Shown: one piece after another, positions 1 to 64,000 of the stretch | Position numbering within the stretch: position 1 is the first letter of the stretch | Layout: each line of letters opens with the position of its first letter | Source of the DNA: Ariolimax columbianus | Taxonomy: Eukaryota > Mollusca > Gastropoda > Stylommatophora > Arionidae | Direction: 5' to 3' | Assembly: GCA_036924085.1 (NCBI GenBank) | Contig: JAVGWX010000004.1 | Span: 15,775,454 to 15,839,453, forward strand | Length of the DNA stretch: 64,000 nucleotides | Position numbers and translations under genes: made by a program | Notes under the pieces: generated by a model | Database searches by the model: none | The model's input: the letters and a program-made list of their open reading frames with translations, nothing else | What the model was told of the DNA's origin: nothing

Positions 1-1110
1 CAGTATTGCATATTTTCGTCTACAACGGAATTGTTTATCAACAAAATGCACTGAATGTTGCAGAGATGATTTAATGCATCAGCTTATCTCAAGCACAGTA
101 TCAGAAGAGGACAATGGATGTGTTTGCGTTCCAAAGATCATTATCATGTCTTTATTAATTCTTTTATTAGTATGATAAAGTAAAAAATATAGAACTACGG
201 GAAAGAACCGGGCAAAGGCGAGTAGGACTAAACGGAAAGAGAGAACTCTGCCGCTTGATCGGAAACCTATTACAGAAAACAGCTGATAGGATTACAAGGC
301 AGTCTCTATTTCTGGAATCGTCAAAGCAAGTCTCCACACTTATGGAGAATGGAAGGACAGACAAACTTAAAAACGGCAGTAAAGTCGTGGGCGGAGTCGA
401 AAATGATGGCACATCACAGGAAGACTTGGCGAGTATTTATTGAGGAAATATGCTCCGCAGGGAGTTGAAGGGCTTAAGAGTGACTGGCTGGTTGCTTTGT
501 TATGCTTTTTGTTTATAAATAGATTTTACATTTCTCTAACCCTGTTCTATTATATTTTTTGTTTTTAAGCAATTTAGTATCTCTCTGTTATTAAGTTGAT
601 CTTCATCCTTTATAATAACACTTTAGCATGTCTTAAACTTCTATATTCCATCTGTCTCTTATTGTTTCATATAACACTTTACCGTGTCTCAAACTTTTAT
701 ATTCCATCTGTATCATATTGTTTCCCATAAAACTTTAGCATGTCGTTAACTTTTACATTCCATTTTTATCTTATTGTTTTCATAAACACTGAACCTTGTT
801 TCTAACTTTTGCAATCGTTTTATTGGTTTTGTTGTCTATGCTTCTTTAGCATGTTTCTATTTCAGTGTTTCTCAACCATATCGTCTTTACGAAATCCTTG
901 AAATAATTATTGTTTAATTGAACCACTGGGCATAACAGATTAAATCACCAGAGCACGCATTATTTATACGTTAGCTTGATCAATCAATTGGGACTATACT
1001 AATTCAATGATGTGTCAATCACTTTTTCATTGATTCTAATTGTTACTTCTTGCAAAAAGGACATCGATGGTACTGTTCAATATATCAATGTATTGAAAAG
1101 AATATAGCAA
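1..1110. other. Unassigned AT-rich DNA
   Basis: I recognise no gene here. A short open stretch near 255-480 (+) ends in a tryptophan-rich string that faintly recalls LINE C-termini, too weak to assign. A small minisatellite (617-830) lies inside. Confidence 0.5.
617..830. repeat. 56-bp minisatellite, about 3.5 copies
   Basis: Units starting near 617, 673 and 729 repeat a block with 'CTTTAGCATGTC' and 'CATTCCATCTG' at about 56-bp spacing, with moderate divergence. It has no coding character. Confidence 0.75.
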
Positions 1111-1273
1111 GTGACGGTCTTCAAACTCTGCAGACTAAGGTACTATTTATTCAATAAACTGAAGATAGGTACTACTGACAAGTGCAGATGTGGTACTGGG
1201 AAAATGACCCCCGAACATCTACTGTAAAATTGCCCGACATACGAGGACCAAAGACGGCACATGTGGTTATTAC
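1111..1273 (+). pseudogene. N1-family LINE fragment (end of RNase H ORF)
   Basis: The + strand translation matches the C-terminal part of the LINE ORF2 found intact at 55.6-58.8 kb: the 'LFNKLKIG' string, the C-x-C 'CRCGTGKMTPEHLL' zinc-knuckle-like motif and 'NCPTYEDQR'. A nonsense codon falls after EHLL and a short deletion removes part of the 'FRLRTGHNRL' segment. Only about 160 bp are recognisable, so it is an old truncated copy of the same family. Confidence 0.85.
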
Positions 1274-2440
1274 AAATTCATGCCACCGACTGACAGGAGA
1301 TGAAGAAGATATCAAGTAGGCTCCCCTTCCTATTCTCACAATCAGAACTAGAATGGGACTGTCACAATGAACGCGGAGAAGCACAATTAGAATTTTTAAA
1401 AGTTTATTATACAATCGCTGCCGACCACAGGCCTGACGAACTCTCCCGGAACCCCAGGGCTTCGTGCGACACCGGTTGAGATAACCTGCTGTAATAATTA
1501 TGGTTTATTTTGTTCTTCTTGAATTCCATGGATTATTAAGATTTCCTCTTATTGTCAGTTTTCTTCAGAAACTGTAGTATGTATCGAACTATCACGTTTT
1601 CTGTTATTCTGCTTGCCCACACTTGCGAGACAGGAATGGTGTGTGCTCAAAGCGTGCCTGTCTATATAACAATAACAGATGAGAAAAAAAATGGAAACAT
1701 TTAAAGTTAATTAAAATTAAATTAAATTCAAATTTTTTAATGGGTATGGCCAGATACCAGACAGAGACGAAAACGCAACGAAACCAACGTTACGACCAAT
1801 AGGCCTTCATCAGGGACAACACATAACAACAATACTGAACTAGCGAATCATAGAAGAACGGATGAATACATGAATGGGGAATGTCAACATATAAGGAAAG
1901 AATAGTGTACTTATCTGATATCACATCACTGCTTATCAGGTCGGGAGCCGAGCTCCAAGTGAAGTACACATGTCAGATTATGTAGCCATTAGCTACTAGT
2001 GCCTATATAACTAGTTGTAAGTGATTCAGCAAAGATTTAGCCAGTATGCTGACTGTTTTCAAATGGCTGGCACACGATGATAGGACAAACATCCTTGACT
2101 AAAGAAGGTTTTACTTTGCAGTGTAACACACTTCCCTCCTGTTCATAGTGCATTCTATATAATCAAGCAAGCTTTCATGCCTCAAATCATCAAAGTCGTT
2201 GTTTAGTCAGTCACAGTCTTGTCAGTTCCCTATGGAGCACAGGTAAACAGAGCATACATTTCAGATGCTTTTGTCCTGAGGCATCTACATCGGCTCTGCT
2301 AACGTCTTCCATGTTTTCTTTATGTTTGTCTCGAGATTTTTCCTCGGTAGTTGTTTTGATCATACTTTTAAACTTTTGTCTGGTGATTCTAGAGCAGAAC
2401 CTATCTTGCGATGCTGTCAGTAGTTTCCATGATGTGTTAG
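1274..2440. other. Unassigned DNA
   Basis: No gene is recognisable. One motif at 1741-1850 looks like a Penelope-type 'CTGATGAAGGCC' element and is listed separately. Confidence 0.4.
1765..1830 (-). ncRNA. Degenerate hammerhead-like / Penelope-type motif
   Basis: On the minus strand, CTGATGA is followed by a GGCC...GGTC stem and then GTAAC, where a type I hammerhead would have GAAAC. This block is typical of sequences around Penelope-like retroelements. The A-to-T change in the core would probably abolish cleavage. No Penelope reverse transcriptase was seen next to it. Confidence 0.3.
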
Positions 2441-3380
2441 TTAGTTATCGATCCCCTTGTATCCTGATAGGTATCGCAGGACTGACGTCATCAACTCGTG
2501 TTGCTGGAAAATCCTTTTTAATGTCGTTAATCCACCTTCCCTTCGGTCGCCCACTTCCTTGGGAGCCAGACCGTCGGGTGATGTAAGCTCGTAGGGAAAG
2601 CTGATCAAGGAGCATTTTCATGTGATGATCGAACCATCTCACCTTTTGTATATATTCGGCCTTTGGATGGACCTGACCATTTTGTGATGTCCTCGCTCCA
2701 CTGTCTGTCTGTCCTGTGTTCACAAACTTGTCGTTTAGCAGGTGCTTATTTTACTCTCTTGTTACTTGACTTTGTTTTATGTTTGACTCCGTTAGCCCTA
2801 AGTTTACAAGAAGATGATATGGATCAGATGCAGACTAATGTGGAGATATTTAAACAGTGGCGTAAGATAACAAGACACTTCTGCTGCATTCTGGCATCTG
2901 ATCTCAATTTCTTTTTCGCACTTGCCGTCTTCCGACAAAATGCTACCCAGGTGGTATTTGACCACCCGAGCCTGCTGGAGAGCCCCGTTCTGAATGGTCA
3001 AGTCTAGTAGCACCTGCATTCTCCACACCATGAGATTTGCCGCCTTAACCGTGCTGATACATATATCGCACTTACCGAAGATTGCGTCCAACCCAGCCAA
3101 GTGGTTGTTTAGTTTATATTCGTCTGTATATGTGAGACATTGGTCATCTATGAATAACAGTTCATTTATGGATAGATGATCTGAATCAGTAATGTGTATT
3201 CTTTCCAAAGCCATCATGTTGTCCTTGCTCATTTTTATTACTCTATGTGTTACGTTCCACAGAGTAGTATCAAAATCGAAACCAGAATGTAGCCGATTTC
3301 GCCATTCAGGGATGATTTTAATGGGTTCTATTACGGCCACTGCGCTTGGCGCTCTAGTACCTGACATGAGTGACACCTGG
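2440..3380 (-). pseudogene. Decayed LINE: reverse transcriptase C-half and tail
   Basis: The minus strand carries, in order, a reverse transcriptase catalytic region degenerated to 'LLFIDDQCL' (FADD expected), the 'YHLGSILSEDGKCEKEIEIR' segment equivalent to the conserved YLGS motif, and, after a frameshift, a C-terminal 'QKVRWFDHHMKM' plus 'GRPKGRWINDIK' tail. This order is standard for LINE ORF2 proteins lacking RNase H. The first catalytic alanine is replaced and frames are broken, so it is dead. The clade (RTE-like or other) cannot be fixed by eye. Confidence 0.8.
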
Positions 3381-3664
3381 GAATCTGATCCTGTAACCTA
3401 CTATTTACTTCAGTGTATCTATGGAATATTGCGTGTTTTGGGAACTGCTCTAGGTGAGTCACTCATCTCGTACTTACAGAAGACAGAAGAAATATCCTGG
3501 TCTCTTGGTTATTAAGAGAAACACAGACACTTAGGTATCTTACATTGCATGATACACACACATACATACACACATACACATAAATGCGATTTATTAGAGT
3601 TTGAGTGATGATTTATACCAAAGTTTTACTGTCCTGACCTTAATCATCGTTATCATCGTTGCAA

Positions 3665-5108
3665 TAATCAATAGGAAGATTATCATCAATAGGAAGATTA
3701 TCATCAATAGGAAGATTATCATCAATAGGAAGATTATCATCAATAGGAAGATTATCATCAATAGGAAGATTATGCTCAATAGGAAGATTATGCTCAATAT
3801 GAAGATTATCATCAACAGGAAGATTATCATCAATAGGAAGATTATCATCAATAGGAAGATTATTATCAATAGGAAGATTATCATCAATAGGAAGATTATC
3901 ATCAATAGGAAGATTATCATCAATAGGAAGATTATTATCAATAGGAAGATTATCATCAATAGGAAGATTATCATCAATAGGAAGATTATACTCAATAGGA
4001 AGATTATCATCAATAGGAAGATTATTATCAATAGGAAGATTATCATCAATAGGAAGATTATGCTCAATAGGAAGATTATCATCAATAGGAAGATTATCAT
4101 CAATAGGAAGATTATCATCAATAGGAAGATTATGCTCAATAGGAAGATTATGCTCAATAGGAAGATTATCATCAATAGGAAGATTATCATCAATAGGAAG
4201 ATTATCATCAATAGGAAGATTATCATCAATAGGAAGATTATCATCAATAGGAAGATTATCATCAATAGGAAGATTATTATCAATAGGAAGATTATCATCA
4301 ATAGGAAGATTATCATCAATAGGAAGATTATCATCAATAGGAAGATTATCATCAATAGGAAGATTATCATCAATAGGAAGATTATGCTCAATAGGAAGAT
4401 TATGCTCAATATGAAGATTATCATCAACAGGAAGATTATCATCAATAGGAAGATTATCATGAATAGGAAGATTATTATCAATAGGAAGATTATCATCAAT
4501 AGGAAGATTATCATCAATAGGAAGATTATCATCAATAGGAAGATTATTATCAATAGGAAGATTATCATCAATAGGAAGATTATCATCAATAGGAAGATTA
4601 TACTCAATAGGAAGATTATCATCAATAGGAAGATTATTATCAATAGGAATATTATCATCAATAGGAAGATTATGCTCAATAGGAAGATTATCATCAATAG
4701 GAAGATTATCATCAATAGGAAGATTATCATCAATAGGAAGATTATGCTCAATAGGAAGATTATGCTCAATAGGAAGATTATCATCAATAGGAAGATTATC
4801 ATCAATAGGAAGATTATCATCAATAGGAAGATTATCATCAATAGGAAGATTATCATCAATAGGAAGATTATCATCAATAGGAAGATTATTATCAATAAGA
4901 AGATTATCATCAATAGGAAGATTATCATCAATAGGAAGATTATCATCAATAGGAAGATTATTATCAATAGGAAGATTATCATCAACAGGAAGATTATTAT
5001 CAATAGGAAGATTATCATCAATAGGAAGATTATTATCAATAGGAAGATTATCATCAATAGGAAGATTATCCTCAATAGGAAGATTATCATCAATAGGAAG
5101 ATTATTAT
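3665..5108. repeat. 18-bp minisatellite with 612-bp higher-order period
   Basis: About 80 tandem copies of an 18-bp unit (ATAGGAAGATTATCATCA). Variant units carrying 'TGCTC' recur at 612-bp spacing (for example 3772/4384, 4061/4673, 4133/4745), so 34-unit blocks were themselves duplicated. Since 18 is a multiple of three and the unit lacks stops, both strands stay open for about 500 codons (basic IIINRK repeats on +, hydrophobic MIIFLL repeats on -). I regard both open frames as by-products. Confidence 0.97.
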
Positions 5109-5337
5109 CGTCTCGTCATCTTCATATTATCGTGTGCCACGTCTAGAAATATTAACGATATTAACTTAGAAAGTAGGTGAGCACATTATTGGATTAGGAG
5201 TAGGTGGCCGAGAGACAAGCTCTCTAAGCCTCGATAAGACACGTTCTTTTTATATCGGAAGTAAACTTTAAACCTGGCCGACTGCAGAGGTGGAAACAAG
5301 ATGTAGAAATGCACTGTAATGTAGGCCTCTTTATAAA

Positions 5338-5483
5338 GGAGAGAGAGAGAGAGAGCGAGAGAGAGAGAGAGATAGAAAGATATATATAGACAGATAGATA
5401 TATAGATAGATAGTTAGATATATTGTTAGATAGATAGATAGATAGATAGATAGATATAGATAGATAGATAGATATATAGATAT

Positions 5484-5565
<82 letters not shown>
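5338..5565. repeat. (GA)n and (GATA)n microsatellites
   Basis: A GA-dinucleotide tract (about 5338-5372) is followed by a long impure GATA-tetranucleotide tract to 5565, ending in a short CATCAT stretch that may be the 3' tail of the LINE remnant beside it. Confidence 0.95.
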
Positions 5566-5770
5566 CATCATCATCATGTAGCAAGTCCTTTATAGAACGC
5601 CACTCCCATCACTGTCTGAAAGAAACTCGTTCCCTTGCCAAAACTCCAGCCTCCGCCAGTCATACTCAGGCATTCCTAGATATCTGGTACCATTGTCTTC
5701 TTGGTCTATCCCGTCCTTTTTTACCTGGCACCACACCTTCCTTCACTGTTCTCTGAAGACCGTTGTGATA
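5566..5770 (-). pseudogene. LINE C-terminal remnant
   Basis: The minus strand reads 'VVPGKKGRDRPRRQWYQI' followed in another frame by 'DWRRLEFWQGNEF', the usual basic G-R-x-R-P-R-R-Q-W tail of non-LTR ORF2 proteins. An (ATG)n run at its downstream edge fits a LINE 3' tail. It is only about 200 bp and has no catalytic domain. Confidence 0.6.
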
Positions 5771-5815
5771 GATAGATAAGTAGTAAATATAATATATATA
5801 CACACACTTAAACAC

Positions 5816-5817
5816 AC

Positions 5818-5850
<33 letters not shown>
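5816..5850. repeat. (CA)n microsatellite
   Basis: A run of CA dinucleotides, preceded by TATA-rich DNA. Confidence 0.95.
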
Positions 5851-5851
<1 letters not shown>

Positions 5852-5853
<2 letters not shown>

Positions 5854-6260
5854 CTGTATATGTTTGAATGAGATTATATCAATTGAGATCAAATGTATCT
5901 GTACGTGTTTGTATTAGATGAAATCGTTTATGACCATTCATACCGGTATTTGTTTATATTTAAAATAGATCAATTATGACAATATACATTTGTTTCTGTT
6001 TATATTAGATGAGATCCATAGAAACTATATACCTGGATCTGTTTATATCAATTGAGATCTATATAGACCATATACGTGTATCTCTTTATATTAAATGAGA
6101 TCAATATAGACCATATGCCTGTATCTCTCTATATTAAATGGGATCAATATAGACCATATAGCTGTAACTGTTTGTATTAGACGAAACTGATTGAGACCTC
6201 ATTCATGTATCTGTTTGTATTAAACTAGACGAATAGAAACCATGACAACGTTTTATATTT
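5852..6260. repeat. Degenerate ~44-bp minisatellite
   Basis: Seven to nine diverged units share 'GTATCTGTTTATATTA' followed by 'GAGATCAATATAGACCATA', spaced about 44 bp. It lies just upstream of the DNAJC22-like exon. Confidence 0.75.
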
Positions 6261-6371
6261 CGAGACGAGACGAATAGGAACAACAACATGGCGTTTATAT
6301 ATGACAAGACGTTACTTTTGTAAGAAAAGTTTATTAACAATTAACATCAATTGCTTTCCATTTATTCCCAG

Positions 6372-6856
6372 GTGTTTATCTAGTTGCTAACATTGGAGAA
6401 CTGCGCTGCTCATTATATTACCCATTTGTTAGCTCACTCTGCATTATTCCAATCATGTATTTTACGACATCGATTATGGGTTTGGCAAGTTCTATTACTG
6501 TTTGGTTCACCACGAAAAAAGGTCTTCACTGGCGACACCTTAAGCTTGAATCGCCGGACAGACATAGTGAATTTAAAAAGTTCCTAAAAAATGTGTGTCT
6601 TTACCTGTTGGCCTGTGTTTCATGGCTGTTGATACTAGTGGTTGGTTTCTACCTAAATGGATCAATTACAACTACAGATGGGGAGTCAATTTCGGGGAAA
6701 GAGGCTTTCAACAGAACGTTCATGTCAAACGACTGGCAAACAATTATAAATAACACCAAGGAGGTTTATTCAGCTTTAAGAGAGGCCGGATTATGGGGCA
6801 TATGGAATGAAATAACGACACAGTTGGACATTTCTGGGAAAATATCTGCATATATG
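6372..6856 (+). CDS. DNAJC22/wurst-like gene, internal exon (membrane part)
   Basis: This internal exon encodes 161 codons of a multi-pass membrane protein. It opens after a pyrimidine-rich acceptor ending CAG at 6371 and closes at a GTAAGT donor at 6857. Translation starts in phase with two leading bases and reads 'VYLVANIGELRCSLYYPF', a hydrophobic segment 'IMYFTTSIMGLASSITVWF', a loop, a second segment 'VCLYLLACVSWLLILVVGF', then a soluble stretch ending 'GKISAYM'. Exon-exon phase is zero, giving AYM-TLGVFP into the J-domain exon. The order (membrane helices first, J domain last) is that of DNAJC22, the homologue of fly wurst, linked to clathrin-mediated uptake. Upstream exons, expected to hold a TM2-type helix pair, were not found in the 6.3 kb available. 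Confidence 0.75.
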
Positions 6857-6989
6857 GTAAGTGGTTCAGAACAGAATAAAGACCATTTGCAAATGTTTGA
6901 ACATTTAAAGAAATAGTTATTGCACGAATGTATTATTATGTCGAAATTTTAATTGTAAATTGAAGGGAAAAAGTAAAACACTGCTTCTG

Positions 6990-7610
6990 AATAGTGTGAA
7001 AATCCTATTGAGCGGCCTATTTCTAGCACACGTGTTGGTACTAGATTAGTTCCTTATTCCTAGCACACGTTCTTGGTATTAGACTGAGCTGCATATTACT
7101 ATGACATCTTCTTGGTAATAAATTGAGTTGACTATTTACAGCACATGTGTCGAGTATTAGATTGAGCTGCTTATTGCTAGCACATGTGTCTGGCTTTAGA
7201 TTGAACGGCTTTTTCATTGCACTATTCGTGTCGTCTGGTATTGGTTTGAGTTGCTTATTTCTTGTACTTTTTGTGTTGTCTTGTGCTGAATTAAGCTGCC
7301 TATTCGTGGTACATATTGTGTTGTCTAGTACTGAATTGAGCTGCTTATTTCTAGCACATTGTGTCAAGTACTGGAGTCAGTTGCTTATTGTCTAGTTCTA
7401 GTACATTGTGTCATGTACGGAATTGAGTGGCTTATTACCTATTCCTAGCACATTGTGTCAAGTACTGGATTGAGTTGCTTATTACATATTCCTATCACAT
7501 TGTGTCAAGTACTGGATTGAGCTGCCTATTCGTGGCATATATTGTGTCTTCTGGTACTGTATTGAGTTGCTTTTTGCCTATTACTAGCACATTGTGTGTC
7601 TAGACAATTT
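6990..7610. repeat. ~45-bp minisatellite in intron
   Basis: About twelve diverged units contain 'TAGCACATTGTGTCAAGTA' then 'TGGATTGAGCTGCTTATT'. Unit length varies around 42-50 bp. Confidence 0.8.
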
Positions 7611-7979
7611 TTCTCTAGTAGTTCTGCAGAGTGATTTGTGTATGGCTCTGGTGGGTTTTTGAAGGCCAAAAGTCGTAAGAATCAACTAAAGAGGTTTGTT
7701 CATGGAGTTGGTTGCGCTATTCTGTAAAAACTATAAGCCACAAGAAAAAGAATAAAACAACTACTTAACTTCTCAGTCTGGAAGACTAGGTGTAACTTCA
7801 TCTTTTTGAGTGTCCGCACGAAACAGTGTTAGAAAAAAGGTTCTTCCCTCAAGGCCCGTCAAATTGAACAATGTGTTAGGTACTAAACATCATCTCACAA
7901 ACTCTTGCAGATGCCACTATATGGAATTGGGTAAAAGAGCAGGAGCCAAAAGGTTGCTACGTCAATAGCTAGCCAACCA

Positions 7980-8290
7980 ATATAATATAGAGCAGTGCAA
8001 TACAATATAGTACAATAAAAAGCAATGTTATGCAATTCAGTAAAATACAGTTCTTTACATTGTCGTACTAGACTATTCAGTACTATATAATTAAATACTA
8101 TACAATACAGTACGATACAATCCAGTACTATGCAATACAGTACTGTGCAATTCAGTACTTTACAGCTCTATACAATACAATAGTGTACAATACACCACCA
8201 TACAGTACAAGACAATCCAGTACTATTCAACACCGTACTATACAATTCTGTACAGTATAATGCAGTACAATACAATATGCGTACAATTCA
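7980..8290. repeat. Short-period 'CAATACAGTACTAT' repeat
   Basis: Degenerate 9-10 bp units (CAATACAGTA and variants) run for about 300 bp. Confidence 0.75.
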
Positions 8291-9230
8291 GAACATGAAC
8301 AATAAAACACCTTTGAAAGATTAACCACAGTACAAATTAGGCAGATACCACAGCACCACAACACACTGAAGTACAATGTAAAGTTCATTATTGATAACAG
8401 CATATTTAGAACGAGTCTATTTGTTAAGAGTCACAACAGCGAAAGTTTATTGTTATTTCATTTCTGGAAAGTCATTTAATTACTGTAGTATTTGACTGTA
8501 CGATGGTGTACCCCTATCTATCTCTGAAACTGAAACTTCATCTGCTCTAAAATAGCTTTAGTTTGTGTCAATATATCTCCCAGCTACATCGAGTTGCTTA
8601 GTAATAGAATCGCAGTGAAATCTGGACAAATCGTATTAGACACGTCCATTGCAAAACCGTCTACGTGTTAGGTAGCAAAGGCAAAGGCCGCCGTCCATCG
8701 TAGACGATGATGGCATCATTTATTTGCTAGCACTATTTTTAGTAAGGATTAACTGCGCTACTTTTTATCCCCACTCTCTCGTCTCGAGCCGTCCGACCAC
8801 AGTGGCAAGTCAAGGACAAGACGACTAGGGGGCGACTACGAGATGCAGGGGACTCCGCATCGAGCACTCGTGAAAAAGACGACGCTGAAGTTTTAATATT
8901 TAATGGCACTTTTGTGATGGAAGAGATCTTCGAAAGTGCCTTGCTTGACAATCTTCTGGACATGCATATTTAGATGTTACTTCTGCATCTCGCTCCTAAC
9001 GAAGAATAAAGCTAGTAACCTAGAAAGTTCCCAGCAAAAATTCTACGCTAAAGCAGGAGCTCGTTTATTGTTTGTTTCACGAAGAGGCCCCCTTCTCCAC
9101 CCCACCCCCTCCCCAATTCACATGGGAAGGTTAGTTATGTCCTTTAAGATAACAGTGTTTTTGGTGTAATGATGTTATTTAATGTGAATGAGTGTGGTTA
9201 TTTAATAAACATATTTTTTCACTGCCACAG

Positions 9231-9428
9231 ACATTGGGCGTATTTCCTGGAACAAGTCAGGACACAATATCGAAAATATGTCGCAAACTCTTGGCTGAGA
9301 ATCACCCAGATCGTTTCAAAGTACTAGAAGAGCGAGCCAGTGCAGAGGTCATGTTCATTGACATTAACAAAGCCTGTTCAAGACTGTCTGTTCAGCGGTC
9401 ACATAAAACCAGAGATGAGAATGAATGA
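9231..9428 (+). CDS. DNAJC22/wurst-like gene, terminal exon (J domain)
   Basis: The terminal exon begins after the acceptor CACAG at 9230 and ends at TGA (9426-9428), adding 65 codons. It encodes a J domain: 'LGVFPGTSQDTISKICRKLL', then the HPD tripeptide at 9303-9311, needed in this family to stimulate Hsp70 ATPase, then an acidic linker and helix III 'FIDINKACSRLS'. The tail 'HKTRDENE' is short and hydrophilic. A C-terminal J domain after membrane helices is characteristic of DNAJC22. It joins in phase 0 to the exon ending at 6856. All J-domain landmarks look intact, so the gene is probably functional, though only its 3' part is visible. Confidence 0.8.
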   Translation, partial: TLGVFPGTSQDTISKICRKLLAENHPDRFKVLEERASAEVMFIDINKACSRLSVQRSHKTRDENE

Positions 9429-9487
9429 GATTCTAAGCGAATCATAAACTGTCTGTTAGCATGTGGTTATCAATGTCTTAATTGTAA

Positions 9488-9493
9488 ATTAAA
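9488..9493 (+). promoter_or_regulatory. Candidate poly(A) signal ATTAAA
   Basis: The common variant hexamer ATTAAA lies 60 bp after the stop codon of the DNAJC22-like gene. I saw no AATAAA closer. Confidence 0.4.
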
Positions 9494-9606
9494 TGTCTAG
9501 TTTGTAGGTGTGAAAATTTTGAGTAAAAGTTCAACATATTCTTAAACAAATCATTCAGATCTTAAATTTGTTGTTTTAACTTCAACTACCCGAATCATCC
9601 AAATAT

Positions 9607-9670
9607 ATATATATATATATACACGATATGCATACACAATATATGTGCATGTATGTATGTATGTATGTAG
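9607..9670. repeat. (TA)n and (GTAT)n microsatellites
   Basis: A short TA run is followed by ATGT/GTAT tetranucleotides. Confidence 0.9.
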
Positions 9671-9895
9671 CCTGAAAAGAAACAATGCTAGACACAGGAA
9701 TGAAAATTAAACACATGTTAATATCATGTTTTAAAAATGTTTAGTTCTGCTCATTTAGTGCACAAATTGTTTGATTCGGTTTGAGCATTGCTATGAAGAA
9801 ACACTCATTCTATAGACTGTTCATATTTTGGTCTTTAGTTGTTCATGTTGCTCTTATTTGTAAAGGAAAATCATCATCATGATATTCTTGTTCAC

Positions 9896-10060
9896 TTTCT
9901 TCTTCTTCGTCTATTTCTTCTTCTTCTTATTATTATTATTATTTTCTTCTTCTTCTTCTTCTTCTTCTTCATCTTCCTCGTCTTGTCTTTTTCTTATTAT
10001 TCTTATTCTTCTGCTTCCCCCTTTCATACTTCTTCTTCTTCTTCATCTTCTTTGTTGTTT
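9896..10060. repeat. (TTC)n / polypyrimidine tract
   Basis: Impure TTC, TTA and TCT triplets, almost free of purines on the + strand. The open frames across it are low-complexity artefacts. Confidence 0.9.
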
Positions 10061-12095
10061 TCTAAATCCATAAACATAAGTAATTTACTCCCTTATTACG
10101 CATTGTGCAATGTGTTGTTTCTAGAGCTTTATTTCATTGTCAAATGGCTACTTCCTAGGTCTTGAGTATGTGCTCATGTAGTGTGTGCACTACAAAGAGT
10201 TTGACATAGATTAGATCGTACCGTCGGACACCTCTAACCAAAATGCTTTCAGTGCAGCAGTGGGCATATTCCAATTCCTGTCACACATTATGACATAGCA
10301 TTCCAAGAATCCATCAGGGCAAATATACAACTTCATCAGTCCACGTGCCACGTAACGAAATTGAAAATATGTCTGCCTACAATAACATTTAAATGTTACT
10401 TTAAAATTTTTAAATTTTGGTTTTCATTTGGCAAAAAAAAACCCAAACAAAACAAACAATTAATTGTTTTTGTGATTTGATTGAAGTTATGTCATTAGTA
10501 TGAAAAACGTTCTAGTAGATTAATAATAAAACATATATTGCATAATAGCTTTATTCAGCTATTTTTAATTTAATGTTTGTTTTAATTACTATATTTTTTT
10601 CAAATTCACTTTACGAATAAATAAATTATGCCTAAAAAATTGTGCCTCAGACAGATCATTCTTAATTTTCGTCCTAAGCTCTGAGTTCTCTTGCACTTTA
10701 ATTATCAATTACATTTACAAAAAGCACAGACATATCTTCTGTATATATGTTCGAATTAGATAACTCTGATCTGATTAAAGAGAAAACGTATACGTTTTAC
10801 CCAATTACTGCAGTTCACCGAGCGTTGTGCCCGGGTCAATTTGTTTGACAAGTACAAGAATAGCACAAAAGCCCCTCAGAGAGAATGTCGTAGGATGCGA
10901 CTAACTGTGTGACATGGCATAACACCGACCATGGTTAGAGAGTTTGTTAAGAGCAGCATAGATGGCGCCTAACATGCTGCGGGTCTACTCTAGTGTTTGA
11001 GCCTATTAAGATGGACTCGCACATCAGTTAACCACCCTCCACAGCAGGAAAATAAACTAATCGAGACTAGCACACTAAGCAGGAAATTCTCCTCATGGCT
11101 ACATCCACCTCACCTCAGAGATGGGACCTGCACAGTGGCTTATGCCCCTGTAGAAGTACAGGTCGACTAAGACTAAGACTGCTGTAGCCCCCATCACTTG
11201 ATATCCCATTTAGCATTTAACACTTAAGGTCGTATTTACTTAAACAATTATTTACTTCTTGGACAATGCCCCGCCACCTCTCCCCTCCTTCTCCTCCACC
11301 AAAAATAAGGATAACGACGAACATACATGCGTGGCTCATGGAAGAATTCAAATTTACTTTTTAGTATTTATTTTTTATAAATTTTAATCCCGAATTTTAT
11401 GAGCATTCTTTCGTAGTTTTATTTGTCTCTTTAATTGCAGAATCGTTTGACAATCCTTAGATGGTTGGTGGGCTGGATTCAGTGAAATTTTAAAAAGTCC
11501 GCGCAGACTGGATCAAATTGATACAGAGCTGGATGCGATCTGTTTAACGATAGTTGCACGTGCCTGATCTAGGCTGGATTATCTAATATTTGATTACGTT
11601 GTTTGTATTTTCTGAACCTGGCAAATATTCACTTTCACTTACTAGTCTTCAATTACGATTCCTTGTTTTCTCTTGTTTAAAATTTTTACTAATTGTTATA
11701 TCTCGTGTATTTACTACAACGTTTAAATGTCATCATCATGTGACATTTCTCGTGGCGTTGACTATAATTTTGCTGGATCTTTTCTGCACTTTAGATGCTC
11801 CCTGGTTTTACATTCAACGCATAGACAATCTACGCTGTCTACCTCAGTCTCACTTGCTTTCGATATTTCTCATATTGTTGGTATGTAATCAAATGCATTT
11901 GTCCTCTCGTATGTTAATTTAGTTAGAAGTGGCAATTCAATACTGTACCATGGTAACGAGGAGAGTGTGACCGAGTGCTGCCAAACCCGGTCTCGTACTC
12001 TAGAGGCACGATTTAAAACCCTGGTACTGTCTAGTACGGTCTAACATTGAAAAAAACACCTAGTCCTCACAGTGCGTACCTGTAAACTTGCCGCT
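10061..12095. other. Unassigned DNA
   Basis: No gene is recognisable. A less AT-rich segment at about 10820-11210 differs in composition and may be an old transposon leader or UTR, but no protein motif or terminal structure supports that. The open frame near 11590-11922 has no recognisable domain. Confidence 0.4.
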
Positions 12096-12097
12096 AC

Positions 12098-12116
12098 ACC
12101 CCCCCCCCCCCCCCCT
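12098..12116. repeat. Poly(C) tract
   Basis: A near-pure run of C followed by CTCCC. Confidence 0.95.
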
Positions 12117-12794
12117 CCCGTTTCCTCTTCAACGGACTCGCAATGGCAGATCATTTCAATGATAGTATTTTATTGTTATTGGGACACACGACTTCATTGA
12201 AGATATGTTCCTTAGGAAACACATTTCCGTTACCTATTCTAATACCTATTTCCGTTTATTAGTTATCCAAGATTGATATTGGTACCGCAACAATTATTCT
12301 ATATGACGCCGAAATGCTCCATTTTTTTCTTATATTACGACGGACATGACTGTGGCATTTATTAATTTTACGGACGGCTGCTTTAGCTATTGCTGATCTG
12401 TTCTGTATTACTTTTCTCTTCCAAGCTACAATAACACTAGCTTGTATTTCTTTAATGCGACTATGCCCCGTTGTCTGACTTGTAATATCTTTCTATACTA
12501 TGTACTAACTCCCACTACCTTGACAATGAACAGATGTGTACATGTATCTACAAGAAGCTGCTTGTGAGCTAAATCTTGTTTTCAGTAAATGTTAAAGGCT
12601 TCAGACTTTGGAATTATAAATCACAGAAAAAGGGAAAAGAAAATACAACCTTTACACAAAATAGAAACACAAAAAGCGACAAAGTCAGTAAGGTGGTACA
12701 TTGACAGTTGTTTATCTGCTTTTTGTCTATATGCACAATGTTGCATTTTTTAAGAAGTTATATTTTGGAGAATGGGGGTAATTATGTTTCGGTA
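12117..12794. other. Unassigned DNA
   Basis: I see no gene, RNA gene or clear repeat in this stretch. Confidence 0.4.
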
Positions 12795-13047
12795 AATTGT
12801 GTTATCATTTTGAGAGACGTTCCCGTGTGAAACTTGCTAGTGCCTGTACCATGCCACGCATGGCGTGACGGGATCTTTTATTCTTTTGTAAGCAAAGTAC
12901 TCATTTACTTCAGGATCAACTCAAATAATAACGTAGGCGATACACTGCAGATTACTGTCGATGCAAACGGTTTTTATCCATACCATATTTAAATACTACT
13001 GTGAATACACGGAGAAGAAAACATTAGTAGCGATTGTTTTTGGATGA
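12795..13047. repeat. Copy A of a duplicated ~210-bp segment
   Basis: Positions 12911-13047 are nearly identical to 14126-14263 (shared 'AATAATAACGTAGGCGATAC' and 'GGAGAAGAAAACATTAG'). The adjoining 12795-12880 piece is present at the other locus in opposite orientation. It includes an S2-type SINE tail (GCATGGCGTGACGGGATCTT). Confidence 0.85.
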
Positions 13048-13833
13048 TGTTATTTGTTTCTAAGAACTTGTATACGATTTAGGTTGTTATCTTTAAGTGT
13101 CACGTATGTCATTGCATTTAGGTTAAAAAAACCAAGATCTCAAATGCATAAAAAAGATATGACATCTTTATGTCGCTGTGAGACAGAAGCATATTTTCTG
13201 GAGGTTGAAATATTTGATTTACTTTGGTAATTATTAATCAATTACAATAATGCTTTTTGTTTATGAGGGAAAACTGAAAGAGTTTATTTGTCACAAATTG
13301 TGCATAGATGTCTGGTATTTCTTAAATTTCATATAATAATATCAAATAGAAAACATATATTTTCAGTCCAACTTAGAAGTATATTTTGCATCAACAACAA
13401 AAAATAACAACAAAACAAAGAAAAACAAACTATCCACAGACTTATAATTTATGAAATATAACCGCATAAGGAATGTGCTTTAAGTTTTACAGTATGAAAC
13501 GACTTACATGTGACGGAGCGTTTTAGGTACAGAGCGTTTCGGGTACAGAGCGCTTCGAATAAAGTCTAGGGGCACAGGTGCGTACTTCGTAGCAAGGTAC
13601 ATCTGGCCGACAGCTTAGGTTACAAGTCTGCTATTCTAGAGGCACAGGTGCAAACCTCGGTTAGGAATAGGTTGATTTCTAAAGGTCAACGTAATCCCAT
13701 AAAAGACACTGGTGTAGGGGATGAAGTGTTAGAGACTTCATTGTGGGTGTCCACAGCTTGTATAGGGTAAAGGGGAGGGGGGATGTGGCCAGTTTCCGTC
13801 TTCGATACTTCTTTTTTCTCCTAGATGTGAGCA
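13048..13833. other. Unassigned DNA with a short local repeat
   Basis: No gene is visible. Near 13510-13660 the phrase 'GGGGCACAGGTGC' / 'GAGGCACAGGTGC' occurs twice, as does 'CAGAGCGTTTCGGGTA', suggesting a small decayed tandem repeat. Confidence 0.4.
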
Positions 13834-14070
13834 AGGGGGGGGGGGCCGGGATAGCACAGTGGTTACTACACTGGCTTCCCAGTCAGGCGATCAGAGTTCA
13901 ATCCACAGTTAGTGCGGGATTTTTTATGATCGCAAATCGGCTCCTGTGGTCGACCCAGCCGCATTCATTGGGTACCAGAAAAAAAAACTGGGAAATTAAA
14001 GGCGGTCGGCGTGATGCTACCACATCGCGGGTTACAACGTGGTGCTAACCGTTTGTTTACAAAAGAAAAA
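13834..14070 (+). mobile_element. S2-family SINE (tRNA-derived)
   Basis: The tRNA-like head has an A-box-like 'TAGCACAGTGGTTAC' and a B-box-like 'GAGTTCAATCC'. The body shares 'GGTCGACCCAG' and 'GGCGTGATGCT' with copies at 41.2 and 50.6 kb. The usual tail block is inverted here (AAGATCCCGTCACGCC), so the 3' end is rearranged. Confidence 0.75.
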
Positions 14071-14263
14071 AGATCCCGTCACGCCATGGGAACGTCTCTC
14101 AAAATGATAACACACATGATTTACTACAGGATTAAATCAAATAATAACGTAGGCGATACACTGCAGATTACTGTCGTTGCAAACGGCTTTTATCCATAAG
14201 CTATTTAAATACTACCGTGAATATACGGAGAAGAAAACATTAGGAGCGATTGTTTTTGGATGG
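14050..14263. repeat. Copy B of the duplicated ~210-bp segment
   Basis: Direct repeat of 12911-13047 over 14126-14263, with the preceding block 14070-14110 inverted relative to copy A. Confidence 0.85.
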
Positions 14264-15490
14264 TTCGCTACTTGTGTTTATTGTTTTAGGGTAAAGGGAT
14301 CATAAATACATTCAATATTGGATTAATCAGTGTCTGGCTTGGCTAAACACGAAATGTTACGTCTTTCGTCTGTTTGCTATAAGAGAAGTGAAAGTTCAAT
14401 GACAACATTCACTAACTTTGTAGTTTTGATAAACATAACTGTAGCAAAGTTATGAACATAAAATGTAGGTGTGACAAAAAAGTAACGCTTTTGTTTATTT
14501 GACTTCTATATTTATGTTATCCTTGTTTGCTTTATCCGTAGTATAAATAAATGGATTTTATGTGCGGAGATGACATTTCAGTTTAAAATTAAACGTGTCA
14601 TTTTAACATTTGTGCTTGTAGAACCAGACCATGATAATATTTTGATATGTCAACCATTGTTTTTACTCCATTTACTAGGGTATATTGCTGCTGTTGTTGT
14701 TGTTGTTGAAGATATTCTTACCGAGTAAATGTTGCTCTTGACGACGTTTCTTTTATGGTTGGTTACAATAGTTTTTCTTATATCCTGAGGCATAATTGAG
14801 AAGGTAGCCTTGGGTTGTCCTGATTGTAGCGCAATACAAGGTTCCTTAGTTAGATCACTGTGTATTACATTATCGATCTCGTTGGTTGGTCAGACTGCTC
14901 TGACACAGACTGTCTCCAGGAACCACGCGAGGATGGGAATTGAAGGTCTTGATAAATATATCTAGCTTGGCACTTGCCCTAGTTTTGGCTTCCGATCCTC
15001 CTGCTGTCATTGGTTAATAATGGTTACTGTCAGATCCTAGTTACAGAGATCGGAGTTTGGACTCCACTTGACGCGTATTCTATTTGGTGTGCAACTTATC
15101 CATTTGAGACTATCATCATAACATCTTCTTATGCTAAAGATAAGTGCACCGACTATCAAATCCCCATATTGTCATTCTCCATTTTGTAAGGTTTTAACAA
15201 TTCAATTTTTGGTTTTCTTTAGTTAAAAATAAAATGAGATATTTTTAAGCTTAATTTTCATTTGTGTAAGATAATGATTGTTATCATGCTATTAGTCGTG
15301 GTATTTTGTCCATAATGTAAGGGATACATTAGCATGTCTAGTTTTGCAGCATTCTATGAGCAATAAGTCACATGTACGACATATTCAGCACAAGTTTTGT
15401 TTGTGGTGCAGAACTTGACCATAGACTTTATCAAGGACATATTATCCGAAATCCTGTTAAGATACATCTGCTTTCTATGAATTACGAAAG
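14264..15490. other. Unassigned DNA with a (GTT)n tract
   Basis: A short GTT microsatellite sits at 14687-14709. Otherwise nothing recognisable. Confidence 0.45.
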
Positions 15491-15492
15491 AG

Positions 15493-15494
<2 letters not shown>

Positions 15495-15540
<46 letters not shown>

Positions 15541-15818
15541 AAAATGTTAAAAATTGCAAATTGACACGCCAAGAGCTGAATTGAAATAGAGAAAAGTAAT
15601 GAAGCGAAACACAATAAACGGCAAACAGCCAAAGAAAAAAAGAGATGTGAGATAGTGAAAAAGAACGAAAGAGTTGGAGACGATAGAAATGTGAAGTGCT
15701 GATAAATAGTTTTATGAAGAGGAAGAAACATATTTGAAGTGAATTATTAAGGAATGGACAATGAATACCCAATTCCCCGTGAGTGTTTGTATGAGTGTGG
15801 TCTAGAGAGAGAGAAAGG

Positions 15819-15846
<28 letters not shown>
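15495..15846. repeat. Two (GA)n microsatellites
   Basis: GA runs at 15502-15534 and 15803-15846. Long antisense frames over them are serine/leucine low-complexity artefacts. Confidence 0.95.
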
Positions 15847-15849
<3 letters not shown>

Positions 15850-15850
<1 letters not shown>

Positions 15851-17355
15851 TAGAAAGTGATAGAGGCGACTGATCGAAGACATTCACACGTCACATGGTT
15901 AAGTTTTTAGTCCTGGACGTCTGTCTGAAGTAGCCCAAGTCGAAGCATGTTTTCCCTATAGATGATATCAGCCTTCTTCTACACGAATTCTTGTCATTTT
16001 GTGGCACTGTCTATTTCACATCCTTCCATCATCTTTAACATCGTACAGAAGTGATGATTTCACCTGGCAAATGATATCGCTAGAAGACAAGAGGAGGTAT
16101 GAACTTTCGTGTGTCCTATGTACTAAAGTTGCTTATTTCAACCCAAACGTCTGTAATATTTATTTAACCTCGTTAATCCATATTTTCTTGATCTTCCACG
16201 TGATATAAAGCTTTGCTATTTGAAATTATTGGTCAATTATCACGTAACAAGTATATCAATATTCGTCAAGGCACAATTATAAAAACATACGTTACGACAA
16301 AATCGTCATCGTCATGGATAACGAACAGCAATGAAAATATATAACTAAAGTTATGAGTACGTGCTACTGGTCGATTGGTGACATTCTATTAAGATGTTTG
16401 TAGACTTATTTGGTATAATTTCCATTGAACCATCTTCGTGAAACAATTTTAGATGCTCTATGTGACACTGTGATGACTGATTTACTTAGAAAAAAAATAC
16501 GTTCAGCAGGATAATCTTCTTCTTCTTCGGCGTTCATCCTGACAAGGACGTTATGTTGTAATTTACAGCGAAATTGCGATATACGCAATTATCGGTCATG
16601 CAAATCCGGTTTAAACTTTTTTGTGTATACGGTCTGTGTTTCACTACGATCTCAATTCTCTAAACCAAAATGCACTACTGCAGTCTGTTTCCTGGGCCAT
16701 TACTTGGATGCAGAAAAGGGTCTTGGCCAGATTTGGTTTGCTTACCCTAATGCAAACAGCCTGCTATGAATTGATGGATGCTGTCGGCTCATTAATTTTA
16801 CTGCTTCTTCCGTCCGTAACAAATATGAACTTTGGTGACCTGTTTGTCTATGATTCTCTTGTAAAATATAGCATTTGAACATGGGTTGACGTTGAATGCC
16901 TCTCTAATTCGTGGAGTCATTGGCTGGAACTCCTGAATGAAAGTCATGAAAGGATAGCTGCGTGTCGTTGGTGGACAAGGCTTTGATCAACTTCTGGCAG
17001 TTTTGGGAAATTCTTTGCCGCATTAAAAAAAACTTTTGACATAATAATTCAAGATTTTAGACGAGGCCAAGATTTCTACCTCCTATTTCTTCCTTAAATC
17101 TATCTTCGCGTTTTGTTTATCTTCTATCATTATGTTTTGCTATATTTCTTTTTGTACTAACTTTTTTCTGATCTCTTACCGCGTATACATTTCATTATAA
17201 ATGTAGCTGTTTTCATTATTTTACTATATCCTTTGAACTATGTTCTCTTCTCTCGTTCCGTCTGACAGTTTCAATGGGTCACTCACACTTACTGTAACTA
17301 TTCACTAACAAAGTCTTCTCCTCTCTTGCTATTTTGAAACTGACTGCAATAAAAG
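15850..17355. other. Unassigned DNA
   Basis: An 85-codon open frame at 16621-16878 (+) has hydrophobic strings but no family I recognise and no splice context I can defend. The rest shows nothing. Confidence 0.4.
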
Positions 17356-17359
17356 AACA

Positions 17360-17800
17360 TGGAAGTCATAGTCAAACTGTTTAAATCATTAGTGTCACCT
17401 ACATTGGTGTCCTTATCATGGAGTGCATTTAGAGATGCTAGAAAGGTTACAAAAAAGAGCAGCGGAAATGATGGTGAGATTCCACAATTATAATTATGAG
17501 GAAAGAGAAAAAGGGGTTTACAGTGCCTAAGAAGAGAGAAGGATTCGAGGTAACTTAATACAAGTTCAAAATCAATCTAAAAGACAAATTAGAGCATACC
17601 AACTTCTTCAGAGCACAACCGGCTACAAGAACAAGAGGGCACATCTTCATATTGTTTATAGACAGTCCAGATTAGATACATGATATATTCATCTAGTCAA
17701 AGAGTGGTGAATGCTTGGAATGCATTGCCACATGATGTGGTGGAGGTGGGGTCAGTTAATGTGTTCAATAATAGATTGGACGCTCACATTTATTGTTAGA
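17360..17800 (+). pseudogene. CR1-like LINE C-terminal remnant
   Basis: Frameshifted + strand translation follows the CR1-type ORF2 tail: 'VKLFKSLVSPTLVS', a 'LERLQKRAAEMM' equivalent, 'RGNLIQVQN', 'TRTRGHI', 'SQRVVNAWNALPHDVVE'. At least three frame breaks are present. It parallels the better copy at 19.7-20.3 kb. Confidence 0.75.
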
Positions 17801-17879
17801 ACTGGTGGAGTGGAATAAACTGGTTGTGTATAGACTCTGTAGTGACTTCTAAACCCCTATAATGAATTTAAGTAACATG

Positions 17880-19080
17880 TTTCGCAAACTCTTTCTTTTT
17901 ATTACACACCTAATGAATTTACTTTGTACCTTTCTAATTTTTCACACTATCCTTACAAACTAATAGTAACATTTAGAAAGTGATAAAGTGATATACATGC
18001 GTTCAAATCTGGGAGTGCAACTAACAATGTGCTTTCAACTCGAAATATACGTCCTCAAATCATGCAGACAACATATGACATCTCAGAACAAACATTCAGT
18101 CCTTGGCTTTCTCACTGTCGAAATGTTCCTACAAACAAGGGAAAAGTGACAGGTTAAAGTCTTCGGTTTATTAAAACCAGAATTCCTTGAGCAACATGAT
18201 GTAGGTAAGTCCTATCTATGTGAACAAAAACTTTGATTACAAACCAGGTGCTGCTTTCTAGGTTATGCGATGGGAGTCGAATGCTAGACTTAATTAACAC
18301 GAATAAAACCATTTATAGAAGCCGGACATTCCAGGCAGAAAGTCCGGTTTATCGAGGTTCAACAATAAAATGCGACACAGTCCATCTTACGCACGAAATA
18401 AAGATAAAAACCAGGAAAAACAAGAACTAAAAAAAAATGGGAATCCTATTCAATTTAATCTCCACTCACGTCTTCCACCACACCGCCATCCCATTACAAT
18501 GATATTGATTGCTCCACCGGGCGGTTTAATTCCTTTTACCAATTCAGGAAACAGGTAAATCGGTTCCACCGTTCATTGATTCAATCAGCGGACGAAAACA
18601 TTCTTAAGCTTGCATGTACGGGCGTCCGTCTACACGCAGACAAAAATACGGGGAAGAATCAAATCATTTTTGATGAAGAAATTGTCATCCATGTTTGTTC
18701 TTTCACAACATATATTGTGTTGCTTACTTATTGAGTTTCTTGGTTTAGTGGACACTAGAAGTCAGCTAAGGAATGTCGTTCAACTACAACGACCGTCACG
18801 CACCAGTCGTCCCAGCTGAAACGGTTACCTGGCATACGACTAGGGAATTAAAAGGCAGCGAGGAAATGAGCTAGGCACCATAACTCATACAAATTGTGGC
18901 TTAGTATACTGAAGTCTCTAACAACTTCATTTCCTAACAGTAGTGTAACTGCAATGCGACAAACATTTATTTTTACTATAATAGTCAGCCAGGAAACTCA
19001 TCCAGAGAAAAGGACTCTCCAACATGGATATTTAACACCTCGCATTTAACACGGACACTTCGGCTTTTTAGTTATGGGGG
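17880..19080. other. Unassigned DNA
   Basis: Short open frames near 18233-18819 (+) show no recognisable domains. No RNA gene or repeat is evident. Confidence 0.4.
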
Positions 19081-19089
19081 ATTTGTCAT

Positions 19090-19280
19090 TTGTTGGTTGA
19101 CCGTTAGATTTGTGTTTGTTGGCTGACCATTAGAAGTGTGTTTTGTTGGTTGACCATTATATTTGTGTTTTGTTGGTTGACCGATAGATTTTTGTTTTGT
19201 TGGTTGACCGATAGATTTGTGTTTTGGTTGTAGTACATTAGATTTATGTTATAATTGTAGTACGTTAGATTTATCACATG
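19090..19280. repeat. 27-bp minisatellite
   Basis: Units beginning at about 19092, 19118, 19145, 19172 and 19199 carry 'GTTGGTTGACCGATAGATTT'. Related 'GGTTGTAGTA' units continue to about 19280. Confidence 0.85.
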
Positions 19281-19436
19281 ATCTAATTATATTATTTTCG
19301 TGGTCAAAATTGGCATTTTGGGCATGTCTACTGTTTGTAGTACATTAAAGCTCTATATTTGCTGTAGTAGATTCGATTTGTCAATTTATGTTTTTTAAGC
19401 GTATATATTTTTTTTTATTTTTGGTTTTCGTTCGCT

Positions 19437-19672
19437 TACTACTCTATTGCCCGAGGCGGTGTTGGTTGCACTATGCTTTTATTTTACGCCTGTCGACCCA
19501 GTGCATCCGACTTGGTCATCCATTTTTGTGTAAGTCTGTTTCCTTCTGCGTTTTCTAAGGGTTTGCTTCCCCCGGTTAGCGGCCGCTGCTGTGACTGAGA
19601 AGCGAATCCAGCTCCTTCGGATTATGAGCCGTGTCACTAAACCACTAGACCACTCCGTCTCCGTCTATTGAA
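19437..19672 (-). mobile_element. S1-family SINE (tRNA-derived)
   Basis: On the minus strand the head reads 'GTGGTCTAGTGGTTTAGTGA' (A box) with a B-box-like 'GGATTCGCTTCTCAG' about 40 nt on. The body and tail match copies at 34.7 and 36.1 kb (cysteine-like spacing; 'GACAGGCGTAAAATA'). Confidence 0.8.
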
Positions 19673-19689
19673 TTAATAAATTAGAGTGG

Positions 19690-20285
19690 TCCTATGTTTG
19701 TAGGAAATGAGACTTTGATGTTGGTCTCAGTATTTCAGAGCTGCCTATTAAATTTATTAAGCTTGAGTTTTATATTAGGTTCAGAAAGTTATAATGCAAT
19801 GTTAGGGATGATAAAAAGAAATGTTAAACTTAGGAGCAAGAAAGTGATAGTCAAACTGTATAAAGCATTAGTTAGACCTAGATTGGAGTACTGAGTACAG
19901 GTGTGGAGTAATTATCGTAGAAGCGATATAAACATGCTGGAAAGATACAAAAAAGAGCGACAAAGCTGATAGTGGGATTTCAGAATTACAGTTATGAGGA
20001 AAGACTCAGAAAAACCTGCCTACAGTGTTTTGAAATGAGAAGAATTCGAGGTGATTTAATACAGGTTTATAAGATTATCAATGGAACGGATAGATTAGAC
20101 TATAACACGTTTTTCAAAATACATCTACCTACAAGAACAAGAGGGCATAGCTACACATTAACTAAAGAATGGTCCAGATTAGATTCAAGGAAATATTTTT
20201 TGTTAGTCAGAGGGTGGTAAATGCTTGGAATGCACTGTCACATGAAGTAGTAGAGGCAGGAATATTTAAAACATTTTAGAAAATT
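19690..20285 (+). pseudogene. CR1-like LINE C-terminal remnant
   Basis: The + strand encodes 'VIVKLYKALVRPRLEY', then frame-broken 'NMLERYKKERQS', 'YEERLRKTCLQCFEMRRIRG', 'DLIQVYKIINGTDRLDYNTF', 'PTRTRGHSYTL' and 'RVVNAWNALS'. This is the characteristic end of CR1-type ORF2 after the reverse transcriptase. An in-frame stop after RLEY and later frameshifts make it non-functional. Confidence 0.85.
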
Positions 20286-20289
20286 GTAT

Positions 20290-21235
20290 ATTGGTTGTAG
20301 CAAGTTATTGTTAATCGATTTTTAGTAAGTTAGGGTTGTTCATTGATCTGAGAAGCTTAGAGTGTTCCTTTCGTTGTATCAAATGAGAATTGCATATTGA
20401 TTGTAGTATGTTAGAGTTGTAGCTTTAGTTAATGTAGTTAGAGTGTTCTATTGGTTGTATAAAGTGAGAATTACTTTTTGGTTGTAGTATGTTAGAGTTG
20501 TAGGTTGAACCTAATGTATTTAGAAGTGTTCCATTGGTTGTAATATGTGAGAATTGCTTGTTGGTTGACGCACGCAAATGTTACCGATTGATTTGAGCAC
20601 GTTATATTGTTCCATTGGTTGTAGATAGTGGGAATTACACATTGGTTGTAGAGATAGTGAGAATTACACATTGGTTGTAGATAGTGGGACTTACATGTTG
20701 GCTGTGGCACGTCAGTCAGAGTTTTCTATTGGTTTTAGTGTTTGTTTGTTCCATTGGTTGAAGAATGGAAAAATTTATGTTGGTTGCGGTAGGTTATAGT
20801 GGCATATTGGTTGTAGAGAAAGTGAGAATTGCACATTGGTTGTAGAAAGTGAGAATTACACATTGGTTGTAGAAAGTGAGAATTACATGTTGGCTGTGGC
20901 ACGTCAGTCAGAGTTTTCTATTGGTTTTAGTGTTTGTTTGTTCCATTGGTTGAAGAATAGAAAAATTTATGTTGGTTGCGGTAGGTTTTAGTGGCATATT
21001 GGTTGTAGAGAAAGTGAGAATTACACATTGGTTGTAGAAAGGGAGAATTACATTTTGATTGTAGTTAGTTAGAGTGGTACATTGGTCGTAGAAAGTGAGA
21101 ATTGCACATTGGTTATAGAAAATGAGAATTGCACATTGGTCGTAGAAAGTGAGAATTGCACATTGGTTGTAGAAAATTACAGTTTTACATTGGTTGTAGA
21201 AAGTAGAAATTGCATCTTGGCTGTAGTTTGTCAGA
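20290..21235. repeat. 27-30 bp minisatellite with a ~190-bp superunit
   Basis: Repeats of 'ATTGGTTGTAGAAAGTGAGA' and relatives run for about 950 bp. A complex block starting 'CATGTTGGCTGTGGCACG' occurs at about 20695 and again at about 20885, so 190 bp was duplicated as a unit. Confidence 0.9.
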
Positions 21236-21439
21236 CATAAGCAAACACAATAATGTATAGGTAAAAAGAAGCACTGCAAAATGTAAGGAACGCATTCAGC
21301 TGCTACTATAAGTGAGTTTTAATATTCCTAGTTTGACCACGATACCATGTACTTGTATAATCAAGATAGAAACTGCCTTTGTCCGCACCTGATTGCATAA
21401 CCGTCTTCAGTATCAAACACATTTGGTGATTTGCTGAGC

Positions 21440-21782
21440 AGCGCATGAGCTGCAGTGGTCATCGACTCATAGCTGACTGTTAGCTCCAGGGCCAGCGAAC
21501 CAGAGCTGCCAAGACCCTTCTACACCTCCACGCGGTGATCCTGGATAACAGACTGCAGCAGGGCAGACTGGCTAAGGAGAAGGGATCGAAGAGGGAATGC
21601 TAACCCGGTACTAAAAAAATGCTTGCTGAAGTCGGACGTGTTGGACCGAAAGGTGCAAATATCGCAGTCAAGCTGTAAAATACGACACAACGCATTCCGT
21701 TCTGTGGACTACATTCTGCTACTTAAGCCCGTTCAGGGTTTGGTAGCGGGAGATTGAGAACGAACGAAGCCAAGCCAAGCCA
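21440..21782 (+). mobile_element. Dispersed element R, near-complete copy
   Basis: It shares 'CAGGGCCAGCGAACCAGAGC', 'GGACCGAAAGGTGCAAATAT' and 'AACGCATTCCGTTCT' with copies at 28.5, 38.1 and 47.3 kb. It ends 'TTGAGAACGAACGAAGCC'. No protein coding or tRNA boxes were seen. It is a non-autonomous repeat or a LINE 3' UTR. Confidence 0.8.
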
Positions 21783-21943
21783 AACACATTTGTAGTCTTC
21801 CATTTTATTGCAGTTGCTCACTCTTGTTCATTTTGTCTAGTTTTCTACTATCTTTCTTGGTCAATTGTTTTATTTCTCAATTAATCCGATCAGTTAGTTA
21901 AATGATATGTTTTTTAAACATCTTCTGTCTTCCTCGGGACATC

Positions 21944-21955
21944 ACAAATGTATTT
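21944..21955. repeat. Target-site duplication, left (N1 LINE)
   Basis: ACAAATGTATTT, identical to 22779-22790 across the truncated LINE. Confidence 0.9.
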
Positions 21956-22778
21956 CTTCTTCTTCTTCTGCGTACGCAGTCAGACAGTAACCATTATTTT
22001 TTCGAAAAAAGCGGCGGTCATCCTGAGGCTGTCGCCACTGCCATAGAGCTTGTCTTGCAGTTCCACTGGTAATGGCCACATCTGCTCTCTCTGATCCTCG
22101 TATGTCGGGCAGTTCTGCAGCAGATGTTCAGCGGTCATTTTACCAGTACCGCACGGGCATTCGTCGGTACACCCTATCTTCAATTTGTTGAATAGGTGGT
22201 ACCTCAGTCTGTTGTGGCCAGTGCGAAGTCTGAAGACAACGATCTGCTCTCTTCGGTTCAACTGGTAATAGGCATCGTTTTTGGTGTAACCAGTATGTTC
22301 GGTTTCCCATTTGGTCATGTATCTGGCTTTGATAAGCCGTTTTGACTCTTCGTACGTCATACTGGTATCTGTTTGTGGTAGTCTTGCACCTTCTTTTGCC
22401 AGTCTGTCTGCCTCCTCGTTGCCTTGGATGTTGCAGTGTGACGGAACCCACTGTACCACTACCCTTTTTGGTGCGGACTGCTGGCACAGTTTGCAGAGTG
22501 CTGCTCTTAAGTCATTAAGATCAGTGTTTTTCTGGCTTTTTAGCGCTGTGACTACGGCGAGTGCATATGTCAGCAGGACTATATGGCTCTCATTTTCACT
22601 GTGTGTCACCATTTCTTCCACTGCCGCCCTCAGTGCCTCTGCCTCCGCTCTGAAATTGCTTGTGTACTTACCAGTAGCGAATGACAGTGTTATTTTTCTG
22701 CCATTTGGTAGGTTCAGGAATGCTCCTGCCCCTCCGTTCTGTGTTGTGTTTGTTACAGAACCGTCGGTGTATGCATGG
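21956..22778 (-). mobile_element. N1-family LINE, 5'-truncated, RNase H domain
   Basis: A minus-strand insertion beginning at the RNase H domain and ending in the family's (GAA)n tail (read as CTT at 21956). The open frame (about 267 codons) shows RNase H motifs: 'AYTDGSVTNTTQNGGAGAF' with the first aspartate, 'NFRAEAEALRAA' with the glutamate, 'VQWVPSHCNIQGNEEADRLA' with the late histidine and aspartate, then 'CPCGTGKMTAEHLLQNCPTY'. In 'LLTYALAVVTAL' the expected second catalytic aspartate (LLTDA in the 58-kb copy) is tyrosine, so the domain is probably inactive. A 12-bp duplication brackets it, proving a single target-primed insertion. The start codon comes from flanking DNA. Confidence 0.95.
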
Positions 22779-22790
22779 GACAAATGTATT
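22779..22790. repeat. Target-site duplication, right (N1 LINE)
   Basis: ACAAATGTATTT, the partner of 21944-21955. Confidence 0.9.
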
Positions 22791-23635
22791 TAATTCCAAT
22801 AAGAGATTGTATCCAAACACGTCTTTTATCTCAACCGAGGTCAATCAAGGAATCACTTTTCCTTCCCTAATAACAAAGTAAGATATCATATTTCTCCTAT
22901 CAAACTCATAAAGGAAAAAGCATAATATACCTATATTAATATGAAAGATGAAACCAAAAGACATTTTACTTGATTGACAATCGATTACTATATTTAAATA
23001 TTTGCATTAGTCTATAATTGTCTCCTATCATTAAAATGTCATATATTTTACGACACATGAAAACTTCACTTTGTACTATTGTTCATAAAATTCGGAGCAC
23101 AACTTTCAAATAAATCTTCAGCTCCAATATTTCATAACACTCACTTTAACAACGTACTCCAAAGTGTTTCTTCATTCAGTTTTGAGAAAGGTAGACCAGT
23201 TTCAATTTGTATATTTATGTCCGTGAAATTGGGTGCACAAATTCTTGCCTTTCTCGTTAAGATTAAATCTCCCGCTTCTCTCCGTGACTTGTATGTATCT
23301 GTGCCGGGAAGTCCATATACACAGCGACGGTGTGTGCCTTATTACTGACTGCCTGCAAACTTCTTGTGTATTGGAATGAGTTTAATATGCTTGCTATCAG
23401 ACAAACTTCATAGATTTAAGAAAAATAGCCAATTGTCGATTCTACATTCTTGAATTATTTCTTGGGCTCAACGCAGAAAGCGACACAAAAATGAAATGAA
23501 CACGGGGCAGATCAAGTTAAAATAGGAGATGGAGAGAGCTTGGAAAGAAAATTTCGGAACTACGCAATATTGAATACAAGAAAATAATTACACCATGAAA
23601 TTACATGGAATTGTTTAATATCAATCCCATCAATG
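22791..23635. other. Unassigned DNA
   Basis: An open frame at 23079-23348 (+) has no recognisable domain. Nothing else was seen. Confidence 0.4.
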
Positions 23636-23639
23636 AAAG

Positions 23640-24430
23640 AATAACATAAACATACACACAGGCACATTCTCACGGACAGTACGACACATATAGACACGAA
23701 TGCACTCCCACACATCCTCACAGATAACAACATACATACACATAAATTTAAACAGATAGCAAGAAATAAACAGACACATACACACACAATCTCTTAGATA
23801 ACAAGAAACATACACATTCTTATTCACACATTTTCTTATATACATCATGAAACATACATGTACATACACAATCACACATTTTCTTACACATATCATGAAA
23901 CATACATGTACACACTCACATTCACACATTTTCTTACACACATCATGAGATATACATGTACACACACATTCTCACAGATAGCAAGAAACGTACAGACACA
24001 TTTATATACATTCTTATAGATAACAAGACACTTACATACATACACATATTCTTACAAACAACAAGAAATATACAGGCACATACACACATATAGTTTCACA
24101 GACATCAAGAAACATAAAGGCACCCACATACACATAACCTCACTGACAGCAAGAAACATACAGACACTCATATACGCACATTCTCAAAGACAGCAAGAAA
24201 TATACAAACACTAATTTACGCACATTTTCACAGACAGCAAGAAATATACAGCCACTCATATACACACACTCTCGAAGACAGCAAGAAACATATAAACACA
24301 CGCATACACGTATTATCACATATAACAGAACCATACAGACAAACACAAACTTATTCTCACTGACAGCAAGAAACGTACATGCGCATATATACACATTAAC
24401 ATAACAAATAGCAGAAACAAAACAAAAAAC
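23640..24430. repeat. ~45-bp AC-rich minisatellite
   Basis: Diverged units contain 'CACATTCTCACAGACAGCAA' followed by 'GAAACATACAGACAC'. Antisense open frames rich in Cys/Val are artefacts of the repeat. Confidence 0.9.
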
Positions 24431-24530
24431 ACACACACGCACGCACGCACGCACGCAAAACACGTACGCACGCACGCACGCACGCAAAACACGTACGCAC
24501 GCACGCACGCACACACACACACACACACAT
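24431..24530. repeat. (ACGC)n / (AC)n microsatellite
   Basis: Two 'GCACGCAAAACACGTAC' blocks separated by ACGC runs, then a pure AC run. Confidence 0.95.
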
Positions 24531-24985
24531 ACTTATATTATTAGTCCCAAAGAAAGCACGCCAAGCTGCACCAACCTAAAACACGTAATGTCAATGTGTG
24601 CATCAACGGTAAAGGACGTTAATAAAAAAAGAATGAATGAAATGTTTAGCAAAGCTGCTTTAAATAGCGTAACAACGAATGGTAAGATCGGCGTAAATAA
24701 TGCAATAGAAAATGTAGCGTTGAGCAAAACATAATTTATTGATAAACAAAACGGCAACAAGTAGTTACGCATTAAAATAATGTTAAAGTGTGCAAGGAAG
24801 GCTGTTCATATTGCAAAAAACAACAACTAAGCAGTGAAAACAAAACAAGGAACTGAAACATTGTGAAAACGGCGGACAAGAAAACATGTAAGAAAACATA
24901 GAAGGAAAGGTCTATAATAGCTCTTAAAACGAACGAACCAATCCTGTGGAAGAAGATAACCAGATTCACTCCAGTCTAATTGAAT
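24531..24985. other. Unassigned DNA
   Basis: No feature recognised. Antisense frames here have no domain. Confidence 0.4.
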
Positions 24986-24989
24986 AATT

Positions 24990-25360
24990 TTAGTTTAGTC
25001 TTGTTTTAAGAGTATCGAAGCCTTCGACACGTGGTATATAGAAGATTGCTTCTCATTTCTTGGAAAGAGAAGCAAGCAAATGTGGAGGTATTGAAAAAGT
25101 TGGAGCGAAAAGATAATTGAACACCGAAATCAAGGTTAGACAGTTAAGATATTTGGGTCATATAAAAAGACATACCTTCTTGTAGAGTAGACCATAGAGC
25201 AGGAAAGAATGCAGTCGTTCAAGAGACAGCCAATGTTACAAGTGGGTGGATAACATCAGATGGACTGGAAAAAGCCTGCCAGATTGCACTATTACAACAA
25301 GAAATAGAGTACACTGGAGATTCATTGCAGCCGACCGTCGATGGCTCTTCAACTGGACTG
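24990..25360 (+). pseudogene. LINE ORF2 C-terminal remnant
   Basis: The + strand, with frameshifts, gives 'IEAFDTW', a 'RRMLSISW'-equivalent, 'TVKIFGSYKKTYLL' (usual LRYFGHIKR), and finally 'TGKSLPDCTITTRNRVHWRF'. This series of landmarks is the C-terminal domain of a non-LTR ORF2. No catalytic part remains. Confidence 0.75.
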
Positions 25361-25375
25361 AACTGACCTTGGATG

Positions 25376-25622
25376 GTCTCTGTGGCAAAGTGGTCAAGCC
25401 GTTTGCCTCGTGTTTAGATGGTCGAGGTTCGAACTGGAGCTGCGACGGTCGTTCCATGATGGCAATTTTTCTGGAGACCCATAGGTCCATCGCTAGAGCT
25501 ACAGAGTTCATGCTTTGTGCAATCCTATCGGCAGGCGGGTTACTGTTCTGCGGAGAGAGACGGAGCCATATGGGGAGACCAGTCACGAGATGTCCAGTCC
25601 TCGCCTTTAACCTTTAACCTTG
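25376..25622 (+). mobile_element. tRNA-derived SINE (family S3)
   Basis: The tRNA-like head 'TCTGTGGCAAAGTGGTCAAG' (A box) and 'GGTCGAGGTTCGAACTGG' (B box) at canonical spacing, an unrelated body, and a 3' end of CTTTAACCTTTAACCTT repeats. It lies just after the LINE remnant. No convincing target duplication was found. Confidence 0.75.
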
Positions 25623-25867
25623 AATTGAACTGAACTTGTTTTTAGATATTCTGATTGCAGTCATATTGCACAGTTTGTTGAAATACAGAATACGTGCGCA
25701 TTTAAACAAAATGGAAATATAATTCAGAACAGCAAATATTCAAAAATTGACTAAATGATTCAAATGATTCATATGTTAAATATACTAAATGCAACTGAAT
25801 GTGTAGCATTAATTTAAGATGGTCTTATTTTGGCACTGGAATGTTAGCTTTGATTTGATTTGGATAA

Positions 25868-26285
25868 ATATGTATAATTAACCTCTGTGATCGATTTCTC
25901 CTTGCATTCTTCCATTACATGATTCTAAGCTTCCTAAATATTTGAAATCCTTCAATTGCTTGAATTGTTGCTGTTTGATGTAGATCTTAGCGGTTGTTTC
26001 TGTTCTTGATATTGTCATTGTTTCAGTTTTATTCACGTTGATTCTCATGTTGTGTCCTTCTGCATTTAAGTTAAGGTTGTTTAAGCGTTGTTGCAGCTGT
26101 TCTTCAGTGTTTGCAATGAGTGCTTGGTCGTCGGTAAAGAGGAGTTCGCTACAGCTGTTGTCATTGTTAGACTGAGCTTCTTTACTGATTTTGTCCAAGT
26201 AGGTGATGAACTCTAGGAACAATCCCCCCTCTAAACTAAAATTCACCTTCTCCCCATCCCCATATGTGATACAGGTATACAATAT
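25868..26285 (-). pseudogene. LINE reverse transcriptase fragment
   Basis: The minus strand contains the reverse transcriptase active-site region 'ELLFTDDQALIANTEEQL' (FADD expected; the alanine is threonine), the thumb-side 'NMRINVNKTETMTISRTE', and 'LKDFKYLGSLESCNGR'. It is about 134 codons, open from an internal Met, with nothing of the finger or endonuclease regions. The upstream part is unrecognisable. Confidence 0.85.
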
Positions 26286-26755
26286 TTAATAACTCATTTA
26301 CACATGGATCTATCAAAAAAGAAGGGGAAGTTCGAGTAAAAGTTTCAAAACAAGAAAGTGAGGAACTGGAAAAATGTATCACTTTGAAAATATTAGATTA
26401 ATGGAGTAATGGACTTCTAGTGTTGACAATTATGTAACATTCGACTTCCTCTGACATAAAAGATGGGGCAGTTTTTTTCTCAGCGAATTATGGGTTTTAA
26501 ATAATGCTTCAAAATGATACGCTGACAAACGTTTTCATAGCTATATTATAACCATGCTAGTTAGAGTTGAGTGTGAGGGGAGACGTGGAGGGGGGGCTCA
26601 AGAGGAGGTGGAGGAATATTGTGGAACTGTTTCTCGATTAGCAAAGAATAAGATATCTGGAATATTCCATCTACAACACAACTGAAAATGGTTGTGGTCG
26701 TGGACAGTAGCATCATGACGTAACACATTACTTCAGAAATGAAACTTCAAGTCAG
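26286..26755. other. Unassigned DNA
   Basis: Nothing recognised apart from a short G-rich segment near 26575-26600. Confidence 0.4.
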
Positions 26756-26760
26756 ACGAA

Positions 26761-26911
26761 GTGCTTTATCGATAGGATTCGCATGTGACTAACTTAGTTC
26801 TGACCTTGTGCTTTATCGATAGGATTCGCATGTGACTAACTTAGTTCTGACCTTGTGCTTTATCGATAAGATTCGTATGTGACTAACTTAGTTCTGACCT
26901 TGTGCTTTATA
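26761..26911. repeat. 47-bp tandem repeat, 3+ copies
   Basis: Nearly identical units start at 26761, 26808, 26855 and (partial) 26902 with 'GTGCTTTATCGATAGGATTC'. Confidence 0.95.
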
Positions 26912-27129
26912 TGTAAGAAGGACATGGAGACACGATAGCAAAGAGATTAAATCGATCAATAAATGATCAATGGAATAGTTGTAGTGATTTTGTGCGTTTG
27001 TTCAGCACAACCGGTCATTTTGTTAGGGCTTGGAGCTGGGACTAACTTGTGTACGGCTTCCTTTGAGGTATAAGTGATGGCCACTTGACATTTAGGATAA
27101 GCGGTCCTTTCTGTTTAGGAAATCAGCGT

Positions 27130-27800
27130 TGATCGATTGGTATAAAGGCTAAAGGATTTCGTCTTTTGATGTATGAGTGCGAGGCTGACTAGTATGTCGG
27201 CTAATAGATCTCTTTCATTTAGGTGTGAGTGTGAACCGACTGGTATGTAGGCTAATAGATCTCTTTCATTTAGGTGTGAGTGTGAACCGACTGGTATGTA
27301 GGCTAATAGATCTCTTTAATTTAGGTGTGAGTGTGGACCGACTGGTATGTAGGGTAAATAATCCCTTCTTTTGAGGTCAGAGTGGGAACCAACTCGTATG
27401 TAGAATAAGTGATCCCATTAGGAAAGAGTTGATACCAACTGGTAAGAAGCCTAACGTATCCCTTCTTTCGTGGTAAGAGTAGGGACCGACATGTATGGAG
27501 GTTAGATGATCCCTTCTTTCGTGGTAAGAGTAGGGACCGACATATATGTAGGTTAGATGATCCCTTCTTTCGTGGTAAGAGTAGGGATCGACAGGTATGT
27601 AGGTTAGATGATCCCTTCTTTCGTGGTAAGAGTAGGGACCGACAGGTATGTAGGCTAGATGATTCCTTGATTTGAGGTATGAGTGAGGACCCACTGGTGT
27701 GTAGCATAAGATATCCATTCTTTTGTGATAAGAGTGGGGACCGACTGATATGTAAGCTAAGGGTTTCCTTCTGTTGAGGATGAGTGAAGACTGACCGGGA
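27130..27800. repeat. 51-bp minisatellite
   Basis: About thirteen units with two variants: 'GGTATGTAGGCTAATAGATC' (27242, 27293, 27344) and 'GATCCCTTCTTTCGTGGTAA' (from about 27460). Since 51 bp is 17 codons, two minus-strand frames stay open for about 200 codons. I do not regard these as genes. Confidence 0.92.
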
Positions 27801-27944
27801 TGTACACCAAAGGCTCCGTCTTTGGAAACTGGTAGGAGCGGTGACGGATGAAGTAATCTCATCTTTTCTCTTGAAATTGTACAAGTTGGGACCAATATAC
27901 GAAGGAAAATTCCCGTCTTTGCAAATAGGTAGAAACAAGAAGCA

Positions 27945-28110
27945 TATGAGTGGCGTAGTGGTAGAGCGCACATTTATCATCCCATAAGTACCAGGTGTGA
28001 CTCCGTATTTACACACTCTAGTCCATCCAGGTGTAAACGATTGCTTGGCGTGTTGCTAGAGTATAAAGACAACAGGGTGGGAAACTGACCATTCCACCAC
28101 CTCAAAAATT
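27945..28110 (+). mobile_element. tRNA-like SINE head (family S4)
   Basis: 'GAGTGGCGTAGTGGTAGAGC' forms a good A box and 'CCAGGTGTGACTCC' a degenerate B box about 40 nt later. The sequence continues without tRNA 3' features, so it is a SINE remnant, not a tRNA gene. Confidence 0.5.
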
Positions 28111-28545
28111 AATTAGACCTAGTACAATAAAAACTCTAGTACTTTACCCCCGACACTAGTATCTGCTATGAGACTACATTTATCTGTGTATGTAGAAATA
28201 ATGATCCAATGGTGCGTAGACAGAGCTAACAGTCATTGAAATAACGGAAGCGATAAGAGAAATACAGAATAACATTTTGTTGATATCTTTAATGCATTTT
28301 ACTAAAGATTACGGAAATTATCAATAAGATTAATAACCATGGACAACAAAGATTCAGTTTGTGTATCTCTCTGACATTAAATCGTTAACTTAACTTTAAG
28401 CTAACCTTACGTAGTTTCAACTGCTGAAAATAATGTCTATTCAAACACCAGATTAGCCTTAGTTTAAAAAAATATATATTTAAGACAAGTTTTACACATT
28501 TACAAATACATACCATGTGATAATAAAGCTCGAGTTCAAGATGCC
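28111..28545. other. Unassigned AT-rich DNA
   Basis: No feature recognised. Confidence 0.4.
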
Positions 28546-28547
28546 CA

Positions 28548-28831
28548 GCAGTGTTGAGCTTCAACGGTCAGCGACCCAAAGCTGACTGCTAGCATCAGGG
28601 CCAGCGAACTAGAGCTGCCAAGACCCTTCCATGTCTCCATGCTGTAGTCAAGGAGAACAGACTACAACAGAGCAGTGGCTAAGGAGAAAAGATTTTAAAA
28701 AGGGACGGCTAATCCAGTACCCAAAACTGTTTGCTGAAGACGGATGTCGGACCAAAAGGTGCAAATATCGCAGCCAGCCAGTAAAATACGACTCAAAGCA
28801 TTCCGTTCTCCGAACTACATTCTGCTACCTG
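28548..28831 (+). mobile_element. Dispersed element R, 3'-truncated copy
   Basis: It shares 'CAGGGCCAGCGAACTAGAGC' and the 'ACCAAAAGGTGCAAATATCG' block with the 21.4-kb copy, stops at 'CATTCTGCTACCTGCA', and abuts the decayed gene that follows. Confidence 0.75.
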
Positions 28832-29975
28832 CATTCATTTGGTTTAAGAAGTGTAATTTTGAGAGCATGTTGCATCCTGGTCTTTCGTAGCGCTGCAATA
28901 AGGTTTCAGCAAACTCCAGATAATTGTCAGCCTTACTGTTTTGCTTGAAAAATTGTGGTCACTTGATGGAAAGCATTCCAAGCTAACTTTTCCTTGCCTG
29001 TGAGGATATCATCAAATCGGAAATCTCGGAACAGCCAACATGTCTGTGAATAGACAAAATACGCCTTCTTTGATTTTGGCCTAATTAAAGCTTGGATATT
29101 TTGTCATGAAGGTATTCAAATCCTGTCCCATTTCTAACCGTGGCTTTTACAACATTCTTCATTAGTTCAAGTTTGATGTGAAGACGAATCATGTGAGATT
29201 CTACAAGTGGTTCGTTAAGTACATTATTTGTCCCCGACTCAAGTGATTGTCGTTCAGTCACAGTCGGACGACACAGCAACACTTTGTGGAGCCTTGCTAT
29301 AGTCCCGTAAGTTTGGCAATAACCTTTTGGTCACCACAAATCTGGCACTTATATTTGTCACAGTGGATGGTGTGTCGCAGTTGTTTGGTGTGTCGCAGTA
29401 CGTCTCTGTCACGTGAACTACACACCGGATTGGAACAGAGAGTAACCGTTATCATTATGGAGAAAGGCATGTTTTAAGTTCACCTTGTACGAATCAATGA
29501 ACAGCCTCCAATCGTCATCTGTGTATTTGATTTATAGTGTTGCCACCATGCAAGCAATGGGATTATCTGTTATTCTGAGATATGGAAGCACATAATTTTG
29601 TTGAGCACGAAACACAGAAACATGCACATTCTCTTCGAAAAGGTTCCATTGGTGCTGTCTGAACCCCAACAGCTCTGCTTTAATTTATGGCAATTCCATA
29701 TCTCCCACTAGATCATTCAATTCACTATGGGTAATTTTTATGTGGATGTACAGACTGTGGCTGTGCATGAAATCATGATCTCTTGATGTAGATGCTTTCA
29801 CAGGTGACGAATATCTACTGGCTTCATTATATTTGTCATCATCCAGTGTATCAGATTCGTGTTGGTCCAGAACAGGAAGTCCCTCAACGTGATGTACTGG
29901 CCGCACAGAAGAGGAAATATTCGGATAGGTCACATGCCGCTTTTTTCTTATAGTAAATAGTATGTCGTCCAATTG
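28832..29975 (-). pseudogene. Uncharacterised invertebrate repeat-associated protein, decayed copy 2
   Basis: Read on the minus strand in several frames, landmarks appear in the order of a protein family frequent in invertebrate genomes and seemingly spread by mobile elements: 'LDDDKYNEASRYSS', 'LLGFRQHQWNLFEENVHV', 'KYTDDDWRLFIDSYK', 'VLNEPLVESHMIRLHIKLEL', 'MKNVVKATVRNGTGFEYL', 'AWNAFHQVTTIFQ', 'KADNYLEFAETLLQRY', 'GCNMLSKLHFLNQ'. I know no function for it. At least four stops or frameshifts interrupt it. A related copy at 50.9-59.6 kb is split by the rRNA/LINE insert, and this copy shows the uninterrupted order. Confidence 0.75.
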
Positions 29976-30154
29976 AGATAATCAATCAAAAATACAATCT
30001 TCAAGTTGATTTGACGGTTCCCTCCACACAATTAAAACTACAAAACTCATCGATCGGTTCAACCAGCAGCAAAGATTGCCAGTCCCAGAACATGTGTGTG
30101 TAGCCAACATCGGACCTGGTCACCGATCTCACAACCCAAATACACCCTGTAAGC

Positions 30155-32522
30155 GAAATTGATATGGACGTAGGCCCACAGGAAACAAAACCGCTCCCAC
30201 GTTGGAATTACAAGCGAGCCGACTGGGACAGATTTGCAAGCCTGACAGATGCGTTGTGTGAAACCATAACACACGGAATAACAACATAAAGCCCATGGTG
30301 GAAAGCCTAAGCAAAGCAATAATGCAAGCTGCCACTGAAAAGGTCCCAAGATAGGCAAGGACAAAGTAAAAGCCCTATTGGAATGATGATTTGTAGAAAG
30401 CGGAAGACGCAGTCACAAATGCTAGGAACATGGCAGAGCGAGAACAATCTATAGAGGCAAATATCGCCCTCAAAGCCACCACGGCGAAATACAAATACAC
30501 TCTAAACCAAACAGCAAGAGACAGCTGGAAAAACAAAACAGAAAGCCTCAATTTAGACAAAGAAGGGAATAAACTATGGAAGCTACACAGAGCCCTGAAT
30601 GACGACACTCCATCAAACAAACAAATTACAATCAAACAGGGTGACAACATTCTCACTGGAAAAAAGCAGCAAACGCCTTTGTTGAACATTATGCCAGAGC
30701 AAACCACATTGATGTCCATGCAGATAGGCATACATACATTAGTGAAGGGGCACGACAACATCAATATGGCACCAGAAGAGCATATGATGGCAAAATTAAC
30801 AATGAATGAAATGGAAGAGGCCATGAGAACATTAAAGAAAAGGAAATCTCCGGGAAAAGACGGGATAACAAACGAAATGCTGATGGGGCTGGGCCAAACA
30901 GCAAAGAGGAAACTACTATCAGTCCTGAACCAAAGCTGGAAAAGGGGTATTGTACCCCAGGCATGGAAAGACGCAGTACTTGTACCAGTACCAAAGAAAG
31001 TAAAAGGCAAAATAGATCCAAATGGATACAGGCCTATCAGCCTACTGAGCTGCGTAGGCAAACTGATGGAACGTATGATAAACACCAGACTGATGTGGCA
31101 TCTGGAAGAAAAACACATACTAATTCCACAGCAAACAGGCTTTAGACAGCACAGATCCACTGATGATCAGGTCATCCTCATAGCCCAGGAAATAGATGAT
31201 GCCTACCAGGAGCAAAAACACACAGTAGCGGTTTGGGTGGACCTAGAAAAGGCATTTGACAAAGTCTGGAAAGAGGGATTTAGAGTCAAGCTAAGGAGAA
31301 GTGAAGTTTGTGGGAAAATGAACAAATGGATAAGTCACTACCTCAAAAACAAAACGGCCAGAGTTAAAGTACAAGGGCAGATGAGCAAAAAGGTGACACT
31401 TGAGCAGGGAGTACCCCAAGGGGGAGTACTGTCACCCACACTCTTCCTGGTGTATATAAATAACATAACAGAGAAAATACCAAGAAGAGTCCATAGCTCA
31501 ATGTTTGCAGACGATCTGGCTATGTGGACCTCTGAAAAGAATCTCACAATAGCAAGAAATCGTATGCAGCAGGACCTAACATCGCTGCAAGAGTGGGCGA
31601 ACTCATGGCTGGTCAAAATAAACGACATGTACAATAATCTCGCTGTCAAACAAACCCCAAAACACCAAATTAAGTCTTAACGGCAAATACCTGCAGCCAA
31701 ACGACAACCTAAACTACCTGGGAGTCACATTTGATCGGCGCATGACATGGAAAAGTCAGATCGAGAGAAACCGAATGAGAGCCAGAGAAAGAATGACAAT
31801 CATGAGAAAACTTGCTGGCACAAGCTGGGGAGCAGACGAAAGTATACTAAAGAAACTGTACACTGGAAGAGTGAGGCCAGTTCTCGAGTATGGCATTGCG
31901 GCATGGACAACAGCAGCAAAGGCGAACTTCGACAAAATTAGCAAACTCCAAAACCAAGCCATCAGAATTATAACAGGAGGCATGAAGTCAACGCCAATTG
32001 TAGAACTTTAAAAGATTACAAAACTGCAATCGATGACCGACAGAAGAGACTGCAGAGCCCAGCAGCAATCAGAGAAACTCAGAAGACTGACTGACCATCC
32101 AATGCACCAGAGACTAAACAATTTCGGAAATGGGAAACTAAAGAGGAGAAACTTTGCAGAAATAGCCAAAGCAAAGATGCACGAAGGCCCCATGAACGCA
32201 CAAATAACACCAATGTCCATCCCTACTGTACTAAAACCTACCTGGAGGCAGCATATATTTCCAGAAGTGGTAAAAAATATACCAGGTATTGGAAATAAAA
32301 ACTGCCAGACTGAAAAAGAAAGAAGATATACTACCCTGAACTACATAACGAAAAACTACCCAAGCATGGACTGGACCCAACCATACACCGACGGTTCTGT
32401 AACAAACACAACACAGAACGGAGGGGCAGGAGCATTTCTGAACCTACCAAATGACAGAAAAATAACACTTTCATTCGCTACTGGAAAATACACAAGCAAT
32501 TTCAGAGCGGAGGCAGAGGCCT
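30155..32522 (+). mobile_element. N1-family LINE, truncated at both ends
   Basis: Homologous to ORF2 of the 55-58 kb element from the endonuclease/RT linker to the start of RNase H. The 30430-31680 frame has 'GITNEMLMGLGQTAKRKLLS', 'GYRPISLLSCVGKLMERMI', 'VWVDLEKAFDKVWKEGFRV', 'LEQGVPQGGVLSPTLFLVY' and an intact 'MFADDLAMW'. A small deletion near 31625 shifts frame, a nonsense TAA follows 'TPIVEL' (32009-32011), and the last frame reaches 'NFRAEAEAL' at 32522, where similarity stops abruptly. It retains about 250 bp of linker (30296-30560) missing from the 56-kb copy. Loss of the 3' end is unusual for target-primed insertion, so a later deletion or rearrangement is likely. Confidence 0.9.
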
Positions 32523-34335
32523 TATGTATTCTGTATTGGACACCTGTGTGTCTCTGTCATTTAATTAGTAATTATCAACAACTTATCCAATCTGGTGCAT
32601 TGCTATCTTTCCGAGCTTTCTACAATTCAAGATTCTGTCACTCACAAAAGTTTTGCTACAGGTCAGCTGTTTAGTTTACATAGTTGATCTCACAGGTCCA
32701 ACGAAAGATCACATGCTTATCTATCTTTCGATTTGCACGTTATGCAATTAAAAGCAAACGTCATTAATCTTAACTCAAGATTTGACTAATATATCTAATA
32801 GAAGATACATTCAGCTGATCTGCAGAAGTTTGGAGTATAAATTAAGTTGAGCATGGAATTGTTCCTGTAGACGGATCAGTCTGTTTTAGAAACCTTTGAC
32901 ATACACACCATTCCACATATACTGAGAGTTAACACCTATATAACTATCCAAAATGCTGTGATATCGATTATGTTTAACATATACAAATTAAAAATTGACG
33001 CAAGAACCTCGAAATCAATTATCCAGAAATTTAAATGACAAAACAATGTATGCTTTGAAAGAGGATTCTAATGAAAAAATGCAGCCATTATTGCGTAAAT
33101 GTCTGGGAAACGCGCCTCATTTAAAACACATTTCCCTAAATGCACAAGCACTTAGTGAACCTGTATAAATTATGTTATTTCTGCCCAGCAAGAGTTCTTG
33201 CCACATGCAGTGCATGTGTTAATGTATTTTCAATCGTCAATATAGCAAATACACGATTGCCAGCGACTGAACTAATGCAAGGTAAGTAATAAATGTGTGA
33301 GATGTCTAACACAAGTCACTAGTATCACCAGGACAGATACCATTATAAGTGATAACATTAGAAATGATAACATTAGAAAAACATTCAAAACCAACCTGTT
33401 GTGCCAACTACATCAATCAATTAAAGCTGTTCAGCTCCCTGGGAACCACATGTCTTCAACACATTCACGCCACGTCCTGCTGTTCTGTATCAATTGCTAC
33501 AACTCTGTTAATGCGTTCCAGGTTTCTCTGTAGCTCTCTGATTTTGTTCATGTGTGCTTTACTGCTCTTTACTTGATGAGTTCGAAACAGAGACTGCATT
33601 GAAATGCTAACACTTTGGTTCTTTAATATGTATCTGATGGACCGTCCAGCTTCTTCTCCTGAGGTTTTTGCCGCACTGATATATGTCTGATTCTATCCAA
33701 CAGTTTCAGATCAGTCATTGTATAATACATGTTCAATATCTCTACTCTGTGCAGAAGTTGAAGATTTGTAATTTTGTTGCTGGGCTTAACTGCTTTTGAT
33801 TTCCATAAGTTCCCCCAATGCAATGACATCCACTCTTGGCTGTTGTATTAACACTTTGATATTCCTGCCTTCTATTTTGCCTACTTGTTACCAAGATATA
33901 TGAACAAATTTCAAATCTTGCAGGAGTGTGTCTCCCAACTCCGTCTGAACCACCCTTTGGATGTTGGTATACACCTTTGACTTATATTTCCTTTGTCTCC
34001 CTTCCGGTATTTGAAACATGTGTGGCTGATTTTAAACATTCATCACCGTGCGAAACTGTTTGGCTTTAGTTGATCAGGAGATTGTACAAATAATATAAGA
34101 TATTACATATACGAGAAAACCACAGCCAAGTACATGTGTTGCTTTATCATACGCTGATATTCATGTTGTTTATATAGCCACTTCAATTTGTAAAATGTCA
34201 GTGACTACAGCTTGAATATAGAAGCCGTATTAAGTCATAACTGCTTAGGCCCCGGAGCATTAGTTTGGCAAACAAAGCGTTACCTGATAATTAGTACATT
34301 TATGCTGACTGTGCTACCAGTGCAAAACATGGCCT
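32523..34335. other. Unassigned DNA
   Basis: No gene was recognised. A minus-strand open frame at 33623-33829 and + frames at 33297-33576 have no known motif. Confidence 0.4.
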
Positions 34336-34339
34336 CTGT

Positions 34340-34990
34340 CCAGGGCTCATGAAAGCAGAATTTCTGAGTGTGAAATAAAGTGTTTAAAGAATGTCACTGG
34401 TGTTACCAGGAAAGACAGAATGCGGAACGACCACATTCGTATTATGGTCGGCACTACGTTTCGTGCGGAATATATTTCCACGCAAAAATAAGTTGGTTTG
34501 ATCATCTCATGAGAATGCACCCTTATCAACTTTCACTGATGGTTACAGCGCTGGTAGATCTGGCTACGGGGTTAAAGAGTGGCCACGAGACAGATGGATA
34601 GATGACATTAGAGTGACTGTACAACGACACGGACTCACATTGACCGACGCAAGACACTTGACGCACGACAGACGACTTAAGCCGGGGACGGCGTGGGCTA
34701 GTGGATAAGTGACACGGCTCACAATCAGAAGGTGCTGGGTTCGATCCCCATCACAGCACCGGCCGTTACCCAGAGAAGCAAACCCTTAGAAAATGCAGGA
34801 GAAAGCAGACATAAAATGCATGCTGAAGTCAGATACACTGGGCCGACAAGCGCAAAATAAAAACCACAGTGTAACGCACACCGCCTTGGGGAATAGAGAA
34901 ATAATGCAAACGCAAAAAAAAAAAAAGACGACTTAAGCTCCCCACGTGGCTCAACGGCAAGAGTGGAAAAAAAAAACTGACAAACTAATT
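34340..34990 (+). pseudogene. LINE ORF2 C-terminal remnant, split by a SINE
   Basis: The + strand reads 'ISWFDHLMRMHPYQLSL', then after a frameshift 'RPRDRWIDDIRVTVQ' and 'LTLTDARHLTHDRRL', the C-terminal tail of a non-LTR ORF2. An S1 SINE with its 13-bp target duplication interrupts it at 34683. Recognisable sequence resumes only briefly after 34938. Confidence 0.8.
34683..34925 (+). mobile_element. S1-family SINE with target-site duplication
   Basis: Complete copy: A box in 'GCGTGGGCTAGTGGATAAGT', B box 'GGGTTCGATCCC', a body ending 'CACACCGCCTTGGGGAATAG', and an A-rich tail. The flanks AGACGACTTAAGC at 34670-34682 and 34926-34938 are identical (13 bp), so both ends of the insertion are precise. 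Confidence 0.95.
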
Positions 34991-35062
34991 ATAAGTAACA
35001 GTTGTGGAGATACTTACTTTCTGTGTCCCGAGTAGCATGTCAGACATATTGTCTGCCATGTG

Positions 35063-35073
35063 GATTGCCTTGT
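35063..35073. repeat. Target-site duplication, left (N1 LINE)
   Basis: GATTGCCTTGT, matching 36022-36032 with one mismatch. Confidence 0.75.
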
Positions 35074-36021
35074 ATTTCCAGAGGTGGTAGAAAATATACC
35101 AGATATTGCAAACAAAAACTGCCAGACTGAAAAAGAAAGGAGAGACACTACCCTAAGCTTCATAACGAAAAGCTACCCAAGCATGGACTGGACCCATGCA
35201 TACACCGACGGTTCTGTAACAAACACTACACAGAACGGAGGGGCAGGAGCATTCCTGAACCTACCAAATGGCAGAAAAATAACACTATCATTCGCTACTG
35301 GAAAGTACACAAGCAATTTCAGAGCGGAGACAGAGGCACTGAGGGCGGCAGTGGAAGAAATGGTGACACACAGTGAAAATGAGAACCATATAGTCCTGCT
35401 GACAGATGCTCTCGCCGTAGTCACAGCGCTAAAAAGCCAGAAAAACACTGAGCTTAATGACTTAAGAGCAGCACTCTGCAAACTGTGCCAGCAGTCCGCA
35501 CCAAAAAGGGTAGTGGTACAGTGGGTCCCGGCACACTGCAACATCCAAGGCAACGAGGAGGCAGACAGACTGGCAAAAGAAGGCGCAAGACTACCACAAA
35601 CAGATACCAGTATGACGTACGAAGAGTCAAAACGGCTTATCAAAGCCAGATACATGACCAAATGGGAAACCGAACATACTGGTTACACCAAAAACGATGC
35701 CTATTACCAGTTGAACCGAAGAGAGCAGGTCGTTGTCTTCAGACTTCGCACTGGCCACAACAGACTGAGGTACCACCTATTCAACAAATTGAAGATAGGG
35801 AGTACCGACGAATGCCCGTGCGGTACTGGCAAAATGACCACTTAACATCTGCTGCAGAACTGCCCGACATACGAGGATCAGAGAGAGCAGATGTGGCCAT
35901 TACCAGTGGAACTGCAAGACAAGCTCTATGGCAGTAGCGAGAGCCTCAGGATGACCGCCGCTTTTTTCGAAAAAATAATGGTTACTGTCTGACTGTGTAC
36001 GCAGAAGAAGAAGAAGAAGAA
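35074..36021 (+). mobile_element. N1-family LINE, 5'-truncated, RNase H domain
   Basis: It starts in the connector before RNase H ('FPEVVENIPDIANKNCQTEK') and includes all RNase H landmarks: 'AYTDGSVTNTTQNGGAGAF', 'NFRAETEALRAA', 'LLTDALAVVTAL', 'WVPAHCNIQGNEEADRLA'. It then has 'CPCGTGKMTT' followed by a G-to-T nonsense mutation (GAA to TAA at about 35843), where the 58-kb copy continues EHLLQN. The 3' end has the family (GAA)n tail. An 11-bp duplication with one mismatch supports target-primed insertion of a truncated cDNA. The RNase H catalytic residues are intact despite the late stop. Confidence 0.92.
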
Positions 36022-36032
36022 GATTGCTTTGT
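36022..36032. repeat. Target-site duplication, right (N1 LINE)
   Basis: GATTGCTTTGT, the partner of 35063-35073 with one C/T difference. Confidence 0.75.
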
Positions 36033-36136
36033 TGTTGCCCTTCAACAAGAATCTCAAATTGACCTCCAGAAGGTGTGACAGTCTACAGACACGTTTCTGG
36101 TTATTTGTGTTTGCCCATCTAATTCATTTCTTTTAG

Positions 36137-36375
36137 GGGACGGCGTGGGTTAGTGGTTAAGTGACACTGCTCACAACCGAAGGTGTTGGGTTCGATCCCC
36201 ATCACAGCACCGGCGTTACCCCGGGGAAGTAAACCCTTTAAATGCAGGAGGAAGCAGACCCTTACATAAAATGTGTGCAGAAGTATGAGCACTGAGCCGA
36301 CAGGCTCAAACTAAAAACCACAGTGCAACGCACACCGCCCTGGGGAATGAATAATTACTCGAACACAAAAAACAA
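36137..36375 (+). mobile_element. S1-family SINE
   Basis: Same head and body as the 34.7-kb copy (GGCGTGGGTTAGTGGTTAAG; GGGTTCGATCCCCATCAC), ending in an A-rich tail. Flanks 'CATCTAATTCATTTCTT' and 'CATCTATTTCTT' resemble a decayed duplication. Confidence 0.9.
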
Positions 36376-36379
36376 AACA

Positions 36380-36960
36380 AACATCTATTTCTTCCTGCGT
36401 CGTGATACACCAGTTGAGAGATTATTTAGTGACGACCACGTTGGGTAATAGAAGTGGTGCCCAGGCGCAGTTTCCACCCGCCATTCGGTAAAGGGAACTT
36501 CCCTCCGTTGATTCCAAATGAAGCATTAAAATGCATATTCGCAAGACTGCGTGAAAACGCACGTTTCAATCTACAGTATTTATCCAGTTTGAAGTCAACG
36601 GACAACAGTACAAATATGTACATGTGTAGATATCAGCCAAACGTCAGCGAAATCAGGGGAGAAGAGCGCCAAGAAAGTCGATTCGAGGCCAAGGCTGGTT
36701 CCCAAAGATTTGTTTATCCATATCTATAATCGAGTAACCCGCCCCTGCTTTGTGATAGAATCATTAACTTACTCATCAGGCTGGAAAAAGATAGAGGGGT
36801 TAGGAATTATGTTTGTACAAGTGATTTTATAGCGAGCCTGGAATCCTTAGGGCCGACGGTCCATCAGTGCTTGTGGATGTAACGTCTGATATAGTAGGTA
36901 GTTTAGAGCAAAATAACATGTGTATTCCTATAGTTTGAAAGTATTTTTTAGACTTTTGAT
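36380..36960. other. Unassigned DNA
   Basis: A 91-codon frame at 36454-36729 (+) has no motif I recognise. Nothing else. Confidence 0.4.
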
Positions 36961-36965
36961 AAAAT

Positions 36966-37720
36966 TATAGTTCGTTTTTACATGAAAGCATGAATGGATA
37001 TCCAAACGGCAAAACAACGAACCAATGATACCAGGCTAAACGCGGCACAGGATGACAGGAACCTGTGAGAGTTGTCATTGGCGGTTCCGCAGCCAAACAT
37101 ACCCAGAACAGATTCGTAGACACTGTCATTGGTACCCGAGCCAGCGTTTAAATTTTCATTAGAATAAATGCGGAGGAATAGTCGTAGAGGCATTTGCCAG
37201 ATCATTATAGAAGTCATCTTTGATCTGTGGTTGGGCTTCGTTCGCGGGGGCGTTAGCGACTATTATTGATATGTGACCATGTCTATGTTTTAGCCGGAAC
37301 AGAAGAAACCTGTTGGAGATTGCGAGCCAGGATGTTATTCTTTGTTGAGAGTCGGTCTTATGAAAAAGGCAACCCCATTTCTGCTTTGCTGACCACCAGA
37401 GTAAAACATACACGCATCTTCAGATCTTCCTGTCCTTGACCGATTAGTGGAGCCTGTGTAATTCCACAATGGAAATATTTCGCCGGCCTAGTGTGCGGGC
37501 CAAGGACGCGACGTAGCCAGTCCCATTCATTGTTAGGACATTCCCTCATGAAGCATCTTATGTCAGGTGACGCCACTGGAGGGGCAGTGGCGATGGGGTA
37601 GGTTTTGATAATGTCTTTCGTTACGGTACTCGAAGACGGCAGTCTTCCCCTATTTGTGAGGTTGGTGGTGCCATGTAGTGCCATGTAGTGCCAGATAGTG
37701 TAACAACAATGAATGAAGAA
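36966..37720 (-). pseudogene. LINE endonuclease-domain fragment
   Basis: The minus strand gives an AP-type endonuclease: 'KMGFVFHQT'-like start, 'HGHISIIVANAPANEAQPQI', 'KDDFYNDLANASTTIPPHLF', then in a shifted frame 'NLNAGSGTNDSVYESVLG' (usual GDFNARVG region) and 'ANDNSHRFLSSCAAFSLV'. The reverse transcriptase is absent. Several frame changes show long decay. Confidence 0.8.
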
Positions 37721-37884
37721 AACCAAGAAAAGGGAAATGTTTCACACGAGAATTGTAACAGATAATTCCCAGATGTGCCTCATTGTTATCAACTGACAAC
37801 GTAAATGAAATAGCACAAATAACAACAATTACCTAATGTCATTGGGTATTAGAATAAATTACAACAAACAAATACAACGCAACA

Positions 37885-38050
37885 TCTTCTTTCTTCTTTA
37901 ATTCTTCTTTTTCTTCTTCTTCTTGTTGCTGTTCTTCCCCTTCTACTTTCGTTCTGAAGAGTCTCATGTATTTCTCTTATAAATGTTTGCGTTGTGCCTC
38001 ATGCTTCGTTCATCACCTTTAGTTTATCTCTTCTCCTTCTTCTTCTGTGT
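37885..38050. repeat. CTT-rich tracts
   Basis: TTC/CTT triplets at about 37887-37930, and again at 38030-38046, where they are the (GAA)n tail of element R on the other strand. Confidence 0.8.
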
Positions 38051-38180
38051 TCATTCTCAATCTCCCGCTACCCAGTCTTGAACAGGGCATTGCAAGTAGC
38101 AGGATGTAGTCCAGAGAACGAAATGCGTTGTGTCGCTAGTTTACACTTTGACTGCGATATTTGCAACGTTTGGTCCGACA
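38030..38180 (-). mobile_element. Dispersed element R, 3' portion
   Basis: On the minus strand: 'GGATGTGTCGGACCAAACG', 'CAAATATCGCAGTCAAAGTG', 'CGGGAGATTGAGAATGAAC' and a GAA-rich tail. It lies directly downstream of a LINE C-terminal fragment in the same orientation. Confidence 0.75.
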
Positions 38181-38214
38181 CATCCATATTCGACAGAAGT
38201 TTATCTCTAAAATT

Positions 38215-38440
38215 AGTACATCTATTGTCATCATGACCTTGGCGGTTTGTTGCACACTTCTCTCGTCGCCATAGAGTGTATCCCAAACTTGGACTGGGAG
38301 AACCATGTTGTCACTCTGCTCCTCCCGTGCAGTTGACCACATAGAACAAACTGTTCTACTGTTTGTTTGCTGTCCTGACATGGGCACGTGTCTGTGTGAC
38401 CGATACAATACACGAACGGTGGGACAAGAAATGGTCACAG
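38215..38440 (-). pseudogene. LINE C-terminal (zinc-knuckle) fragment
   Basis: The minus strand reads 'TCPCQDSKQTVEQFVLCGQL', then frame-shifted 'LYGDERSVQQTAKVMM'. This matches the C-x-C...H/Q...C tail and following 'LYG...L..TAAF' segment of RNase H-type LINEs such as N1, but is too diverged to be N1 itself. Confidence 0.6.
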
Positions 38441-39830
38441 TCAAATTGACTTAAGCTATGCATGTGAGCACTCGAACAGTTGTGGGGATAGAAAGGAATA
38501 GTACCACTGCATACCGTCCGAGCATGCACTAAGAGATTCCTAAAGAAGGTTGTGTGAAGGGCTAGCAACCCTCCTTATGAACTTCACTTCTTTTGAAACT
38601 GGGATTGTAAATGCCCAATACAGACTTTCTGAATAGGAAACGTTGTAGTGGTGGCCATATTCCTTACTTGGAGCGAAAAGGCAAATAATCAGAAATGGAA
38701 GGGATTTCAGTACAACAGAACATCAATTATGAGTGCCAAACTAGAATGCCACAGGGAAGGCCTGTGTTAACGAGCACCGCAATCACTCACTTTCTCTGCA
38801 TTGATTCGCACAATATTTGAACTTTTCAGACGTTTATCTTGGCTGGCTAGTAAGAGAAGCTAAGATGTTAAATGTTATATTTAACCACAGGGTTTCGCAA
38901 CGTAGATGTTTGCTACGACCAGGACTGATATTAAAAAAAAAGAAAAACTGACTCCATAGTAAAGTGAACCTGAACGTTATTTATAGCTCGTATTTAGTAA
39001 AATCGAATGAGTGCGGTCTTACGTTTCCGTTACATAAAGTGACAAATGTAAACATAACGAACTATACATTCATAACAAAAGGTTCAACTGTTCAAACCAA
39101 AACACATGAGAATAATCTAAACAGTGGTACGATAACGAATAAACAAATGCGAATACTATTTTTGCCAGTTCTATTTTTCCCGTTGTCTTATTAAGGCTGC
39201 CAGCCCATTTCCATTGATCTTGCTCTTGCGTGGATTACGTCATAAACTGGCTATTTCCTCTGCCTTCAGGTCACGCGCTGTTTATTGTTTAAAGGTCAAC
39301 CTGGATAGGCTCTCGCTCATTTAATTTCCATTTCTTTATGCGTTGGCATCTAGCTCGAGTATGTTATTTGGTTATTTTCAATGGTTTTGCCTTTAGCGAC
39401 TGACAACGACGCTTTTGTCGCAATGCAAATAATAAATCTTAATTGTGCTCCTAGAAAATAGCTACTTGTTATTTGTGTTTTTATTTCACAATTTACTAGT
39501 TGGAATCCGTTGAGGAAAGAACGTGCTTCCTACAATCTTATGAGCATGTCCTAAAAGTCCAGTAAAGGGGCTTTTGCATGGGCCTAGCAACCTCTTCATG
39601 TGAGAAGAGTTGTAACAAACACCTTTACTTCAACAGCACATCAAGTGTGTTGTCTTGCGCGCATTTCCTATCAATATGCCATGGCTGTCTAATGATGATT
39701 CGTATGGAACACAGATGCAGAAGATGCAGTGGTGCCTGCCTTGACTTGTATGTAAGAACGCATTATATGAGCGAGCACGCACACACATACATAAACATTC
39801 ACACATACACATTCCCACACACATACACGG
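38441..39830. other. Unassigned DNA
   Basis: No gene or known repeat recognised. Confidence 0.4.
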
Positions 39831-39837
39831 ATACATT

Positions 39838-39839
39838 TT

Positions 39840-39907
<68 letters not shown>

Positions 39908-39927
39908 CACACATACATTCATAACAA

Positions 39928-40012
<85 letters not shown>
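39838..40012. repeat. (TA)n / (CA)n microsatellites
   Basis: Two long TA runs (39841-39900 and 39941-40010) separated by ACAC-rich sequence. Confidence 0.97.
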
Positions 40013-40013
<1 letters not shown>

Positions 40014-40408
40014 GCATACATTCGAGGAATAGTAAAAACGTATCGTTCATAATTTATATTAACAAAAGTATGCACAAATTTAGGTATATTTGTTCGTCCT
40101 CATTGCATAAATGTAACTTATAAAAGTCAAATTCGTTGGCAGTTGTAAGAAGCGAGGTTTTGAGAAAAATAGCATCTTACTGTTACTTTATATATATATA
40201 TATATAAATGCCTTTGAACATCTTCCGATGACCGTGATAATTGGTTATTTGTATTCACGTCTCTGAACAAATCTCGCATCATAAATGGACCTTTTAAAAA
40301 TATAAATTTCTATAAAAATCAGACGGCCATCCGGGATTCAACACATTGTGAATTGCTGGTTGTACAAGGTCATGTGCTGGAGATACTTCTTCTCAAGAGG
40401 GATTGTGC
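40013..40408. other. Unassigned DNA
   Basis: A short TA run near 40190-40205. Otherwise nothing. Confidence 0.45.
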
Positions 40409-40411
40409 TAA

Positions 40412-40775
40412 TATTGTTAGTCATATATGGAGGTAAGAGCTCAATGTGGCGATATCTTCATATTGTTAGTCATATATGGCGGTAAGAACTCAATGTGGCG
40501 ATATCTTCATATTGTTAGTCATATATGGCGGTAAGAGCTCAATGTGGCGATATCTTCATATTGTTAGTCATATATGGCCTTAAGAGCTCAATGTGGCGAT
40601 ATCTTCATATTGTTAGTCATATATGGCCTTAAGAGCTCAATGTGGCGATATCTTCATATTGTTAGTCATATATGGCGGTAAGAGCTCAATGTGGCGATAT
40701 CTTCATATTGTTAGTCATCTACGTCGGTAAGAGCTCAATGTGGCGATATCTTCATATTGTTAGTCATCTATGACT
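40412..40775. repeat. 49-bp minisatellite, 8 units
   Basis: Units start at 40412, 40461, 40510, 40559, 40608, 40657, 40706 and 40755. Each has 'TATTGTTAGTCATATATGG' and 'GCTCAATGTGGCGATATC'. Divergence is low, so the array is recent. Confidence 0.97.
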
Positions 40776-41100
40776 ATATAGCTTCATCCTTTTTTCTGTT
40801 TCTATTTGTGGTCTGCCGGACATAACTCGCCCATATATTTATGCACATAGAACGCATAGCATCACAAAATAAGATAAATTGGGTCTTATTACAGAGCGGC
40901 CGTCTACCAACAAATCTTGGATACATGTTTTGTGCACTTGGTGTCAACATTTTGAAAGGTTAAGATAACTGGTTCTCTTTCAGTAAATCAGGTACTCATT
41001 TGCCGCTGAATGGACTGGAGCGTGTCGATCCTTATTGTGAACTCCTTACTTATGCTATTAATAAACAATCCACTAAGCACACTGCTATACCCACTTTCTG
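40776..41100. other. Unassigned DNA
   Basis: No feature recognised. Confidence 0.4.
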
Positions 41101-41103
41101 GAA

Positions 41104-41815
41104 CAAAACAGTACATGGTATAACACAATATGTGGTACAGCACATTATGTGGTACAACACACTATTGGGTACAACACACTATATGATGGAAGCCGCGGTT
41201 AGCGTTCTGGCTTCATATCTGAGTGGTCCTGGGTTCCTTCCTCAGTTGAGGCAAAACTGTTTTTCAGACCACAATGGCTCCCTGGTCGACCCAGACTTAA
41301 ATGTTTCCCATTTCAGTCCGGGAAGTAAAAGCGGCCGGCGTGATGCTGACCACATCATCTACTAAGTGTCGTCGGTTACAAGTCGGTTACAAGTCGGTTA
41401 CAAAATAATATGGGGTTATCACCATATTTCCTATTGCCGCATGGCGTGACGGGATCTTCACATTTTTTAAACATTATATGATACAATACATTATATGGTA
41501 CAATACATTATATGGTACAGTACATTATATGGTACAATACATTATATGGTACAGTACATTATATGGTACAATACATTATATGGTACAGTACATTATATTA
41601 TACAATACATTATATGATACAATACATTATTTGATACAATACATTTTATGGTACAATACATTATATGGTACAATACATTATATGGTACAGTACATTATAT
41701 GATACAATACATTATATGGTACAATACATTATATGATACAATACATTATATGATACAATACATTATATGGTACAATACATTATATGGTACAATACATTAT
41801 ATGGTACATTAGAAC
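41104..41815. repeat. 17-bp minisatellite interrupted by a SINE
   Basis: The unit is ACAATACATTATATGGT. Diverged copies lie at about 41104-41185 and a cleaner block at 41467-41812, with an S2 SINE between them. Confidence 0.93.
41188..41462 (+). mobile_element. S2-family SINE
   Basis: Head 'GGAAGCCGCGGTTAGCGTTC' with B-box-like 'CTGGGTTCCTTCC', body 'CTGGTCGACCCAG' and 'GCGGCCGGCGTGATGCTGAC', tail 'GCATGGCGTGACGGGATCTT'. It sits inside the 17-bp minisatellite. Confidence 0.85.
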
Positions 41816-41894
41816 ATGATGACGCATAACATAAAAATTAAGATATTTGTGCAGCGAATGTTAGTATGCCATCCAAATTTAAGCTTCTCATTGT

Positions 41895-42430
41895 TTGCTA
41901 AACCAAGATGTTTAGACCAGAAGAGATTACTGATATGTTTTCACTAGACCAAGATGTTTAGACCAGAAGAGATTACTGATATGTTTTCACTAGACCAAGA
42001 TGTTTAGACCAGAAGAGATTACTGATATGTTTTCACTAAACCAAGATGTTTAGACCAGAAGAGATTACTGATATGTTTTCACTAGACCAAGATGTTTAGA
42101 CCAGAAGAGATTACTGATATGTTTTCACTAAACCAAGATGTTTAGACCAGAAGAGATTACTGATATGTTTTCACTAGACCAAGATGTTTAGACCAGCAAA
42201 TGTTACTGATGTGTTTCGACTAGTCAAAGATGTGTAGACCAACAAATATTACTGACGTCTTTTCACTAGACCAAAATGTTTAAACCTGAAAATGTTACTG
42301 ATGTGTTTCCATTAGACCAAGATGTTGAAACCTGCAAATGTTTCTGATGTGTTTCTATTAGACCAAGATATTTAGACCAACAAATGTTATTGATTTGTTT
42401 CGACTAGACGAAGATGTGTATAGAAGGTGT
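41895..42430. repeat. 46-bp minisatellite, main block
   Basis: Units of 'CTAGACCAAGATGTTTAGAC' + 'CAGAAGAGATTACTGATATG' at 46-bp spacing (for example 41943, 41989). The first six are near-identical, later ones diverged. The same unit reappears at 46.65, 47.5 and 47.85 kb. Confidence 0.95.
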
Positions 42431-42549
42431 AAAAAGTTCCAGTCAAGATGGGTGAGTAAACACACAGTTTTCTAATATTTGCTGACAGAATCATATCTGT
42501 CCTTTAGCATTTACAGAGGGTCAGTTACAGTGTTCTTCTGCTTCTTCTT

Positions 42550-43330
42550 TCGTTCAACTGCTATTGCCATGCGCGACACAGTGAGATAGGGTGCGTAGAT
42601 ATCTTGTTTGGGCCAGGTGAGAAGCTTGTGTGGTCATCAAGTAGAACCTTCCGAGTGTTTCAGACACACCTTTTATCCATCTGCAACGAGGGCGACCTAT
42701 TGCACGAGGACGTGATACTTGCGTGTGATAGGATCTTGACGCTGGTTGGTCATAACGCATTCGAATTAAGTGGCCAAACCACTTGATTTGTTGGGCTTTA
42801 AAGTAGGCATTTACTGTATTCGTTCCAACCATCTGCCTCAACGTGGTGTTTCGAATACGGTCTCGGATGGACTTGCCAACTGCACTTCACGCACAGCTCA
42901 TTTCACAGCTCTGAATCCTACTCTTGTGACGTTCTAATAAGGACCACGATTGACACTGGTTACTAACACAAAGTAGGAATTACAAGCGTGTTGATCAACC
43001 TTCTCTTTATTAAAAGTTGCACTCTGGGATGTTTTAGAATCGGTGAAAGCTGGTAATGGACATTGCTTGCTTTCTGAATACGATGTGCTATCTCTCTGTC
43101 CACTCTGCCATCATCGGTGAAAACTCTTCCCAGGTACTTGAACTTTCGAATCTGCTGGAGATTTTTGTGGTCGCTGTGGAATCGTTGCTTCACATAATTA
43201 CCGGTCATTTTCATACACAGTCTTTTCTATGTTGATCTTCATGTCGTATCTTTGACAGGTGAAATTGTGGGAGGTGAGGTGATGTTGCAGATCATCCCGT
43301 TTAGGTGTTAGACCTACATTAACTTCAAAT
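42550..43330 (-). pseudogene. LINE ORF2 C-terminal half
   Basis: Minus strand, two frames: 'IRKFKYLGRVFTDDGRVDRE', 'ASNVHYQLSPILKHPRVQLL', 'RLINTLVIPTLC' (42963-43214), then 'QQIKWFGHLIRMRYDQPASR' and 'GRPRCRWIKGVSETL' with 'ATQASHLAQTR'-like text (42554-42841). This is the post-YLGS region and the basic C-terminal tail. The catalytic region is missing or unreadable upstream. The GRVDREIAHRI wording is close to the LINE at 43.8-46.6 kb on the other strand, so they may belong to one family. Confidence 0.85.
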
Positions 43331-43785
43331 AGTGTAAAAGTCATCTTACGACAGGCTCAGAAAGATGATAGGTGGTTTCCAACTGTTTAAAAAGTTGCTG
43401 AAGCTGTTGTGTGTTTTGAATGCCCACAATGAATAGGTTTACTCTTTTGAGCGCCCTGAAAAGGACTTTAAGTGTCGGGTTGCAGTATCCTTCTTCACAT
43501 CCCGAGCGTGCTGATCAATGTGTACCAGGGTCCTCCAGGCGGTTGTGCTATAGTTGGTTTCATCTGCGTGTCACTCATTACTACGGGGATCACGTTGATC
43601 TCTCAACTCGCTAGCCCGGCTGCCATCAAAACATCCCGATTCTAGGGAGGGCTACGAGAAAGCCGAGGTGAGGATCTTAACCAGTATATTTTGCCTGACT
43701 ATGACTAACATGTCTGATCAGTATGTTGTGCCTGACCAGATGTCAATCTTCCTCTCCAGTTGCTCAAGTAAATAGGTAGGTGGGA
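43331..43785. other. Unassigned DNA between two LINEs
   Basis: Possibly the 5' end of the + strand LINE that follows. No motif is clear. Confidence 0.35.
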
Positions 43786-44610
43786 AATATTTGCAGTGTG
43801 ACAAGACTTATCTTGACATGAAGAAGGGAAAATGTTTTAGTGAACTTTCTAATGTCTTACACCGGGTCAAGGACACGGACGAGTTGATAATCATAGGTGA
43901 TTTCAATGTAACGGTGGGTGGGCATAAATAGGACACCACGGACAACAAAGTGATACCAGAGGAGGGGGGAGTGGAGAGGGAGGTGGGTAACTTTAACGGC
44001 GAACAACTGTTAAACCTCTGTGCGAAAGAGCATGTTTCTATTTATTACGAACACTTTTTTCAGCATCCTCTCAGTTACACGCAGACCTGGTATACATGGG
44101 ATTATCTAAAGACATCATCTCAAACAGATTTCATACAATTCTGGGTACGCAATCGTCAGTGTGTCACAGATTGCAAGGTCATTCACAGTCTGAGTGTAGA
44201 TAATGATCATCGACTAGTTGTACTTTAGTTTAGTCAACATACTAGTTGTACAACATACTAAACGAGACACTTACTTAAATTAGGTAGTTAATACAAGAAG
44301 GCTTACAGATGTGTTAACACGGACACAATTAAAACAGCAGATGGAAGCGACATTTAAAATAATAGAACATAGACAAACGGAAGGAACATTTCAAGTCCTC
44401 TATAATGAGTGTTTTGACTAAGGAGTGTGGTACAACTAGAAAAGGTGGAATTAGAAAGAAACGGACAATACGATGGAATGAACGTGTAAAGGCGGCTTTC
44501 AAAGACATGAAAATATCTTTTAACAAATGACGGCGATCTCAGATTGATGAAGCCTGAACCATATATAAGGAGGTTGGATGGAGAGCAATGGTGGTTATAC
44601 ACAGGAGAAA

Positions 44611-44850
44611 GAAAGGGCTTGGGCAAAGTAAGGGTGCTACTGAATGAGAGAAAGGGCTTGGTCAAGTAAGGGAAGCTACTGAACGAGATAAAGGGCTTGG
44701 TCAAAGTAAGGGATGATACTGAGTGAGAAAAAGGGCTTGGTCAAAGTAAAGGAAGCTACTGAACGAGAAAAAGTGCTTGGTCAAAGTAAAGGAAGCTACT
44801 GAACGAGAGAAAGGGCTTGGTCAAAGGAAAGGAAGGTACTGAGCGAGATA
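44611..44850 (+). repeat. 40-bp tandem repeat inside the LINE linker
   Basis: Six units of 'AAAGGGCTTGGTCAAAGTAA' + 'GGAAGCTACTGAACGAGA' amplify a stretch of the endonuclease-RT linker. Confidence 0.92.
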
Positions 44851-45708
44851 TGTTCACCATCCTCCAAAGATTTTTACCGACATAATCGTGCTTTGCGGAT
44901 TAGAGAAGAACAATACAATCCTTACACAGTGATCAATTACAAACAATGACAACCACTCTAGATTCTGAAAGAATATGATGCAGATGATGGTATATAATAT
45001 GTGAAACATCCTTCATTGTTCAAAACCCCTAAATATATTGCGCGTAACGACAGATTGATACTCGGGCAAAGAAGTCAGAGAGGCAATTAGAAGAAGCCTT
45101 AACTACAAGGCACCCATGTGTAGACAACATATCGACAGATGCCATATAAGCTTGTCACGATATGGGGGTAATATGGCTCACAAAGATAGTTAATCCGACA
45201 TGAATGAAAGGAAAGGTACTTGGTGATTGGCAAAGTGATGTGGCGATACCTATTTGGAACAACAAGTGCGGCGAGTACAAGTTATTTTGGAGCCACTGCT
45301 CAGTGCTTCATAATCAGGGCCTGTGGAAAAGCAGGGAATGTACGGATGCTATATTTACGCTATGACAGTCAAGTGAAAAAGCCATAGAATATAATGTGAA
45401 ATTTCACGTGGCCTTCATCAGCGATTTACGACAGGGGTGCCTTCTTTCTCCACTTTTATTAATAATTGTTATCGATAAGATCACACATTTGGCTAAACCC
45501 ACAAGGAGTCTATAAATGAACTGTTGTGTGTTGATGATCAGGTCATCTTTTGCTAAAATAGAGCGGACCTACAACATCACCTAACCTATCTATATTTCGC
45601 TTGTTACGAATATGATATGAAGATCAACCCAGACAGCACAGAGACTGATGGTATTGCATGATCACGTACAGAGAAGTTTTCACATTAGTGACAGAAGTAT
45701 CCAGCAAG

Positions 45709-46050
45709 TTTAATAATAATAATAATGTTCGTCTAGGCATCTAGGGCCCGTTGCGTCGATCGACCACTACCATGTCGAACTGCTAAGGCTTGTAGTCAAA
45801 CCTTGCTCAGTGCCGAAGATGAGACTGCTATTTGTCGGAGCCATGTAGAATGGGGAGAGCCCCTTCCATACCTCCAAGCCGGCCGGTGGGAGACCGTTGT
45901 TACACATAGCACACTTGGACAGTATCTGGTGAGACGGTACTTCCTGGTCAAGTCGAACCACGTGACCAAACAGAGACAGGCGGCGGCGGGCCAGAGTGTT
46001 CGAGATGGAGGGAAGACTCGTGTTTGCAGACACCTCTACATTACGGTTTG
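45709..46050 (-). mobile_element. 5'-truncated LINE tail nested in an older LINE
   Basis: Minus strand 'LARRRLSLFGHVVRLDQEVP' and 'GLEVWKGLSPF', then a short 3' region and an (ATT)n tail (seen as AATAATAAT at 45712-45725). It separates 'SIQQV' from 'WELKYQG' of the surrounding + strand LINE, which reads on if the insert is ignored. Confidence 0.75.
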
Positions 46051-46649
46051 GGAGTTAAAATACCAAGGTAGTATATTTACTGATGACGGCAGAGTCCATA
46101 AAGAAACCGCACATCGTACTAACAAATTGTACCGATTTTGAAACACCTTGGAGTGCTTCTTTCAACTAACCTAAAGCTGAAAAACGCACTGTTTATTCCT
46201 ACATTGTGTTACCAATGCCAATCTTAGTCTCTACTAGAAACATATAAGAGTAAGATCCGAAGCTGTGAGCTCTTGAGACGCGATGTATGAGAAGTGCAGC
46301 CGGAAAGACAATCTATGACCACGTTCGGTACATCATGCCGGGGAAGATAGTAGGGACAAACCCAGTTAGTGCTTTCATTGACTCCCAAAAAATCAAATGG
46401 TTTGGTCATTTAGTCAGAATACATTATGATCAGCCTGCAACGAAAGCACATCCATTGCAGGTCTCAGGTCCACTAGGAAGGGAGTCTACCTCGACGTCGA
46501 TGGTTCGAGGGTGTCTCTGACACTCTAAGGAACAAACACTGAGCGACTGCAATCGCCTCCCACATGGCGATAACACAAATCTACGCCTCTCTGCGACGTC
46601 TCATGACAAGAGCAGCAGAATAAAAGAAATACAAAAGGACCAAGAATAA

Positions 46650-46725
46650 GATGTGTAAACCAATCAATTCTACTGACGAGTTTACACTAGGCCAAGATGT
46701 TTAGAACAGTAAATGCTACTGACGG
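46650..46725. repeat. 46-bp minisatellite remnant
   Basis: One to two units ('CTAGGCCAAGATGTTTAGAA', 'CAGTAAATGCTACTGACG') of the 41.9-kb array, stranded between transposons. Confidence 0.8.
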
Positions 46726-47000
46726 TGTGGAGGGGGGGGGGGTGGTCTGGCGATGGGGTGGGGGGGGTGGGTGGGGTCTCAATGTAAGGTGTTCGCATCG
46801 GGTGATGTAGGTTGCGGGTTCAAATAACGGTGGAGATAGGGATTTTTTCAGTTAAATCACCCGGTTAATATTTCCCCTGATATCTGAGCAGTGAAATCAG
46901 ACACCCGTGTGCAGTGGTGCGCACGTTAAAAATACCGTTTGCTCGAGCAAAATTCAAGTTAAAAATCTACTCAAATTATTCTAGGAAAATTTACCCCACC
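46725..47000 (+). mobile_element. Probable SINE with G-rich leader
   Basis: G-rich sequence (46730-46775), then 'GCATCGGGTGATGTAGGTTG' and 'CGGGTTCAAATAACG', which resembles a B box. No matching copy was seen, so the assignment is tentative. Confidence 0.4.
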
Positions 47001-47041
47001 AAGAATTATGTCGAAAAAAAATAAGGAACTGTGTGGCTTTA

Positions 47042-47225
47042 GCTTCAGGTCTTGGTTATGTGGTTAGCACAGCGGCTAAGATGGCACGTGACACGCTCAG
47101 GTTTAAATTGCTCTAATTTACTCTTCCACCACCAGTCTCAAAAACAGGCGATTGTACATTCCAGGGGCTAACAGATGCTGGGATTGACCTGGCAAGTCAC
47201 GAGTGAATTTTCATCTGCTAAACTA
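47042..47225 (+). mobile_element. Probable tRNA-like SINE
   Basis: 'TGTGGTTAGCACAGCGGCTA' (A-box-like) and 'CTCAGGTTTAAATTGC' (B-box-like) at tRNA spacing. No second copy in the window. Confidence 0.45.
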
Positions 47226-47289
47226 AAATGAAACAGAGTAGATCACACCTCCCCACGACGTCTAACAAGATAAGTGGACTGAAGATTGA

Positions 47290-47462
47290 TAGATAGCATG
47301 CGCCATCGAAGACGGATGTGTCGGACCGAAAGGTGCAAATATCGCAGTCAATCTGTAAACTAGCGATACAACGCACTCCGTTCTCCGGACTACATCCTGC
47401 TACTTGCAAAACCCTGTTCAGGGCTTGGTAACGGGAGGTTGAGAACGAACGAAGAAGAAGAT
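47290..47462 (+). mobile_element. Dispersed element R, 3' portion with GAA tail
   Basis: 'GGATGTGTCGGACCGAAAGG', 'TGCAAATATCGCAGTC', 'CAGGGCTTGGTAACGGGAGG', then 'TTGAGAACGAACGAAGAAG' as the tail. It is 5'-truncated relative to the 21.4-kb copy. Confidence 0.85.
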
Positions 47463-47464
47463 AT

Positions 47465-47660
47465 AATTCTACTGACATGTTTGCACTAAAACAACATGTT
47501 TAGACCAGTAAATTTTACTGACGTGTTTCCACTAGACCAAGATGTTTAAAGCAGTAAATTCTACTGTTGTGTTGCCACTAGACCAAAATGTTTAAATCGG
47601 GAAATTTTAATGATCTGTTGCCACTAGACCAAGATGTTTAGACCAGTAAATTTTATTTGT
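47465..47660. repeat. 46-bp minisatellite, third block
   Basis: Four diverged units containing 'CCACTAGACCAAGATGTTTA' and 'CAGTAAATTTTACTGACG'. Confidence 0.88.
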
Positions 47661-48125
47661 GGGAAGTGTGAATTGGGACCGGGGGGGGGGGGGGGGAATG
47701 AGGTCGTGAGTTTAAATTTTTTATGAGACTGGGGGGCCTGTACCCATGCCAGTTGCTCATCCTTCTTTAACAGTAATTTTGGAACACATTTACGTCTGAG
47801 TATGCTGCAATATTTATATATAAGTTATTGCCCATAGCCCAGCAATGATGGCCACTAGACCAAGATGTTTAAATCGGGAAATTTTAATGATCTGTTGCCA
47901 CTAGACCAAGATGTTTAGACCAGTAAATTTTATTTGTGGGAAGTGTGAATTGGGACCGGGGGGGGGGGATGAGGTCGTGAGTTTAAATTTTTTATGAGAC
48001 TGGGGGGCCTGTACCCATGCCAGTTGCTCATCCTTCTTTAACAGTAATTTTGGAACACATTTACATCTGAGTATGCTGCAATATTTATATATAAGTTATT
48101 GCCCATAGCCCAGCAATGATGGCCA
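47575..48125. repeat. Recent ~275-bp direct duplication
   Basis: Copies 47575-47851 and 47852-48125 are almost identical. They include minisatellite units, a poly(G) tract (about 16 and 9 G), 'GAGGTCGTGAGTTTAAA' and a tail 'GCCCATAGCCCAGCAATGA'. They differ mainly in G-run length and a few bases. Confidence 0.95.
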
Positions 48126-48305
48126 CTATATCAGACGGTTTTGTCTTATTAATGTGATGTCCGCTGTATTTGGATTATAGTGCGTAAGCATATGAGCTGG
48201 TCATCAATCTCACTATTATCCCGAGTTAGCTTGGATCAGTGGCAAGACTTTTGGTCGAGACGACTGGAGGTAACCCGGGATGCAGGCACTCTGGTCTTAC
48301 CTCCC

Positions 48306-48312
48306 TTTTATA

Positions 48313-48367
<55 letters not shown>

Positions 48368-48560
48368 TATATATACGTACAAACACAGGAACGTACACAC
48401 GTACATACGCACACACACTCAGACAGGCACACACACATGCACACACAGCACGTACGCACACATACACACATATATACACATATTCGCACACATACGCCCT
48501 CAGGCACACGCACATGCACACACGCACATACACGCACACGTGCACCCACACACATACAGA
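48306..48560. repeat. (TA)n then (CA)-rich microsatellite
   Basis: A TA run at 48310-48375, then impure CACA/GCAC sequence to about 48560. Confidence 0.95.
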
Positions 48561-49135
48561 CGTAACGGACACACACAATCATGGAATATCACTCAATTAC
48601 AGTATAACGTTGTAACAAGTTTTGGAGCACTTTAATACTGATCTCCGTGTTTTACTTCCCTGGCTCCAAAATGAGGACTCGATGCAGGACATCCTAACGG
48701 CGTAATGTTTGTGCGCGGGGGCTATTGATCTCTGTGAATAGGATGGTGCCATCGCACACAGGCACAAGCGAACAGACTCGAAAGTTCCCACACACTAGAT
48801 GGCAGTTGAAACGGACTAACCTTGAGGTGCTTTATACCAGCCCTGAACGTGATGTTTTGTGAGTGTATGTGTCTCGTTCATATTTAATTGTATGCCCAAG
48901 GGACAAACAATTCGAGGATACCTAAGTTAGTCAATGCTATTTGTAAACACTGGAAACAATAAATTTGAAACAACAGTTCAGAAGTTTGTTTTGAAAAAGG
49001 AAATAAACAAGTTGCTGCAGCAGCTATATTTCAGATTTCTTTACGTGAGTAGAATGTTAAACAATTGTTCAGAATACTAGATTTTTATCGAAAGTGAAGT
49101 TATAATTGTAATCTTTTAATCGTGTAAAATCTGCA
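48561..49135. other. Unassigned DNA
   Basis: No feature recognised. Confidence 0.4.
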
Positions 49136-49139
49136 GTAA

Positions 49140-50270
49140 TCAATCAATTGAAAACCTGTGCATAGATCTTTGACAAAATGTCGTGAGCATATACGGTTCT
49201 GGGCTGAATACCCCTGTAGAGATGTAATAATTTAATCCTAGTTACTTCTCTTATGCTCTTCTCCATGTATTTTAGAGTGTACCTCTCTTTCTCTTTCCCT
49301 GAGGATTTCATGCAAGAGCCTGTATGGTTATGTTGGACGTGCCTTATGTTGCACATGTCCTATCCAGCTCCATTTTCTTCGTTTAATTTGTTGTTCCAGT
49401 TGCTGTTGGATCCTTTTACATAGGTCTTAATTCCTCACCAAGTATATTGCCACTTTATGCCCATTATGCTTGGCAGGTATCTGTTAACGAAGGACTGTAG
49501 TATTTGGTGTATGACCTTAGAATTTTTTCTTGTCTCAGCTGCATACAGCAACACCGACTTGACATGGTCGTTGAATATTCTAACATTGCAGTAAATCTTC
49601 ATTTCTTTGGATATCTAAATATTCTTTAGTGTCAGACATGACTCTCTCTTGCCTTTCTAATGTTGGTCCTATATCCTGGAGTATCAATTGTACTGTCCAA
49701 AATAGATAAATATATTGACTTCTGCCTACTGCTTTCCCTCCAGCATGCGTAGTTCTTCATTAATAATGTTGAGTTTAAGCAGCTTGACTATCTTCATTTT
49801 AAAATTACGTTTCAATTTAGCACATTGTTCTTTCACTCTATCAAGTTTCTCTTGCATTTGGCTCTGGCTGTGAGACAAACGTATCAGATCATCTGCATAG
49901 TTCAGGTACTCCTTTTGTGGCAATAGGGATCACTGAATATCAATTTGTTTTCCTTCCATTGTTGTCGTCATTATTCAATATACAACCAACACGACCAGGG
50001 TGGACGAGAGCAGGCATTCTTGTCTCATCCCTGTTTGCAGCCCAAAGCTGTCAATCAGAACTCCTCCGTGTACCAGTATGCTTACTGTATCTTCGTATAT
50101 AGTCTGTATGAAGGTTAAACTAAGTGCAATGTCCTTTGCAGAATTTCACTTCTTATAGCCGCCCTCTATTTGGCTTATATAAGTTTCATTGGCAGGTGTG
50201 CAGAACGTTTGGTTGTCATTACTTTCCGTACATGGAGGAGCTATCGCAGAGATAGAAACCTGTTCCTGGC
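49140..50270 (-). pseudogene. LINE reverse transcriptase with intact YADD
   Basis: Minus strand: a degenerate 'MRQECLLSSTLVVLVVY' (usual G-V-R-Q-G-C-x-L-S-P) near 49980-50040, then 'EYLNYADDLIRLSHSQSQMQ' with the YADD active site intact, 'EKLDRVKEQCAKLKRNFKMK', 'VKLLKLNIINEE' and further broken frames down to 'EKERYTLKYMEKSIREVTRI'. The palm is therefore visible, while the fingers and endonuclease are not. A different family from the FADD-type LINEs nearby. Confidence 0.8.
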
Positions 50271-50640
50271 ACTCTAACTTATTGTTAGGTAACATTACAT
50301 TGAGGCTCCAAAAAATATACATAATTAATTGCCAAATGTATCGATAATTGAGTCTCTGCTTTCATGCATGGAATAAATGAAACGACCAAAACCCTAAACG
50401 GAATGACTGATATAAATGTAAATACACTAATGTGGATAACAGAATGAGTTAAGGAAACAACAGACATGCAACCAACTAATTTGCATATTTGTATAATCAA
50501 TTATAAAATGTCAGATTACCAAGGGATAGCTGTGTCTACGTATATACCACTGGGCGACATCAAATATTTATCCAAGACAAAAGTTGTTATTTATAGCTAT
50601 TGAAAACATGGTGATCGCGAATATAAGCTTTCAAATCTGC
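50271..50640. other. Unassigned DNA
   Basis: No feature recognised. Confidence 0.4.
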
Positions 50641-50644
50641 TCCA

Positions 50645-50880
50645 TTGAGGACGCAGTAGCGCAGTGACTTCCCATCCAAGCGATCGTTTAATCCCCATTA
50701 GGAGCAGAATTTCCTTCCGATCCCAAACCGGCTACTGTGTAGTAGAAGTAAACGCGGCTGACGTGATACTTACCATGTCACCCATTATGTACCGTGCATC
50801 ACCAAATAATATGGGCCTAAGACCATACTACCCATACGCCTCATGTCATGAAGCGGGATCTTTACTTTACCTTATACCTT
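50645..50880 (+). mobile_element. S2-family SINE, diverged
   Basis: 'GGACGCAGTAGCGCAGTGAC' and 'CGATCGTTTAATCCCC' (A/B-box-like), 'CCAAACCGGCTACTGTG', 'CGGCTGACGTGATAC', tail 'CATGAAGCGGGATCTTTACT'. It lies at the left edge of the decayed gene that follows, so the open frame at 50664-51098 is a chance SINE/gene fusion. Confidence 0.75.
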
Positions 50881-50884
50881 TATG

Positions 50885-51643
50885 CAGGGAAGGACTTTCT
50901 ACTCAAGACCCACTAGAATCTTTTACCATGGATGATGAAGAAGATAATAAAGCCAGCGAACATGCTTCCAATTTGAAAATAGCACCAAGAAATCCTGATT
51001 GCGTGCCTATTAAAGAGTATGAACAGCCACATCAAATTACCCAGAGTGAATTTAATGTTCCAGTGTCAGATCTGGAATTGTCAAAAAAATTAAAATAAAG
51101 TAGAGCTGTCAGGGTTCAGAATGGAGCAATGGAATCTTCTAAAAGAGAATGTGCATGTTTGTGTTTCGTGATTGGTAAAAAGATCTGCTTCCTTTTTTCG
51201 AAATGACAGATAACATCATTACTGTGTTGATAAAGTGGGTATGATGGCAGCACTACACATCAACTACACAGATAACGATTCAAAGCTGTGCTGCCTAGCA
51301 CTACACATCAACTACACAGATGACGATTCAAAGCTGTGCTGCTTAGCACTACATATCAACTACACAGATGACGATTCAAAGCTGTGCTGCTTAGCACTAC
51401 ACATCAACTACACAGATGACGATTCAAAGCTGTGCTGCTTAGCACTACACATCAACTACACAGATGACGATTCAAAGCTGTGCTGCCTAGCACTACACAT
51501 CAACTTCACATATGACGATTCAAAGCTGTGCTGCTTCAAAAATGGCAACGGTTTACCATCAGTCCCAATTGGGTATGCAGTCCTCGTGAAAGAAACATAA
51601 CAATATGAAACAATTGTCACATACCATCAATTATGATAAGTTT
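50885..51643 (+). pseudogene. Uncharacterised repeat-associated protein, decayed copy 1, 5' part
   Basis: 'MDDEEDNKASEHASN' matches 'LDDDKYNEASRYSS' of the 29-kb copy, and further on 'ITQSEFNVPVSDLEL' matches its 'ITHSELNDLVGDMEL'. Next come broken frames equivalent to 'RQHQWNLFEENVHV', a six-fold amplified 'HINYTDDDSKLC' motif, and 'LPSVPIGYAVLVKET' just before the insertion site. The reading continues after the 7.15-kb insert at 58824. In-frame stops exist in both halves, so it may already have been dead when interrupted. Function unknown. Confidence 0.75.
51250..51535 (+). repeat. 48-bp in-frame tandem repeat of a conserved motif
   Basis: Six units start at 51250, 51298, 51346, 51394, 51442 and 51490, each encoding the 16-residue HINYTDDDSKLCCLAL. 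The single-copy equivalent at 29.6 kb reads 'KYTDDDWRLFIDS', so the amplified segment is a conserved part of the protein family. Confidence 0.95.
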
Positions 51644-51656
51644 GAATGACAGATTT
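51644..51656. repeat. Target-site duplication, left (chimeric insert)
   Basis: GAATGACAGATTT, exactly repeated at 58811-58823. This side joins the decayed gene to the ETS-like sequence. Confidence 0.93.
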
Positions 51657-52303
51657 ATCTGGGGTAGTTGTCTCGCCGCAGCGACTCAATTTCAACCAGT
51701 GTTCGTAAAGCGATCTCAGTCCCGCCAGGCGGAGCGATAGCGCGGGCTTGCGGAAAACGCTCGCCTGCCTTTCCCCGTAGTGCGAATTGGGTGCGGTTTG
51801 TGGTAGTGGCTCCTCCACCGAGGTGCGCTAGTCTGGTCCGTATCAGGAAACGTGGTCCGTCCGTGGTGATTTATCTAAGGCTTATAGCAGAGCTCGACAG
51901 TACGTCTCGCTGGTGGTCCGACTCTCGCAAAGAGCTTGTGACCGGCAAATGGAAAGCAGGAATCGTTGCCTCGAGGCCCTGCGTTCTCCCTACGGAGAAG
52001 GGCAGGCCGGCAGGCCAGATTGTCTCTAGTCCCAGTGAAATTCATCGCCGAGGTCGTTGGGATCCGTTCTGCACAGAGCGCTGCCATCCCTCCTCGAGCG
52101 AGCCCGGTCGGTCGGTCGTCTGGTGCGTGTGGGAGGCCCCTGTCAGGCGGTCCTATGTCGACGGAGTGAGGGACGGGTGGAACAAACCGTCCGTTCGTCC
52201 CGTCAGTCGGTCCCTGCGGCCGTCGTCCCAGCGAGGCCTTTTACAAAAACACACCCTTCCTCCGCCGACCGGTGTGTGCTGTACACAGTACGTCTCCGAC
52301 AGA
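51657..52303 (+). other. 5' external transcribed spacer-like sequence
   Basis: GC-rich, unlike the surrounding AT-rich DNA, and directly continuous with the 18S 5' end as in a 45S-type precursor. Open frames over it are composition artefacts. Its left edge is the insertion boundary, so it starts either at the RNA polymerase I start site or where cDNA synthesis stopped. No coding signal. Confidence 0.75.
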
Positions 52304-53470
52304 TATCTGGTTGATCCTGCCAGTAGTCATATGCTTGTCTCAAAGATTAAGCCATGCATGTCTAAGTTCACACTGTCTCACGGTGAAACCGCGAATGGCT
52401 CATTAAATCAGTCGAGGTTCCTTAGATGACACGATCCTACTTGGATAACTGTGGCAATTCTAGAGCTAATACATGCTTACCAAGCTCCGACCCTCGCGGA
52501 AAGAGCGCTTTTATTAGTTCAAAACCAATCGTCGTTTCCCCTCGCGGGGTTGCGGCGTCCCCACTGGTGACTCTGGATAACTTTGTGCTGATCGCATGGC
52601 CTCATGTGCCGGCGACGCATCTTTCAAATGTCTGCCCTATCAAATGTCGAGGGTACGTGACATGCCTACCATGTTTGTAACGGGTAACGGGGAATCAGGG
52701 TTCGATTCCGGAGAGGGAGCATGAGAAACGGCTACCACATCCAAGGAAGGCAGCAGGCGCGCAACTTACCCACTCCCGGCACGGGGAGGTAGTGACGAAA
52801 AATAACAATACGGGACTCTTTCGAGGCCCCGTAATTGGAATGAGTACACTTTAAACCCTTTAACGAGGATCTATTGGAAGGCAAGTCTGGTGCCAGCAGC
52901 CGCGGTAATTCCAGCTCCAATAGCGTATATTAAAGTTGTTGCAGTTAAAAAGCTCGTAGTTGGATCTCAGGCGCAGGCGGGCGGTCCGGCTCGCGCCGGT
53001 TCACTGCCCGTTGTCTCCTGCCCTACCGTCTGCCGGCTCTCTCCCACGGGTGCTCTTCGCTGAGCGTCCTGGGTGGCCGGCGCGTTTACTTTGAAAAAAT
53101 TAGAGTGTTCAAAGCAGGCCTCGGCTGCCTGAATAATGGTGCATGGAATAATGGAATAGGACCTCGGTTCTATTTTGTTGGTTTTCGGAACTGGAGGTAA
53201 TGATTAACAGGGACAAACGGGGGCATTCGTATTGCGGCGTTAGAGGTGAAATTCTTGGATCGCCGCAAGACGAGCTACTGCGAAAGCATTTGTCAAGAAT
53301 GTTTTCATTAATCAAGAACGAAAGTCAGAGGCGCGAAGACGATCAGATACCGTCGTAGTTCTGACCATAAACGATGCCGACTAGCGATCCGCAGGAGTTG
53401 CTTCGATGACTCTGCGGGCAGCTTCCGGGAAACCAAAGTGTTTGGGTTCCGGGGGAAGTATGGTTGCAAA

Positions 53471-53519
<49 letters not shown>

Positions 53520-53543
53520 GCGGCTTAATTTGACTCAACACGG
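52304..53543 (+). rRNA. 18S rRNA, 5' two-thirds only
   Basis: Begins at TATCTGGTTGATCCTGCC and is colinear with metazoan 18S through the 530-loop (GTGCCAGCAGCCGCGGTAA, 52890-52908), the 'GAGGTGAAATTCTTGGATC' block and 'GCGGCTTAATTTGACTCAAC', leaving canonical sequence after AACACGG at 53543. About 1,240 of the expected ~1,800 nt are present. The last third and ITS/5.8S/28S are absent, so it is a retrotransposed fragment and not a working gene. Differences from the consensus I remember include TATCTGG for TACCTGG at the start and GGAAGGC for GGAGGGC near 52878. The first 150 nt resemble heterobranch gastropods. Confidence 0.97.
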
Positions 53544-54170
53544 CCAACACTGAAATGATTGACATGCCGAGACCACTCTTCTGGGGTCTAATATTGAACT
53601 GGTGCTGGACTTAGACCCCCAGAAACCTGGGGTTATGCCCCCTGTGGCCCGGTTTTGTCTGCATCCAGTGTTTGATAAAGGAATTGACGGAAGAGCACTA
53701 TCAGGAGTGGAGCCTGAGACCTAAGTTAATTTAACACGCCAATACTGCAGAATGACTATCAAAAAGTACACCTTCGTGGGGTCTAATAGAGAACATGTGC
53801 TGGAATTAGACCCTCGAAAATCTGGGACTACCCCCTAAGAAACTTGATTGTATCGCTAAGGGAATTGACGGAAGGGCACCACCAGGTGTGGAACCTGCGG
53901 CTTAACTTGACTGAACACGCCAATACTGTAGAACAACTGACAAATCGAGAGCACTGCCGTTTGGGTCTAATAATGAACGTACGCTGGTATTAGACTCACG
54001 GATGACAAGTCAGCTCTCAAACACTCAAATGAAAGAACGCTACGGAAATCGTGTTTAACTCCGCAGAAACCGCTGATTTCAAATACCTGGTCATTGACAA
54101 ACAAAAGCCCTCAATAAATTCGTCTGACCAAATAGTGAACGGGTGCTGGAAATAGGTCATCTGAAGACAG
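53481..54170 (+). repeat. 180-196 bp tandem units with 18S-like heads (LINE 5' region)
   Basis: Units start at 53481, 53677 and 53858, with a fourth headless piece near 54120-54165. Each head repeats 18S from GGAATTGACGGAAGGGCACC to AACACG. Unit 1 is exact because it is the end of the true 18S; unit 3 has about five differences; unit 2 has more. After AACACG all units lack roughly 18 nt of normal 18S and continue with diverged 18S-like 'CCAATACTG' text. Each then has a hairpin closing on a 'GAAC..GTGCTGG' loop. The units look like the LINE's own 5' region, with an anciently captured 18S piece. Confidence 0.85.
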
Positions 54171-55121
54171 GTCAGTTTTACCCTACAAATGACAGGGCGT
54201 TGCTACGGAAAACCAGCTCAAATCGAGAGGAGCCGCAGACACTTTGGTTCACGTACCAGGCTGATAAGCCAAGGGCGCGAGGCTACCATGTGGGGGATTA
54301 CGGCCGAACCCTTGTAAGCCGCAATCCCGCCCAAAATCTCAGCACCACTGCAATGGGAGGCTCCTACATGCTCGGGACCTGGGGCTTGCGCCCCAGCCCT
54401 ATCAGGTAGAGCCACAGTAAGAGGTCCTTGCCGCCCGCCAATCAAAGCGGGCGGACAACTGCTTGATACTCACCCTAAACGGCGATGGGGTGCGAAAACA
54501 CCAACCAAAGACTTAGTACCTGGTCGGGGTGTCGAAAACAGTAGAGCAGCCATCTCACTGTGAACTGTCAAGACTCAACCACTGACCATGAGAGTTGTCC
54601 GCCCACCAGGCGAACAACATCTCTGTTACATTACCAGGCTTGTCCTCTGGCTGAATGCACTCCGGCTACGATATCTACCTCTGTACGTTATCAGCCATAT
54701 AACTATCATACTGGACGCAGAAGAGATGCAGACCAGCGGACATTGCACACCTGCCCCACTGTCTCAACACCCTAGGTGGCGGGGAATGCTAGGCGTACCA
54801 TCCCTGCATAGAAGCCAAGAAAATAAAGGGAAAAAGAGATACCCCACTCACATGCAAATGCTACGTTCCTGGCAGGACGTGACGATCCTGGGACACAGAC
54901 ACACTGGACTGCCTCTCTTCCGGGTAAACCAGTCCATCTCATATATCATCACATATTATCATTGCACCCTATAGACACGAGTAGTGAAGGCTCGATAGTC
55001 TGGTAAGACAACTTCCATAAGAGAGAAAACTCTGATCGTAAACAACTGCTGCCTTGCAGATAGGCTGGGGACAGCCAAAGGCTAAGGACGGCATCCCTAC
55101 AGAAACGCCTGTTGAAATCGG
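54171..55121 (+). other. LINE 5' leader, no ORF1 found
   Basis: About 950 bp between the tandem units and ORF2. No gag-like ORF1 or CCHC knuckle was seen in any frame. Two perfect hairpins occur: CTGGGGC/GCCCCAG (54379-54396) and CCGCCCGC/GCGGGCGG (54431-54454), plus two copies of a GGGGTG(T)CGAAAACA phrase (54487 and 54527 areas). These suggest structured RNA. ORF1 may be lost or encoded elsewhere in the family. Confidence 0.55.
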
Positions 55122-55610
55122 ATGCACGGGGCCGCAAGCCTAACAAAACAGTGCAACGTAAATCACAGTATGATGGCAGTACAACCTATTCGAAAAACGT
55201 ATGGCGCTCATCCTGCGGAGTCCCGCCAGGCAGCGATAGTGCCGGGCCTCACGCCTCGAAGGGGCCCACCCTTGACTACTGGTGGTCACCCACCCATGTG
55301 TCGTGGAGTCAAGGCACATGGCTATGGGGCAACGTCTATTGGCCAAAACCTCAAGACCCTCAAAATACTACAGTGGAATGTGGAGGGAGTCATTAAAAAA
55401 AAACGTTCCCTAACACACCACCTGCATGAAGGTAAGATTGACGTGGCATGTATCCAGGAAACGCACCTCAACAATAACCATAAATTCTCAATCAGAGGAT
55501 ACCAGACCTTCCGTCTAGATAGAGAAGGCCACAAAGGAGGGGTCCTGATACTGACCAGAAACAGCATACCGAGTAGCGCGGTACCTGTCAATCACACCGG
55601 ACAAGCATAA
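55122..55610 (+). pseudogene. N1 LINE ORF2, N-terminal endonuclease part
   Basis: This frame opens at ATG 55122 and encodes the start of an AP-type endonuclease: 'LKILQWNVEGVIKKK' (the N of the metal site), 'IDVACIQETHL' (catalytic glutamate) and 'GGVLILTRNSIPS'. It ends at TAA 55608-55610 in the middle of the domain. The next frame is in the same phase and continues the domain at once (IVGVDIMAQETKLRIFNLYG), so a single nonsense mutation splits ORF2. The stop inactivates this copy unless read through. The leader carries no competing start I could prefer. Confidence 0.85.
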
Positions 55611-55628
55611 ATTGTAGGAGTTGACATA

Positions 55629-58600
55629 ATGGCTCAAGAGACGAAGCTCCGCATTTTCAATCTGTACGGACCACCAACCAGAGACCTATCGCTCTCGAGT
55701 ATGGAGGTCAGAGACTCCAACTGCATAGTTGTAGTTGGAGATTTCAACAGCCACTCGGAGAGATGGGGATACTCTGACACAGACAGCAGAGGTGACGAAG
55801 TGGAAGATTGGGAGATAGATGCAAATCTCTCCCTAATCAATAGGCCGGAGGATAGCCCTAGCTTCTATTCAAGAACATGGCATACCACCTCGACTCCAGA
55901 TTTGGCCTTCTCCACACAGGACATACACTATAAAATAGACCGCCAGGTGCTAAACCAACTGGCAGGTAGCGACCACAGGCCGATCAGGCTAACCATTGAC
56001 ATGGAAGTAGGCCCACAGGAAACAAAACCGCTCCCACGTTGGAATTACAAACGAGCCGACTGGGACAGATTTGCAATCCTGACAGATGGGCTGTGTGAAA
56101 CCATCAACACACGAAACACCAAAATGAAGCCCATGAACCTGGACAAAGAAGGGAACAAGCTATGGAAGCTAGTCAGAGCCATGAATGACGAAACCCCGTC
56201 AAATAAACAAATTACTATCAAGCAGGGCGAGAACTTGATCACAGGTAAGAAAGCCGCAAACGCCTTTGTCGATCACTATGCCAGAGCAAACCACATCGAG
56301 GTCCCTGCAGATAAGCATACAGACATCAGCGAAGAGCTAAAGGGACACGAAAACATAAATACGGCTTCTGAAGAGCACATGATGGCCAAACTAACAATGC
56401 GCGAAATGGAAGAGGCTATGAGAACACTAAAGAAAAGGAAATCTCCCGGAAAAGACGGGATAACAAACGAAATGCTGATGGGGCTGGGCCAAACAGCGAA
56501 GAAGAAACTGCTATCGGTCCTAAACCAAAGCTGGAAAAGGGGAATTGTACCACAGGCATGGAAAGATGCAATACTGGTACCAGTACCAAAAACAGGAAAG
56601 GACAAAACAGATCCAAATGGATACAGGCCCATAAGCCTACTGAGCTGTGTCGGCAAGCTGATGGAACGGATGATAAACACCAGACTGATGTGGCATCTGG
56701 AAGAAAAACGAATACTAATTCCACAGCAAGCCGGCTTTAGACAGCACAGATCCACTGAGGACCAGGTCATCCTCATAGCCCAGGAGATAGAAGATGCCTA
56801 CCAGGCACAGAAACACACAGTAGCTGTTTGGGTGGATCTGGAAAAGGCATTTGACAAAGTCTGGAAGGATGGACTTAGAGTCAAGCTAAGAAGAAGTGAT
56901 GTCTGTGGGAAGATGTACAAGTGGATCAACCCCTACCTCAAACAAAGAACGGCCAGAGTCCAAGTACAAGGGCAGATGAGCAAAAAGGTGACACTCGAGC
57001 AGGGAGTACCCCAAGGGGGAGTATTGTCACCCACACTCTTCCTGGTATATATAAACGATATTACAGAGAATATACCAAGAAGAGTCCATAGCTCAATGTT
57101 TGCAGACGATCTGGCTATGTGGACCTCTGAAAAGAATCTCACCATAGCAAGAAATCGGATGCAGACGGCCCTAACATCGCTGGAAGAGTGGGCGAACTCA
57201 TGGCTGGTCAAAATAAACGAGGAGAAAACCACGTGCACAATATTCTCGCTCTCATTAAAACCCCAAAGTACCAAATTAAGTCTAAATGGCAAAATCCTGC
57301 AGCCAAACGACAACCCAACCTATCTGGGAGTCACATTTGATCGGCGCATGACATGGAAAAGTCAGATTGATAGAAACCGAAGGAAAGCCAGAGAAAGAAT
57401 GGCGATCATGAGGAAACTTGCTGGCACAAGCTGGGGAGCAGACGAAGGCATACTAAAGAAACTGTACACTGGAAGTGTGAGACCAGTTCTCGAGTATGGC
57501 ATTGCGGCATGGACAACAGCAGCGAAGGCGAACCTCGATAAAGTTAACAAACTTCAAAACCAAGCCATGAGAATTATAACAGGTGGCATGAAGTCAACGC
57601 CAATTGTAGAACTTGAAAAGATTACAAAACTGCAATCCATGACCGATAGAAGAGACTGCAGAGCCCAGCTGCAGTCAGAGAAACTCCGAAGACTGACGGA
57701 CCATCCAATGTACCAGAGACTAAACAATCTGGGAAATGGGAAACTAAAGCGGAGAAACTTTGCAGAAATAGCCAAAGCAAAGATGCACGAAGATCCCATA
57801 AACGCACTAACAACACCAAAACCCATCACTACTGTACGAAAACCTACTTGGAGGCAGGATATATTTCCAGAGGTGGTAGAAAATATACCAGGTATTGCAA
57901 ACAAAAACTGCCAGACTGAAAAAGAAAGGAGAGACACTACCCTAAGCTTCATAACGAAAAGCTACCCAAGCATGGACTGGACCCATGCATACACCGACGG
58001 ATCTGTAACAAACACTACACAGAACGGAGGGGCAGGAGCATTCCTGAACCTACCAAATGGCAGAAAAATAACACTGTCATTCGCTACTGGTAAGTACACA
58101 AGCAATTTCAGAGCGGAGGCAGAGGCACTGAGGGCGGCAGTGGAAGAAATGGTAACACACAGTGAAAATGAGAGCCATATAGTCCTGCTGACAGATGCTC
58201 TCGCCGTAGTCACAGCGCTAAAAAGCCAGAAAAACACTGAGCTTAATGACTTAAGAGCAGCACTCTGCAAACTGTGCCAGCAGTCTGCACCAAAAAGGGT
58301 AGTGGTACAGTGGGTTCCGTCACACTGCAACGTCCAAGGCAACGAGGAGGCAGACAGACTGGCAAAAGAAGGTGCAAGGCTACCACAAACAGATACCAGT
58401 ATGACGTACGAAGAGTCAAAACGGCTTATCAAAGCCAGATACATGACCAAATGGGAAACCGAACATACTGGTTACACCAAAAACGATGCCTATTACCAGT
58501 TGAACCGAAGAGAGCAGGTCGTTGTCTTCAGACTTCGCACTGGCCACAACAGACTGAGGTACCACCTATTCAACAAATTGAAGATAGGGTGTACCGACGA

Positions 58601-58781
58601 ATGCCCGTGCGGTACTGGTAAAATGACCACTGAACATCTGCTGCAGAACTGCCCGACATACGAGGATCGGAGAGAGCAGATGTGGCCATTGCCAGTGGAA
58701 CTGCAAGACAAGCTCTATGGTAGTGGCGAGAGTCTCAGGATGACCGCCGCTTTTTTCGAAAAAATAATGGTTACTGTCTGA
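55629..58781 (+). CDS. N1 LINE ORF2: endonuclease C-half, reverse transcriptase, RNase H
   Basis: 1,050 codons open. Endonuclease remainder: 'VVVGDFNSHSERWG' (residues 35-48) and 'AGSDHRPIRLTI' (about 112-123). Linker, shortened by about 85 codons relative to the 30-kb copy. Reverse transcriptase: 'GYRPISLLSCVGKL', 'QAGFRQHRSTEDQV', 'VWVDLEKAFDKVW', 'LEQGVPQGGVLSPTLFLVYI', active site 'MFADDLAMW' (FADD at 491-494), 'YLGVTFDRRMTW'. RNase H: 'AYTDGSVTNTTQNGGAGAF' (Asp 790), 'NFRAEAEALRAA', 'LLTDALAVVTAL', 'VQWVPSHCNVQGNEEADRLA', with all four catalytic positions present. A Cys/His knuckle 'CPCGTGKMTTEHLLQNC' ends it. RNase H plus AP endonuclease places it in the I/Nimb group; nimbus elements of Biomphalaria are a plausible relative. 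Confidence 0.95.
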   Translation: MAQETKLRIFNLYGPPTRDLSLSSMEVRDSNCIVVVGDFNSHSERWGYSDTDSRGDEVEDWEIDANLSLINRPEDSPSFYSRTWHTTSTPDLAFSTQDIHYKIDRQVLNQLAGSDHRPIRLTIDMEVGPQETKPLPRWNYKRADWDRFAILTDGLCETINTRNTKMKPMNLDKEGNKLWKLVRAMNDETPSNKQITIKQGENLITGKKAANAFVDHYARANHIEVPADKHTDISEELKGHENINTASEEHMMAKLTMREMEEAMRTLKKRKSPGKDGITNEMLMGLGQTAKKKLLSVLNQSWKRGIVPQAWKDAILVPVPKTGKDKTDPNGYRPISLLSCVGKLMERMINTRLMWHLEEKRILIPQQAGFRQHRSTEDQVILIAQEIEDAYQAQKHTVAVWVDLEKAFDKVWKDGLRVKLRRSDVCGKMYKWINPYLKQRTARVQVQGQMSKKVTLEQGVPQGGVLSPTLFLVYINDITENIPRRVHSSMFADDLAMWTSEKNLTIARNRMQTALTSLEEWANSWLVKINEEKTTCTIFSLSLKPQSTKLSLNGKILQPNDNPTYLGVTFDRRMTWKSQIDRNRRKARERMAIMRKLAGTSWGADEGILKKLYTGSVRPVLEYGIAAWTTAAKANLDKVNKLQNQAMRIITGGMKSTPIVELEKITKLQSMTDRRDCRAQLQSEKLRRLTDHPMYQRLNNLGNGKLKRRNFAEIAKAKMHEDPINALTTPKPITTVRKPTWRQDIFPEVVENIPGIANKNCQTEKERRDTTLSFITKSYPSMDWTHAYTDGSVTNTTQNGGAGAFLNLPNGRKITLSFATGKYTSNFRAEAEALRAAVEEMVTHSENESHIVLLTDALAVVTALKSQKNTELNDLRAALCKLCQQSAPKRVVVQWVPSHCNVQGNEEADRLAKEGARLPQTDTSMTYEESKRLIKARYMTKWETEHTGYTKNDAYYQLNRREQVVVFRLRTGHNRLRYHLFNKLKIGCTDECPCGTGKMTTEHLLQNCPTYEDRREQMWPLPVELQDKLYGSGESLRMTAAFFEKIMVTV

Positions 58782-58810
58782 CTGTGTACGCAGAAGAAGA
58801 AGAAGAAGAA
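58782..58810 (+). other. LINE 3' end with (GAA)n tail
   Basis: The 3' UTR is only about a dozen bases after the stop (CTGTGTACGCA), followed by GAA repeats. The same junction occurs at 36 kb and, reversed, at 21.96 kb, so GAA is the family tail and not a local microsatellite. Confidence 0.9.
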
Positions 58811-58823
58811 GAATGACAGATTT
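58811..58823. repeat. Target-site duplication, right (chimeric insert)
   Basis: GAATGACAGATTT, the partner of 51644-51656. Its first GAA merges with the tail. Confidence 0.93.
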
Positions 58824-59580
58824 GTTGTTAACAGATATCACTGACATCTTGATGGAGCTGCAAGTGGGTTACTCGAAGTTTTTCTGTTATCTCTTTCTGT
58901 GGGACATCCGTGTCATATTTTCGATTATAGGACCAAAAGGATTGGCCCTGAAATGTTCACTTGAACAGGGTAATAATAATGTACTTAACTAACTAAATGT
59001 TGAATCCCACAAGTTCATGTTCACTCTTTTCCATATTACACTTGGACTAATACAATATTTTGTAAAGACCATTGATCTAAATGGGGCAGATACATTTCCA
59101 AGACTTGATGAGGCCAAATTGAAAGAGAGGTTTAATTGTCGGCGCACAGAAATGTCATCTCTCCGAGATCTGCGATTTGATATCCTAACAGCTGATGAGC
59201 TGTTAACTTGTAATGTTCTCCATCAAGTGCCCATCAACGTGTTAGGAAACAATAAGGCTGACAGCTACCAGCAGTTTGTATAATCTAGAAGCCCTATTGC
59301 TGCGCTAAGGAAGGCATAGGGGCTACATCTACTTTGAAATGAACACTTTTCACATTCTCGTGTTGATTCCTTCCCTGCTATCAGCGCAGCTGTCAGTGAC
59401 GAGCACGGAGGACGACTTCATTAAGACATGCTACCTCGTAGAAAAAGTAGCAGGGGAAATGGAATGCAGCAATACTATCAGATTATTGTCGGACCCTAGA
59501 GAGAGATGTTTTAGAAATGTATTACAAGCGACAGGAAAATATTCGTAGCTTTGAATTATCTCGGCTGCGAGCATTATGAT
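58824..59580 (+). pseudogene. Uncharacterised repeat-associated protein, decayed copy 1, 3' part
   Basis: Beginning in the duplicated target, the frame reads 'ILMELQVGYSKFFCYLFLWD', equivalent to the family's G-(Y/F)-T-K-F-x-C-x-L-C-x-W-D motif. Frame shifts then give 'HITLGLIQYFVKTIDLNGAD', 'FPRLDEAKLKERF' and 'NVLGNNKADSYQQFV' (matching 'KADNYLEFAETL' at 29 kb), then 'VSDEHGGRLH', equivalent to a conserved S-D-E-x-G-E-R-F-H-Q-D block, and 'RDVLEMYYKRQENI'. It completes the gene begun at 50885. Function unknown; stops in each segment show decay. Confidence 0.78.
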
Positions 59581-59581
59581 C

Positions 59582-59593
59582 ATATGGTATGTA
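59582..59593. repeat. Target-site duplication, left (N2 LINE)
   Basis: ATATGGTATGTA, identical to 60509-60520. Confidence 0.9.
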
Positions 59594-60508
59594 AACCATA
59601 GAAGGAATAGGGAAAAAGGGAACTGATTCAGAAAGGAAATTTATCACAGAAAAGTATCTTAGGAGAGTATACCCACCAGAAACATGGACACACGTATATA
59701 CAGGTTGCTCATCTAACAAAGCCACATCCAATGGAGGTGGAGGGGTCTATTACAGACTAAGGAATGGAGAAGAAAAAAACTCGAGTATTAACAACGGGAA
59801 CATATTCCAATAATTTCCGTGCAAAAGTAGAGTCACTGAAAGCCGCAGCTGAGCTTGTAACCCAAGCTAAAGATATCCACCAAGAAAACATAGTATTTCT
59901 GACTGATGCCGCGTCAGTATTAGCAGCACTAAAACAACACAAAGATGAAGATCTCGAGCAATGTCTGTTCCCTATGATACAACTCTCAGCAGAACACCCA
60001 AGGTTGGTCATACGGTGGATCCCATCCGACTGCAATATTGAAGGCAATGAAGCTGCAGACAAACTAGCAAAGAGTGGAGGAGCATCCCCACAAACAGACC
60101 TGAGTATCACATATAATGAGGCCAAAACCATAATTAAAGTCAACTTTAGGGTAAAATGGGTTGATCAACACCCCGACTTCCGAAAAGAAGACAGCTACTA
60201 TAACTTAACTAGAGAAGAGCAAGTCATCATCTTCAGACTGAGAACTGAGCATAACAGACTCAAAGGTCATCTTTACAACAAAATGAGGATTGGGACAGAT
60301 GACAGGTGCCTATGTGGGGAGCATATCATGACCGTGGAACACATCCTGCAAAGCTGCACGCTCACGCAGAAAAAGAGAGAACAATACTGGCCTCGTTAGA
60401 CAGATATGAAACAAAAGCTGTATGGAGATGAAACAGCCTTACAAACAACGGTGTCCTTTGTAAGAGAAACCGGAACCTTGATCTGAGGATGAACGAAGAA
60501 GAATAATA
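59594..60508 (+). mobile_element. N2-family LINE, 5'-truncated, RNase H domain
   Basis: Related to but clearly distinct from N1. After a broken start ('THVYTGCSSNKATSNGGGG', where the first RNase H aspartate is glycine) a frameshift leads to the 59764-60399 frame: 'NNFRAKVESLKAAAE' (expected glutamate replaced by lysine), 'FLTDAASVLAAL', 'IRWIPSDCNIEGNEAADKLA' (histidine replaced by aspartate), 'IFRLRTEHNRLKGHLYNK', 'CLCGEHIMTVEHILQSC'. Several catalytic residues are lost. The 3' end is 'GATGAACGAAGAAGAATAAT'. A 12-bp target duplication brackets it. Confidence 0.92.
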
Positions 60509-60520
60509 ATATGGTATGTA
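60509..60520. repeat. Target-site duplication, right (N2 LINE)
   Basis: ATATGGTATGTA, the partner of 59582-59593. Confidence 0.9.
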
Positions 60521-60709
60521 TATTCAATTTTGCAAAAGGCGTCTTGCAGATATTTTGTTTAAAGAGATAATTTGGTGTTTTAATAGGCCTTAATTAATGT
60601 TAGGTGGCTAAACAACAAAAAAAAAGGTAACTTGATTTAATTTCCGAAGAATACAAAAGGTCACAATTGCTGCCCAGTGTAATCAAGAAAAAGCACACAC
60701 CATGGAAAC

Positions 60710-60960
60710 AATAAATTTGACTACATGTGTAGTCGACGTAAGTATGTAGTTATAAAACAATAACTTTGACTACATATGTAGTCGACGTAAGTATGTAGTT
60801 ATCAAATAATAGCTTTGACTATTTGTGTAGTTGACGTAAGTATGTAGTTATCAAACAATAACTTTGACTACATGTGTAGTCGATATAAGTATATAGCTAG
60901 CAAGCAATACCGTTGTCTAAATAGACAAGCAATAACTTTGTCTACATGTATGTTCAGTGA
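60710..60960. repeat. 49-bp minisatellite with palindromic core
   Basis: Units at about 60719, 60768, 60817 and 60865 contain GACTACATATGTAGTC, a perfect palindrome in unit 2 and near-perfect in the others, then 'GACGTAAGTATGTAGTTATC'. A degraded fifth unit runs to about 60955. Confidence 0.92.
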
Positions 60961-61945
60961 TGCGCAAGAAGCTAAAGACTTTCGAATCTTAGATAATGTT
61001 TGGAAGATTGTAGGGACACGTACTCATGTAAGTGTTCGGCACAGAAATTAAAAGGGGCTCTGTAGATTGTAACTTTGATATGGCCTGGCGGTGACCTCGT
61101 CTCGTCACTTGAAAGATATATTTGGGGACCTGCCAACTGAACTCATAAGAAGTGTTTTCATTGGCCTAACGTTTCTAATGATTGTCCTACAACGACGAAA
61201 GTAGTCCATGTTCATTACACATATTTAGATAGACTAAAATTTCCTAACTTTCCATCTACCAAGGATTGATAGAAAAGACCGTAGTTCTCGCGTTCCTGCC
61301 ATAACTGTAATAAATAACTGTGTATACGACATAAATGATAACGCGTTAAAATAGTTGCACCATTTGGTAGATATTGATGACAAACAAGGAGCCTGCAGTC
61401 AGTGATGAAGGAATCTGCGAGAAAACACTGCAAGGCATTGCATAAAAGACAACTAAAAAAAGGCTATACCTAAGATCATCATCCACACCACGAAAAGTGG
61501 ACCACTAAATAATACACCACTACATGAAGACGTGGGCGCAGAAGTATCTCAGATACGCCTATATTGGTAGAGACCTTAAATGATCGCAAACGTTATATGC
61601 TAATTAATCAGAACTGGAATCCAGGTGTGATATTGTGGGGACAACGAGAACGATGTGATCGTCATATGAATGTCTTGACAACCGTCAAGGGCCCTGAATG
61701 TGTTTAGTACCTTTCCTTACTGAAAGTGTTGAAGACAGAGCATGAACTCCATAGCTCCCATGGTGGCTCCAACTTGCCTCTGCATCCTCCAGGTACCCAA
61801 TTACTTCTGGGTCGACTGTGAGAAGCAGTCATAAGATTGACAAACCTGCAACATGTCCAGTATGTCAAAATGAACCCTAAGTAATTTGTGATTGGTACAG
61901 AGGATGTCCGTTGTGAAATGGAAAACATAAATAGTATTCAGTTCA
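60961..61945. other. Unassigned DNA
   Basis: Open frames at 61215-61433 and 61704-61928 (-) have no recognisable domain. Confidence 0.4.
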
Positions 61946-61949
61946 GTTC

Positions 61950-62310
61950 AAATGTCATTTCCGAATCGAAGGTCGGCTCCAATGGATTTGCAGTCAACTT
62001 GCCGTAATTGTGCAGTTAGACAGGCTATATCATGATATTATCCACTCATTTATAAGGTAACCTCTTTTACAATTGCCTTCCACCCTACCCTCTAGTTTAG
62101 TCTTCAACAAAGAGGTATGACTTTTAATATGGCTAAAATAACAACTGCTTAACCCTGATTTCGGTCATTAATTCTCTTTTCACCCCAAGCTTTTTCAGTG
62201 TTTCTACATTTGTTTTCTTCGCTTTCCAAGAAATGCGATGCCATCTTTTATATACCCATACTTGGAAGACATCAATACTCTTTTCCAACTTGTTATAGTG
62301 CAGCTGAAGC
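61950..62310 (-). pseudogene. LINE ORF2 C-terminal remnant
   Basis: Minus strand 'SIDVFQVWVYKRWHRISWKA', 'KKTNVETLKKLGVKRELMTE' and 'IRVKQLLF', then frame-broken sequence. This corresponds to the region upstream of the 'LRYFGHIKR' block seen at 25 kb, so it is the same kind of LINE. No catalytic part remains. Confidence 0.8.
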
Positions 62311-62770
62311 AAAAAAGGCACTGCATTAGAAACCCAAACTTCAAACTCCAACTAAGATTAACAGTGAGATGAGTCAAAGAAAAATACTCACACAAATCTG
62401 GCCTGCACAACACTGTACGTCTCTGAAACATGATCTCTAATCGAAAATGTAGGAAAGACATTAAAAGTTATTGAAACGTGGTGCTTTTGCTGAATAAAAA
62501 TGTGAGCTGGCAAAGAAATGGTCTAATCAGCAAGTAGTTGTTAACGATATATGGGTATATAGACAACTAATGAACAGTATAAAAAAGGAAGATTTTATTG
62601 ATTTATTCACAATTTAATACATCCATTACTAAAATTGAAAACACTGGAATGCAAAATACAGAGGAACAGAAGAATATGACGTCCATTAACCAAGTATTTC
62701 AGACATTTGCGCATAAACATCCGGGTGCAGACTAATGCTAAGGTGAGGAAATCTACTAAGAACAGAGGAT
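62311..62770. other. Unassigned DNA leading into the satellite
   Basis: No feature recognised. Confidence 0.4.
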
Positions 62771-62774
62771 AATT

Positions 62775-64000
62775 GCATGACATGATCAGACGACTTCAAC
62801 ACCAGTCTCCGGACTGACTAACAGAGAACAGTGGCGTGACATGATCAGACGACTTCAACACCAGTCTCCGGACTGACTAACAGAGAACAGTGGCGTGACA
62901 TGATCAGACGACTTCAACACCAGTCTCCGGACTGACTAACAGAGAACAGTGGCGTGACATGATCAGGCAACTTCAACACCAGTCTCCGGACTGACTAACA
63001 GAGAACAGTGGCGTGACATGATCAGACGACTTCAACACCAGTCTCCGGACTGACTAACAGAGAACAGTGGCGTGACATGATCAGACGACTTCAACACCAG
63101 TCTCCGGACTGACTAACCGAGAACAGTGGCGTGACATGATCAGGCGACTTCAACACCAGTCTCCGGACTGACTAACAGAGAACAGTGGCGTGACATGATC
63201 AGGCAACTTCAACACCAGTCTCCGGACTGACTAACAGAGAACAGTGGCGTGACATGATCAGGCGACTTCAACACCAGTCTCTGGACTGACTAACAGAGGG
63301 CAGTGGCGTGACATGATCAGGCAACTTCAACACCAGTCTCCGGACTGACTAACAGAGAACAGTGGCGTGACATGATCAGGCGACTTCAACACCAGTCTCT
63401 GGACTGACTAACAGAGGGCAGTGGCGTGACATGATCAGGCAACTTCAACACCAGTCTCCGGACTGACTAACAGAGGGCAGTGGCGTGACATGATCAGGCG
63501 ACTTCAACACCAGTCTCTGGACTGACTAACAGAGGGCAGTGGCGTGACATGATCAGGCAACTTCAACACCAGTCTCCGGACTGACTAACAGAGAACAGTG
63601 GCGTGACATGATCAGACGACTTCAACACCAGTCTCCGGACTGACTAACAGAGAACAGTGGCGTGACATGATCAGACGACTTCAACACCAGTCTCCGGACT
63701 GACTAACAGAGAACAGTGGCGTGACATGATCAGACGACTTCAACACCAGTCTCCGGACTGACTAACAGAGAACAGTGGCGTGACATGATCAGGCAACGTC
63801 AACACCAGTCTCCGGACTGACTAACAGAGAACAGTGGCGTGACATGATCAGGCAACTTCAACACCAGTCTCCGGACTGACTAACAGAGAACAGTGGCGTG
63901 ACATGATCAGGCAACTTCAACACCAGTCTCCGGACTGACTAACAGAGAACAGTGGCGTGACATGATCAGGCAACTTCAACACCAGTCTCCGGACTGACTA
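62775..64000. repeat. 59-bp satellite, about 20 copies, open at window edge
   Basis: Units 'CTTCAACACCAGTCTCCGG' + 'ACTGACTAACAGAGAACAGT' + 'GGCGTGACATGATCAG' repeat exactly every 59 bp (62831, 62890, 62949...). Variants: GACGACTT, GGCAACTT, GGCGACTT, and AGAGAACAG versus AGAGGGCAG. Unit-to-unit identity is very high. The array continues beyond the window. Confidence 0.98.

What the first reader, a model, noticed from the sequence alone, without database searches (positions are those of the whole stretch)
51644..58823. One retrotransposition event inserted a pre-rRNA/LINE chimera
GAATGACAGATTT flanks a 7.15-kb block that starts with ETS-like DNA, passes through 1.24 kb of 18S and ends as a LINE with its family (GAA)n tail. 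The identical 13-bp duplication means the rRNA and LINE parts entered together as one cDNA. LINE-U6 and similar chimeras are known, but one carrying spacer plus most of 18S, from unprocessed pre-rRNA, would be unusual and implies contact between LINE RNP and nucleolar RNA.
Basis: partly seen in the sequence, partly recalled or inferred. Interest (0 to 1): 0.92.

Follow-up and report, generated by a model that had tools for sequence, protein, structure and literature searches.

The report
Ribosomal RNA precursor fused to LINE
A 7.15-kb block flanked by an identical 13-base repeat joins 18S ribosomal RNA sequence, with what is likely its upstream spacer, to a LINE mobile element; it was likely inserted in a single jump, probably because the copying enzyme slipped from the LINE's RNA to a ribosomal RNA precursor at a ribosomal sequence that the LINE already carried.

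Summary
GAATGACAGATTT occurs twice in the 64-kb window, exactly at the two ends of a 7,154-bp block (51657-58810): 647 bp of presumed 5' ETS, 1,240 bp of well-preserved 18S, a LINE leader, an APE-RT-RNase H ORF and a (GAA)n tail. One target-primed insertion of a composite cDNA is the best reading; the duplication argues against misassembly and against two insertions.

Units 1-3 of a repeat array carry the same 63-nt 18S segment (0, 10 and 5 differences from one reference 18S), followed by a heavily decayed 28S 3' end. Fresh 18S meets the old leader inside that shared segment, in register. I favour homology-guided template switching onto unprocessed pre-rRNA, in a LINE lineage that took up rRNA at least once before.

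Not settled: whether this head is unique to this copy or inherited by a subfamily. The window's genome could not be searched, and the ETS is identified by position only. LINE chimeras with other RNAs, including 28S/LINE-1, are known.

The parts
51644..51656 (+). 5' target-site duplication GAATGACAGATTT
   Evidence: exact match to 58811-58823, only two in the window
51657..52303 (+). presumed 5' external transcribed spacer, 647 bp
   Evidence: position: runs straight into the mature 18S 5' end; no Rfam match up to E 1; not checked against host rDNA
52304..53543 (+). well-preserved 18S, first 1,240 nt
   Evidence: Rfam SSU_rRNA_eukarya 940.5 bits over 52307-53451 plus a match at 53453-53480; alignment to outside 18S
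53480..53675 (+). leader unit 1; its 18S segment (53480-53542) is the end of the fresh 18S
   Evidence: repeat family D1, alignment A1
53676..53856 (+). leader unit 2 with an old 18S segment (10 of 63 differ from L006)
53857..54038 (+). leader unit 3 with an old 18S segment (5 of 63 differ from L006)
   Evidence: Rfam SSU 32.1 bits, E 5.9e-7, below gathering score
54039..54193 (+). partial fourth unit: hairpin kept, 18S segment mostly missing
   Evidence: (D2)
53584..53623 (+). conserved hairpin of the units, copy 1 (others at 53779-53818, 53963-54002, 54125-54164)
   Evidence: repeat family D2; 4 of 9 pairs changed on both sides
54194..54596 (+). decayed 28S 3' end, model positions 3005-3399 of 3401
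   Evidence: Rfam LSU_rRNA_eukarya 71.7 bits, E 5.5e-16
55122..58781 (+). LINE ORF: endonuclease, reverse transcriptase, RNase H; internal stop at 55608, about 84 codons missing after 56135 relative to P0001
58793..58810 (+). (GAA)6 tail; a seventh GAA is shared with the duplication
58811..58823 (+). 3' target-site duplication GAATGACAGATTT

Best explanation
A 7,154-bp block with the same 13 bp on both sides holds 18S rRNA fused to a LINE; it was likely made in one target-primed insertion in which reverse transcriptase started on the LINE RNA's (GAA)n tail, copied the LINE into an 18S-derived unit of its leader, and there probably switched in register to an unprocessed pre-rRNA, running on towards that RNA's 5' end. 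Shown by sequence: the duplication, the order and orientation of the parts, the well-preserved 18S continuous with upstream spacer-like DNA, the older 18S and 28S pieces in the leader, and the in-register meeting of fresh and old 18S. Inferred: that the upstream 647 bp are ETS, that one cDNA covered it all, that the switch was guided by pairing of the nascent cDNA with pre-rRNA, and that it happened in this insertion rather than in an ancestor. The older pieces suggest that this LINE lineage had taken up rRNA at least once before, and each such piece would act as a landing pad for the next switch.
For: Exact 13-bp duplication at both ends, no other copy on either strand. rRNA and LINE in the same orientation with no tail between them. 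The 63-nt 18S segment in units 1, 2, 3 differs from L006 at 0, 10 and 5 sites (other references: 1, 11, 5; 1, 11, 5; 3, 11, 7), Fisher p 0.003 for unit 1 against units 2+3 on L006; each segment is followed by the same unit tail. The 18S block scores 0.845 bits per model position, within the 0.681-0.993 of seven reference SSU hits; the 28S piece scores 0.182 against 0.789 and 0.511 for two reference LSU hits (bits, division). Two other copies of the LINE in the window have the same (GAA)n tail and their own short duplications, read by eye.
Against: No second copy of the junction and no host rDNA could be examined, so age and uniqueness of the head are unknown. Similarity of the unit tails to 18S beyond the 63 nt is weak: against the next 90 nt of 18S, unit 1 is reached by 32, 3 and 38 of 1,000 shuffles, unit 3 by 6, 68 and 1, unit 2 by 734, 769 and 739 (three references). 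The 18S block differs at 33 of 527 columns where seven references agree, so some decay is not excluded. The sole published junction survey whose passages I read on this point found no homology at fungal chimera junctions (PMC2104539).
Confidence: 0.52

Rival explanations
1. Inherited head: a LINE subfamily already transcribes an RNA that begins with ETS and 18S, and this is an ordinary long copy of it; the switch happened once in an ancestor.
For: The leader already holds older rRNA, so rRNA heads can be inherited; no other copy in the window reaches the leader, so nothing here excludes it.
Against: The 18S block is much better preserved than the rest of the rRNA in the same leader.
Confidence: 0.27
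2. Co-transcript: a LINE copy lodged in or recombined with an rDNA unit was transcribed from the rRNA promoter, and that single RNA was inserted; no switch during reverse transcription.
For: The order ETS, 18S, 28S end, LINE is that of the rDNA unit; R1 copies outside rDNA carry 7-28 bp of upstream 28S (PMC2718515, passages).
Against: The in-register join inside a shared 18S segment would need recombination first; this copy and the two others with a tail lie at different sites outside rDNA.
Confidence: 0.12
3. Template switch at a random point without homology, as in the reader's picture of a plain 18S-LINE junction.
For: Reported for fungal chimeras (PMC2104539, passages).
Against: The unit tail begins after the same 18S base in units 1, 2 and 3.
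Confidence: 0.06
4. Misassembly of an rDNA contig, or two separate insertions.
For: rDNA is prone to misassembly (general knowledge).
Against: The identical 13 bp lie exactly outside both ends; no tail at the end of the 18S and the join is in register.
Confidence: 0.03

Closest known systems
[quoted passage not shown] passages read)
   Same: rRNA 5' of a LINE in one insertion, mostly in sense orientation; the authors suggest RNA ligation or template switching
   Different: 18 loci with 50-482 nt of 28S; here about 1.9 kb of presumed ETS plus 18S, joined inside an older 18S piece; '18S' and 'pre-rRNA' do not occur in that main text as held
WEIRD/MGL chimeras of Magnaporthe grisea (PMC2104539; passages read)
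   Same: a long (1.1 kb) non-coding RNA copy 5' of a LINE, with 10-20 bp direct repeats; template switching proposed
   Different: the RNA is not rRNA, and no homology was found at the junctions
R1 elements of Drosophila inserted outside rDNA (PMC2718515; passages read)
   Same: copies with upstream rRNA sequence at the 5' end
   Different: 7-28 bp only, from an element specific to 28S genes; this LINE is not rDNA-specific in the three copies with a tail seen here
Ingi-type LINEs of gastropods (PMC11203168; passages read)
   Same: endonuclease, RT and RNase H domains; the nearest named proteins are from Batillaria and Littorina, 43-47% identical, and the paper's table lists 273 Ingi sequences for Batillaria
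   Different: '18S', 'UTR' and 'ribosom' do not occur in that main text; clade placement was not tested by a tree

Membership tests
LINE/non-coding-RNA chimeric insertion | one target-site duplication encloses both parts | tested here: met
LINE/non-coding-RNA chimeric insertion | RNA part lies 5' of a LINE that keeps its 3' end | tested here: met
LINE/non-coding-RNA chimeric insertion | the two parts were separate RNAs joined in this very insertion | not testable with these tools
   needs other genomic copies; the genome search did not answer in 12 tries
Ingi clade (I superfamily) | endonuclease, RT and RNase H domains in one ORF | tested here: met
   with one internal stop between pieces
Ingi clade (I superfamily) | RT groups with Ingi in a tree | not tested
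   named neighbours only
rDNA-specific LINE (R1/R2 type) | inserts at a fixed site in rRNA genes | tested here: not met
   three copies with tails at different non-rDNA sites with different duplications
rRNA-derived SINE | short, without an ORF of its own | tested here: not met
   7,154 bp with an endonuclease-RT-RNase H ORF

The most novel reading that the evidence does not exclude
A LINE lineage rebuilds its 5' end from ribosomal RNA again and again: each captured rRNA piece becomes part of the leader and serves as a homology pad on which the nascent cDNA pairs with pre-rRNA in the next round, so the leader is a layered record (28S end, 18S units, fresh 18S plus ETS) and new copies may start at the rRNA gene's own transcription start.
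Probability: 0.3. Interest if true: 0.82.

Novelty: new variant of a known kind. Interest (0 to 1): 0.62.

Why it matters
Chimeras of LINEs with other RNAs are known, but how a LINE gains a new 5' end is an old question. A leader that holds rRNA pieces of different decay, with the newest fused in register, gives a testable route: homology-guided switching onto the most abundant nuclear transcript. If sister copies show several independent ETS-18S heads, 5' renewal by rRNA capture would be directly readable, and it would place LINE reverse transcription next to unprocessed pre-rRNA.

Tried and rejected
Whole-genome search for further 18S-leader copies and host rDNA: 12 identical calls did not complete. 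Scans of public contigs: the ORF in viral contigs gave one pattern match and no relative; a 51-base 18S pattern in genome contigs gave 0 matches; a 41-base one in viral contigs gave 0; a 35-base one in genome contigs gave 7 loci, used only as outside 18S/28S references. A plasmid-record search gave 153 records, of which I used one. These references are not close relatives of the window's 18S (71-80% identity) and cannot date the block: it differs at 33 of 527 columns where seven references agree, while single references, left out in a similar count, differ at 0 of 556 (L006) or 0 of 509 (L005) up to 49 of 600 (L008).

ETS check through spurious proteins: the frame across spacer and 18S found 1,651 proteins at E up to 1, 120 listed; in those 120 the alignments reaching upstream of the 18S start (residue 213) look gapped or unlike, so nothing confirms or denies the ETS label. 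The ORF at 54588-54974 of the leader had no relative at E up to 1.

Ribozymes: no ribozyme family among the matches up to E 1 in 51600-55700 or up to E 5 in 53540-54210 and 54580-55400.

Literature: ten searches ran; one search returned no paper; in the listings of the others I saw no title or abstract start reporting an ETS/18S-headed LINE. Listings show only 10-25 papers each, and subscription journals are mostly not held.

Rows left out: L007 from the alignments and, with L006's partial LSU hit (315.3 bits, model 24-358) and the 5.8S, 5S and intron hits, from the bits-per-position table. In the 63-nt comparison I gave five of eight loci (L001, L003, L004, L006, L008); L003 gave no row because the search string was not found in it. 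One search used three of eight.

Full report
What is there. The 64-kb window holds GAATGACAGATTT at 51644-51656 and 58811-58823 and nowhere else on either strand. Between them lie 7,154 bp. From 5' to 3': 647 bp with no Rfam match up to E 1; 18S rRNA from its mature 5' end at 52304 to 53543; a repeat array from 53480 to about 54193, whose first unit overlaps the end of the 18S; a 28S-like piece 54194-54596; about 0.5 kb with only chance-level Rfam matches (E 3.4-4.6); an ORF with endonuclease, RT and RNase H domains ending at 58781; and (GAA)n. The last GAA can be counted to the tail or to the duplication, so 10 bases are independent of the tail. On the bottom strand the target reads TTC at the presumed nick and could pair with the GAA tail; this is inference.

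One event. The duplicate of the LINE's 3' flank lies upstream of the spacer-18S part, and I see no tail between 18S and LINE. This is what one target-primed cDNA leaves, and it is hard to get from a misjoined rDNA contig or from two insertions. Other pieces of the LINE in the window: 35073-36021 and 21954-22779 (-), about 98% identical, which end in the same tail with short duplications of their own, 11 bp with one mismatch and 12 bp by eye; 30158-32520 (89-91% in two pieces), without a tail; and 1131-1266 (79%). None reaches the leader, so the window cannot say whether other copies have the rRNA head.

The leader is rRNA-derived. Units 1-3 start at 53480, 53676 and 53857; each begins with the same 63-nt 18S segment (model position 1146 onward) and goes on with the same tail, which includes a hairpin; a fourth, partial unit keeps the hairpin but little of the segment. 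The hairpin is conserved by paired changes: 4 of 9 pairs changed on both sides, 91.7% of 36 cells paired, 1 of 500 shuffles as high on both measures (19 of 500 for further pair types), slid controls at 16.7-50.0% paired. That is four sequences only, and I chose the structure from them. Then comes a decayed copy of the 28S 3' end, model positions 3005-3399 of 3401, 71.7 bits against a gathering score of 50.

Different decay. Against L006 the 63-nt segment has 0, 10 and 5 differences in units 1, 2 and 3; against L001 1, 11, 5; L004 1, 11, 5; L008 3, 11, 7. Fisher p is 0.003 for unit 1 against units 2 and 3 on L006. The 18S block scores 0.845 bits per model position, within the 0.681-0.993 of seven reference SSU hits; the 28S piece scores 0.182 against 0.789 and 0.511. 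The spans differ between rows, so this is a rough yardstick. The references are not close relatives, and the block differs at 33 of 527 columns where all seven agree; much of this is probably lineage change, but without the host 18S I cannot separate it from decay.

In-register junction. Fresh 18S runs to 53543, where the unit tail begins at the same place as in units 2 and 3. Tested on the 90 nt of 18S just past that point, the tails of units 1 and 3 show weak similarity (32, 3 and 38, and 6, 68 and 1, of 1,000 shuffles as high for L006, L001 and L004); unit 2 shows none (734, 769, 739). Tested on the whole reference, unit 1's best hit is in register in three of three references but is reached by 109, 5 and 79 of 200 shuffles; unit 3's in two of three (13 and 13 of 200); unit 2's in none of three. 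The firm part of the argument is the shared 63-nt segment, the weak part its continuation. A switch somewhere in the shared segment explains why old leader and new 18S meet without a shift.

Mechanism. I favour template switching guided by this homology: the nascent cDNA carries the complement of an 18S segment and can pair with pre-rRNA, an abundant nuclear RNA with that sequence. Reading through the mature 18S 5' end into spacer-like DNA points to an unprocessed template. Not shown: ETS identity, arrival at the transcription start, and the event being this insertion. The main rival is an inherited head; then a co-transcript of an rDNA-resident copy, to which the order ETS, 18S, 28S end, LINE would also fit.

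The LINE. The frame 55122-58781 has one internal stop (55608) and lacks 84 codons present in P0001 after 56135, so this copy is probably not autonomous now. Of 1,320 related proteins 120 were listed; the best is 66% identical (P0001, unnamed); the named ones among the listed are from the gastropods Batillaria and Littorina at 43-47%. PMC11203168 (passages) lists 273 Ingi sequences for Batillaria; I use Ingi as a lead, not as a tested placement.

Known context. PMC13174262 (passages) lists 28S/LINE-1 chimeras (18 loci, 50-482 nt, median 269) and says that sense orientation suggests RNA ligation or template switching; '18S' and 'pre-rRNA' do not occur in its main text as held. PMC2104539 (passages) found no homology at fungal chimera junctions. 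In the listings of ten literature searches I saw no LINE with an ETS-18S head. So the kind is known; the length, the likely unprocessed template and the layered rRNA leader are a new variant.

Noticed in passing
51718-51746 and 55219-55245: The presumed ETS and the start of the LINE ORF share AGTCCCGCCAGGC(GG)AGCGATAG. BLAST E 0.014; 1 of 200 shuffles as high; spotted by eye first. Unexplained.
   Followed up: partly
55180-55320: The ORF's N-terminal motif GPxPxxGP..TGG before the endonuclease domain recurs in 21 of 120 listed relatives by one regular expression; its role is unknown.
   Followed up: partly
53584-54164: Four copies of a hairpin in the leader units keep their stem through paired changes, which suggests a functional RNA structure.
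   Followed up: partly
L003:2507-2788, 3895-4227, 7039-7333: A contig filed under a Thermodesulfobacteriota MAG holds eukaryotic 18S, 5.8S and 28S with three group I introns: a contaminant.
   Followed up: no
62778-64000: A 59-bp tandem array, about 20.7 copies at 97% matches, runs to the window's end.
   Followed up: no
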